Shown one piece after another: positions 1-64,000 of a stretch of 64,000 bases of DNA. Within the stretch, counting starts at the first letter, position 1; every line of letters starts with the position of its first letter. This DNA is from Punctularia strigosozonata HHB-11173 SS5 (lineage: Eukaryota > Basidiomycota > Agaricomycetes > Corticiales > Punctulariaceae), in the NCBI RefSeq assembly GCF_000264995.1, contig NW_006767452.1:295664-359663 (forward strand), written 5' to 3'. The notes beneath the pieces were generated by a model. It ran no database searches. It worked only from the letters and a program-made list of their open reading frames with translations, and was not told where the DNA came from. The translations under genes and the position numbers were made by a program.

Positions 1-895
1 CAACGACGAGGAATTTGTGGAGTGGCGAGGGCTACGTTGGACGTCGCGTTCGTGACATTACACTTGAAGCCGTTCATGTAGTCTGGAAGTAACATGAGCT
101 TCAACAGCAGTAATATGCAGCTCCAGAAACGTACTTTGCTCTCCTCCAGAATCCTGGCTATGAATCCAGAAGAACGCGCAAGTGCAACCACCCTAGAGAG
201 GACGTAAGCACAAACACTGACTTGAAGATTGGCGGTATATACCTCGGGGCATGCAGGCATGCGTTCTGGTACTTGGAAGTCGGTGAATCGGTTGAAGACA
301 CAGGTCTGGTTGATCGAGAACACTACGAAATCCTGAATATTGTCTTAGGGCTCATCCACAAACGAGCGACCGTGTCACTTACCTCCGGCTGCACCTGCCT
401 CGCGTCGTTCTTATACGCGATCGCCAGGGCGCATCCCTTCAAGTCGCTCGGACCCGTTGTGTGGTACTCAGACGGGTCTGAACCTGGGCAAGGGTCGTTC
501 GGCTTGTTGGGATTGCGAATGTCTCCGCCTTCAGAGCTTGCGAAGAAGGTCGTGGCACCCTTGTTACAGGCGATCTCTGTGGTCGCTGGTTGTCCCGCAG
601 GCAGCTCGAAGATATCGCCGTCATTCGGAGGGTAGTCGAGGTGACCGTGAAACCACCACTGGTCGAAGGTGTAGTTGGTAAGAGGTGCGACAGGCCGGTT
701 GTCGTACGGGAAAGTGTGGTCTGTCACGTTGAAGCCGTACATGGAAGGGTGCCAAATGGCTGAAACGAGGTGGTTTAACTATTCGTGTGTACGTGAACAA
801 CAGTCGACTGGACACTCACAGGCATGACCTTTCACGACAGCCGCATTGAGGGCGAGTACTATCCAAGTAAAAACTGAAGTCGGAAGACCTAGCAT
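1..895 (-). CDS. AA14-type lytic polysaccharide monooxygenase (3' end cut by window)
   Basis: Secreted copper enzyme; AA14 members oxidatively cleave xylan on cellulose fibres in wood decay. Exons 895-820, 760-383, 332-243, 192-135 and 82 to the window edge (about 228 codons visible). Exon 1 is a signal peptide; cleavage before [13 protein letters not shown] would leave the N-terminal histidine of the copper brace. Further family marks are [11 protein letters not shown], which contains the likely second copper histidine, [49 protein letters not shown] and NYMNGFKC. Many cysteines suit an extracellular protein. The start at 895 is the only ATG placed directly before the hydrophobic leader. Family assignment rests on remembered motif order and is strong; the C-terminus lies outside the window. 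Confidence 0.88.
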
Positions 896-1708
896 ATATG
901 CGAGGATGAAGCCGATAATCAAGCAAGCGGGTGCCTTCGTAAAGAGTGATCCAGTCGTAAGAAACGTGAATGTAGTCGCAACCAGTGCAACCGCTGAGCA
1001 AGCAAGAGTCGTCGAGCCACAAGTCACAAGAGAGTAAGGAGGGGATTGATGAGCTTTGCATGTCGAAGCTCCCGTGCATTTTGTATGCGCTCGAACAAAA
1101 GGCGAGCAACGCGACCGCGGACGCAGGACACAATGGGGGCGACCTGAACGTGGGAGTGGCCAGATTTAGAACGGCCAGCCACGCGAGCGGAGCCCGTTCC
1201 TAAGTCACGTGATTACAATAATGATGATGAATTCTTTTACTATTAGCCAGTTACGCAACATTTAAGAGCAGAGCGGTACGGGAGTCCGAAACTGTGGTCC
1301 TGTTCATCCTGTCGGGGGAGTCGGGACAGCGCCCCTCGCTATGCCTATACATATATAGCAGCACGCTGGAAACTTCGCATCCTCCGCGCTGGCGGCACTT
1401 GAGCAAATCCATTCCAACACTTGCGCGGTCAGTGATGGTGGAAGCTGCACTGCGTAAACGGCTCATGGCACGGTGCACGCTTACACCTGCCTTAGAGGCA
1501 ACGAGATCGAGGGCGAGCTCCAAACTCAATTTAGCAGCGAGTGGACACGTCTTTGGGTATTGATATATTGATAGCCTGTTGAGGCATGCTGTCCCACACA
1601 CTCCGTCCATCACGCCGCGAGCGCTGATTGTCAATGAGAAGCCTGAGAGTTGTATATCAGGCCACCAGCGCCCCCTCGTTTGTTCTCTTCCGTCACACTC
1701 ATACCATC
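896..1708. other. Intergenic region upstream of the AA14 gene
   Basis: Contains the presumed promoter of the AA14 gene (reading left). Short open frames occur on both strands, the longest on the minus strand at 1251-1634, but none shows a recognisable motif, a convincing start context or splice signals. No repeat or RNA gene was seen. Confidence 0.4.
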
Positions 1709-2386
1709 ATGCCAGAGACGGGGGCAGAGTCTACCTGGAATTGACACCTCGAATGAATTGATGACGTGCTAACGAGCACCAAATCGTTGCTGTCCATTGT
1801 TGAAGCCGTCACGGACGGCATCGTCGTATGTTCGCCCGCAAAGGGTGCCGTCAAGCTGGCAAAGGAAGTCATCGAGATAGTCGAGGTGAGCTCTGACGGT
1901 TGTCGACGACGAACTGTCCTCTAAATAGCGATGTGAACCAGAAAGTCCGCAAGAACCAGAAGGACTGCACCGAATTGGCGCGGTACACGTGCAAGATGAT
2001 GATCGCCATTGTCGATGTCCTGAAGGGCAAGAAGGACGATCATATACCTTCCCAGTTAAAGTTCTGTCTTCAAAGCGTGGCAAGGTATGTTCTGCGCTCA
2101 TAAGGGAGGCTCATCGCGTCGTTCTTAGCCAAACCGTCGTTATCACGCTGCTTGAGGTCAAATCCGGCCTGGAATCGCTCAAGCTGCGAAAGGATTTCAA
2201 CTTCAAATCCGCGATCAAGGCTATCTATCGGCGACAATACGTGGCGGAGCAAATTTCGAGCTACATCGCTCGGATTGATGTATGCTTGATGCAGTTCGGG
2301 ATGAGCTCACCTCGAACATGTTTTAGAGAGGCGCCCCATGTCTCATCACTCTCTGCCAGGTTGCCGTACGGAGCGATATCAGAATC

Positions 2387-2500
2387 GTGGTGGGCGATAT
2401 CCACTCCGTGGTACGCAACGTTCACTCCATGGTGGGTGATGTCCATCTCGCAGTGAAAGGTGTGCACTCTGAGGTCGCCGGGATCAGAGAAGACCTCCGA
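2387..2500 (+). repeat. 21-bp heptad-coding repeats in the NLR relic
   Basis: Four imperfect 21-bp units encode successive heptads of the form V-x-D/N-V/I-H-S-x (VVGDIHSVVRNVHSMVGD and so on), linking the N-terminal domain to the nucleotide-binding domain. The regular spacing suggests a short coiled coil. Confidence 0.6.
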
Positions 2501-4312
2501 TCCTTCTGGATAGCCGATTTACACATAGTGCTTCCGAGTTATCTAGTTTCTAGTGCTATACTTACATCATCATCATCAGGCGTCCACGTCTGCTCTGCCA
2601 GGATCCAGGTACGCCATTCGTCGATGTTTGAGAACATTCGTCGGACTAACTTGACCTCAGCCTCAACATATCGTCTGCTGTCCCTGCCCCTCCTGCTCAA
2701 TTCTACGGGCGTGACGACGTCGTGGGCGATGCGGTCAATAAGTTGACCAATGACACAAAGCACCACGTAGCGCTTCTGGGTACGGGCGGGGTCGGCGAGA
2801 CATCCGTCGCGCTCTCCGTCCTCGATAACGCGGCTGTCAAATCTTGAGGTCGCTGCTGTTTCATCCCCTGTGACACCCCGGGTTCAGCCTCATCGCTCGT
2901 TCTTGCCATGTTAGAGGTGTTAGGGAGGTTCGCCTCATCGACGGACGAGGACCTCATGGCAAGATTGATCTCCCTCCTGGAGTCCGTCCGACCATTCTGG
3001 CATCGGACAACTCTGAAAGATATGGGATTCCGAAGGGTCTCGAACCGAGCTCACCGATGTACTCAGGAAGTTAGCATCTTTGCCCATGGTTCGATTGATT
3101 GTGACGATGCGAAGAGACTCGCCGCCGGCCAATGGAGACGATCGATGGACGTCGATCTCCTCTGCATCCTCTAGCTTTCTCAGCTGCGCGCGATCTTTTT
3201 CTATCAGTGAACCCAGGTACCGCTCAGGATGAGTATCAGGATCTCGACGAATTGCTCAAAAAGTGCGATGGCCTACCGCTCGCTGTCAAGATCCTGGCCC
3301 AGCTCAAGCGATCGTTGACGTGCAAGAGTCTCTTGAGGCGGTGGAAATCGCAATCCACTGCACTCCTCCAATTCCGCCTCACCAGCGTCGACGTTTCGAT
3401 ATCTATATCTCTCGATTCCGAAACGATGCGGGCCACTCCGGAGGCGATCGACTTGCTCGGACTGATCTCCCGGCTGCCCGATGGTATCCACGGAGAGTTG
3501 AGCAGCTTGTTGAAATGGATCTGGGCTTGACAGACGTCGATAGGGCTCTAGCGGCCATCCTTGCGGTCCGATTTGCCTACAAGGACGCGGACGGGACCAT
3601 CAAAGTTCTTTCTCCGGTCCGTCAGCATGTCATGACGCAACACGTCCTTCCCCGTCCATTATATGAGGCACTCCTTCAGTGTTACATTGACCTAGTCAAT
3701 AAACACGCGAAGACGTGGCCTAGGAGCATTCGATATCCACAGGCTTTGCAAGTATTGGTTCCTGAACTAGGCAACATCATCTATCTATTCAAGCAGGAAC
3801 TCGAGCCTTCGAATGGTCCCGGATTATCTCACCTTGCTGGGGCCGCATACACGCTTGCTGGCTTCCAAGAGCATACTCGCTGCTCAACGGAGCTCATCGA
3901 CAGGCTCTTCGAGCACTGGATCGAATATGAAATCGATGTTCCCCGCAGAGAAGGGCTCCGCTCGAGGATGAGGTTGTTTCTGATTATGGGTCAGTCTCGC
4001 TTGGCCCAAAATGACCTTGAGGAAATCCTTGGGGAGGCCAAACTACGGGGCGGAGGATCGAGCACTACTGGCGGGCGACCTGGGGTTTATATATTACAGA
4101 CAAGCCAAGTACGACCAAGCTATCGAGACGCTCAGTCGAGCATTGTATATGTTCTACGAGCTTGAAGACGTATTCGGCGCAGCGCAAGCTTGGGTGATGT
4201 CCATGTCATGCGCAACGAGTACGACCAAACCTTCCGGGAATTCATGCGAGCGCTAGATGGCTTCTCGAGACCTGGATCGCGACTCAGTGCAGCGAAGTGC
4301 CTGGTAAGCCTG

Positions 4313-4328
4313 GGTAGGTAGGTAGGTA
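4313..4328 (+). repeat. GGTA microsatellite, four copies
   Basis: Four perfect GGTA units lie inside the decaying TPR part of the NLR relic. The total length, 16 bp, is not a multiple of three, so copy-number slippage here would shift the frame. Confidence 0.8.
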
Positions 4329-4882
4329 TATTTCCGGCGCGGTCCCAATAGCGGAACAACCGGTTGCCGCACCGCACGCCAGTACGTGCGGCTTGGCGCA
4401 CACAGTGCATCCACGGTTCCCGTGGAAATGTCCATCGTGTGCGCGGTGAGTTCGACCAAGCCGTCCAGAAATTCACACGAGCGTTGGAGAGAAGCAGCAG
4501 CAGCGCGATGCCTTCGAAATTTGGGTCAACTCCATGCCACGCGCAGCGAGTACGACCAAGGTGTCGAGACGAGATTGGAGACCAGCTCGGTACAGCACAT
4601 CGCCTGCGAAGGTTGGGTGGAGTCCATCACGCACGCGACGAAGATGATCAAACCATCGAAAAATACACGAGGGCGCTGGCTATCTTTTCTGAGGTTGGAA
4701 GAAACCGACTCTGTGCAGCGCAGTGCCTTGCAAACCTGGGCAATATTCAGCATGTCAAGAGGGAGTATGTTATCGCCACGGAACTGCTCAGAAGCCCTTA
4801 GCATCGCTCGCGACTTGTAAAAAACATGAATTAATATGCTAGCAGTAGATGTACAGACTAGCTTCGACGTTTCACAGGAAAC

Positions 4883-6583
4883 CTACGATGCACGTACTAC
4901 CGATTCAATAACCGGACTTACTGGTGGGGCCGGCACATGCACGCCACCGACAACGGACGACTGTATTCGCTCCGCCGAGATCGGGGCACGGCTCGGCGTG
5001 TATTGCGGTGGGAGCTCCACCACGACGCCCTCCTCGAGCTCATCCTCGATGTCCGTATGTAGCACCACCAGTGGTGGCGGGCCCGTCCGCACGCCGGCCA
5101 TGGCCGCCTTTAGCTGCGCTGGCGACGTCGCCGTGGTTGTCGGAACACTGCTGGGCGTCATCGAAGTGCGCGCGCTGCGCGTACCGTACGGGTTGGGTAG
5201 GTGGCCGGGTGAGGACGGCAGGGACGGTCCGGTGCTCGTAGAGTTTTCGTTGTACGGGTCATACGTTTCGTTGGATCGGTATTCGCGGTAGTTCGCGGCA
5301 TATCCTTCGGAAGAGTATCTTGTGTTGGTTGTCGGTCGTGGATACGCGTATACTTGAGAGACGGGGTTGTCGATACCCAGAGTATTAGGAAGGAGATCAA
5401 CAGTGCGTCGGCGTCGGGCATTATTCCATCCACCGCGTCGGCGTCTGCGGCAACATAGCACGAAAACAGCGGCAAAGGCTGCCGCTACCGCCACCACCAC
5501 GCCTATGATAATGCCCACGATCGCGCCTCGGCTGAGACCCCCAGACTTAGGGCTTGACTGTCCTGTCTCGGTAGACGTATTCTGTCCCGCAGATCCTGTA
5601 CTCGTAGATACCGTGCTCTCCGCCGGTGGATTGGCGGTAGACGACGGGGCTAGGTTGTCCAGACAAGTAGAGTCGTCCGAGGCGTCCACGATACGCACAT
5701 CCGAGGCCCCGCCTTGTCGCCCTGCGAGAGGCATAAGTCGTTTCGTCTTGGAGAAAAGGTGACTAGTGGTATATGCACCTTTGCTGTCAAACATCAGGAA
5801 CACTATCGACGTCCCTCTTGCAGCATCCACCACCCAGTCGAAGGAGGTGGGCCCGACGGGCGGATCCTTGGCAACATGCCCACCTCCAGGAACTATGCCC
5901 TGCATGTCTGTGTATCAGAAGAGTCACGATCCCACTCAGCTTGAGCAACATACAAGAATATGAACCGGCTGCACCGCGTCGTTGTAGTTGCCGAACGTGA
6001 AAGGGCTGTGAACGCCTAACTTGAGCACGAGTGCCGTTCCGAGGGCACGGTACACTGACCGACACTGCTGCAGCGCATTGTCCAGCTCGAACGTAAAATC
6101 CGCCTTCGCCCCCGTCGTATCGCAGCTCGCGCCGGAAATAGACGACCCGACCGTCAACACCTCCGTCGTCCCGCCCGATCCGAATCCCGTCGAGTCCGAC
6201 AAGGTCATCAGGAACTGGGTCTTCGCGGCGAGCGGAAGCTGGGTGCTGAACCTGCCCGCCCCATTCGAGAACGCCGAATCCGGGATCGAGATGTTGATCG
6301 GGACTTGGAGCGGAAGAGGGATCAGGAGGAGGGTGAAGGGGGCGACGCCGCCTAGGATTCACTCAGCTAAGATATGACGGCCCTTCTGTCGCCCGACAAG
6401 CTTCATATGTGACTCACCAGACCAAGATAAGACGAGATCATCGCATTCGGTAGGCGCGTCGAACGAAAAGGTGAAGGAGCCTCGGACAACACTGATGCAT
6501 GATAGCAAGCTCCAGAAGACGAGAATCGCGATGGCCTCCCGGCCGAACAGAAATGGCCCAGCCCTCAAAGAATATTTCAACAT
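4883..6583 (-). CDS. Single-pass membrane protein with signal peptide and proline/serine-rich cytoplasmic tail
   Basis: Exons 6583-6418, 6351-5954, 5899-5779 and 5721-4883; 507 aa. An N-terminal hydrophobic signal (residues about 13-35) precedes an extracellular domain containing a GTSIVFLMFDSKGRQGGASD segment. After a Ser/Thr-rich stalk comes one membrane helix (GAIVGIIIGVVVAVAAAF, then a CCRRRRR stop-transfer). The tail is rich in Tyr, Pro and Ser and ends in ELPPQYTP-like motifs. The general architecture is common among uncharacterised agaricomycete surface proteins. The third intron was placed because removing it restores the DSKGRQGG reading; reading straight through is also open. Function unknown. 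Confidence 0.75.
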
Positions 6584-7170
6584 AGCGAACTATCCACGAA
6601 CGAAAAAAACGGTGCGGCCCAGATTCACCAGGAAGAAGGGGAGGGCGGCGCCGAGCACGGTGCTGCGGGCGACTGGAGGTGAACCATCAGCAGGCGTCGA
6701 GGGCGAGGTGTGTGCCGAATATATGCACTCGGGCGTGGACTTAGCCCGGCAGAGTCCTAAGAATATAACGCGATAGACCATCACAGCGTGTACTCCGAGA
6801 GAAGGGTCGTCGAGCGCTGGACCGGCACAGCCCGTCGCCTGCTCTCATTCCCGCGAAGTCATTGTTACTGAATCGCCAGCGTCGACCAATACCATACCGT
6901 ACGCGTGCTGCGGGCGCAAATGTGGAGCACAACTCACACATATCAAGCCCATAGGGTTTCGCCTTGATAGCAACGGAAGAAAGATGTTGCTAGGAAAGCG
7001 CTGCGGGCTGTTTTCCAACATCTCATACTTTCGAATGCAGGTACAAAGTCCTTGATCCCATGCGCACTGCATTTGATCGTACAATACCAATGAGAACTAA
7101 CTGTTGGCGCCATTTCAATCTCTCCTATGTACTCTTACATTCATCTTTTATGGAATATAATCCCGCTCAA
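6584..7170. other. Intergenic region between two minus-strand genes
   Basis: Upstream region of the membrane-protein gene and 3' flank of the next gene. Several short frames overlap it, but none has family motifs. No repeat or RNA signature was seen. Confidence 0.4.
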
Positions 7171-8097
7171 TCACTCGATCTGTGGCGCTTGCGCAGTCCC
7201 GTCGCCATATTGCTTCGGCTGTGTTTCAAGTAAGGATCAGCAAGGCCCTGTCAGCAAAGAAACGCATCTTACCTCCGTCTTCGCAGCGTTTTTGTCTTTT
7301 TCGAATTCCTTAACGCGTGGATCGTCCATCATTTTCATGACGGTGTCTGCCTGAAACTTCTTGAAGAGGAAGCCCAATCCTGAGAAAAGGTTATATCAAA
7401 CCTGGACAATAAATGGCACGCGAAAGAAACCCACCTTCATGCGAGTAGTCTTTGGAATTGGCCTGATCCTTGTGATACTTCACTTGCACGAAATCGGAGT
7501 CCTTCGTTTCCGGGTCGAGCGACAAGCTGACAAGAGCGTTGATGGTCGTGCTCTTATGGATGCCAGCGAATGTCCATGTCTGAGATTATAGCATGTGAGG
7601 GCAATGTACGGTATAAAGAACAAAGGATAATTTACCTGCTCATTCTTAAATTGGATAAGCTCGGGATCATTCTTGATGACCTCGTATCTTTCATTCTTAC
7701 TCTCTTTGAATAGCTTCGGAAGCGCAAACCTGTGTGATACTTTCAGCATACATTAGAAAAGGAGTGCCAGACGACGAGTGTACCATTGCCCTGCCATCTT
7801 GTACCGATCATTGGCGTAGACGAACTGATCGTCGTAGACGCAGTCCGCCGTGTACCGCTTCACTTTAGACACAGTCGGCTTGCACGAGTAAAGATCGATG
7901 ATGTCGTCGATCAACCGTTGGCGGTTCGGCGGAAGAGGGATCGATTTCGAAGGATCCGGGGTCCTGGGAATGCGAGCAATTGTTGAGTGTCGATTCGTGA
8001 GGCAACGCTCAGAGCATACGCACCAATCGTCGGTGGAGTGGGTCTGCCTAACTTCGAACTCTTCTCCCGGCGCTCCAGCGGGTGCTATGGACGACAT
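7171..8097 (-). CDS. Conserved fungal protein, possibly NTF2-like fold
   Basis: Exons 8097-8024, 7963-7784, 7729-7636, 7579-7435, 7379-7273 and 7218-7171; 215 aa. The sequence starts with a helical segment (RQRLIDDIIDLYSCKP), then VYDDQFVYANDRYKMAGQWF, ELIQFKNEQTWTFAG, and a charged C-terminal helix (VKEFEKDKNAAKTE). A helix followed by alternating beta-like stretches resembles the NTF2/SnoaL-like fold, but no catalytic residue can be named. The start at 8097 has a good context (caacATGtc). The frame stays open upstream to 8256 without a clear targeting signal, so a longer N-terminus cannot be excluded. Function unknown. Confidence 0.75.
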
Positions 8098-8479
8098 GTT
8101 GACAGTTAGTTGCGGACGGGTGTGACGGTACGCGGGGATAGCTGCAGCTCCAAGGAGAAAACCACCGGCGGTGCGTAGGCGGACGGGGTGCAGCATCAAG
8201 GTGGGTTCGTGTCTCAATCCGCCGCCCGCCTGGGTACATGATATATACTGTTTCATGCCTGTCAGGAGCTAACGTCGAGCGAGCGAGCGTCATGATTGCG
8301 GTCATGGACGCTGGGGATCGGGCGGGATCGAGCAAGACGGTGAGTTCGTGTTCAAACGCGGTGGTGGCGTGGGACTACAGGCAATGCTTGCTCGAGTCGC
8401 CGCTACCATGACTTGGCTAATCCGTGAAGGGGATTACTGCTTCCGTGTAATCCCTTGAGGGCAGCTCCGTGCGGATGTA

Positions 8480-10645
8480 TCATACAGACAGCACCCACTG
8501 CCGATACTTCTCGATCTCCCTCGCCCTGGCTTGCACCAGCTTCTCAACCTCCTCGCCCCAGACTTCTACAGGCCGCTTCCGCGTCGATTTCGCACCCTCC
8601 CCGTCACCCGCTTCCGCCCCCGCATCCTCCTCCGCTCGCGAATGATACCGCACTTCGAGCCGATCGCTCACGTCCTGCGGCTCCTCCGCGATCTCCTCCG
8701 ACGGCGTCACGAACTCTTCCTTGGGCGTCACGAACTCGACCGACGCGCTGCTCATCGACAACGAGCTCTCTCTCGAACGCTGCTCGTGCGCAGGCGGCGA
8801 GATCTCGAGATGGCTCGGCGGCGCGACCTCGGTGGCGATGGAGGACACGGAAGCGTCCAAAAGCGGTTCCGGGGACGACGTGCGCGGCACGGTGCCGGAA
8901 GCGGTTGATGACGATGACGACGGGACGGTTTTCCCGGACGCCTTCGTTTGCTTCGTAACACCGAAGCATTCTACTGTGTGCCGTTCCGCATCCGGGAAGT
9001 CCATGACGACGATGTTTTCCAGGCTGACCGGTTTCTCCGGGTCCCATCGCACCAGGGTTGGGCGATTGGCGACCTGCATGTTCGGTGGTGAGCGGGTACG
9101 TCTGATGTCGCAGAAAGCGTAGGTGATCTCACGAGGTGCGGGGGGATCACCGATCTCCCAACGTGCAGATCCTCGAACACGAGAGAAACGTCGTCTTCGT
9201 CGATAGGTAGGCGTCTGCCGCGACAGCGGTGTGAGCATGGATCGCGATTCGGAGCGTGCACCGGATCTCACTGTATGACCTGACCCTGGATCCGGCTCTC
9301 CCGCGTACATAGATCGCGGAATAGCTTTTCGTACAGTTTCCGCCTGTTCAAGATCGGGAGCGGGTTCAAGATCGGCTTGCCGGCCAACGCGCAGACGATG
9401 TACGACGCAATGTGCAACCCGAATATCGCCGGAAGCGGTCCGTACACGGGCAGAATGCGGACCCGGAAGTCGTCGAAGACGCCGAGCTCCTTGACGTTGC
9501 CTTTCTGGAACTCTTCTTCAGGCAGAGGCAGCAGTTTCACGTCTCCGGGCACTTCGGTCGAGTACACGACCGGGATGTCCTGAGTCACTCCTGCATTTCG
9601 TTTCCGTGAGCGGAGGATTCCGGAGGAAATGGAATGGCTCACCTAGGAGTTTCAGGCGTCGACGCACTGATCGCGCGAGCGGGTCGTAGTGCGTGTTGGA
9701 GATGTCGGCGATTTGGACTCGGGTCGGGTCTGACTTGGCACCGGCACCCATCGAGGAGAAAACCTGGACAGAAAATCATTACTATTATATCCCTTTTGTG
9801 TTATGCAACGGCCAATGCTAGCCTTGATGCCGTGTTCGTGGCAATAGTGCAGGAGGTCGACTTTCGTAGATATGTTGTCGATGGCATCTTTAGAATCGAC
9901 TTGGTCAGTATACAAGCAGAGAACCGTGTTGGACATGACACACCGATCACCCAATCCGCGCCGTCCAAGAGCCTCGCACCATCCTCTTTACGCCAGATAT
10001 CGACGCAAGGTTCTACGTGTATCCAGCGCGCGAACGAATCTAGGGCCCTCGCGACGCATTCAACCTTGGGAGTACCCACATCCTTCAGCGACGCGGTCGC
10101 ATGCCGGTTGAGGGACGAAAGGGTGACATAGTCAAAGTCCACGAGACGAATCTTTGACACTCCTCTACGAACTCAAGGTGAGCCGGCATCGCGGTAGGAT
10201 AATCGAAAGCCGCGTACGAGCGTGCAAGCATAACCGCTGCCCAGCTACCCACCCCACCGCATCCCACCACGACCACACTCCCTTCCCGAACCTTGCCCAT
10301 CGCCTCCTCCCCGAAAAACGCGTAGTTGCGCGCGAGCTGCTCCCGTATAAGTTCCTCCGAGTACGAAAACGCTTCATCCGGCGTCCTCCCACCACCGCCC
10401 GGCCCTTCCACGACCCTCTCCTTCCGAGAATCCGCTTGGGCCGGGTCGTAGCCATAGTCATCCGGAACGGGTCTCGGCGGTCGCTGCGAGATGGAGCGCG
10501 CGACCTCTTCCGCGAGCTCTTGCCGACGTTTCGACTTCGTGTAGGCGTTGTAGGCTGTGATCGCAGACGCGGTCGCGGCCGAGGCTGCAAGCGCGGCGTA
10601 GACGAGTTGCGCCCGATGCGACTTGAAGAGCTCCGGATCCGGCAT
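8480..10645 (-). CDS. TCD1: tRNA threonylcarbamoyladenosine dehydratase (Tcd1/Tcd2, ThiF/E1-like)
   Basis: Converts t6A37 of tRNAs to the cyclic form ct6A using ATP; yeast Tcd1 and Tcd2 sit on mitochondria. Exons 10645-10218, 10164-9944, 9887-9823, 9763-9643, 9590-9272, 9214-9133 and 9073-8480; 609 aa. An N-terminal hydrophobic helix precedes the nucleotide-binding motif VVVVGCGGVGSWAAVMLARS, then VDFDYVTLSSLNRHA, DAIDNISTKVDLL and SMGAGAKSDPTRVQIADIS. The C-terminal block IDEDDVSLVFEDLHVGRSV ends the conserved core. It is followed by about 150 residues rich in Ser, Glu and Pro that look unstructured. Intron 3 appears to begin with GC (AAG|gctag). Assignment to Tcd1 rather than Tcd2 is arbitrary. 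Confidence 0.92.
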
Positions 10646-10893
10646 GTATGAATGCGGCAGTCACGGGAATGGCAAGCACTTCGGGCAAAGCAGCCAGTCG
10701 CTTTCTTCCGGATATCCTCAAGACGGACAGAGTCGTGTTAATAGTATTGACACCACCGTGGTACGCAATTACGTCGGCATCCTCGCCAAAGGTATCCTCG
10801 CTACGTCCGGTCACGTGTCCTTGCCCGAGTCCAAGCGTTTTCTGTCGCCTTAGCGTTGAAACGTTCACGAATGATCCCAACACCGATATCCGG

Positions 10894-11732
10894 TCACTTA
10901 TGACGGTAGAAAGATGCACATTCGTGAAAAATGGGATCTAAATCTCGCATTCCCTGCGCTTTAGCCTTGTCTCGGAACCTCGTCAGGTTCACGACATCCG
11001 CCAGTCCGAGCTTGTCGGCCTCCTCTACCGACAACGGCTCGGGTCGCTCTGCGTAATGCTGGAAACCGGCACGCAGAAGGACTCCAGTATGAGAGTACTT
11101 TCTGGCAGTAAGGATCTACAGACCAAGTCTAAGCACTAGGAAGGATGAAAGATAATAAGGGTAAACACCTGCGAGACGGGATCTTGGGAAAATTGCGACA
11201 GCACTTTATAGGCGACGCTGGTGATATCGTCGAACTGGTACTTGTGCGACACCTGCAGGATGGTTTCCCATTCGGGCATGGTCTTGTCGAAATTCGACTC
11301 GGATATTCTTTGCCATATGGGGGTATGGAAAACGTAAGTGGAGGTGCACACCGGGGGTTGCGCGCACCATGCAGAGAGATTGGTGCTACCTACCGGCAGT
11401 AGTACATCCAGAGAAAGAGCGCAAAGGCGTCGGCGGACGTGCCTTCCAGCCGTATCGGCGTGTCGTCCGATAGGCCTTCGACATCGTGGCCATCTGGCGC
11501 CGGCAGCGAGAACATCGTGCGGAAGACCTCGGAATCCCGCTTGAAGAAGTATCGATGGATGCGAAAGAGGATTCCATCCACCTGACAACGAATGAACAGC
11601 ACGTTCCGGGCATGAAGTGAGCGGTTCGTAAATACTAACGAGGAGAACCAGGTTTCCGTCTTCAATGTAGTAATCAGGGTGATGGGGAGGGGCGGCGGAC
11701 GCTTCCGAGTTGTTTTCTGCTTGCAAATCCAT
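10894..11732 (-). CDS. BTB/POZ domain protein
   Basis: Exons 11732-11640, 11581-11394, 11307-11169 and 11115-10894; 213 aa. The BTB core is visible as YYIEDGNLVLLVDGILFRIH, FKRDSEVFRTMFSLP and a GTSADAFALFLWMYY segment. The helical continuation is EWETILQVSHKYQFDDI and ARKYSHTGVLLRAGFQ. Small stand-alone BTB proteins of this layout are abundant in agaricomycetes and are thought to mediate protein-protein contacts, sometimes as cullin-3 adaptors; no partner domain is present. The start at 11732 is the first ATG in frame (the codon at 11741 is GTG). Specific role unknown. Confidence 0.85.
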
Positions 11733-12156
11733 CGGTGTCACTGTTTACATTGGTTCCTCCACCCTGCAAGTCGAGGGACTCGGCGTAGATCCGGAGCAGA
11801 AACGAAGGAAGGATGTCGATGAGAGCACACAGCCACGATCATGACATGCCAGTCACGCCCCAGCAAAGAGCTGAGATTGTGCTGTACATCGCGATATGAC
11901 AATCCTGTGCGATCTAGATACAGTCGTTGAGCTCATGCGGTCTGCGCATGGTTGACCGATATACGGAACAATTCAGCAAGACAGAATACCGCTACATAGT
12001 GTTTAATATTATCGATTGTGTGTATAGTCTGACTGGAGATTCGTGATAATACAGATGTCAACGCGGGACCATGGTCCCTATGCATGCATATATACGTAGC
12101 CGACGAAACATTCGATGCGATGTGTGCGATGTGTATATCGATTGTCTGTTGTTTGC
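11733..12156. other. Intergenic region between MEX67 3' end and BTB gene
   Basis: About 420 bp, AT-richer than its surroundings, serving as the 3' flank of MEX67 and the upstream region of the BTB gene. No further feature was seen. Confidence 0.4.
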
Positions 12157-14481
12157 CTACAAGAAAGCGTCCCTCGGCAGTTGCACCTGCATTACGGAGT
12201 GAGCACGCGTCGTCAACCTCGTTGAGGCAGGGATGCGATCTCACCTTGAACTCCTTAAATTTGGCGATCGCCGCATCCACGTTCCACCCCGCATTCTGCA
12301 AGCAATCGAGGGTGTACGTAACGTTCAGGCCCGTCTTCTGCGAGACCTGTACGACCATCGTCCGCTGGGGTTCGGGCTGCATGACATGGGTCAGCCACTG
12401 TCGTTCATACACGGCTAGCAGGATGAGACGTACTATGGGTGCGAGCTCCTCCACTGGAGGTATCGGATCGCCTGCCTGTACGCGCATCGGGCCAGGCTTC
12501 CACGCCTCATGGCTCGAATACGCACGCACGAGCAGCTGGTCGGAAAGGATGACGACGTCCCATCCCGCCGCTTTCGCGGGCGACCCTGCGGGTGACGGCG
12601 CGAGCACAAACGAGCGGTCGAATGATCGTATGCCGCCCACGGGTTCTGTGATACCAACGAATCAGGTACATTCCTAGGAACGAAGGGGCCGAAGACGCAC
12701 GTTCTGTCAATTGCCCGTGCACGTTCACGAACAGCGTCGTGCTCTCGCCCTGACCGACAGGCCACGCATCCACGCAAAACTTCTCGGGCGCGCCCGTCAC
12801 GTCATGCACCGTCTGCGGCAGGTCGATGAGCGCCTTCACCGCGTCCTCTGCACCGACGTGGAGGCTCTTCAGCGTCTTCGCGACCGCACCGCCCATCCTA
12901 CTCAAGTTCCGCGAGCCGCCGTTGCCGCCGTTCAGCCACGGCGACCACTCGAGCTTGGTTTGGTTCGGCATCTCCTTCGAGTGGTGGAAGCCTTGTATGC
13001 GCGCACGGGGCGGGATGGACGTGTTCGCAGAGAAGGAGAAGGTGGCGCCGGGGTGGTAGACGGAGGCGAGCGCGGGGCGGTTGGTGTCAAAGAAGGAGAA
13101 GAAGCTGTTTACACCCGGTCAGTTATTGAACCGGGCGAGGTGGTGAGCTGAACGCACCGGGTGAGGAAATTGCTGACGATGATGCCGTCGACGCCTGTGA
13201 TGAGTGACGGCCCCATTTCGTATGGGAAGGTCGTCGCAGTCGGTTTTGAGGGCCCCGCGGGTGCGGGTACGGCTGATGTACTTGGGTTGTCGAAGGAGAT
13301 CTTCGTGATCGGTTCTTGATCCAGCATTTCCAGCTGTGGAAACTTGCGTATCACAGAACTGATGGAAGATGGATGAGCCTAGACGTAGCATGGACGGAAA
13401 ATGCCTGACTAACCTGCGGTACTGGTTCAACTTCCCGTTGGCGATCTCGTTCTCCCGTAGCGGGTTGCCGATGAGGATGAGTTCGCGGAGATGTTCAAGT
13501 TTCTCCTTACGGCCGGAGATGTAGTCGAGGTCTCTCCATACTCGGAAGTTGTTGCCTTCCAGAGACAAGTTGGCGAGCTTGGGAAGATAGTGGGCGAGGG
13601 TAGAGATCAGATGTCCTGATCGAAGGTTGTTGTGTGCGAGTGACACTGTTTGGACCTAAGCGCAATGTGAGTACATATACACGGAGCTCGCGAAAGGGAA
13701 TCCACCTCGGGTTTGCATATCTGAGATGCAAATTTGAAGATAACAGCCGCTTCTTTCGCGGAGCCGCCGGGCACGCCAGGCGGAGTGAGATTGTGTTGTT
13801 TCAATAGTTCGTCCTCAGCCATTCGCTGATACGCGAGTCAACGTCCGTCCTGACTCAGCAAGGAACAGGGCACAACGCACCTCGAGGTTGAGAAATCTTG
13901 TGGCGGGATTCCATCGCTTCTCCACAAACTGCTTCCAAACATCCAACACCTTGGTGCCGGGAGACAATCGAGATGATGTGGCGCCCGGGGCACCGACAGC
14001 ATTCCTGCGTAACCGGCTCACCGCCGCCGTCGATCGTGCGGCGCCACGGATGGCGAGTGCGGCATCGGAGGAGCCTGCGAGGCGTGCGGCAAGCTATTCG
14101 ACAGGCGGGCGGCGAGGAGGCAGAGCCGGCAATGAAGTAATAGGTGAGCTACATGTTACACAGAGACGCCACATCGCTGCGACAGACAGGAGAGCCGGAG
14201 AGCCGGCGCGCCGCGGAAACAAGAGGTCAGAGGGCTACGAGAATATTTACCAGTGCAGATCTAGACGGGTTCGCCGAGTCCTTGTATGCGTCGATCGGGC
14301 GTGGCCGGTGGGATCGTATCTTGGAAGGGCCCTTGCGCCCGCCGGGCTTGTCGCTAGCGTCGCGCATGCGGACGTCCCGCTCCCGTTCGATGAGACCGGC
14401 GCTGCGGAGCGCACTCGCGGCGACGGACGCGCTCGGCTGGGCGGATGTGGTGGCCGATAGCATCGTGGACGGCGAGCTCAT
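12157..14481 (-). CDS. MEX67: mRNA export factor Mex67 (TAP/NXF1 family)
   Basis: Principal nuclear mRNA exporter; works as a heterodimer with Mtr2 and carries mRNPs through the pore. Exons 14481-14251, 14093-13881, 13825-13706, 13655-13414, 13358-13158, 13104-12701, 12645-12245 and 12186-12157; 613 aa. Visible domains are leucine-rich repeats ([52 protein letters not shown]), an NTF2-like domain starting [20 protein letters not shown], and a C-terminal TAP-C/UBA domain ([34 protein letters not shown]). The last coding exon is only 30 nt. The first intron, 157 bp, is much longer than the others and was chosen because it keeps the frame, so the N-terminal part is the least certain. A start at 14463 is also possible. 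Confidence 0.92.
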
Positions 14482-15066
14482 CGTCGTCGGCGTCGGCGGG
14501 CGATGTGGACGGTGGAGGTCGAGGGGTGAGGCTGAGGCTGCACGAGACGGGTCGAGAAGTGGCACAGTTCAGAACTGTGCGGTCACCGGATGAGGCAAGA
14601 GGAACCGCGCTGGGTGAGTCGGAGAAGGCGGTGCATGAAATCATTTACTTCCACGTGACTCGTCGCTACCGGCGCAAAACGGAGCTTGTTGTTCTGCGCC
14701 TGCACGGCACGATGAGCAAGAACAAAAAGGGCGCGCGTAGAAGCACATAACGACTCAGGAGCTGCTGGGTCAAAAGCGTCGACGAGGACACGCTGGCTTG
14801 CCTCGGTGAGCAAAACCAAGCCGTTCAGCTCGGCTGGTCGAGCCGGTGTGAAACCTCTGCGAGGATTCCCACGGGGTTAATGATATCGGGGTTTCCGCCC
14901 CTTGTTTCCTTTTCGCCTCGCTTTGCGCCCTCGCCTGCATTCCTCGAGGCCCAAAACGTCCGCGAACCGTGACACCAATAATCCCCTCGTCGCCGGCCCG
15001 ACCCCACACAGCAACGCCGAGCCACCCCCGCCCGCTTTGCCGCTCAAGCGTACACAATAGGCGCAG
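14482..15066. promoter_or_regulatory. Divergent intergenic region between MEX67 and a Myb-like gene
   Basis: MEX67 reads left from 14481 and the AT-hook/Myb-like gene reads right from 15067, so these 585 bp must hold both promoters. No specific binding site is claimed. Confidence 0.5.
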
Positions 15067-17019
15067 ATGGCGTCCACCCTATCGCATGCCCTGCAGCCTG
15101 CGTACGGCGATGCCCAGTATACGCCGTACAACTCCCACGCCGTAACGTCCTCCGGCGGGGCGAGCGCCGCCAACGCAAGCGCGAACGGCGCCACCGCACC
15201 CTCCCATCAGCGTCACGAAGAGGAGGAGGAGGAAGAAGAGGAGGAAGAGGAGGAGGTCGTCGAGGACGCTCTAGACGACTCCCGCCGGCATCCGAGTCAC
15301 TCCACCGCCTCGGGGACGGCGAACGCAAGGTGACCCTCTGAGCGCCGAGCCACTTCTCGCCGTGCCGCAGTCGGACTGACCGCTGGGTGTTAGCGCGGCC
15401 GCTCGTGCAGCTTCAGATGCCAAAACAGCCGGGACGTCCGACCCGGCCGCGCGTGTCGAGGGGCACGATCCGAACGCGAAGCGGAGGCCCGGCCGACCGA
15501 AAGGTTCGAAGACGAAGAGGCCTCGTCCGGACGCGCAGGTGGCCTCCAAGGGCGGGCAGTATCCAGGCTTCAAGCAGCTCTCTCCCCAAGGTGTTCCGTC
15601 GGATCTACACCCCCAACACCAGTCGTATTATGATTTCCAATGGAGGGTGCTGAACCTCTGTTCGGAGTTTTATAACGCCGCGGAAGAGTTGATTGTGGGT
15701 GAAACGGACGCGCGAATGATTAGCTGAGACTGATAGGTCTGTTCATGTTGACAGAAAGGGACACAACCTTTGGTCATCGCCCAAAACTACCAGATGGGTC
15801 CTGGTGCCCACGTCGATCCCATGGCCATGCTCGCCGAAGCGAAACGTATCTGCGATACCTTGGTGACGCTTCTCTTCATATCGCGCTGCTCTATTTCCTT
15901 ATCCGCCTCCCGTAGATGGCAAATCCGCAACAGCTCGTTGCGCGTCCGCCACCCTCTATCTACCCAGTCGTCCATCATTATCCACCGCCTGCGCCTGCGT
16001 CCACCTCCAACGCGACGACGTCCAGTCCTTCCGTCATTAGCACCACTCAAACCTTCGCAATGCCGCTCGCCGCTGGCCCGCACCCGCCTCCGCACCACAT
16101 GCCCTATCCGGGCGTGTACGCCCCGCCTCCAGGCGCGCAGTATCCCACCGCGCCGTACTACCAAGCCCCGCCATACTTCTACGCCCAGCAGCCGCCGCAG
16201 TCGACGTCATACTCAACGTCCCAGAGCCAGACGCCACCGACGACGTCGTCCACGACGGCCCCGTCATCGTCCGCCCCTTCGGCAACGACGAGCGCGAGCA
16301 CCGCGGCGACGCAGCTCGCGTTCGCGCGAAACGGGCGCGAGGGCGCGTGGAGCGCGGAGGAAGAGGAGCGGCTGCGGAAGCTGGCCGAGGATAGTAAGAC
16401 CGACGGTTCGCTGAAGACTGGCGAGATCGACTGGGATTGGGTCATTTCCCAATGGGGGTTCAGTCGCACGAGGTCAGTCTGCGTCCACAATCTGATTGCG
16501 GTCCAATCAAACGAAGCTCATATCTAACCCGCCCACAGACACCAGATTCTCATCAAAGCGACCGCTATGGGCCTGAAAGAGACCTCGACGCGACCGACCA
16601 AGCGTAGGCGTGAAACGGATTCCGTGCAGCCTCAGGACCCAACGCCTGTCCCGACGCCCACGCCAGCAACAGGTCCGGCGCCGACGGCGTCGCCCCACAG
16701 CCACGCGTCCTCCGTGCACGCCTCGCCGATGCAGCACCACCCGCCCACGCCTTCGCAGGCGCATACGCGCCCGCCGTCGACTTCCTCCCACCCCGAGTAC
16801 GCCCACCCGGCGACGAGCGCGCCGCACCTGTCCTGGCCGACGCCCTCCCCGACCGCGAACGGCGGCGGGCCGCCCGGGTTCTCCGGGTTCAGGCATATGA
16901 CCGGCACCGGGCAGACGATGAAGCCGAACTCGTCGAGCTCCGCTCCGGGCCCGCCGCTGATCAACTATATGTATACTCCCAACGGGCAGGGAGGCGTCAC
17001 CAGGAGCGCGAAAGCGTGA
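15067..17019 (+). CDS. AT-hook and Myb/SANT-like nuclear protein
   Basis: Exons 15067-15329, 15394-15694, 15755-15862, 15916-16472 and 16539-17019; 569 aa. A run of 13 glutamates lies near residues 57-69. An AT-hook (AKRRPGRPKGSKTKRPR) follows in exon 2. A middle region, IAQNYQMGPGAHVDPMAMLAE, leads into a Tyr/Pro-rich stretch. The Myb/SANT-like module spans the last intron (GAWSAEEEERLRKLAEDS, IDWDWVISQWGFSRTRHQIL). The C-terminus is Pro/Ser-rich and disordered. Together these point to a sequence-binding chromatin or transcription factor; its targets are unknown. Its neighbour at 17593 is another Myb/SANT-like gene. The start at 15067 follows directly on the promoter and is the first ATG in frame. 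Confidence 0.8.
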
Positions 17020-17592
17020 CGAGAGATCTGTGACGCGCTGGCGGCCCATAGATAAAACGTTGCCTGCTAGTTGACGTACTTATCCCGGGGTTTCGCTTTC
17101 CGGCCGGGAGGCCAAACATACGGACCTTGGTGTGAATGTAATCCGCTGTAGCTTAGATGTCACGTATAACTTGTTTAGTGGTCGGGATCGATTGTTGATT
17201 CTATCCTTTCTCTGGATTGGACGAGTTGAGCTTGCGGGCGCTGATCGGGGTTGGCCCACGTGGCAGCGCAACTGTAAAACGCGCGGTTCGCCCCAATGGG
17301 CATTGGTGATATCGGACCGTGGCGGGCGTTCGTCGTTGGTTGCAGTCCAGCGATTCGCCCAGACCAATCCCACTGCGGTACTGCTCACCAGGATCGCCAA
17401 CGATCGCGAGCCGCCGTCGCCATCGTCGACCGCAAAAATTCGATTTGATCCCGCCGCGGGTTGCAACCCAGCTACAGCATCTGCCCACGCCGAGCCGGTT
17501 CGCGGGCACACCCACCGCACACAGCTTCCCTCCCAGCCGCCTCGGTTCGCTCGTCCACCTCTCGGCGCGGAACAAGGGGGCGCAAGAAAAAA
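17020..17592. other. Intergenic region between two Myb-like genes
   Basis: Holds the promoter of the downstream gene. A long minus-strand open frame (17080-18405) crosses it, but that is the mirror of GC-rich coding sequence and has no family motif. Confidence 0.4.
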
Positions 17593-19261
17593 ATGCAGGC
17601 GTCGCTCCAACACTCCCCCGCCGAGCTGAGCCACGCCTTCGGGCCCGTCGCGCCCCATCCGCACGGCGCCCCGCCGAACGCGGGCCTCCTCCCTAACGCG
17701 GGCTACCAGTACCGCCTCTCGTCGTCCCCGCCGCTGCTCAACGCCGCGTCCGAGCAGCAGCAGCAGCAGCAGCAAGGCATCGCCGATCCCTCGGGCGTCG
17801 CGCTTCTGCAGGTCGCGCAGTCCGCTTCGTCGTCCTCGTCGTCGGCCCAGCAGCACCAGCACAAGCGGAAAGACGATCAGGCGGGCGCGAGCGTCGCGAT
17901 CCCGCGCAAACGGCGGCGGCACGAGGGCGCGGATCCATCCGACGAGGGCCCGAACGGCGGGCCCAAGCACTGGACGGACGAGGAGAAGACGCGGCTGTTT
18001 CGATGGGTGATGGGCCCCGGCCGGGACCTGCAGTTCAACTCCCTCCGGGCGAGCAAGAACGGCTGCCTGCGCGAGGTTCGTCGGCTCTCTCTCTCTCTCC
18101 CTCTCTCTCTCCAGCCTCGTTTGATGCCGTGCGATACTCACACCCGTTTCCACAAGTGCGCGCAGCAGGTGTTCGGCGGGCGGAAGACGTACCAGGCGCT
18201 GAAGGGCGCCTTCGAGCGCAGCTTTGCCGTGTTCAGGCAGATCTACCAGCTTGAGTCGGTGACGGCGCATATGGCGGACCGGAACGTGAACGTGGTCGAC
18301 GTCCCCGCCGCGCGTATGCAGGAGTACGAGCGTCGAATACAGGCCGCCCGAGAGAAAGGGGTTGACACCGGCACGCTCAATGCTCGGACCATCGATCAGT
18401 GGCATCGGCTGGGATGGTATGATCTATTCTACACCCGGTCAGCGAACGCTCCTCTCCATCCCCCCTTCCGTCGGTCACCACTGAGTCCCACTCGTCGCCA
18501 GATACCACGGAGATCCCGCCACGACCAAACCGTCCTCGCATCGCGAGCGGCCCAACCAGTCCGTGAACGATGACCGCGACGAGCACGACGACGAGCACGG
18601 CCGATCGGACCTGTTCGGCAACGACGGCTCTGGCGGACTTGACGACGCCTTCGACCATCCGCACACGCAGGACGAGCCGCTCACGAGCGACGCGCACCTC
18701 GCCTACCTCCCGGCGCCGCCGACGCCCGAGCCCCGGCCGGCCGTCCGCGCACCTTCGTCCTCCTCGTCGCTCTCTCATGCCATGCCCCCGTCTCCCTCCG
18801 CCCCGCGGCCACCTCCGCGTCAACTCCAGCCTCAAACCCAGCTCCAACCCAAGCCGTCGGCCATGGCGCCGCCGCCGCCGCCGCCGCCACCCCCACAAAC
18901 GGCCGCGACGCTCCCCTCCCCCTCCTCCAGCAGCACGCTGTCTCACCTCTCGTCCCCCGCTTCCACAGTCGCCACCAGCGTCAGCGCCCTATCCGACGAC
19001 GCGCCGCCCGCCGTCTCGCCCTCCAACCTCGTGCCGACCGTCGCCGCGATCCTGAAGACGCAGAGCCAGGTGATCGACTACATCAAGAAGCGGGACGCGC
19101 GGGAGGAGGAGGAGACGAGGAAGAAGGTCGACGGCGAGCAGCTGCAGAAGGTGCAGATGAAGGCCGAGTTCGCGACGAAGATCGTGAGCGATCCGAACGC
19201 GGACGTGACGGTGAAGGCGGCCGCGGCGGACTATCTGAAGAGGCTCTTCTTGAGCGATTAG
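17593..19261 (+). CDS. Myb/SANT-like DNA-binding protein with poly-Q and poly-P tracts
   Basis: Exons 17593-18075, 18157-18437 and 18502-19261; 507 aa. After a seven-glutamine tract and a basic PRKRRRH cluster (likely nuclear signal) comes the SANT-like region: KHWTDEEKTRLFRWVMGP, FNSLRASKNGCLRECAQQVF and KTYQALKGAFERSFAVFRQI. A Pro-rich section holds a ten-proline run. The C-terminal 90 residues form a charged helix (VIDYIKKRDAREEEETRKK) ending YLKRLFLSD. Probable transcriptional regulator; no known ortholog named. Intron 1 carries an unusually long CT tract. The start is the ATG at 17593, immediately after an A-run. Confidence 0.8.
18085..18112 (+). repeat. CT-rich tract in an intron
   Basis: Nearly uninterrupted CT dinucleotides lie in the first intron of the Myb/SANT-like gene, close to the donor rather than at the usual acceptor pyrimidine position. 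Confidence 0.8.
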
Positions 19262-19520
19262 TAACATATATATAACGCACACCGTCGAATCTTGAGCGGT
19301 TTGAACGCTTGTGGCGTCGATCGTTTGTATACGGGCGGATGAGTGCCGTTGTCGTAACAGCGCAGCGGCCTGCCGTCTTTCTGTATGTACCGTATACATA
19401 TTATAAGCATAGCGCGCGTTCGGCTCTGGAAGATCTGAACTGCGGAACGGACGCGCGCGGACCTCCGTCCCGAACGGCCGAGCGACCATTTCTTCTCCGA
19501 GTTGGCTGTCGACGTCGATC

Positions 19521-21054
19521 ATGGGCGCGCTGATATCGAGCCAAGCCGGCGCGAAGCCCGCGCTCGACACGCTTCTCGCCACCAGCCTCCTGACGCCCGA
19601 CCACCGCGAGCGCCTCCGCCCCTACTTCCGCGAGATCGTCTACCTGCCCGGCATCGGCAAGGAGCTCCCGGACGACGTCCTGCGGCGCGTCGACGTCGTC
19701 TATGGACTCCTCCCGCCCAGCGTCGACAGGCCCGAGCTCGTGCCCCGGCTGAAGCTCGTGCAGCTCACGAGCGCTGGCGCCGATCGCGCGCTGGAGAACC
19801 CGTTGTGGAAGAGCATCGGGAAGGAGGGCGGGGAGGTCGTGTTGACGACTGCTGCCGGTATGACCTCAGGCGTTCTATATGTTTTCCGACACGAGGAGGC
19901 TGAGGGTCAACAGGCGTGCATGTCGGGCCCATACCGCAAGTTGGTACCAGTGACTTTCACCCGTCGTCGATATGAAGCTCAAAAGAGTCGATTCCTCCAG
20001 TGGTTCATCGCCACGACGCTCTCTCTTTACCACAAGCTGCACGAGCAGATCCTGATCACCCATGTGAGGATACCCGACGCGCATGCTCGGCGCCGTGCTC
20101 TGATGATCTACCTCATCCTGGCCCCAGGTCGAAAAGCGATGGCCCTCGGGTGACGAGTTTGGCGGACCCATGTTCGTCCAGGAGCTTCGCGGCAAGACGG
20201 TCGGCGTCCTCGGATACGGTCATGTCAGTTCCCCCCCCCCCCCCGCGACGTGCCCGTTCGTATGTGCGACTGACGCTGCTCTTCCACACAGATCGGTCGC
20301 GAGGCCGCGCGTCTTGCGAAAGCTTTCGGCGCGGACGTGCTCGCTGCGAACAGCGACGGCAAGCGGAAACGTCAGGAGGGTTACATCGTCCCCGGCACGG
20401 GCGACGTCGACGGCAGGTGAGCGCTTCTCCCTCGAACGCGTATCAGTCGCATCATGACCGACCGGAGAGATGTTCTGGCGCGCAGCATACCGAGCGCGTA
20501 CTACTCGACGACCTCCGCCTCGTCCTTCGCCTCGTTCCTCGCCAAATCGGACGTCGTGTTCTTGTCCCTGCCGTCCACGCCGTCGACGAGGTATATCATG
20601 AACGAGAAGACGATCGCGAAGATGAAGCCCTCAGCGATCCTGGTCAACATCGGACGCGGCGATTTGGTCGACACGTCCGCGTTGGTGCGAGCACTCGACA
20701 CGGGCGAGTCACTCTATGCGCCCCATCTCTTGTCGCTACTAGAGCCGCTGAACGATATTTGGCGTCGATAGGTATCATCGCCGGTGCCGCCTTGGACGTG
20801 ACCGATCCCGAACCTCTGCCGCCTAATCACACTTTGTATGGGCGCAAGAACGTGATCATCACTCCCCACCTCTCGGGACGGACAGTCAAGTACGTCGCAT
20901 CCCCGTGTAAAACCGCTGCGCACACGACCGATGCTCTCTTCCCCGCCCCTCCAGGTATTTTGACCTCGCGGTCGACATCTTGGTCGAGAACCTAGATCGT
21001 ATCAAGGCCGGAAAGGAACTGGTGAACCGCGTCGATCTTAAGCGCGGATATTGA
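19521..21054 (+). CDS. D-isomer-specific 2-hydroxyacid dehydrogenase
   Basis: NAD(P)-dependent reduction of 2-keto acids or the reverse. Exons 19521-19857, 19914-19939, 20001-20063, 20128-20223, 20292-20416, 20486-20703, 20772-20889 and 20955-21054; 360 aa, near the usual 320-360. The Rossmann loop reads [20 protein letters not shown]. The catalytic set is present: Arg in [12 protein letters not shown], Glu in [15 protein letters not shown] and His in [11 protein letters not shown]. Exon 2 is only 26 nt and is needed to join TTAAG to HVGPIPQWFIATT. Intron 6 appears to be GC-AG (ACG G|gcgagt). A 14-C run lies in intron 4. Substrate unknown. Decayed copies of exon 7 and of the next gene lie downstream. 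Confidence 0.92.
20231..20244 (+). repeat. 14-C homopolymer in an intron
   Basis: Uninterrupted run of 14 cytosines in intron 4 of the dehydrogenase gene, just after its donor site. Confidence 0.9.
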
Positions 21055-21662
21055 TTTCATCTCTTGTTGTTGTTGTTTTTTATATCAAAATATGACCGGA
21101 ATCGTTTTGCTGAAGCGGAGGGTCGTAGATCTGAAGTTTACGTGATCAATCCAACAGATGTAACTGCTCCTTGCAACACCCTTCCTGAGCTCGTCACGAC
21201 AGTCAATATTCTTGCCGTTTTGTGCCCATGCCATCAGCGAAATATGCGGATGGGTACGGGATACGGGTACATAGGAATTAGTTTACAAGATCAGGAAATG
21301 TGCAAGAGGCGTTGAGCACTCGTTTCTATTCGTCATAAGAATTCCCGGCCGCGCATCGTGGTTATGGGTTAAATGTCAAGCCTGATCATCGTAGTTGTTG
21401 ATATAGTTGTCGTTGCCCCTGTTTGCGTTTTTGTCCACCGTCAGTGCATCGATCAACGTGGCATCTCGGGAGGACTCGACGCCACCATGCAGAAACCCGT
21501 GAAGGCATTCTCAGTTACTCTTGACACCGCTCTCTCGGGCTGGAGTAGAATCCTGCGATTCGATCCAGAATGATGACTTGTATTATGGACTTGGTCCGTC
21601 TTGAAACCACGCTTCTATTCATACTCTGATGCCTCATTCAGAAATCCGCTTCTATCACGCAG
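21055..21662. other. Intergenic region 5' of the kinase-like gene
   Basis: Low-complexity TTG repeats follow the dehydrogenase stop. A first exon of the kinase-like gene probably lies here (for example around 21373-21570), but no join could be fixed. Confidence 0.4.
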
Positions 21663-22636
21663 CTCGATATCCGTGGTTTGTTCGATGACAGTAACTCTCC
21701 TACGCGTCTCTATCGCGAAACTGTTGCCGAAGACTACGTCCCGAGAATCGATCTCTCCATACCCCAACCTGAGCATGTACCTGCTCATCCACCTGCACGA
21801 CATCCCTTGGTTCCCTCAGTTATGCAGATATCTTTAGGTCCCAAAATCTCTCGCGGTCGTGTGGGTATCGCCTACCGAGTTGAAGCAGCTCAACTGTATT
21901 CTGCTGATGGGTCAACAATCTCTGAACCGCGCATCCCTCCGCTCGTGGTGAAGATTGCGGGTGAAGATTTCTCCGATGATCTCGCTCGAGAAGCTTGGTT
22001 TTACGACGACATGGAGTCTCTGCAGGGATCTGTCATCGCTCGGTGCTACGGCTTCTTTGAGGCGCCGTTGCCGGAACATGCTTCACCCACGCCTTGGATT
22101 ATGCACAAGGCCGGAGAAGACCCGTATTACCCATCTTTCGATTCTGACTCGGACTCGTATGGGTCAGTAAAGCAGGAACAAGACCCCAGGTTCCCCGTTC
22201 CCCGCGGTAAAGGGAGGCAACTCTCCATTCTCCTCCTCGAGGACCTCGGGGAGGAGAAACTACCATTGAAGGACAATGACATGCGCCCAGGCCGTGCTCT
22301 CTAGTGCGATGGTTTCATTTCTGATCTCAAATATGCGCTCATCTCGAGACGACCAGCGAGGAAATCCTGGACCTCTACCTGGAGCTCAGCCAGCTCAGAA
22401 TCGTGCATTCGGATGTCAGGCATAACCACATACTTCGCGCTCCACCGTGCCCCCCGGCGTTGCCAAGCTTGCCTTGTCCTCGCACCGGGCGCACGTACGG
22501 CTGGCGTTTGATCGACTTCGACAGGGCCATGAAGATGAACGCTGGTTTGAAATATGTGAACAACACCAACCGCAGTGGTGCCATAAAGCCCATGGCCAAC
22601 TTACGCGATGGTCAGATTATCGAGCCTTGGGAATGA
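21663..22636 (+). CDS. Kinase-like (APH/choline-kinase-fold) protein, 5' exon unresolved
   Basis: Supported exons are 21663-22303 and 22357-22636; the start codon must lie upstream, because the frame is open to an acceptor at 21661-21662. Motifs of the fungal kinase-like family are IPPLVVKIAGEDF (lysine strand), REAWFYDDMESLQGSVIARC, LSILLLEDLGEEKLPL, LSQLRIVHSDVRHNHILRAP and RLIDFDRAMKMN. The catalytic aspartate (HSD) and the DFD metal site are present, but the asparagine expected eight residues after the HxD histidine is histidine, which may weaken phosphotransfer. A long disordered acidic insert lies between the lobes. Fragments resembling exons 1 and 2 recur at 22861-23125. Confidence 0.68.
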
Positions 22637-22708
22637 GACGGGCACGGGTGAGTTACTGTACGTCTATTTATTGTCGCTTGAACCGCCGGTCAATGTTCGA
22701 CGCCGGTA

Positions 22709-22835
22709 GATATCACTGCCGGTGCCGCGTTGGACGTGACCGATCCGGAACCTCTGGTGCCTGACCACACCGTACAATCGTCAGAACGATATCCTCATTA
22801 CTCGTCTCTTGGGATGGACATTTCGGTACTTGCCA
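22709..22835 (+). pseudogene. Relic of 2-hydroxyacid dehydrogenase exon 7
   Basis: About 125 bp closely matches 20771-20895. The frame reads [15 protein letters not shown] with the acceptor-like TAG still before it; after that the copy has small indels and point changes (HTVQSSERY for the original HTLYGRKNV). No other dehydrogenase exons accompany it. It is a fragment left by a duplication, not a gene. Confidence 0.85.
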
Positions 22836-22860
22836 GTGTATAGCGTAGAGAAGCAGGGAT

Positions 22861-23125
22861 AAGACACTAGGAACCCTTCCTCCCGTGGAACAGGTAGACA
22901 ATTTTGCGTGCTTCTGATTGAGGACCTTGGGGAGGAGAAACTGCGTATTTTTGAGACAGGGTCGTGCAATTTATTTGCTCTGTTGTTCTCTGTTCGCTCA
23001 TTAGATCTCATCATATACAACGAGGAATCCACAAATATCTTTCAGGGGGTTAGCTAGCTCAGAATCGTGCATTCCGACATGCCATGAGCCATGATCACGT
23101 CCTCCGCGCTCCAACGTGTCTCTTT
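22861..23125 (+). pseudogene. Relic of the upstream kinase-like gene
   Basis: Two stretches match the kinase-like gene in the same order: 22861-22955 with 22180-22275 (FCVLLIEDLGEEKLR for LSILLLEDLGEEKLPL), and 23045-23125 with 22382-22450 (the LAQNR/HSD/LRAP segment). The frame is lost between them. Together with the dehydrogenase relic just upstream they keep the gene order of the 20.8-22.5 kb region, which implies one tandem duplication that then decayed. Confidence 0.8.
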
Positions 23126-23224
23126 AGATCACCGAGTCTTCCCCGTCGACAAGACGCACTTACGGTCGGCGCGTGCCCGACTTACAGGGACTGCATTACC
23201 TAATCGGATGTGCTGTCATGGAAC

Positions 23225-24960
23225 AATCAAGCTTGTTAACCTTGTGCTACGCCGCTTCTATACGAATATGCGATTCATACCTTCTCAACTGAACGACGTC
23301 GAAAATGCCGAGGAGTACATACCCGGCGGCTTCCATCCAGTGGCCATCGGTGACATCTACGCGAACGGTCGTTACAAAATTCTGCACAAACTTGGCTTCG
23401 GGGGCTCCTCCACCGTCTGGCTGGCCCGCGACTATGGGCAGAATACTCCGCACGGCAGACTAGTTGCTCTCAAAGTTATGTGCGCCGACGTTTCAGCTAT
23501 AGCCGACGAGAAAATGCCCGAGTTGGTGGTCCCTCGGGCGCTCCATGCGATCATGGGCTCTTGCGATTTCCAGATTGTTGACCATCATTTCCTGGTGCAA
23601 GGCCCGAATGGGTGTCATCGTGTTTTGGCTTATCCACTCGCTGGTCCCAGTATTCGTGATATGGTAACGGGATCAGGCCGAATCGCCGGCAGTCGCCGTC
23701 TACGCGGGGATTTAGCGAGAGCCGTTGCGAAGCAGGCAGCTATGGCAATCAGGCGCATGCATCTTGCAGGCATTGTTCATGGAGGTGAGCTGAAACAGGC
23801 GCACTTTAAAGACGTCTTGCAACTCATAGATACACACGCAGACCTCACGACATCAAATATTTTATTTCGTGTGGCCAGGTCTGTTGTTGACTGGACGGAT
23901 GACGAGGTGTACGCCCATTTGGGTTTACCTCGCTCTGAAGTGGTCAGAACCTTCGATGGTTCACCTCCCGGATTGCACGCAGCCACCAAGCTCGTTGAGT
24001 CGGTAAAGCTTTCACGACTGGCCCATCTATCGCTTATTCAAGAACGTATTACAATCATCGACTTTGGCCAATCCTACTTCATTCGCGATCCCCCAAAAGA
24101 CTACGAACCCGCCACAGCAATCCATTACCAGTCGCCGGAGATGCGCTTTGATGACCGTGCAGGCGCCGAGGCCGATGTTTGGTCGCTCGGATGCGCTATC
24201 TTCGAAATCCGTTCGGGATATCCGCTCTTCGAGCCGCTGTTCGGAAGCACAGATATAATGAGGCAAACTGTCGAGACTCTCGGACGGTTACCTGACCCCT
24301 GGTGGAACTCCTTTAAGCAGCGGGTTCGGTGGTTCGAGGACGACGGTGAACCAAAGGATATACTGGCTCAGAAGCAGTCCGGGGTCAGGATAACTGCCCG
24401 CAAAACTTCGATTTCAGAGAAGCTGCGTTCCATAGGCGACGTTGATGAACCGCCTTCTGCGTACGAGGGCCCGATGATAGAAAGGTGTGGGGTCAAGCTA
24501 TCGGAGGAGCAAGTCGAATCGCTTTCTGATTTGTTGGGGAGGATGCTGAAGTATCGACCAGAGGAACGCCCTACCATGGAGGAAGTCATCCACCATAGGT
24601 GGTTCAATCTCTGAACATTAATGAGTAACAATTCCCCGGGCTCGACTACAGAACGGAAACAATCTCTTACTATCTGGGTCACATGCGTATCATGTATATA
24701 GTACGTAAAAGTGCCTGGTGACCGAAGATACGGTGATCCGAAGGGAAACCAAGTCGTATACATATGAACGTTGGCTGGCGGCTAGCGGATACAGACGATG
24801 GAATGAACTCGGAAATCGGTGACTCCATAGAAGAAACGAAAGGGACGTACACCAATCTCACGGTTTCGATCCCTAGGGTCCCAGTTGAGGCGTTAATGTG
24901 TTTCATTGTAAACCGAGTAGAACATCTCATCGCTACATTTTCGACCCTGTCGGCATCCGT
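23225..24960 (+). repeat. Tandem duplication unit 1 (kinase gene A plus 3' flank)
   Basis: Begins at the CTTGTGCTACGCCGCTTC stretch before gene A and extends past its stop through a conserved flank ending at CTCATCGCTACATTTTCGAC. The flank similarity shows that the duplication was genomic, not an RNA copy. Confidence 0.8.
23268..24614 (+). CDS. SRPK-like serine/threonine protein kinase, copy A
   Basis: Exons 23268-23784 and 23842-24614; 429 aa. Complete kinase domain: glycine loop LGFGGSSTVWLARD, lysine in GRLVALKVMCAD, catalytic loop VHGDLTTSNILF (formed across the intron), ITIIDFGQSYFIRDPP, IHYQSPEMRF and ADVWSLGCAIFEIRSGYPLF. It ends DLLGRMLKYRPEERPTMEEV. The split lobes and C-terminal pattern match SRPK-type CMGC kinases, a family expanded in agaricomycetes; orthodox SRPKs phosphorylate SR splicing factors. 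The start follows from alignment with copy B (MRFIPSxLN), although the frame is open upstream to 23091. The intron is 57 nt, a multiple of three without a stop, so retention would add 19 residues. Confidence 0.88.
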   Translation: MRFIPSQLNDVENAEEYIPGGFHPVAIGDIYANGRYKILHKLGFGGSSTVWLARDYGQNTPHGRLVALKVMCADVSAIADEKMPELVVPRALHAIMGSCDFQIVDHHFLVQGPNGCHRVLAYPLAGPSIRDMVTGSGRIAGSRRLRGDLARAVAKQAAMAIRRMHLAGIVHGGELKQAHFKDVLQLIDTHADLTTSNILFRVARSVVDWTDDEVYAHLGLPRSEVVRTFDGSPPGLHAATKLVESVKLSRLAHLSLIQERITIIDFGQSYFIRDPPKDYEPATAIHYQSPEMRFDDRAGAEADVWSLGCAIFEIRSGYPLFEPLFGSTDIMRQTVETLGRLPDPWWNSFKQRVRWFEDDGEPKDILAQKQSGVRITARKTSISEKLRSIGDVDEPPSAYEGPMIERCGVKLSEEQVESLSDLLGRMLKYRPEERPTMEEVIHHRWFNL

Positions 24961-25081
24961 TCAGAAACAATCGAGCATGAAATGGGCCAATCGTGGTCAC
25001 GGCCTCCAAGCAACGACTACTTAACCCACTACACCCTGCAAAACACTTGTTTGCTCTTGTGCTGCGCCGCTTCCGTACGAA
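24615..25081. other. Spacer between tandem kinase genes
   Basis: About the first 340 bp are the 3' flank shared with the region after copy B. The rest is the upstream region of copy B, resembling that of copy A. No gene was seen. Confidence 0.6.
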
Positions 25082-26705
25082 ATGCGATTCATACCCTCTC
25101 GACTGAACGCCGTCGAAAATGCTGAGGAGTACATACCCGGAGGCTTCCATCCAGTGGCCATCGGCGACATTTATGCAAACGGTCGTTACAGAATCCTCCA
25201 CAAACTCGGCATCGGGGGATCCTCCACCGTCTGGATGGCTCGCGACTATGCGCAGAATACCCCATACGGTAGACTGGTCGCTCTCAAAGTCATGTGCGCC
25301 GACGTTTCAACTACAGCTGCCGAGCAGATGCCCGAGTTGGTCGTCCCGAAGGCGCTTCGCGCGGTCGCGGGCTCTTGCGACTTCCAGACTGTCGACCACC
25401 ATTTCCTGGTGCAAGGTCCGAATGGGTGTCATCGTGTTCTAGCTCATCCACTTGCTGGCCCCAGTGTTCATAATATGGTAGCGGGATCAGTTCGAACCGG
25501 TCGCCGTCTACGCGGGGATCTGGCGAGAGCCGTTGCGAAGCAGGCAGCTGCGGCGATCAGGTGCATGCATCTTGCAGGCATTGTTCATGGAGGTGAGCTG
25601 AAACAGGCGCACTTAAGACGTCCTCCGCTCATATATTGACACACAGACCTCACGACATCAAATGTCTTATTTCGTGTAGCCCGGTCTGTTGTTGACTGGA
25701 CGGATGATGAGGTGTACGCGCAGTTGGGTTTACCTCGCACTGAAGTGGTCAGGACCTTTGATGGTTCACCTCCCGGATTGCACGCAGCCACCAAGCTCGT
25801 CGAATCGGCAAAGCTTTCCCGACTCGCCGATCTGTCACTTGTCGAAGAACATGTTACAATCATCGATTTCGGCCAATCCTACTTCATTCGCGATCCCCCA
25901 AAGGACTACGAACCCGCCACAGCAATCCATTACCAGTCGCCGGAAATGCGCTTTGATGATCATATAGGCCCCGAGACTGATGTTTGGTCGCTCGGATGCG
26001 CTATCTTCGAAATCCGATCGGGATATCCGCTCTTCGAGCCATTCTTCGGAAGCGAGGATATAATGCGGCAAACTGTCCAGACTCTCGGACGATTACCTGA
26101 TCCTTGGTGGAACTCCTTTGAGGAGCGAGTTTGGTGGTTCGAGGACGACGGTGAACCGAAGGACATATCGGCTCAGAAGCAGACGGGGGTTAGGATAACT
26201 GCCCGCAAAACTTCGATTTCAGAGAAGCTGCGTTCCATAGGCGACGTTGATGAGCCACCTGCTGCAGACGAAGGTCCGATGATAGAAAGGTGTGGGGTCA
26301 AGCTATCGGAGGAGGAAGCCGAATTGCTCTCTGATTTGCTGGGGAGGATGCTGAAGTATCGACCAGAGGAACGCCCTACCATGGAGGAAGTCATCCACCA
26401 TAGGTGGTTCAATCTCTGAACCTTAAGGACTAACAATTCACTGGGCTTGATGCTCATGCGATCATAGTAGGAGTCCGGAACGGAAGCGATTTCTTACTAT
26501 CTAGGCCACATGCGTATCATGTATATAGTGCCTGGTGAATGAAGTTATGGTGACCGAGGGAAACCAAGTCGTGCTGGCGGGTAGAGGACGATGGAATTAA
26601 CTTGGGAATCCATGACTCCACAGTCGCACACCAGTCTCACGATTTCGATCACTGGAGTCCCAATTGTAGATTATCTCATCGCTACATTTTCGACCCACGT
26701 CCTTG
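25040..26705 (+). repeat. Tandem duplication unit 2 (kinase gene B plus 3' flank)
   Basis: Second copy of the unit described at 23225-24960, direct orientation. It is similar at both coding and non-coding positions, with several short deletions in the 3' flank. Confidence 0.8.
25082..26419 (+). CDS. SRPK-like serine/threonine protein kinase, copy B
   Basis: Exons 25082-25592 and 25647-26419; 427 aa. Nearly identical in layout to copy A, with every catalytic motif kept (LGIGGSSTVWMARD, GRLVALKVMCAD, VHGDLTTSNVLF, VTIIDFGQSYF, YQSPEMRF). Differences cluster in the N-lobe and in surface positions. The intron sits at the same place, but its 54-nt sequence has changed, and retention would now run into stops. 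It is therefore probably an active paralog, not a pseudogene. Function beyond kinase unknown. Confidence 0.88.
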
Positions 26706-26780
26706 ACGCTGTCGTCGTAAGTAGTCGTCTACATGGGGTCGTAACATTGGTAAAATCGTCGTCCGTGAGACGGATGGCCG
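26420..26780. other. Duplicated 3' flank of kinase copy B
   Basis: About 285 bp match the flank of copy A. The remainder is the convergent 3' region with the MFS gene. No gene was seen. Confidence 0.6.
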
Positions 26781-28589
26781 TCAAACCCCGTTTGTCCACA
26801 CCCGATGCGGCAGCAAGCAGCCTATTACCACTGCAACGCAAACCAACACCTCCATTACCACGTATACGAGCTTCCCGTCGAGATAATGATGCTCAGCGTC
26901 GATGGAGAGCGAGAAGAGGGAGTTGGCCGCCGCCGGACCGATGGCGCGCATGATGGAGACCGTCATCTGGCACAGTCCTGGACCGCCAACACGAACTCAG
27001 TCAACCGATGTAAGAGGGCGAATAAGATACACGCACCATTCGTAGCGCCGAGCGACGCCCGGTTCGGCGCGGAACCCGAGATAAATATGAATATACAACC
27101 GTAGCTCAGACTGATCAGGATCGACAGTACGACTTGCGCCGCGACCGCGATCCACACCAGCCACCCTTCGCGTCCCGGGTCTGCCCGCGCAAGCGCGTTG
27201 ATGACGGGGAATAGGGCGAAGACCGGGATTGCGCTCGCGATGCCGGCGATGAACACGCGCTTCGCGCCCCACCGGTCGTGAATCTTGGCGAACCAGAGCA
27301 CCTGGAAGAGCCCGTTGAGAATCCCGAAAGCGGAGAGAATGGCGCCGATGCGGTGCGGAGGGAGGCCGAGGCCGCCGAGAGCGATGGGGGTGGAGAGGAA
27401 GAGAGGCTGGATGGCGCGGAAGGCGATGTCTACGAGGGAGAGGGAGGCGTAGTTCGCAGCGGAGACGAGGACGGGGAAGGTAAGGAGCGCGCGGAAGGGG
27501 AGGGGGGTATAGTCGTCGGAGGCGGTCTTGGAGGGGATGGAGGAGGCCGTGGGATCGGTGGAGGCGGCGACGGTCTGCAGGGCGAGGTTCGACTTGGATT
27601 TGCGGGTGGCGATGAGGGAGGAGAGCGGCATGGGGTTGCGTACGGTCTGGAAAACGAATGAGCGAATGAACATCGATTTTGCTGGTTCGTCGTTACCTCT
27701 TTGAGGAAGAGAAGCGTCACTAGCCAAGCTAAAACCGAGAATGTGGCTGGTACCGCGCAGGGTAAAAAATACGGGTATTCCTTGAGGAAGTCCGAGTTTC
27801 CGAATACGCTGGGGAACCGTTCCGCAGGACGAGACAACACTCCGCCGATGATAGGCCTATAGCAGGGTTAATTGACTGAACATTGCTTGATCGACGATGC
27901 ATACCCTAGAGTGCCGCCAGTGCTCCAGGCGATTGGCATATATGCATATGCCTGTGCAAGGTTTCCGGAGTCCATGAGCTCCGCCATCATGCTTTTGATT
28001 ACCCCAATGTTGCCTGAACGGTATAGTTGAACATGGTTCACTGGCGCTAAAGTTACACTGAACGCACCATTAAGAGCGCCATTGAGGGATCGGCTGAAAA
28101 CGAGACCCCAGAAGGTCTTGGACAGCCCGAAGCAATACATTGAGAGAGACAAGCCGAAGAGTCCGGTCAGGATTACAGGCTTTCGGCCTAGGTAATCGGA
28201 CACCCGGCTCCAGTGCATGACGGTCATCGCTTGCGTGGCAAAGAAGATGGATTGCTGTGGTATATTGAGAATATATGCGCGAAACAAGGACAGATTGCGC
28301 ACCATCATGCCGACATAATACCCAACCTTGGCTTCATCTCCGTTGGTGATACCGAGATCACGGATGAGCTACACAAACGGTAAGCAACCTGCCTCACCTC
28401 GTCAGCGGGCGTACACACCTGAGGGGCGAAGGGGTAGATGACCTGGCTCGTGAGCGGCTCAGCCAGCTGCAGGAACAGTACAATCGAAAACTGGTTCCAC
28501 GGGATCGGACCGGGCTGGGGCTTTTTGTCGTGTCGCTCGTCAAGCAAGGGCGTCTCCTCGTCAGTGGGCCGGTCTCTAGCCACAGTCAT
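26781..28589 (-). CDS. Major facilitator superfamily transporter (DHA1/TetA-like)
   Basis: Exons 28589-28419, 28368-28303, 28254-28068, 28013-27905, 27856-27697, 27646-27037 and 26977-26781; 499 aa. After a cytoplasmic TDEETPLLDERHD segment come about twelve membrane helices in two halves. The MFS signature loop reads WSRVSDYLGRKPVILTG, and GALNGNIGVIKSMMAE, PIAWSTGGTLGPIIGGVLSRP and YFLPCAVPATFSVLAWL match the fungal ZIFL/TetA-like family. A long central loop is Ser/Thr-rich. Intron 3 has a multiple-of-three length and no stop, so it was placed by restoring NGALNGNIGV. Substrate unknown; family members export drugs, metabolites or zinc chelates. It faces away from DENND6. Confidence 0.9.
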
Positions 28590-29004
28590 GCTCGTCTACG
28601 TTGTCCTAAGCAAGATTGACGGCGGGGGCGCCTCGATCGCAGAGCGCTCCTGTTCAAGGAAAAGTCGGCAGCGAGGGAAATAGAATGCCGGGGCCCTGCA
28701 GGGTTAAATGTTCGCTCGGAGCGCGAGCCGACGGCCGCTGCCCGCCATCGATGAGTCAGAAGACGTCAACGACGCTCACTCGCCAGGACACGAGGCCGTA
28801 TCGAGCAGCCGCGACGAAGCATCGAGGACGTGTACCACGATGGCGGTGGGAGTGAAATGAACTGATCGTGATCGGCGTTGTGGGCAGGTGGGGAACGCCA
28901 GCCGGGTGCCTGTTGACTTCCTGGCTTCACTCTTAGCGTTCGCATACAAGCTTTCCGAACCCTGCTGGCGACCTCGACGACGGCGGCGACGACGGTGAAA
29001 GAGG
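28590..29004. promoter_or_regulatory. Divergent intergenic region between MFS transporter and DENND6
   Basis: The two genes start 415 bp apart on opposite strands, so this stretch must carry both promoters. No particular site is claimed. Confidence 0.5.
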
Positions 29005-31278
29005 ATGACGAGGAAATCAGGCCACCCGGAGGAGGTCGATATCGGCTCCCTCACTATCTCGAGGGCGGGGCAGCAGCATGTGGTGGAGTCGTCGTCCTCG
29101 AGCGATGTGGAACAAGCGATCAGGCAGGAAAATATATCCGCGGGCGACATCGGCATACCTCATCAACCATCACGAATCCGTCCTAAGGCGAAGACGATGC
29201 CAGATGTTACTACAAACCAGCCCTACGCGGCGCCCAGTATACTTGGTTTCGCCATGGAACCTGAGAAGGTGCAGAAAATGCAGCGGTGGATCATCGGACT
29301 TGTCGTCGGTATGTCAGCTGCGTCTTGTCCTGCTTTGGTGCTGCGCCTAATGCTGCGCTGCAGTGAACTTTGACCTCGACCTGGGTCCCGTCATCCATTC
29401 CATATACCCCGACCTTGCTTTCTCCAAGGAGACGAATCAGAATATGTAAGCTTGCTACGTCTTTCGCTTCTGGTTGCTTCGAAATGCTGATGATCACATC
29501 AGAGCCTTTTCATCCTTCCCTGATTCCCTGCAATTTGCAGAGGGCGTAATGGATCACTCATTCCGCATCCGCGACTCGGGCACGCGCTCAGGGCCAGCAG
29601 ATATCGATGGTTTCATCTATGGCTTTTCGCACTTTACGCAGCACAGGGACAGCTCGTCCAAGCGCGGATACCTGCAGGTGCGCATTCACGTTCGTTCATA
29701 TCCTTCGCAAGGACCTCAAACGTAACGGCATTGCAGCGGTCATTCGTGCTTCTTACCCAGCACGCTTACCCAGCTTTGTTCAGTCACATTTCAGCCAAAC
29801 TCGGCTCACTGCACAACAGTCATGGCGAGGCCATGCTAGAGGCGGCATGCCACAACATCGCTAGCTGGTATGTACTCCGTTACTCCACATCTCCGATCTC
29901 TTGTCCGACGAATAATGTCTGCAAAGAATAGGTCAGACCCGACGGCAGGGTCAACCGTCGAACTTGGTTTTCTAGGCTCCGTGTTGCGTGTTCAGCTCCC
30001 GCAGGACCTGGACGAGCCACAGCTATCCCAGATCGCGTCGGACATGGGCGAGCATTATGTTTGTTCTTCAGCCTATATACGATATACCATGTGCTTACAT
30101 CTTCCACGTTGCCTCCCTTTAGATACCCGCCTCGTTAGCTCCAGCGTCGCCTGCTATTCTTGCTCAATTGGACGCGGCTTTATCCCACCTGTGGTCCATC
30201 TGGGAATGTCTGGTTCTCTGCGAACCTTTGCTGATCTACGCACCCTCTCCCTCCATGACGTCTCAAGTCGTCTGGTGGCTACGCGATCTGCTCAGACCGG
30301 TGCGCGACTCACCGATGGACTGTAGCGACGATGGCCCTGAGCTTTCACTCTCTAGATACCGTCAGCCACAGATTTCCGGCCCTACTTCACGATCCACGAT
30401 GATGAATACCCGGCACTCGTTAACCCCCGTATACGACCGAAGTCAGGGCTGCTCCTCGGTGTGACGAATCCGTTCGTCAGCACCGAGTGTTCTCATTGGC
30501 CACACGTGCTCAGTCTCGGTCGGGAGTCCAGGTGAGTAGCTACCGGCCCCTTTCTCTCGGACGTCGTGATGTCGACCCCTTCATTGCAGCGGCAGAGCAG
30601 ATGGTGCGGGACACGTAGCGGGCCCAGCACCGGGCTGGACGACGAAGACCCACAAGCGGTACATCTCCAAAGACCGCGCATTGCTGAAACGCATGGAGAA
30701 TGCGCGCGGACACGCTGTTGCTGGTGAGGAATCCTCGCTGTTGACCGAACGTGAGCGGATGCTCACCATGCTTGAGCCCAGAAGCCGAGCTATCGCACCT
30801 CATCCGACGTCATTTCTCCTCGCGCACGACCTCCCTCCTCGCCCCGCTCAATCGGTACCTCAACACGCTCCTGCCTTCTGCCCCGTCTTCTCTTGCAGTG
30901 ACCTCCATCACACCCTCCCCATCTCCATCGCCGTCTCTCACGTCCCTCTCTTCTCTCTCCGCACCTGGGCCCTCGCCTTCTCTCATGTCCCTCCCCAACT
31001 CCTCAACACTCTCGGCATCCCACCCGCCGCCCCACTCGTCCTCCTCCTCTCATTCGTCACGTCAGGTTCCACCCGATTCTTTCAAGAAGCCGACCGCCCG
31101 CCTAAAGCCGTTCTCGCAGACCGCCTTCCTCGCTTCTCTCAAGGCGGGCGGGGCCGCACTACCGTTCAAGTCAGCTGCGAAGCAGAAGGAGTTCTATCAG
31201 CGCTGGCTGAAGACGCCCGCGTTTGGGATGTGGTTGGCGAGGCAGGAAGAAGTGGTTGGGAGGGTATTTGGAGGGTAG
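29005..31278 (+). CDS. DENN domain protein, DENND6-like
   Basis: DENND6 proteins are membrane-traffic regulators acting as Rab exchange factors. Exons 29005-29308, 29364-29445, 29503-29677, 29737-29867, 29932-30058, 30123-30299, 30356-30531, 30590-30723 and 30782-31278; 600 aa. The longin/uDENN part reads VVNFDLDLGPVIHSIYP, FIYGFSHFTQHRDSSSKRGY and SFVLLTQHAYPALFSHI. The core has HLWSIWECLVLCEPLLIYAP, FRPYFTIHDDEY, LLLGVTNPFVS and THKRYISKDRALLKRM. RRHFSSRTTSLLAPLNRYL leads into a Ser/Pro-rich insert. It stops at a TAG at 31276, after which the same frame stays open for another 193 codons. The start is the first in-frame ATG of exon 1; the N-terminal 90 residues are poorly conserved in type. 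Confidence 0.87.
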
Positions 31279-32061
31279 ATTAATCAGGACGGGTACCCCG
31301 ATTCGAAGGCGTTGTTAGAAGAGGATTTGGCACAGTTGATCAGAGAGGACGAATTCCTGACTACTTCGGGATCTGGCGCTCAGCACTGTGTGGACAATTT
31401 TGTAGCTTCTCGTGAGAGGGTGATCTGGCCTGGATCGTTCATGTTCGCCGCGGGCACACGTAGGTTCGTGACCTTGGTTACACGCATCTTGAGTATAGTC
31501 GCCTTTCTTCGCTGTAATCCCTACTGCGCAGTATCCCAGAGTCGAGTTAGTCTGCTCCTGCTGGCCGGCGCTTATATGGCAAGCCAGCGCCTAAATCTGA
31601 AAAAATGCGCGTTAGGGGCCGTTAGGTGCCTGTCTCAAATTTCTAGCTGGCGACCTACCTTCTCATCGCACTTCCAAGCAAGGGGACGCCTTATCAAACT
31701 TTTGGAGCAAGATCCCGGGCAGCTTGCTAGTGGCATCACTGAGCTTGTGCTCTGGTTCAGCTGGCTGCGGGAGTTTATCGTACGCATTCGCCAGTGGCCA
31801 GAGGAGCAGGTTAAGCAGCGCGTTCTTGCTATGAATGCCACAACGCAACAGAGGTGAAGTTCAATGCGACATCCTTGGTGTACATTGCTCCTCCAAATCC
31901 GGATCATGCCGCATTCCAACGTAGTGCGCTTCCTTCTCCATCGTGGTTGGGCCCTTCTCTCGAAGACACGCTCGGTCACGATGATCGTCTAGTAGCATTG
32001 TCGTCCGAACGCAGGAAACGATTTGAAGATCACAAGCGCATAATCAGACCTCCGACACGCG
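31279..32061. other. Interval between DENND6 and the F-box gene, with an open frame
   Basis: The DENND6 frame continues open from 31279 to 31857 after the TAG. Its beginning (DSKALLEEDLAQLIREDEF) looks protein-like; the rest is unrecognised. No separate gene start was found. Confidence 0.4.
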
Positions 32062-33642
32062 ATGGAGCGAGAGCAAAAAACCATGCTGGAGCTCTGCATC
32101 GAACACAATTCATCGCTCCCCGTCAATCGCCTTGCTCCCGAAACTCTTTCGTATATCATGGTCCTTGTACAGTGCACCGAATATGTCTCATCAGATGGTG
32201 GACGATCCCAGTGGTCACCGGCGTATGTACAAGTTTGTGTTCGCTGGAGACGGATAGCCCTAGCTACGTCGAAGATATGGTACCTCCTAGACGCGATAAA
32301 ACCCAGGCTGGCGTTGGCATTATGCAAACGCTTCCCAAAGAACCGTCTTCGCCTCTTCTACCGACCTTCGGCAGTTGGCGAAGTCAAGCATGAGCTGGAT
32401 GCCCTGCACGAGATCGTTCTCAGGTATCCTTCTCGCATATCTGCTCTCCACATAGAAGGCGCGCGTGTCGCTGTTCACTCGGCCTTGCCGCAGTTTCAGA
32501 CGTACGCCCCTGCGTTGCAAGTGCTTCATCTCGAGCCTCCCGAGCTGGATGACACGCAAAGCAAATACATCACCGGCTACCTCCAAAGCCTCCACGCTCC
32601 GAACCTTCGGGAATTGCGCCTGTACCATCTATCCCCTAACTCATACTGGGGAACACCCTGGCTCAGAGCGCTGAGTTTGAGAAGCTTGACGATCACGCCC
32701 GGTAGGATGGGGTCATTGCCTGGACTCCACAACGTACTTGCTACTTTGGAGGCCTTATCTTCCTTGGAGGTGTTGGAGCTGCATGGCCGTCTGCCTGAGG
32801 AGATCCTGTCTTTGGAGCCTTCGTCCTCCACGCGCAGGGTGCACCTACCGCTTCGCCACATCCAACTGCTGGGCACAGGCCTGGGTGTTGTATCCCTTCT
32901 CAGGCACCTGGTATTCACCAAGCCTTTGCATAAATTCGTGACGAAATGCGTAGCAGATGGGCCAAAATACTTCCCTCAGATCTGGCACTACGCCGAGCCG
33001 CACTGTCCTTCCTCACCAAGGGTCGATCTCATTATCTCAGAGGACTGCATTCGGATTAGATTCCGCCCCGCGACGATCCTGGAATTTGTATCTTTGTCTT
33101 GGGATGAGACGGAACAGATACTGCAGTCGCTCAAACCTTGTTTGCCGCGGTTGAACATTTCCAAGTTGAAATTGGATGACGAGCTCGGGGCGTTGCCTCC
33201 GGAGTTGTCGCGGTCGATTCTCGTCGAATGCCGGACGATACAACATCTACAACTCGGTTCCTCTGATGCTGTTCAGATCATTTTCGACGTAATGCGTGTC
33301 CATCGCGCTGAAAACGACGGGGTCCAGCTGCTGCCCGAACTGAGGGCTCTCCGTATTTCTCACGTCGAACATGCACCACATTCCCCATGGTTTGGTCCAC
33401 TGCGCGCGGAATTAGCAAGAAGGCAGGCAAACTCCTTACGAAACGGCAGCTTACCGCTTCGGACTCTCATTCTGAAGGACTGTGAAGGATTGGATGAGAC
33501 AGAAATTGATCTGTTGAGAGAAATCGAGCCTCGTTTCACTGTAGAGGTCCTGGTGAGCACAATTTTCACTCCCAATTGACATTCTCAAATCTAATTTGTC
33601 ACCGTGAAGCCTGATGCCGAATCGGGATCAGACGAGGAATGA
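32062..33642 (+). CDS. F-box and leucine-rich-repeat-like protein
   Basis: Exons 32062-33552 and 33610-33642; 507 aa. The F-box is degenerate but typical for agaricomycetes: LPVNRLAPETLSYIMVLV, then W-x-CVRWRRIALATSKIW. It is followed by irregular leucine-rich segments (LQVLHLEPPELDD, LRELRLYHLSPN, LEVLELHGRLPEE). Such proteins usually serve as substrate adaptors of SCF ubiquitin ligases; the target is unknown and the family is large and fast-evolving. The 33-nt last exon ends in an acidic PDAESGSDEE tail and was added because a good donor (CTG|gtgagc) precedes it; without splicing the protein ends a few residues later. Confidence 0.8.
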
Positions 33643-33973
33643 GACTGGGTCGTCGGACAACACGGACGATTCGAATCACCGCATGTGCAGTGACTTATGG
33701 AGAAGTGATGTTCTATTTTCAAACAAGGCCTTATCAATATATGAACGGTGATCTTCTAGAGTACCAGATCCCAATCAGCCTGTATCTACTGACCCAGTGA
33801 CCGGGGAACATGGCCTCTGCGTATGCCAGCTTTGATGGACTGCCTGGACCTATGCGAACAACGGCGAAGGTTCATTCCCAGGTTTATCATCGGATGCGGT
33901 CCTCCGACTGCTTTCCATCCTTCCTCATAATCCGGCTCCAGATTGGACTATCGATATATCCATCCTTCCCCCG
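33643..33973. other. Intergenic region upstream of the FAD monooxygenase
   Basis: 331 bp containing the promoter of the monooxygenase gene. No other feature was seen. Confidence 0.4.
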
Positions 33974-36159
33974 ATGACGACCACTGAGGTACTGATCGTA
34001 AGCGCCTTTCAGCAATATATCCATCGATTCGGATGCAACTCACCCACTGTTGTAAGGTCGGAGCTGGCCCTGCCGGCTTAATATCTGCGTTGGTGCTCGC
34101 AAAGAACGGCATCAAACCTCGCATCGTTGACAGGGATGACAAATTCCACGTAGGATCGCGTGGCTTTGGCATTCAGGTCCGTTTTTCGTGCACTTGACTC
34201 CAGGACCTTCATTATGCTGAAGTTCAGCTTAGCCCCGCACGTTCGAGCTTTTCCAAACTCTGGGCATCGTGGAAGATCTGAAGAAGCTAGCGACACCCAT
34301 CCCTACCATGAGAGCCTATAAGCTCCCTGGAGGAATAGAGCCCGTCAAGACGTGGGATCTTTACGAGAAAAGTGAGATCTGGCCGGATCGCCCGTATGTA
34401 AGGAGTTCCAACATGTCTGGAAAGAGTACCGCCGACTCACTCGTGCGCGTCTAGGCCAATGGCGCCTGTCTCAGTCAAGCAGTGCTAGAGAAGGTTATCA
34501 GAGCCCACTTGGAGAAGTATGGCGTGACTGTCGAACTGAACAAAGGTCTTATCGCGATCGAGCAAGACGCCGACGTCGTAACAGCTACTATTGCAATCCA
34601 TAGATCCGGTGTCCCGACGGAGGAGCGTGAGGTGGTGGTCGCGAAATACTTGATTGGCGCCGATGGCGCTAAAGGTACGCAGGATTTGACCACTACTATC
34701 ATTGTTATGACCGACCTTGAAATCAGGATCCTGTCGCAAGCTGTTAGGCTTCACCTTCGGGGGAGAGACACGCGATTCAGATGGCATGGTATGGGGAGAT
34801 GTCGAGATTCAAGGACTTACAAACGATGTGAGCAGTCTCCCGATTCTGCGGTTGCGGTTGCTTAACGAAACATGTGATCGAAGTACTGGCATATCTGGGG
34901 AAAGCCTGGGCAATTCACGCAAGTAGATGACCATGCGGGACGTTCGTCTTGCTCAAACCCGTTATTAGGATCATGGCGCGGCCTTTGAGTCCGTCAGGCA
35001 ACACGTTCGGCATCGGGATCACGGGCCAGAACTTCGACCCAACAGAGCTCGCACAGCGCGAGAGTGTGATCTCGTTCATTCGTCGGGAAACCGGTCGGGG
35101 TGATCTAGAGTTCGGAGAATTCAGCTGGCTTTCTTACTTCAAGTACGCGCAATCACCCGCGCCTGACTTTTACTCACCACATGCAAAGACCTAACATGCG
35201 CATGGTCAATAAGTTCCATGAGGGCAGAGCGTTCCTCGTTGGAGGTAAGGGCGGTGGTGTGAACTACGTTCATCATCGTTGATGGTCGTACGCGTTGCTT
35301 TCTCCAGACTCTGCGCACGTCCATTCTCCGACTGGAGGCCAAGGGATGAATTGTAGCGTCCAAGATGCTGTAGGCGCTTCTCGGAATAAACACGATGATT
35401 GCTATCATGCTGATTGTCTCTTAGTCAAACCTCGGGTGGAAGCTCGCGCTGGTGATCAAAGGCCTTGCTCCTCCGTCATTGCTCCTCTCATACACGGAGG
35501 AAAGGTTGCCGGTGATCGCCCAGATGTTGCACGCAACAACGGCTCTGTACACTCATACTGTGGCGAAAGAGCGGCCCCTCGAGACGCCGGTAAAGGAGGC
35601 GTCCGAGGGCGAGAACGCTTCCGGCTGGTTCCGATGGAGGAACTCGGCTCTGGAGATGTATGGCATCAACTATCGCTACAGCGAAATCGTCCTCGAGCAG
35701 CGCGACCCGAACGACCTGACAAAGGAGGATGCCCTGGGACGGGCATATTCCGGCTACGAAGGCCACGGCAATCTGCGAGCGGGCGATCGCGCACCAGATG
35801 CCCCGGGACTCGTGGCTGGAGATGGAACCGAAACGTCGCTCTTCGGCATTTTCAAGGTCGAAAAGCATACGGTTCTGGTTTTTACGGCATCTGGCGATGC
35901 TGACAACGTCGACTTGAAGAGCGACATGCCCGACTCTGTGGCTACCCACAGTCAGATCTTCCAGATCTGCAACGAGGCGGGCACCGCTTACCAGAGCGAC
36001 GTCCAAGTACTCCATGATCGTGACGGCCATGCTCGCGGAGCCTACTTCGCCGAAGCTAATACCACCAACGTGGTGATCGTGCGACCAGACGGCTTCGTAG
36101 GCGCCATCGTCCGCGACCAGGACGGGGTAAGACAGTACTTCTCGAAGATTTTTTACTAG
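33974..36159 (+). CDS. FAD-dependent monooxygenase, phenol 2-monooxygenase type
   Basis: NADPH- and FAD-dependent hydroxylation of an aromatic or related substrate. Ten exons: 33974-33997, 34057-34176, 34233-34397, 34455-34674, 34727-34827, 34884-34918, 34969-35142, 35189-35244, 35308-35369 and 35425-36159; 563 aa. The FAD fold starts VLIVGAGPAGLISALVLAK, with the second dinucleotide motif at FLVGDSAHVHSPTGGQGMN and the DG motif at KYLIGADGAKG. A C-terminal thioredoxin-like domain (DRAPDAPGLVAGDG to VRPDGFVGAIV) is characteristic of phenol-hydroxylase relatives. Exon 1 is only 24 nt. Intron 6 appears to be GC-AG (TTCAC|gcaagt) and restores PGQFTIMARPLSP. Substrate unknown. It lies 5.4 kb from the terpene synthase. 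Confidence 0.9.
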
Positions 36160-36396
36160 CATTGAGTTCTCGTGCAATGTCAATGTTCTCAATAGCAGCG
36201 GGCATATTCTCGGTGCTCATCAGCAAGACTGGGTGACTGAGTTGCACCAACCCAGGTGGTAGAGGCGCACCAAAACCGAACCGATCCTGAGAATATTCGC
36301 GCAGCTCCATCCACGTGCCTCATGACGCCAACTGCGCTTCATTACTGAGCAGCAACCGAAGTGAAGTATGGCCGCTCAGGATATGGGCCATATTCT

Positions 36397-39306
<2,910 letters not shown>

Positions 39307-39542
39307 ATTGCATGGTGCGGCATAACGATGCAAAATAGCTAGGTCAGATTGGTAAATCTTAGTACATAAGCCCTGGAACTCGGAAGCCAATGTACGGACT
39401 CGAGTAGTAAGGTGCAGCCCGTGTCCGCCGCAAGCGCAGGCTGAGCCGCAGTTCCCACGTACCACTATCACGAGCCTGTGAACTCACCTACCGCGACGGC
39501 GATGCTCCCGCCGGTGGTTAGATCGCCAAGCTGACACGCCCC

Positions 39543-41043
39543 ATGTTGCCTTTGGATGGCATACGTGTGGTTGAGGTGAGCGCGGTGGACTCCCCTAGTC
39601 GCGCGAGACCTCATGGAACGCCCTAGTTCGCCGGCCTTGCGCCAGCGCCATTCGCTGGTCTTGTACTGGCCGACTGGGGTGCAGATGTCATTCGTATTGA
39701 CAGAGCTGGCCAGGCGACTTCCACAGATGTCCTTTGCCGCGGAAAACGTTCCTTTGCTGCAAATCTGAAGCATACGGCTGGCAAAAACATCGTGCTTAAG
39801 CTCATTTCAAGTGCGGATGTCTTGATTGACCCCTTTCGCCCTGGTGTGCTTGAACGCCTCGGATTCGCCCCCGAAGTTTTCCTTGGTCCAGAAGGAATCA
39901 ATAAACGCTTGATATACAGCAGAATTCGGGGGTGCGTAAGTCGATCGTTCTGTGGCAACTGGCGTCACAGGAGTATCTAGCTTTCCTATCGGAGATACTC
40001 GACAGAATTCGGCAGGTGGGGTCATGCAGTACATCGACTCTTTCAGCACTCATCGATGTTTTAGGACATGATATCAATTATCTTGCTGCCAGCGGTGTTC
40101 TCTCCGTGCGTGAGATGACTCTCATACTCATATGCCCAGCAACGTGAAACCGGACCGGTGCAGATGCTTCCCGGAACGGACAAACCCATGTTTCCGTTAA
40201 ACCTCTTGGCAGACTTCGGCGGTGGAGGATTGCTCTGTGCCCTCGGTATCATCCTCGCGCTCTTCCAACGTCAATCAACAGGAGTTGGTCAAGTCGTAAC
40301 CACTGACATGGCGAGTCCTCGGGATAACGTGATGTAACACGAGAATTGAGGGAAAATCATTAGGTCTCAGGAACTCGCTACATATCATCGTTCCCATTAC
40401 TGAATACTGCGAATATGTCGTCACCGTGGTTCTCCGGCTCCCGAGGCACCAACCTGCTGGATGGCGGCGCCCCATTTTACGATATTTACGTCTGCTCTGA
40501 CGGTGGATATATTTCGGTTGGATGCCTTGAACCGCAGTTCTTCACCGCATTCATTGACAGCCTACGCTCGGCTTTGCCACGCGACTTCTCTGTGGGAGGA
40601 TGGATACCGAGCTTGGCGAGTCTCGAGGATCGAAGTCAATGGCCTCAGCTACGCGAATACATTGGTACAGCTTTTCGCGCGCACACCAGAGACTATTGGG
40701 CCGGAGTTTTTGACGGTGTGGATCAGACATAACTTATCCGTAATCTCAACTGATCAACTGTTATTATTTAGCGACTGACTCCTGCGTGGTGCCTGTCCTC
40801 AGCCCCACCGAAGCATCTGCGAAATTGGGGTCGTCGATTCCGTTGCGACATCCGTGTCTGAGTGCCGCTGTTAATCCGCCACGATCTTCCCACCAATCAC
40901 ACGCGACGATCGCACCCGGTCGACACACTCACGAAGTCCTGATGGAGTTGGGATATTCTGATGCTGATCGACGTCGACTTGTCCTGAGTGGCGCTGTCGG
41001 AGGCTCTTCGGTGGGATTGAACATGAATCAAACAAAACTGTGA
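39543..41043 (+). CDS. CoA-transferase family III (CaiB/BaiF; alpha-methylacyl-CoA racemase-like)
   Basis: Enzymes of this family move CoA between carboxylic acids or racemise 2-methylacyl-CoAs. Exons 39543-39575, 39627-39931, 39981-40015, 40065-40105, 40164-40310, 40364-40715 and 40772-41043; 394 aa, typical length. Motifs are [88 protein letters not shown] and [16 protein letters not shown], with the expected catalytic aspartate in TTDM. Intron 5 appears to be GC-AG (ATG|gcgagt). The gene converges on the terpene synthase with 509 bp between stops; a biosynthetic link is possible but a mitochondrial or peroxisomal lipid role is equally likely. Confidence 0.9.
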
Positions 41044-41552
41044 TTGACTACCCACGGGCGGAGCATAGTGTATTATGTACGAACAATACGTAACAGTAAC
41101 TTCCCACAAGATTCCGGTGCTGGTACTCTCGCAGTGGGCTTGCATACCCCGGCTACCAAACACTGCCGCGGTCGAAGGAATGCACTATGGCCTGGCGCAT
41201 CGCATTCTGCCCAGCCTCCGGAGCTGTTAGCGTCGCATTTGGCTTTTGTATTCATGCAGGAAGAGAAGAACTCTACAGACGGTCAACGATAGCCAACGAT
41301 AAGGCTGTAACTGGAATTATAGACGAGCTATGTCTACATCGCGCTGAGAATGCTACAAGTAAGGTGAACGAACGAACCGCTCAGAATCTATGGCATGGCG
41401 AAGTCCGCGGTAATCGAACAGCGGGCAACTTAATGATAAGTATGGTAAGGGACGAATATAAGGGAGAGGCTAAGCTGCAGTATAAAAAATCTAGAGAAGG
41501 AGTGACTGGTCCATGAATAAATCAAGTAATGGATAGGTGGTGAACACCCTCA
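41044..41552. other. Convergent 3' region between CoA-transferase and terpene synthase
   Basis: Both neighbouring genes end here. It carries no recognisable coding sequence or repeat. Confidence 0.45.
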
Positions 41553-42775
41553 ATGCTCTTTGACAGCAGGGCGCTTCTCCAAGAGGGGTACGATACGAGT
41601 GCGCTTCACCTCGAGCCCGTGACGGCCAAAGTAACGCTGACTTTCGAAGCTCCATTGGTCGTTAGTGCGGACGAGGTTGCCGATGCTCTCGATGTAGCGT
41701 TGGACACTCGGCTGCATGCACGCGGGGTCATTCTTCGAGTCTTCCCAGAGCTTCACGAACTCCGCCGCGAGCTGCTCGTGACGCCGGCCAGTAAAGGCCA
41801 TGGCTCGGGCAAGGTTCATGCCCACGCTATGCATCACGACGGTCACGAAGTTGTGATCGGCGTCATCCTGAGACTGCTCCCGGTTGTAGGAGTACATGTC
41901 CTGTAGATCATGGGTAAGAATCCGAACTAAGCGTGAGCTCAAGACATACGTTAGACAGAGTGATCACGTCGATTGCGATGCGAGTCATCTCTTCGATAAG
42001 CGGAAGGTCGAAGATTTCCTCCGGTATGTCCTCTTCAAGGAGCATGAGAGCAAGCAAGGGTCTGCAACCGATGTTCTTGCGCCGGACCTCCATGTATCCG
42101 TCAATGTCGCGAACGTGCCGACAGTCTCTGTCGCGGGCTTGATCAACGACGGATTCGAGGTAGTCGCCAAAGCTTTTCAGGAAACGGCGCTGCATCACAT
42201 CGCTCGCATCGACGATTGCACGTTCCCAAAATCTGGTACAGGAAAGTCAGTGAGAGCATTATATACCCGAAACAAACGACCTACTGCCGAGTGATTTCTC
42301 CGCCAACCCATTCGCCTGCGGGGCGAGGCTTGTGTGGGTTGCGCAGGGCATCCAGAACAATGTCTACTTGACTGCGGACCACATCCGCAGATTGCAAGTC
42401 GGAGAACTCGTCCACGACGAAGAATAAGTTGATCAAGTCGCACCCGACTCTGAGGTGGGCTACACGGGAAGTGAGTCGCAGCACGGACGGGTGGACTCGG
42501 GGACAACACACATAGAGACATCTTAGGATAGGCGAGAGCCGCGAACAGGCCTATGCAATATCGTCAGCTTGTCAACAAGGTGTCACGAAGCAGTACTAAC
42601 CGAAGTCGCAACGGTTGAAGGCATCCTGAGCCCTCGGCTCGAAGGCACGGAAACTCTCGATCCAGGACTGCGACGCATACTTCGCCTCCTGATAGTGGGG
42701 GTTAATCCTACGAGGGAAGGGCCATTGTACAAGGGTGCGAGGAATCCGGATGATTTTCTTCTGAGGACGTCCCAT
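41553..42775 (-). CDS. Class I terpene (sesquiterpene) synthase
   Basis: Metal-dependent cyclisation of a prenyl diphosphate, most likely farnesyl diphosphate. Exons 42775-42601, 42550-42512, 42459-42285, 42232-41950 and 41900-41553; 339 aa, normal for basidiomycete enzymes. The aspartate-rich motif is [11 protein letters not shown]; the NSE motif, formed across intron 4, is [12 protein letters not shown]. The C-terminal [14 protein letters not shown] includes the RY pair. The N-terminus reads [20 protein letters not shown], matching fungal sesquiterpene synthases related to protoilludene-type cyclases. Intron 2 (51 bp) was placed to join YPKMSLSHLRVGCD. All catalytic motifs are intact, so the enzyme is probably active; its product cannot be read from sequence. 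Confidence 0.93.
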
Positions 42776-44046
42776 ATTGGCTGGGTGTGGGTGACCGACT
42801 CACCGACTATGAACGAGCTTTATAGAGCCCCGACGCGGCTTCTCCGGGGTGCAGGGATGCGGAGCCATATGAGAGCCAAGTGAACGGCGAAGTCATCGGG
42901 CTCCGGCGGCTCGCGAGTCAAAATGTGGGGACGGCGACGTAGGAAATGCATCGGATATAAGAATTGAAACATTTGTTTCACTTCTGTTCTTATTTCCAAG
43001 TATAGTCGGTCTGGACAGAAAAAGCGCTGTCGTCTCGGCGTCGACGATGCATAGCATTCGTCGCGCGAACGCGGGGCTGATGGCGAAGGCGCCGCACTGT
43101 ACATCGCAGGTGCGAATGTGATATCGCGCGGGGCCAATCTGGGGAGAACAATTGGTGGATCTGAGAGCATCGGTTTTCCCGCACGCGAGCGACACGCGGG
43201 ATAGACGCAAAATGAAGAACTTTGCTCGGGGGAACACCTGGGAACGCGCTCCGCGCCGGCTAGGCCTTCGCGCCCCTTCCACGTTTCACAGTGCCCACGA
43301 CGTACCGAGCAAGCGTTCCGGCCTATGGCAGCGTTTCCCGCGTGAATACATATCAGCGACCCCATAATATGCAGTGTATTCCGGTGCCGGTTCCGCGCAT
43401 AGGTGCGGCGAGGGCTCACGGATGCATTTTCGGGAGAAATCAATGTCTGCGCTACGGCGTTGTCCGGTGTCATGCCGATATCACTGTGCGCGCGGTATAC
43501 CCATTGATTGAAGAAAACTATCGTGCGTGGGTGACCCACTCACAGGAGATGTTGATCTCTCTATGTTGTTTCCAATCCTCGCGAACCACGTCAAGTGGCC
43601 AGAACTTCCGAAGCGCGCAAAGCGAACTTCTCCGCCACGCGAGCGAGGGGGTCCTGGGCGGACAAACTTGGCGTGCAAGCTTAACCGAAGTGAACAAGGC
43701 AAAAAGATGAGATCTCGAGTTGGCGCTCACCGGTTCATTGGTTCTCGCCTTCGTCACATACGGATCACTGGGCACGGACTCCGCCCTTACTTCACGCGCG
43801 GAGTCATTCGGCTAACCATTGCGCAGCGGAAACACTCACTCAGCGGGTCCGCGAATCGCACGGGTTATGTCCGCCTGCAGTAGCGCTAAACTTTGAGACA
43901 TCAACACAGCCCCGAGCGGCTTTGTTACCATAGGGAGTGTAGAGTTTCGGAAAATGTTGAGAGCAAGAAGGAACGTTTTCAATTTGGGGGTTCTGGCATT
44001 ACACACGGATCACACGGTCAGGTGAGAGTTATCGCGCGCCACAATG
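42776..44046. other. Gene-poor region upstream of the terpene synthase
   Basis: About 1.3 kb including the terpene synthase promoter. Open frames of up to 239 codons occur on the minus strand (42820-43539) and shorter ones on the plus strand, but none contains a known motif or consistent splice sites. Confidence 0.45.
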
Positions 44047-44048
44047 TA

Positions 44049-44315
44049 CTGTAGTTTTACGACCTTATGTTCAGGTTTGTAGAAGGGGGACAGGGACACG
44101 TTAGTTCAACTATCCGTGGGAAGTTCATTTTGACCCGGCCCGTTGGTCCTGAAGTGATATACATCACATTTGTGTTTTCCACAGTCAAAGCATTATTTTC
44201 CCACACTTAGTTACGGACGTCCGGCAGGTGAGGGGACAGGGGACCACCTGTCATTTTAGGTTCAGTTCATGAAGCCATGGGGACAGGGGACGAACATAAG
44301 GTCGTAAAACTACAG
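44049..44315. mobile_element. MITE with 24-bp perfect terminal inverted repeats
   Basis: 267-bp element. The 24-bp ends at 44049-44072 and 44292-44315 are perfect inverted repeats (CTGTAGTTTTACGACC inward). Both ends are flanked by the dinucleotide TA (44047-44048, 44316-44317), the usual target duplication of Tc1/mariner elements. There is no coding capacity. GGGACAGGG-type motifs recur just inside the left end and twice toward the right end. Probably a non-autonomous element; the superfamily is inferred from the TA duplication only. Confidence 0.85.
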
Positions 44316-44390
44316 TATTACACATTACATAGACTTCCCCCGACTTCCTCTCACTGCCACGCGCATCATTCAGAGCTCCCGCTGCAATCG

Positions 44391-44484
44391 TAGTCTCGTA
44401 ACCACACTGCCTGGGCGACGAGCAAGCAAAGTGCCTGTCGGCACTTTGCTTGCTCGTCGCCCAGGCAGTGTGGTTACGAGACTA
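44391..44484. mobile_element. 94-bp foldback element: 45-bp perfect inverted repeat, 4-nt loop
   Basis: Arms 44391-44435 and 44440-44484 are perfect reverse complements around the loop TGTC. The element is bounded by 9-bp direct repeats CTGCAATCG (44382-44390, 44485-44493), as a target-site duplication would be. Nine bases fits Mutator-type transposition best. Nothing lies between the arms, so this is almost entirely terminal repeat. If transcribed, the RNA would fold into a 45-bp hairpin. Confidence 0.85.
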
Positions 44485-44493
44485 CTGCAATCG

Positions 44494-45717
44494 CACCGCT
44501 GTCATTGCATGTACACAAATGGCCTGCAGGGTCATGCTATACAGGGTCATGGGTGTATCACTGACCAATATCTCAGTTCACACCGGATCCTTTTGTTCTA
44601 CAATAGCTTCCAGGCGCGCTGGTGGACGATGATGCACAGGCATCAACGGGACCCATCAGCGAGACCCATCACAGATCTCGTATCTGGTCAGGGTCGACGT
44701 ATTTGCGGAGCAGCGCGAATTTGGTCATGCTATAGCATCACGGAATTGGAACGCGTATTGCGGAGCTTCGGTGCGACGGCCTCGTGGATTTCATATTCCG
44801 AACATCGCGTCTTCGAGAGACCGGAAAACTGCGAACGGTGCTGCAGCTCTTTCAATCTTCACACTTTTGTTCCCAAACTCTGCTTGTGAGACAACAAGCG
44901 GGAGCGACGGGACCATGCCTTAATAATATACGGAGAAACATAGATCCCTTACTCACCGCGGTCGCAATACTTATCAGCACCATAATTGCACCACAAGCAG
45001 TATCGGTGTCATACACCCTCTTGCGCGTTTGCATGGGCGCCTCGAGCGACAAATTATTTTCTCCGCACTCTGAAGCTCCGTCTTTTACTGTCGGATCTTC
45101 TGATCAGCCACCGTCGCGGTACTTTGGACGGCATCAGCCGCACAGATCGGAAATCGCTCAGCTGGGAAGGGACGAAGTTTAAGTTGAATAGCACGAGGCA
45201 AGGCGTACAGTCTCATTGCCAGCTTTTTGTTCTCAACCCATTCAATCTCCGGTGCCGCGATGAGCGATGATGAATGCCGCAAAGGTCAATGGGGCTGAGA
45301 GCTCATCGACATCGATGAACATTCTTTTCTCCATCTGTCCTCCCATCCAAGCGCCGTAAGCTCGTGCCGACGGCCCTTTCCTTTGGGAAAACAGCGCGCT
45401 CGGTTGTCTCGGTCGAACAAAAGGGGAGTGGCGGTGGACTTGCCATATTTGGACCCGTATTGTCCACAAAAAGCAGGTGGGCACCGCCCCAGACCCGACG
45501 CTTCGGGCTTGTCGCTGTTGGTGGCTAACCAATGACCGACGCTGTCTCACCGCGCCCAGCATCGTGAGCGGCGACGGCGGTCATTAAACCTGTCCTTCCT
45601 CTTCCTTCATCTCAGCTGGCCTGGTCTTTGCTGTCGCGTCCCCTTTCTTCTTCCTTTCCACTCTTTCATCGACGTACAAAACCCCTGTTCAAGTTCTTGT
45701 GTCTGTCTGCGATCACG
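44494..45717. other. Gene-poor region right of the foldback element
   Basis: About 1.2 kb without a convincing gene. The last 150 bp, pyrimidine-rich, are likely the promoter and leader of the membrane-protein gene at 45718. Confidence 0.45.
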
Positions 45718-46519
45718 ATGTTCAATCCGGAGTCACTTTGCGGTCATCAGCGCTTTGCGCTCAGCGTACGTTTCACGTTTTCTTAGCTGGGCCAGAGCTA
45801 ATACGCAAGCCGGGAATGTAGGGCTCGCCCTCGACCTGCGCCCTTGATGTCGTTATAGTACCGATTCCGTCCATCCTCTTCATTCTCGGTTCCGGGGTGA
45901 TTCTCCTCAAGTCTGGAAGGTCCCTGTGGCACCCGCAGGTTGCCGGCGGCCTACCCAAGTGGCTCCATATTCTCTACGCAGCGCTCGTGTTCGCCGCGTT
46001 TGGCATGGGCGTGTTGGAAATCGCGCGGGACATCGCTGCGGACTTTGGCGTCGGCTTGCTGCCTATAGATCTAATTGCTGTAGCGTTCGCTTTCTTGCTG
46101 CTGGCTGTCAAAGGCCGCAGGAGGTCCTCAACGATCAGCCTCGTGAGTTTACCGCCCCTACTCAAGCTCGGAGTGATTTGACAACTGACGAATTCACGAT
46201 GGCAGCTGTTGGTCGTGTATTGGGCGCTGTACGCCATCGTAGCCGTAGTCAAGGTTGCTCGCCTGCACCTTCTGGAGACGGAGAACCCGACGACGATGAA
46301 GAACTCGAACTACCCAAGCTCCGATTTGTTCCTGGATAACGCAGTCATGGTAAGTGCTGCATCCCACCAGCATCGAATGGGCGCGTTTCGTCTGATGTTG
46401 GGTGACATTAGCTCGGGTTGTACATTTCCTTCACGATATTCGAGATGACCCAGCTCTTCTTGGTACGAGGTATTGAGGACAAGGTGATCAAGTTTGGCGC
46501 CATTCCGACCAAGGTCTAA
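45718..46519 (+). CDS. Small polytopic membrane protein
   Basis: Exons 45718-45765, 45822-46142, 46206-46349 and 46412-46519; 206 aa. About five hydrophobic segments are visible: IVPIPSILFILGSGVILL, LHILYAALVFAAFGMGVL, IDLIAVAFAFLLLAV, VVYWALYAIVAVVKV and LGLYISFTIFEMTQLFLV. Short charged loops (LLKSGRSLW, VKGRRRSSTI) separate them. No transporter or enzyme motif is seen. Exon 2 was begun at the acceptor before GGC TCG CCC because it is the only one keeping frame with exon 1. Function unknown; it may belong to a fungal family of uncharacterised integral membrane proteins. Confidence 0.72.
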
Positions 46520-46747
46520 GCCACTGGCAACTGTGTGCAATCGGATTCATTGCACTCGCGACGCGCACGGCGTTCTCGATTATGGATGGTTGTATACTAC
46601 TACTGGCCTGGTGTATCAGTATAATATTGTGTACGTGCTTGTATGTCCAGGAGGAATATACGCTGCAGCATGTGGAACAACCAGAACCATAAACTCGGGT
46701 TCAGCTTTTCTTCCAGTGCATCTTCCACCTTTGCCCGAGTTTGTGAC

Positions 46748-49591
46748 ATGGCCTCCGCCGCAACGACCTCGAATAATGCGGGCTCGGCAGTGGCAGGCCT
46801 ACCCACCGCCTCTTCGTCAAAGGTAGATTCACATCGCGCCCGTGTTCCATGGTGCCAACGATTCATAAACAGGCTTGTAGGGCAAGACGAAGGCGAAGCA
46901 ACGATATCTGAAGCGGAAGAAGGAAAAACGTAAATCGAAAAAACGCGCGCCTGCGCTCGCAGACAAAGGGGGGAAGCAACAGGACAAGGCAAAGGATGCC
47001 GACGCAGATGTTGACATGGAAGGCGAGGGAGAAGAGGACGAAGATTGGGAGGATGTGCAGGAGGAGCGGGAAGATCAGGAACAGGAACGGGGAGTAGATG
47101 AAACAATGGAGAGGAAGAAGCGGAGGAAGGAGAGGAAGGAAAAGAAAGATGGAGAGCGGAAGGATAAGGCGGGGAGGGAGCGCAAACGGCGGAGGCTCTC
47201 GCCACCCTCAGAGCACGAGGAGGAGGAGAAGGACAAGCCTGACGAAGATCAAGACCAAGTTGCCGAAGCAGACGCAGACCGGGGCGATAAACCTGCGCCG
47301 CCGAAGAGACAACCGACGCCCGACCTCCCCGGCGCGCTCCCGTCGTTCCCGCTCCCGCGACGACCAGACGCGCCGTCCAAGCTCGATCTCGCGTTGCAAG
47401 GGCTCGACAGCGCGCTAGCGAACGCGGAGGTTGTTGATCCGGCCGTCACGCGATCCGTGGACGATGCGTCGCTGAGCGAGAAGATGCGCAGGCGGCTGAA
47501 GGAGCTCGGAATCGGCGAGCTGTTCGCGGGTGAAGTCTTTCTGCACCATCCCCCCGGTTATTCATCTCGTACTCACTGCTGCGTGGTGTGCAGTGCAGAC
47601 TGCGCTCCTGCCGTTCCTCCTCCCGTCGTCGCCCGCGCAGCGCGCGCTGTACATGCCTTATGATCCGCCGCGCGACGCGTGCGTCTCGGCGCCGACGGGT
47701 AGCGGCAAGACGCTCGCGTATGTCATTCCTATAGTCGAGGTACGCCCCCCGCCTCCTCTTTCTCGTTCGTTTGCCCGAGGATCAACAGCTGACGTCAGTA
47801 TAAATTCGCGCAGGTATTGGCGTCGCGGATTGTAACGCGGTTACGCGCACTGGTCGTGCTCCCGACGCGCGATCTCGTCGCGCAGGTGCGCGAGACGTTT
47901 GAGGCGGTTGGGAAAGGGCGCGGGCTCAAGGTGGGCTTCTTGATGCATGCAAAGAATTCCTTTGAAGCTCATATACGGTATAGATCGCCACCGCGACAGG
48001 CCAACATTCGTTTGCCCACGAGCAAACGCAGCTTATGGCAGACCGATCGAAGCCGTATGTTTCCTTACCACCTCAGTTCGGAGAAACGAGATCTGACGAA
48101 GCATATGCGCGTGATCGCCTTGTTCAGGTTACTCGGCGGATCGAGCAAGGTCGACGTGCTGATTTGTACGCCCGGGCGGCTGATCGACCACCTCGAGGGC
48201 ACGCCCAACTTTACGCTGCAGCATCTCCGCTTTCTCGTACGTTTGTCTGTTGATCATACCCTGAATCAGACCCGACGTGCTCAGTCAAAGAACAGGTAAT
48301 TGACGAGGCGGATCGCCTGCTCGCGCAGTTGTTCCAAGACTGGCTTGCGAAGGTACTGGCCGCCACACGCCCGCCGTCTTCGCTGTCTTCCGCCTTTGCC
48401 TTATCGTCGCCCTCCTCCTCTGTGGTACCCCATGCGGACGCGCTTGCGCCCGCGTTCGCCTCGCTACTCGGACTCAGTCCTTCGTCCCCCTCGGGCCTGC
48501 TGACGGAGTTCGACGAGCCCAAGGCTTCCTCGTGCCAGAAGCTGCTGTTCTCCGCCACACTCACGCGTGACCCGGGGAAGCTCGCGGCGCTGGCGTTGAG
48601 GGAACCCAGGTACTTTGTCGTCGCCGGCGAGCGCAAGCGTGCACAAGGAGCAGAAGAAAGGGAGGAGGAGGCAGGTAAGATGGACGGCGTGGTGGACTTT
48701 GTGATGGAGAAGTTCAGCGTGCCGGAGACGTTGGAGGTGCGCTCTCTCCTCTTTCTCTGGTCTGAATCCATGGACCTCCTTTCTGAACGGCGATTGTGCA
48801 GGAGCATTACCTCGTCACATCCGCGGCGCAGAAGCCGCTCGCGCTCATGTACCTCGTGCACGCGCGGGGCGTCGGTGCGGACAGCGGGGGCGTGCTCGTG
48901 TTCGCCAAGTCGGCCGAGGCCGTCGCGCGTCTGGTGAAGTTTGTCGAGTTTTTCGAGGAAGCGCGCGTTGACGCTCTCCCCGCGGATACCGGTCGGCGGC
49001 GGGTGAGCGTGAAGGCGTATTCGAGCGATCTGGCGCCGGGGGAGCGGAGGGCGATCTTGGAGGGGTTCAAGGCGCGAAAAATTGACATGTGGGTAACTTG
49101 ACTTCTCTTTTTCGACTTTGGGTTGGATGCGGGGCGTTTGCTGACGTTATGGGGATAGGTTGGTGTGCTCGGATTTGGTGGCGCGTGGGATGGATATTAG
49201 CCATGTGGAGCATGTTGTGTCGTACGATGCCCCGGTGGACGTGCGGAAGTATGTGCATAGGGTGGGCAGGACGGCGCGGGCGGGGAGGAAGGGGTGTGCG
49301 TGGAGTTTGGTGGAGGAGCAGGAGGTGAGGGTTTCTTACTCTTGCGTCCTTGCAGTGGATGTCCAGGCTGACGTCGGTTGCAACGCAGGCGAGATGGTTC
49401 AAGGAGATGCTGCGCGAGGCGGATCATCTAGCGCGGGTGAAGCACGTTAGGGTCAGAGACGAGGAGAAAAAGTGGAAGGAGCTGGTGCCGTTCAATGAGG
49501 TGAGCGGTAGCCGACTGGTCATCCTCACAATCAACTCATGTTTGCAACTCAGGCGGCATTGAAGAGGCTCAAGGAGACGTATTCGCGATGA
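46748..49591 (+). CDS. DBP6: DEAD-box ATP-dependent RNA helicase Dbp6 (DDX51)
   Basis: Nucleolar helicase for early 60S ribosomal subunit assembly. Eleven exons: 46748-46822, 46881-47529, 47594-47739, 47814-47930, 47984-48054, 48128-48236, 48296-48736, 48802-49088, 49159-49324, 49389-49499 and 49553-49591; 736 aa. The N-terminal third is a highly charged Lys/Glu tail. Helicase motifs in order: [10 protein letters not shown] (Q), SAPTGSGKT (I), [12 protein letters not shown] (Ia), [10 protein letters not shown] (Ib), VIDEADRLL (II, here DEAD), LLFSATLT (III), VLVFAKS (IV), [11 protein letters not shown] (V) and [12 protein letters not shown] (VI). The Gln-rich [14 protein letters not shown] insert and the Ser-rich loop after motif II are typical of Dbp6. 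Confidence 0.93.
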
Positions 49592-50395
49592 TCATGGCGC
49601 GTGCCACCGGTACTCATCCTACTATAGTGGTCTGCATCTCACTGGTCGGTCTCGGCCCCCGCGAGGAGGAGATAAGATCGGGTGCTTATCAGGACAGAGG
49701 GCGCGCTTCGGTGCAATGAGGCTGTGCTTCACGTCGGGACGGAGGTGAGCATGTGGCGCAGGACGTGCCGTTGGCGAGCCGGGCATGAACGCGGATGTGG
49801 AACTCCCGTCGGAGAAACTGAACTTGGGTCAACCTGTTCGCTCGTGGCCGTTCGGGCATCGTCGACTGATCGCTCGACGCAGAACAAAGCGGTAATAGCG
49901 AGCGTGCATTGCAAAAGTAATTGTAAACGCGCCCAATATGACGAATTTGACGGTGATATATCATTCGCTGTACCTCGTGCTGCGCCCCTCCGGTAACGCT
50001 CCCTCCCGCAGTTGGCTGTGATTGCCTCTGATTGCACGCCAGGTCTAAAGATGGCACCGCGAACCGCGGCCTCCGGCCTCGAGCATGCTGCGGGGCGCAG
50101 GGCGGACCGCATGGGACGCTGACTCAGGCCAAAATACAAAATCTCGCCTCCGGGGTGGGAGCGTTAGCTTTGCCTTTGCGCTGCTGCGACCTTTCGTGCT
50201 CGTTGCGGGAGAGAACCGTTTGGGTTTTGGGTCCTGCGCTTCAGCTTACGAGCAGTCGATCCACCGGTAATAGGAGGTGGGGCAAGGTCCGATTGACTGT
50301 CTTCAACTGGGAGCCGGCATTCGTCATCGACTCGTAGACGCCCTTCATCCCTGTCTCTTCAGCAAGGAAGGACGACGTCGAGCAGTAACGCAACG
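49592..50395. other. Intergenic region upstream of the ABC transporter
   Basis: Holds the DBP6 3' flank and the ABCC promoter. Several open frames up to 136 codons lack any recognisable feature. Confidence 0.45.
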
Positions 50396-53300
50396 ATGGC
50401 ACGGACGAGCACCGACAAAGTACAGGAGAAGGAGATGAAGGACGTCGAGGCCGGCAGCATCAAGACCGAGTCCGCCGAGGACGATTTGAAGAAGGATATT
50501 CAGCAGCAGCCGGAGTTGGTGGGATACGATAAACGGCCGATGTGAGTAGCGTCGTTGTTATATATATTCTGCAGCGCATTGCAGAGCGAGGACCTCCTGG
50601 ATGACTGTACTCGTCCGGTGCTCATCCCGCTCGGCGATCACCTCATACTCCCGCTGCGCGTCCCACACTTTTCCTAATTGCTCTCTTCGTCTCATTGCAA
50701 CAATGGTATACTGATTATGGAGTTATGCTCCACAGATGGCTCCGCGTCCCCTTCGTATCCAGCCACCGCCCCCCGCCATCCGGATCCGTCGCCGACGCGC
50801 CGCCCATCCCCGAACAAAACGCGGGTTGGTTTTCGCTCCTCGCCTTCAACTGGATTACGGACCTCCTCGCGCTCGGCTACGCCCGCCCCCTGGAAGCGTC
50901 CGACCTGTACGCGCTCCAGCCCGAGCGCTCCGCCGCCCTCATCGCCGACCGGATTGAGGCGAGCTTCGAGAAGCGCAAGGCCAAGGCGGACGAGTGGAAT
51001 GCACGCGTGGCGAGAGGGGAAGTGAGGGCGCCGGTGTGGAAGCGCGCGCTGTGGTTGCGGAGCAGGAACGGGGTGGAGCTTGAAAAGCGGTGGAGGGAGC
51101 GCGAGGGGAGGCGGAAGGCCAGCCTAGTGTGGGCACTAAACGACGCGGTGTTCTGGTGGTTTTGGAGCGGAGGAGTGTTGAAGGTCATCGCTGATACCGC
51201 GCAGGTCACGTCCCCGCTCATGGTCAAGGTACGCGAGTGCTTCTTCCGTCGAATTGTGCATCGCTAAACGCACCGCATATAGGCACTCATTACGTTTGCG
51301 ACCGATTCCTATCGCGCGCACAAGCTGCACGAAACCTCGCCCCACGTCGGGCGCGGTGTCGGTCTCGCCATCGGTCTCCTCCTGCTCCAGCTCCTCGCGT
51401 CCGCATGCACCCACCACTTCTTCTACCGCGCCTCCTCCACCGGCGTCCTCCTCCGCGGCGGACTCATCACCGCCATCTACCGCCGCTCGCTCCACCTCTC
51501 CTCTCGCGCGCGCTCCGCGCTCCCGAACGGCAAGCTCGTGAACCACATTTCGACGGACGTGAGCCGGATCGACTGGTGCTGCCAGTTCTTCCACATGTCC
51601 TGGTCCGCGCCGATCCAGCTCGCGGTTTGCCTCGTCATCCTCCTCGTGCAGCTCGGGCCTAGCGCGTTGGCCGGATTTGGCTTCTTCGTGCTCGTGACGC
51701 CGTTGCAGACGTGGGCGATGAAGCGGTTGTTCGGGATCAGGAAGAAGAGCATGGTGTGGACGGATAAGCGCGCGAAGCTGCTGCAGGAGCTGCTCGGCGG
51801 CATGCGCGTCCTCAAGTTCTTCGCATGGGAGGACGCATTCCTCGCCCGCATCGCGGACTATCGCAAGCACGAGATTACGCGAGTCACCCCCTGCCTCCTT
51901 CCTTTTGTGTACGCTCGTCTGACCTTTGTATCCGTTAGGCACATTCGGAGCTTGCTCCTCCTCCGTTCGGTGGCCAACGCGGTGGCGATGAGTCTGCCCG
52001 CGCTCGCGAGCGTGCTCTCGTTCGTCGCCTACTCGCTCAGCGGGCACGCGCTCGAGCCGGCGGTCATATTCACGAGTCTGACGCTCTTCCAGCTCCTGCG
52101 CATGCCGCTCATGTTCTTGCGTGCGTTCACTCCTTGACCGGACCATGTCATCCCCCATCGTTGCTCACGGAACACGTATCTAACAGCCGTGTCCTTCTCG
52201 GCCATCGCGGACGCGCAGAACGCGATCGAGCGCATCTACGGCGTGTTCGAGGCTGAGCAGCTGGACGAACACAAGACTTTCGATCCCGACTTGGACGCAG
52301 CCATCGAGGTCGAGGACGCTGATTTCACGTGGGACAGCCCGCCGCCCGCCGAGGTGCAGAAGAAAGAGAAAAAGAACCGGCTCAAGGGCCTCGGGCGGGC
52401 GCTCAAGGGCAAGAAGACGAAGTCGTCCCCGGGAACGCCGTCGGGCACGGGCGCGGTCACCCCGGCCGTCGCGGAGGAGAAGGACAAGGGCGAGATCTTC
52501 CGGCTGAAGGGGATCAACCTCTACGTGCCCCGCGGCAAGCTCGTCGCCATCGTCGGCCCCGTCGGGAGCGGCAAGACGAGCCTGCTCGAGGGCCTCATCG
52601 GCGAGATGCGGCGGACGAGGGGCGCGGTTGCTTTTGGAGGGAGTGTCGGCTATTGCCCGCAGAACGCGTGGATACAGAACGCGACGATCCGGGAGAACAT
52701 ATGCTTCGGCAGGCCGTGGGAGGAGGAGCGGTACTGGCGCGCGGTGAAGGACAGCTGTTTGGAGGCCGACCTGGAGGTCTTGCCGAACGGCGATTTGACG
52801 GAGGTGGGCGAGAAGGTCAGTGTTCGCGAGCTGCCTGCGGGAGGAGCGTGAGGCTGAGGCGCGGTTACGACGTAGGGCATCTCCCTCAGTGGCGGGCAGA
52901 AGCAAAGGCTGAACATCTGTCGCTTGATCTATTGCGACACGGACATCCAAATCTTCGACGTGAGTCTCCCCCGCATGTGACCCTCATCGTTGAATGTCCG
53001 ACACGTGTGCCCTCCAGGACCCGCTGAGCGCGCTCGACGCGCACGTCGGGAAAGCCGTGTTCACCAACGTGCTCCAGAACGCGGCGCCGGGAAAGACGCG
53101 CCTGCTGGTCACGCATGCGCTGCACTTCCTCCCACAGGTGGACTATATCTACACGATGGTCGAGGGGTGCGTCGCCGAGCGCGGGACGTACGCCGAGCTC
53201 ATGTCGCAGGAGGGCGAGTTTGCGCGCTTCGTGCGCGAGTTCGGGAGCCAGCTCGCCCGCGAGGAGGAGGAGGAAGAGCGCGCGGTCGAGGCCGTCGAGC

Positions 53301-55789
53301 TGGCCGTGACGGACGAGGAGGAGGAAGCGGAGAAGCGCAAGGTGGAGAAGAGGCGGAAGATGATCGCGGGCAAGGCGATGATGCAGGTCGAGGAGCGCAA
53401 CACGGGCGCTATCAGCGGCGGCGTGTATGCGGCGTACATACGTGCGGGCGAGGGAAAGTTGCTCGTGCCCTTCTTGCTGCTCAGTTTGACGCTCATCCAG
53501 GGCGCGACCGTGCTGTCGAGTTACTGGTGAGTGCAAGGAAATACCGCCGCGTACATCGAGCTGAAGCAGGCGCGGTGCAGGCTCGTGTGGTGGCAGAACA
53601 TGTCGTTCAACCAGTCTCAAGGCTTTTACGTACGTGAATGCTTGTCGTCGAGGTGGACATGCGGGCTCATCTAGGGTGTAGATGGGTATTTACGCGATGC
53701 TTGGTGTTTCGCAAGCGGTGGCGTCAACGTTCATGGGCTTCGCATTCTCGTTCCTCACGTACTACGCGTCGAAGAACCTGCATCGAGACGCAATCACGCG
53801 GGTGATGCACGCGCCGATGTCGTTCTTCGAGACTACGGTGGGTGTTGCGATCACCTCTTCGACGACGGAGGTGGTACTGAGGCCGTGACGCTGGCAGCCC
53901 TTAGGACGGATCATGAACCGATTCGCGAAGGATATTGATACCATCGACAACACATTGGGAGATGCCTTGCGCATGTTCGCCAATACATTATGTACGATAT
54001 TCTCTTTCTTCCTGTGATTGCCTGTTCCTGACGGTGTGTATAGCGGGCATTCTCGGCGCCATTATCTTGATTTCGATTATCCTGCCCTGGTTCCTTATCG
54101 CCGTATTCGCGATCCTGTTCGTCTACTATTTCTATGCCATCTTCTACCGTTCAAGCGCTCGGGAGCTCAAGGTGAGGTTCCCAATGCTCCGCGAGATTAG
54201 ATACTAACGACCTTGCAGCGTTTGGATGCAATCTTACGATCGTCGCTCTACTCGCATTTCAGCGAAAGCTTGTCGGGCCTGGCCACCATCCGGGCGTACA
54301 ATGAGACTGATCGGTTCATCAAGGAAAACAAGGAGCGCATGGACATTGAGAATCGCGCGTACTGGCTTACGGTCACGAACCAGCGCTGGCTCGGGATCCG
54401 GCTTGATTTCCTTGGCACGATCCTCACCTTCATCGTCTCGCTCCTCACTGTCGGCACGCGCTTCTCGCTAAACCCGGCGCAGACGGGCGTCGCGCTCTCA
54501 TACATCATCTCCGTCCAGCAGGCGTTCGGCTGGATGGTCCGCCAGTCGGCCGAAGTAGAGAACGACATGAACTCGGTTGAGCGTATCATGCACTACGCAA
54601 CGGCCATCGAGCAGGAGGCGCCAGCGGAGGTACCTGGGAACAAGCCCCCCGCGGATTGGCCCGCCAACGGCGAGGTCGAGATGGAGCAGGTTGTGATGAA
54701 GTATCGCCCCGAGCTTCCGCCAGTGATCAAGGGTATCAGCATGCGCGTGCGTGGCGGCGAGAAGATTGGTATCGTTGGCAGGACGGGCGCCGGGAAGAGT
54801 AGCATCATGACCGCGCTCTTCAGGATCGGTGGGTGTGCTTGCGACGGTCATGGAAGGTCGCGGGTACTCACATCAGTGGATCTCATTAGTCGAGCTCTCC
54901 TCCGGGACGATCAAGATTGACGGAATTGACATCTCGAAGTTAGGCCTCAAGGATCTGCGAAGCCATGTAGCTATCATCCCTCAGGATGCCTTGCTGTGTA
55001 CGCTACCGGTCTTGCTCTTTCTAATCCGGTGCAGTTACTTACCCATAACTTTGCAGTCTCTGGCACACTGCGCAGCAACCTTGATCCCTGTAAGTCAGAT
55101 ACATTTGATGACAATGCATACGTCATTAATCACGCACCCCGCAGTCGGATTGAAGGATGATGCCTCGTTATGGGATGCACTTAAGAGATCATACCTAGTC
55201 GAAGACACCAAGACAACGTCACTCGATCTCTCCTCCGAGAACGTTCCTGGCGGAGCGCGGAGCCCCGTGCAGCGGTTTACGCTCGACAGCCCTGTCGATG
55301 ACGAAGGCAGCAACTTGAGCATTGGCCAGCGATCTTTGGTTTCGCTTGCCAGAGCGCTCGTAAAGAACTCGAAGGTTCTCATTCTTGACGAGGCTACGGT
55401 GCGTGATGTCCCCATTTGGCGCTGCACCGAGACCATGCTGACCACGGTCGTTCAGGCTTCGGTTGATTACGAGACGGACCAGAAAATTCAGGATACGATC
55501 GCCACCCAGTTTGCAGACCGGACAATACTGTGCATCGCTCGTGCGTTACCCATCCTTCGCCCGTTTTTCAAGCCATGTTTACCTATGTCACGCCACAGAC
55601 CGTTTGAAAACTATCATAGGCTACGACCGCATCTGCGTGATGGACCAGGGAACAATAGCTGAGTTGGACACGCCCGCGAATCTGTATCAGAAGGCGGACG
55701 GCATATTCAGAGGCATGTGCGAGAGGAGCTCCATAACATTGGAAGACATCAAGCATGCGGCGAAAGAAAGAGACATGGACATGGAATGA
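50396..55789 (+). CDS. ABC transporter, ABCC/MRP subfamily (Yor1-like, short type)
   Basis: Full-length exporter, 1448 aa, plasma or vacuolar membrane. Exons: 50396-50541, 50736-51228, 51283-51878, 51939-52120, 52187-52815, 52876-52959, 53018-53526, 53581-53629, 53682-53837, 53898-53991, 54044-54171, 54219-54828, 54890-54997, 55057-55089, 55145-55398, 55456-55540 and 55599-55789. Layout TMD1-NBD1-TMD2-NBD2 without an extra N-terminal TMD0. NBD1 has Walker A GPVGSGKTS, signature GISLSGGQKQR and a Walker B ending DD rather than DE. NBD2 has GRTGAGKSS, signature LSIGQ and LILDEAT. The non-standard NBD1 Walker B is normal for this subfamily and implies one active ATP site. Intron 3 appears to be GC-AG. 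Substrates are probably organic anions or drugs. Confidence 0.93.
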
Positions 55790-56702
55790 AAAAGATGGGA
55801 TCTTGTTCATTTCCCTGCCGTTAATCGTGGCTGCCTAACGATTTAGTGAATGTGGGTGTAGATAATAATGTATAATGCAACACTTAGACGCGAGCATTCG
55901 CCATGAAGCATCTAGAGAAAGTCGCGCGAGGTCATAGTCCTTCTGCAGGTCACAGCTAACTCGATACATTGCTGAACAGCGCTGTGCCGTGCTTCTCGCG
56001 ATCCCCTTGTTCGTCTACTCATCCCGACTGAAACAAGCGGATGAATGCGGAGCAGCTGGATTCGACAGCGGGAGCAATCCTTATTAATAGTAAATTGAGT
56101 GGCTATGGACTGCATGCTGCAGGCGCCAGTAAGACGAGAGCAAGACATGAGCTTTCCGGGGATATCGGCGTGTTCTTTCAACCGCCCTAAGTATCAAGCT
56201 GGAAGCGGACAGGATGGCTTGAATTGAATCAGCGAGCGCTACAACCGGGAGAGCGCCAACGGTTAACGGTTTGCGCGTGAGGCCGTCCGCGTTGACACAG
56301 GTCCGCAGCTCGCAGTGTCAGTCGCATCCAGTCAAGTAGTACAGTACAAGAGTGTGGCAACCAGTGCGCGGTGGACGGAGTGAGGGTGTGTGATGCTTTG
56401 ATGGTACATACATATATCAGACTCCGCGTCGGCGCTCGGGAGCGAGCCACATCCGGGGACGAATGACGAGCAGCTGATTTCGCGCAGAGCAGTGTGCCAT
56501 GGGGGAAGAAGCTGAAACATGTGATTACGCGAGGAGGTCGGTATAATATCTTGTCAGACCAGTTGCCCGTCGTTCATTTCCAAGACTCCTCGTATATACC
56601 CCTGCGTCTGTTGATACAGGGCTGCGGTGATCGTTCGCAGTGACGCTTGTGGCCTTGACTGCGCACCTTGAACCTGTACTTTGCACCAACATCGACACCA
56701 CA
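55790..56702. other. Intergenic region upstream of the b5/acyl-CoA dehydrogenase gene
   Basis: About 0.9 kb with no coding signal or repeat recognised. It probably contains the ABCC terminator and the next promoter. Confidence 0.45.
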
Positions 56703-58611
56703 ATGGCCACGAAACAGCTGAAGGAGTTCACGAGGGAGGAGGTTGCGAAGGTGTGTTATCTTGTCTCTCACATACAAGCAGGCGCTGAATGGGATATTGT
56801 GTAGCATAACAAGCAGGGAGACTTGGTACGCTGGTCGTTACGGGCCTAACCGCGACCTGACTAACCGGATGAACACGCAGTGGATCATCATCGATGCCAA
56901 GGTCTACGACGTATCGCGCTTTCAAGATCTCCACCCGGGAGGCGCCAGCGTCTTCTTCAACGACGATATCCCCGGCGACGACGCTACGGAAGCCTTCTAC
57001 GGCCTGCACCGGCACGAGGTTCTCGAGAAACCGCAGTACGCGCGCCTCGTCATCGGCACGATCAAGGATGAGAAGTCGGTCGTCCTCGGACACCAACCCG
57101 GCGAGCTCTCGGAGGTGCCGTACGGCGAGCCGACGTGGCTGACGAAGGGATACCATAACCCGTACTACAAGGAGAGCCATCGGAAGCTGCAGCAGGCGAT
57201 GCGCAAGTTCGTGGACGAGGTGATATATCCGGACGCGCAGGCACGGGAAGAGGACGGGAAGCGGCCCAGTCAGGAAGTATTCGATAAGATGGCGTACGTT
57301 CCTCCTCCGTCTTTATGTGTATAGTCTTCTGGAAAGCTAACTGGTGACGTAGTGAAATGGAGATTCATGCTATGCGCATGGGTCCGGGCAAGCACCTGAA
57401 GGGACGGAAGCTCATGGGCGGCATCGTCTCACCCGAAGAATACGACTACTTCCACGAGGTTCGTACTATATTCCTGGTTTTGCTCTCTTCATCTCGTGCT
57501 CACCTGACGCAGCTCGTGGTCACCCAAGAACTGACCCGCATCGCCGCTCGCGGATACGGCGACGGCCTCCTCGGCGGCAAGGTCATCGGTCTCCCGCCTG
57601 TGCTCAATTTCGGCTCTGAGGAGCTGAAGGCGCGGATCGTGCCCGACATTCTCGCCGGCAAGAAGTTCATCTGCCTTGCGATTTCGGAAGCATTCGCGGG
57701 AAGCGACGTTGCCGGGTTGCAGACGACGGCGAAGAAGACGGAGGACGGCAAGTTCTGGATCGTGAATGGAACGAAGAAGTGGATCACGAACGGAACGTGC
57801 GTATTGTCTTTTCCCTCCGTCGCGCGCGATTTCGATTGAGCATGATATGCTCGCAGGTTCGCAGACTACTTCACGGTCGGGTGCAGGACCGACGACGGTT
57901 TCACGATGATACTTATCGAGCGCGGTGACGGCGTGGAGACCAAGTCGATTAAGACCTCGTACTCGCCCACGGCCGGCACGGCCTACATTACGTTCGAGAA
58001 CGTTAAGGTGCCCGTCGGGAACACGCTCGGCCCGGAGGGCGGAGGACTCTTCGTTATCCTCAGCAACTTTAACCACGAGCGCTGGGTGATGTGCTGCGCG
58101 TCCGCGCGGAGCCAGCGCGGTATCGTGGAGGAGTGCCTGAAGTGGTCGAACCAGCGGAAGGCGTTCGGGAAGCCGCTCAACTCGCAGGCCGTCGTGAGGC
58201 ACAAACTCGCGGACATGATCGCGCGCACGGAGGCGATCCAGAGCTGGCTGGAGAACGTGACGTACCAAATGTGCAACATGGTCAGTGTCGGGCTCTGCGC
58301 GCGGCGTGTTACGACTTCGGACCCGTGCTGACGTTCCTGCCTTGCAGTCCTACAAAGAGCAAGCGGTCAAGCTTGTGGGCCAGATTGCCTTCCTCAAGTC
58401 GTACTCAACCCGATCCGCGCAAGAGACCGCGCGCGACGCCGTCCAGCTGTTCGGTGGACGCGGTATCACGCGCAGCGGCATGGGCAAGTTCATCGAGCAT
58501 TATCACAGGACAGTGCCGTTCGATGCGCTCCTGGGTGGTGCGGAAGACGTGCTGGGTGACCTCGGTGTGCGGCAGGCGATCAGGGCGATCCCGAAGAACG
58601 CGCGGTTGTGA
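56703..58611 (+). CDS. Cytochrome b5-fused acyl-CoA dehydrogenase
   Basis: Exons 56703-56750, 56805-56825, 56881-57293, 57353-57458, 57513-57796, 57857-58280 and 58348-58611; 519 aa. Residues 1-90 are a cytochrome b5 domain with both heme-ligand histidines (FQDLHPGGASVFF and AFYGLHRHEVL). The rest is an acyl-CoA dehydrogenase: KFICLAISEAFAGSDVAGLQ, WIVNGTKKWITNGTFADYF, RSQRGIVEECLKWSNQRKAF and ARDAVQLFGGRGITRSGMG. Such fusions are known in fungi and probably feed electrons from the flavin to the heme; they act on fatty or branched acyl-CoAs. Exon 2 is only 21 nt, yet it completes KHNKQGDLWIII. The start is the ATG following a C-rich leader. The substrate cannot be stated. Confidence 0.92.
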
Positions 58612-58992
58612 GTATGGCGGTCGGGTCGGAAGTGAAGAGGGAGAGTTATAACAACTCGACGACATATTCATGCTATACTTATTGTCTTCGTGTTACTGTA
58701 TCAATAATCTGCAAAAGACTCTGTCGCGTTCGAGTGGGGTCCGTGAACTCGGCGAGGCCCGGCCTGGCCCGGCGCTGCGCCGCCGTCCCTCTGGCCGTGG
58801 CTGTGTTAGCTTTCTGGCATCCCTCCTCCGCCTTCCAGCGCCTTCCTTTTTGCTGGCCCTGCGTCCGGTCGTTTCTTCGTCGTCGGCTCTCTGGCTCATA
58901 ATATTGCTCTTCCATAAGGCAAGGGCGCCAGCGGAGGGATATATCGAAAGCGCCTTCAATCTGGTCTTCACGGCGTACTGCGCGCTGCCAAC
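58612..58992. other. Intergenic region upstream of the Mtf2-like gene
   Basis: 381 bp, GC-rich in the middle. Nothing beyond a presumed promoter was seen. Confidence 0.4.
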
Positions 58993-60661
58993 ATGCTTGC
59001 CAAGACGACGACCCGCGCCGTGTCGCGCGCATCTCGCTCACAACACCCCAGCTTTGGGCGGTGTATGTCCGCGGCATCGAGTGAGCATATAGCTTGTATG
59101 ATTTGAGCGATGCAAGACTAACAGCATGTAGTCTCTCTCCAAGACTTCTTCCGCGATACCCCGCCGCACGACCTGCTGAGGGATGCCCCGCCGAAGCCTG
59201 AAGCCGAATCGACGATCCCTACGCCCTTCCGCGATCCGACAGCGTACATAGTCGACCGCGTTGCACCCTCTACGTCTCGATCACCGAGCACGAAACGGTT
59301 GCCCAAGGGCTACTTCTCGTCAAGAAGCAGGGGCCGGTCCCCAAGTAAACGGGGATACGCGACACAAGCTGGACCAGCTGAGCCCTCCGGCTCGGGCTCA
59401 AGGTGCGCTGTCCATCTTCGAGTGACAGAACGTTAGACAGCCCTCTGACGCTAGTTCTATCGTCAGCTCGATGGACGCTCCCGACTCGCTCTTCGGGTCC
59501 AAAAAGTCCGCATGGGATCGCATCTTCGACCCCATCCGCTCCGGCCAGACCCCCACCCTCCCCTCCTCTGCGCTCCTCCAGACCCGCCGCGCCGCGCGGC
59601 ACGGTCGCTTCGGCGCGCCTGGCGATATGAAGGTCCGCAAGCAGGCCATGACCGCGAACGAGCAGAGCACGTTCGACGAGATGTTCAACCTCATCTTCAC
59701 CGCTGCCACCGAGACCGGCGTCGGACACGGCAAGGGCAAGGCCGGCACCCCCTCGCACCAGATACAGATGGAGGCGCTCGGCATCGGTCGCTCCGGCGCG
59801 TTCGGCGGTACGCAGAGCATCGTCGGCCTGTACGACAACCTGCGCGGGCGGGCGAAGAACGTGGCGTGGACGTCTGACGCGGACGAGGCGCTGGATAGGA
59901 AGAAGGAGGAGATGGAGCTGTGCGACACGGATCAGCAGCTGCTCGAGTGGGCGATGCAGGAGGTGTTTGGCGAATCGCAGCGCTACGAAGCCGCCGCGCG
60001 CGAGGCGATTGCGAAGGCCAAGGCAGACCCGGACCGCGCGGGCAGCGTGGAGATGCCGCCGCTGCAACCTCCTGCATACTCCCACCTGCTCGCGGAGCTG
60101 ATGCGCACGTTCAGGGACAAGTACCGCGACCCGCACCTGGCGCTGAGTATGTTCGACCATGCGAGGCATCTGTCGATTCCGTCCTATGTGTTCGGGTGCA
60201 CCACCCCGGCGTATAACGAGTTGATTAGGACGCGGTGGGCGTGCTTTCGGGACCTACGGGGCGTGTTGGAGGCGCTGGAAGAGATGCGGGTGAACGGCGT
60301 CGAGCCGGACGGGACGACGAGGTCGATCGTGGAAAACCTTAGGCGGGAGGTCGGCGAGCGCAACCTGTGGGAGGAGCACGGTCAGGATGGCGAGAAGGGG
60401 CTCGTGGCGACGACCGGGAGCGACGCGGTGTGGGAGATGCTGGAACGGATCGAGAAGTTGAGCGTGAAGAGGGTGTCGAAGCGGCAGAGAATGAAGGATG
60501 CATTGGCGAAGAGCGGGGACCAGCACGAGTCAGTGGCGAGAGGGAAGAAGAAGTGGACGAACAACCAGGAGTGGAAGCAGAAGGCGTTGCAAGGGCGGCA
60601 GGAGGACGACGGCTATGAGTTCGGTAGTTGGGAGGAGAATGACAGGCTCAGGTTCGCCTGA
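58993..60661 (+). CDS. Mitochondrial Mtf2/Nam1-like protein
   Basis: Exons 58993-59080, 59132-59402 and 59467-60661; 517 aa. The N-terminus (MLAKTTTRAVSRASRSQHPS) is Arg/Ser/Thr-rich without acids, as in mitochondrial presequences. The C-terminal half contains SLFGSKKSAWDRIFDPIRS, MTANEQSTFDEMFNLIF and the long helical block PAYSHLLAELMRTFRDKYRD, CTTPAYNELIRTRWACFRDL, EALEEMRVNGVEPDGTTRS. These resemble the Mtf2 C-terminal domain with PPR-like repeats. Yeast Mtf2 couples mitochondrial transcription with mRNA handling and translation. The match is by layout and remembered motifs, so a related PPR-like mitochondrial RNA factor is possible. Confidence 0.7.
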
Positions 60662-60788
60662 GTGCCTACAGCCGTCGTTGCTCATGGTAACCTATAAATT
60701 ACGCACAGTTAATGCTACATGCCACCTCTGAATATCATCCGAGCCTCCGAGTGTCATAGCATACATCGTCAAGCAGCATTACATCCAA

Positions 60789-63275
60789 TTAGTCTTCCTC
60801 TCTGTCATCCATCTCATCGAAGAACAGGCAAGGCCCTTGGAACACCTCGTCTTCGACTTGCTGCTGTGAATCGTCAGGATGGCTCCCTTCGACGTTCTGC
60901 TTGTGGGTCTCGTCGAAGGCTTCGTACACACCTTCAAAGGGTGCTATGCCGGAGCATACGGGATTCCGGTGAGATGGCGTTCGACTTTCCTGAGTAAATG
61001 TGATCGGCGGGCTGTGCCTATGCTCCTGCAGGACAGCTATCAGCGGCGCTGATAGAATGGGGGCCATCGGCGAATCCTGTGCCAGCGGGATAGGATCGTC
61101 CAACGGAAATCGGCCAGCGGCCGGGGGCGAAGATGTCCGGGGGTCGAGCTGTGTCGTCGCCGGAGGAGATCGCAATGCCACCACTTCGTCGCCAGGCGCA
61201 GGTTGAATTGTAGGACCCGTATTAGCGAGTCCTGGGTCCTGCAGAGGAAGCGGCACAGACAAGTCTTCTGTCGTTGTGTGATCAGCGAGAAAGTCAAGGT
61301 CTTCGACGGAGCCGCTCCGCCACATCGCCAGAATATCCGACACGTCCGCCTGGGAGTCGTCCATCCAAGATAAATCGAGGATATCCGGAGAGCGCATATA
61401 GTCAGGAGCAACAACATAGGCCTGCGAACCCGGCATGGGAGATGACAAATCCCAGTTCAGCTCGTCTTCTGGGTATGGCCCGGCCGGAATAGGAGACAGT
61501 GTGGGAATAGGCTCCGGAACCTTCGCGCGCACAGGCTCGAGCACGAGTGGGCCTGGTTTGTGGGCGATCCCAAGGTCGGACGATTCTTCATAGTGTCGGG
61601 GCGAGCGGTAGCCCACTCCTCGCCGGCTATTGCCATTTACGACGTCTAATTCGTTGGGGTATCGGCGTGGCGATCTTGGTAGACCGGTTCGGCGTGTTGT
61701 GCCTAAGAGTTCACTAATCGAGGCCCAAGGGTCGGGAGATTCAAGGATATCAACGATAATGTTTCGATGGGCATCATTATGATCGAGGCTCTTGACCGAG
61801 GAGACGAGATATGGCGATGAAGGTCCTGTTGTATCCTCCCGGCTTCTTGAGCTGACGTCGCGGTAGGTGGGAGGAGAGGTGAGACCGGACGATACTTCCC
61901 GTTCCCCTGAAGGCAGACATTGAGGGCGATCCGGATCGCGGAAGTACGTGGGCGAGAATTGTTGAGGGCGGTAAGGTAGTGCGCTGGTGTTCAAATCGGA
62001 CGTCAAAACGTATCCGGCAGAGGCGGAGGAAGGTGGTGATCTGGACTTCTCCCAGTGCATGCCCCATTCGACGCGTTTCCCGGGAGCTTCGGCACCGGAT
62101 GGGCCAGATGACCGATCTCGAGGACGTGACACTTCGGACGATCCATGCTCGGAGTATTCACCAAGAAAAGCAAGGGCAGCATAGCGGACGCTGCGTCCTT
62201 GAGCGTTCCCTAGCCCATTGCCGTAGGATCCCGGAGATGGTATTGAGGCTGACAATGTCTGACGGTTATCGGTGTCTGATGGATAACGTTCGTCCGCGAT
62301 GACATGGTCCGGGTAGCGGTGACGATCAGCGTATTCTTCTGAAACCGGAAGTGGATCAGAAAGATAGGCGCCAAAGACCCTAGACAAGCGGGATTGCTTG
62401 TTAGCAGTAGGTCGAGAATTCGGCTGCGAACTGGAGTTAGAAATAGATATGTCGTTCAGGGGCACGGAGAAATCCGACTTCAACCGAGCATTCGTCCAAG
62501 TGATAGATAAGCTAGGGCAATCGTCCGATCTCAGCAGAAACGCACAACGTAGTATTCCTCGTAGGTAGAGTGGTCGTCAGAAAAGTCTTCGGAGCGCATC
62601 TAAGGAAGCATGCCCGCGTCAGTTGTTTTCTTCTTCGAGTTGTTCATTGATATGGCCTGCCTTTGTAGGTGAAGTAGTGGTAGAACGGATATTCTTGTGC
62701 GCACCCGTCGAGCCAGATCGACGAGGTGAGGAAATCAACTTGCGCCGACGTGCATTAACGTTGGAGAGCCCCGCGAGATCGGACTGAGCCAATATTTGGT
62801 CCATTGCCGCACGCATAGAGACAGCTGATATCATGAAATAGGTGAACTGGACGCATATACGCGGTCGACTCACGTTCAGAAGCGTTGAGGGCCTCTATGA
62901 GACGAGATCGTTTCGACGAGGTGCTGGAAGAGCTCTTAGTGCTCGGGCTTCTGCGCCCTTCCGGAAAATCCGAAGATTTTATCCGTTGTTCCGGCACGAC
63001 ATCGTCATGCTTAGGATTGTTCCTTCTTGCGTGAGCCAGTTCGATGTCTTGGCGGGCCTCGGTTATAGCATTTTGCAGGGTCGAGTTCTGTTTGAGGCCA
63101 TTCGTAAGAGCTGCGATCCGTTGTCTGCCGAAGAATCCTTTCTGCAGCCGACCAGACACGTCCCTTGAGCGTGCCTTCGCAGCGTGTCTGCATGACCGTA
63201 TGGAATTCTAGCGAGAGAGTAACATGAAAACATGCTGTAGCACCTCTTTCCGCCCATGTAGTTTGTACCCGCCAT
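60789..63275 (-). CDS. Serine/proline-rich protein of unknown function
   Basis: Proposed exons 63275-63244, 63187-62874, 62824-62661, 62599-62546 and 62477-60789; 750 aa. The N-terminus MAGTNYMGGKRHAAKARSRD and GRLQKGFFGRQRIAALTNG look conserved and basic, followed by a short helical part (QNAITEARQDIELAHARRN) and a long Ser/Pro/Asp-rich disordered tail ending in acidic residues. The join between exons 3 and 4 needs a GC donor (AAG|gcaggc, 61-bp intron). Without it the frame stops at 62619 and a second gene would start at 62599, only 20 bp away, which is why the single-gene model is preferred. No domain recognised. Confidence 0.6.
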
Positions 63276-63812
63276 TCTCGGCTATTAATCGAGAGCAAAA
63301 CACATAGACAAAACGATAGCAGAAGCACTGTCGTTGCCGTCGTCGCCGTCTCATCTGTGGGGATGAGCAACGCCAGCGAGAATTTCCCGCTCCGACGTAA
63401 GTTCACACGCGTCAGCCACCTTGGCTCGCAACGGTAAGAACGGCTCGTGGTACGTCCGAGGTGGTTGACGTGCCCGGCACAACAGTTCACAGAACATCTT
63501 GCAGAGGGAAGTTGGTTATCGAGACTTTCCGGACAAAATGTTGGTAATAGAATTCGCGTCTTCGGCCTACATAGTGAGATCCTTGTATTCTGAAGGGATA
63601 AAACCAAGGAAATACGGAAATCTGTTCCCAACATAATGTTTGGACGTACTCTGAGGGCTTCCACTAATATTTTCCGCAATAATGATCCTGTGGCCAAAGC
63701 TCAGCGCGGTGTTCAAGGAGACGGGCCCAAACTCCCGGATCTGCTTATCTAAGCAGCGGAAACTTGCCCGCCACCTTATCGGCACGCCTCGCGGAGTTGG
63801 CGAAAGCTCGAG
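63276..63812. other. Upstream region of the serine/proline-rich gene
   Basis: Probably holds that gene's promoter. A minus-strand open frame at 63011-63697 crosses it and has one hydrophobic run but no family motif. Confidence 0.4.
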
Positions 63813-64000
63813 ATGGCCAAGCGATCCGCGCTCCAGAAGTTACATCTCCAGACTATCGGCCCCAAGGCTCATCTAGGTGATAGTTCTACAAACTTGGACA
63901 CCGAAATCTCGATGGCTATGGACCTGACTGTGGCAAAACTCGTGCTGGTCTCTGCTGCTCTGGAGAAAGCTACCGGCTCTCTGGATTACTACAGGAGGAA
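63813..64000 (+). CDS. Open frame running off the right edge, unassigned
   Basis: From ATG 63813 the frame stays open to the last base (62 codons), with a helix-like segment (MAMDLTVAKLVLVSAALEKA). Another frame over 63700-63860 also looks protein-like, so a splice near 63862 is possible. No family recognised; it may be chance. Confidence 0.25.
   Translation, partial: MAKRSALQKLHLQTIGPKAHLGDSSTNLDTEISMAMDLTVAKLVLVSAALEKATGSLDYYRR

Follow-up and report, generated by a model that had tools for sequence, protein, structure and literature searches.

The foldback lies in the window, the whole stretch of 64,000 nucleotides of Punctularia strigosozonata that was analysed (C20:295664-359663). To its left is a minus-strand terpene synthase gene (frames at 41550-42246 that match Terpene_syn_C_2) and to its right an unassigned plus-strand reading frame, the start of which, judged by eye, is seemingly near 45.7 kb. 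The frame at 45848-46339 gave no family match in the domain scan. A separate MITE of 271 bp (44047-44317), which stops 73 bp short of the foldback, has perfect 26-bp TIRs and a TA at either edge and is, in our reading, Tc1/mariner-like. It has near-identical copies (97–99%) at C1:3350891, C13:16323 and C8:514667, one nearly full-length copy at 83% (C7:555439) and many partial ones, for a total of 84 matching stretches. Elsewhere in the window, the frames 23091-24614 and 25712-26419, presumably kinase-like, have most of the C-terminal half in common, which is a local duplication. The foldback consists of the following features, the target-site duplications (TSDs) having been identified by direct reading and a repeat search:

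44382..44390, no strand: left TSD CTGCAATCG, 9 bp
44391-44484: whole 94-bp insert between the CTGCAATCG copies, two 45-nt arms and a 4-nt loop
44391..44435, plus strand: left arm, 45 nt, identical at 45/45 positions to the outer tip of the R-type right TIR of C2:728439-734509
44436..44439, no strand: loop TGTC, 4 nt (GACA on the other strand), where the R tip has GATA
44440..44484, minus strand: right arm, 45 nt, exact reverse complement of the left arm, R type
44485..44493, no strand: right TSD CTGCAATCG, 9 bp

The perfect 94-bp foldback and the 9-bp direct repeats described in the initial annotation were thus found again by direct reading and repeat search, and sequence comparison confirmed that the two 45-nt arms are exact reverse complements. 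Pairing between the flanking G and C is the sole reason why the inverted repeat can also be taken as 46 nt long. Of the five inverted-repeat pairs listed for the window (minimum 20 nt, distance up to 1,500), it is the longest. Chance is ruled out as its origin. The fold of the DNA including its flanks has a z-score of -18.2 against 200 shuffles, and for 21 bases of the arm, allowing three mismatches or fewer, the expected number of occurrences in a shuffled window is 0.00. No direct-repeat families of at least 9 nt were found within the arms by the repeat search. The foldback codes for nothing and is a non-coding miniature. Folded as RNA, it reaches -96.6 kcal/mol (z = -20.0). Any transcript would take the form of a 45-bp hairpin; the small-RNA production suggested by the initial annotation would presuppose such transcription.

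Both arms copy the R-type end of a longer transposon

When the genome was searched by similarity with the foldback, one other strong match was obtained (C2:734457-734509, 98%), together with two weaker ones on C4. A tip search revealed opposite-facing tips at C2:728439 / 734509 and C4:248891 / 255006. The search for elements with the same termini that the initial annotation had proposed yielded coding transposons at both places. The two-ended relatives are:

C2:728439-734509: transposon, 6,071 bp, TSD GTTGAGAAG perfect on both sides
C4:248891-255006: sister transposon, 6,116 bp, TSD GCGTCGCGG perfect on both sides
C12:40251-40340: older miniature, 90 bp, L-type left arm and R-type right arm
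C8:1421366-1421489: element of 124 bp, TAGTCTCG tips, perfect 9-bp TSD
C6:877470-877742: element of 273 bp, TAGTCTCG tips, perfect 9-bp TSD

The TIRs are 88% identical in the C2 transposon (210 aligned) and 98.4% identical over 243 bp in the C4 transposon. Two types of end were distinguished: the C2 copy has an L-type left tip and an R-type right tip, and the C4 copy is of L type at both. The foldback arm matches the right tip of C2 at 45/45 positions and the left at 38/45, the C4 tips at 40/45 each, the right and left ends of C12 at 37/45 and 35/45, and C1:3932026 and C1:712189 at 37/45 and 33/45. A 25-nt R core, with up to three mismatches, occurs at four places, namely the right end of C2, both foldback arms and C12:40302-40326 (three mismatches). 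Each arm of the foldback is a copy of the R-type end of the transposon represented at C2 and C4.

The likeness continues into the turn. The right arm with the loop and 4 nt of the stem matches the R tip by 98% over 53 nt. Past the 45 arm bases, the R tip reads GATAGGCA and the foldback GACAGGCA, alike at 7/8 positions. TGCC-GATA-GGCA is present in the R tip, and this is precisely where the foldback reverses: apart from one base, its loop is parental, as are the four bases with which the return arm starts, and the sequence departs from the parent at the fifth base of the return. As the parental sequence runs eight bases beyond the arm, the foldback turns at a hairpin that pre-existed in the parent.

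The C12 miniature is asymmetric, the L part being about 52 nt and the R part about 38 nt long by eye; its flanks, AGTACATGC and AGTAGATGC, are identical at 8/9 positions if the right tip has lost 2 nt. The C6 and C8 elements apparently belong to other subfamilies. The TSD was a criterion of the partner search that recovered them, and C8 was recovered also by a pattern search without it. According to the initial annotation, copies without 9-bp duplications would speak against its reading. Among the six two-ended elements (window, C2, C4, C6, C8 and C12; 11 single-ended matches were left out of this count), the duplication is perfect in five, and C12 has 8/9. The searched loci comprised 21 TIR-like starts: five with a partner and TSD (both ends of the window foldback, both C6 ends and C8), the four C2/C4 ends, paired beyond the short loci, one at C12, paired by eye, and the 11 single-ended ones. 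The single-ended C1:712189 and C1:3932026 have 34 and 56 nt in common with an L tip. An L-type fragment without tip (C19:488481-488540) was read, then left aside. With up to three mismatches, the tip search produced 38 matches (21 + 17), against 71 (29 + 42) for the reversed control. As the control gives more, most tip matches are due to chance, and they were kept solely if backed by a longer similarity or a partner.

One full copy of the foldback was found by similarity search in the genome (33.6 Mb, 32 contigs), and the end-to-end pattern (exact 8-base tips, elements of 78-108 bp) occurs at one place. Copies whose tips are worn escape this pattern, and the counts by similarity are minimum values. 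A single copy absent from long reads had been named beforehand as a reason for doubt; the single-copy half of this is what both searches returned. Like a MITE, the foldback is short and non-coding and has TIRs in common with a coding element, but one copy was found where a MITE has multiplied to many.

Family of the parent transposons

The coding content of the C2 and C4 copies is given as unspliced reading frames, hence as putative genes. DUF6589 is encoded by one frame of 804 aa in C2 and by two overlapping frames in C4, on one strand in each; in a domain scan of eight ORFs, it was matched with an E-value of 5.4e-72. A DEAD/Helicase_C helicase is found on the opposite strand in both copies, in more than one frame. 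In C4, Helicase_C scored 34.8 bits (cut-off 23.5) and DEAD 22.9, below its cut-off of 26; in C2, DEAD (24.9, cut-off 26) and Helicase_C (19.2, cut-off 23.5) were both below the cut-offs.

The initial annotation had assigned the foldback to Mutator. Mutator TSDs are of 8–10 bp, and the 9-bp duplication at the foldback would suit a Mutator (MULE) miniature. This is contradicted by the DUF6589 and helicase encoded by the long elements with the same tip, in which no MULE match was seen in the eight ORFs; the three MULE-domain places detected in the genome, on C3, C10 and C15, are outside the C2 and C4 copies. A Mutator origin has next to no probability left. The arrival by insertion that had also been claimed is supported, in that the foldback came as a DNA transposon or part of one: both full-length elements sharing its tips have perfect 9-bp TSDs, and the target duplication of the foldback has the same length as theirs.

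AcademH DNA transposons are said to go back to Kojima 2020. PMC10045372 gives them TSDs of 9 or 10 bp, tied to their helicase, and PMC10799480 describes AcademH as low-copy in Basidiomycota, Ascomycota and Mucoromycota. A TSD of such length is present in the window (CTGCAATCG), at C2 (GTTGAGAAG) and at C4 (GCGTCGCGG), and the helicase expected of an autonomous copy was detected by the domain scans of C2 and C4. The parents thus share the helicase gene and the 9-bp TSD with AcademH, and the low copy number fits too, whereas the 94-bp foldback has no genes. Judged from sequence, the foldback is very probably a non-autonomous miniature of an AcademH-like transposon, a class assigned from helicase and TSD. 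The parents are termed AcademH-like rather than AcademH, as full membership would call for a DDD/E transposase related to that of Academ.

DUF6589 (PF20231) has no assigned function in Pfam and probably represents a transposase. Grouping of 13 matches gave seven DUF6589 loci in the genome, two of which sit inside TIR transposons with 9-bp TSDs. In an alignment of five sequences, including C2 and C4 and leaving out C14, two D residues are invariant, and a later E, located by eye, is present in four of the five, one C5 copy having Q. This acidic pattern is as expected of a DDE enzyme, so far as the sequence alone can tell. Searching the PDB with the DUF6589 protein gave nothing useful (best match E 0.68). 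There are five distant DUF6589 loci, of which four, all but C19, were included in a further scan; no helicase was found in the nine frames scanned out of 21 (at least 150 aa), two of the nine being DUF6589 pieces. The pairing of DUF6589 with a helicase therefore rests on the C2 and C4 copies. The name DUF6589 was not found in the literature searched.

Made1, a human MITE, is of mariner origin. Both it and the foldback have two TIRs with almost nothing in between, and the RNA of either would be a hairpin. The initial annotation had called the foldback far smaller than usual. The small size stands, yet it has precedents, namely Made1, which amounts to 80 bp by its stated parts (2 x 37 bp + 6 bp) in PMC1784062, and the Bari MITEs, of less than 120 bp according to PMC4877112. 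Made1 differs in being a family that gave rise to a microRNA gene group, whereas the foldback is a single copy and belongs to a different superfamily. The superfamily assigned to the foldback is also that of putative non-autonomous Academ elements in another basidiomycete, Marasmius oreades; no foldback form is described in the passages of PMC8290104 consulted. The Tm1 Mutator/Foldback elements of root-knot nematodes are similar in their inverted repeats, mostly 9-bp TSDs and MITE-like members, but, according to PMC3169594, their TIRs are largely tandem repeats of 13–15 bp and their predicted transposase is like that of the Phantom subclass of Mutator. Foldback (FB) elements, characterized after Tm1, have TIRs made of internal tandem repeats, unlike the window arms, which have none of at least 9 nt.

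Origin of the foldback

The best explanation overall, held with somewhat better than even confidence, is a snap-back copy of one R end that subsequently moved in trans. With an R-end strand under copying or repair, a 3' end at GGCA would fold onto the TGCC eight bases back, and the native TGCC-GATA-GGCA microhairpin would prime self-copying out to the terminus. The template would end at the transposase-cut tip, yielding a product with transposon tips on both sides. The transposase and helicase of a full copy could then insert this 94-bp product in trans, duplicating CTGCAATCG. Taken separately, the self-templated origin is an even call, and movement in trans as a miniature is rather likely. 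As the foldback is single copy, its own mobility is putative, and a longer insertion may instead have been reshaped in place. In PMC8794818, template switching onto the nascent strand is described as producing perfect hairpins in one event.

A geometrically equivalent product would result from an internal deletion between the TGCC of each end of a longer R/R element, before or after insertion at this site. Inferred from the sequences, the deletion would use 4 bp of microhomology (TGCC), as in abortive gap repair, and defective Galileo copies arising through gap repair with abortion or template switching are discussed in PMC4168063. The TIRs of the family can be alike, as in the C4 copy (98.4% over 243 bp), and C12:40251, read by eye, looks like the product of a deletion between an L end and an R end. 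No R/R element was seen in this genome, however, among the two full-length copies, and such a deletion is possible but rather unlikely. It is for this reason, and because copying back self-terminates at the transposase-cut tip and so explains the exact ends, that snap-back is preferred. The preference is modest since such microhairpins are common and full-length copies few: three lie within the outermost 100 nt of this end type, against a mean of 2.2 in 2,000 shuffles, so that one at the turning point is unremarkable, and with only two full-length copies seen, the missing R/R forms say little. The foldback loop is one base off the only intact R end seen.

An L/R miniature like the 90-bp one at C12:40251 might instead have been inserted and both arms then made R type by template switching. 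Arm homogenisation with spacer inversion by this route is reported for Saccharomyces cerevisiae in PMC8604942, but the correction would have to span the whole 45-nt arm, cross a 2-nt indel and halt exactly at the tip, and the C12 model element is asymmetric; this origin is improbable. That the foldback is single copy would agree with a snap-back artefact of sequencing or assembly, but an artefact would not be expected to show exact transposon tips at either side or a 9-bp duplication, the length proper to the family, and this explanation is very improbable.

A self-primed hairpin model reportedly exists for MITEs. This exact origin was not found stated for such a miniature in the literature searched, and novelty is not claimed. 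Miniatures consisting almost wholly of inverted repeat are already known, as are putative non-autonomous Academ elements of basidiomycetes. The single copy gives no sign of selection, and the foldback is mostly ordinary as a by-product of mobile DNA of a known kind, its origin being instructive. As a rule, the derivation of miniatures from long transposons is deduced from large families that have aged; it seems uncommon for the parental tip and the turning point to be visible together in one genome. With a single perfect copy, a matching parental end and an exact turn, snap-back can be separated from deletion in related strains.

Through the C2 and C4 parents, Pfam DUF6589 is tied to a helicase-encoding transposon that has TIRs and 9-bp TSDs. 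Only tentatively can the parts be put together, such that a self-priming end gave rise to a mobile R/R foldback, 45 bp suffice, and DUF6589 is an AcademH-like transposase. If this is true, a single event at an excised, transposase-cut tip would produce the perfect 94-bp foldback, functional at both ends, and the DUF6589/helicase system would need no more than 45 bp of a single end type (R/R) for insertion.
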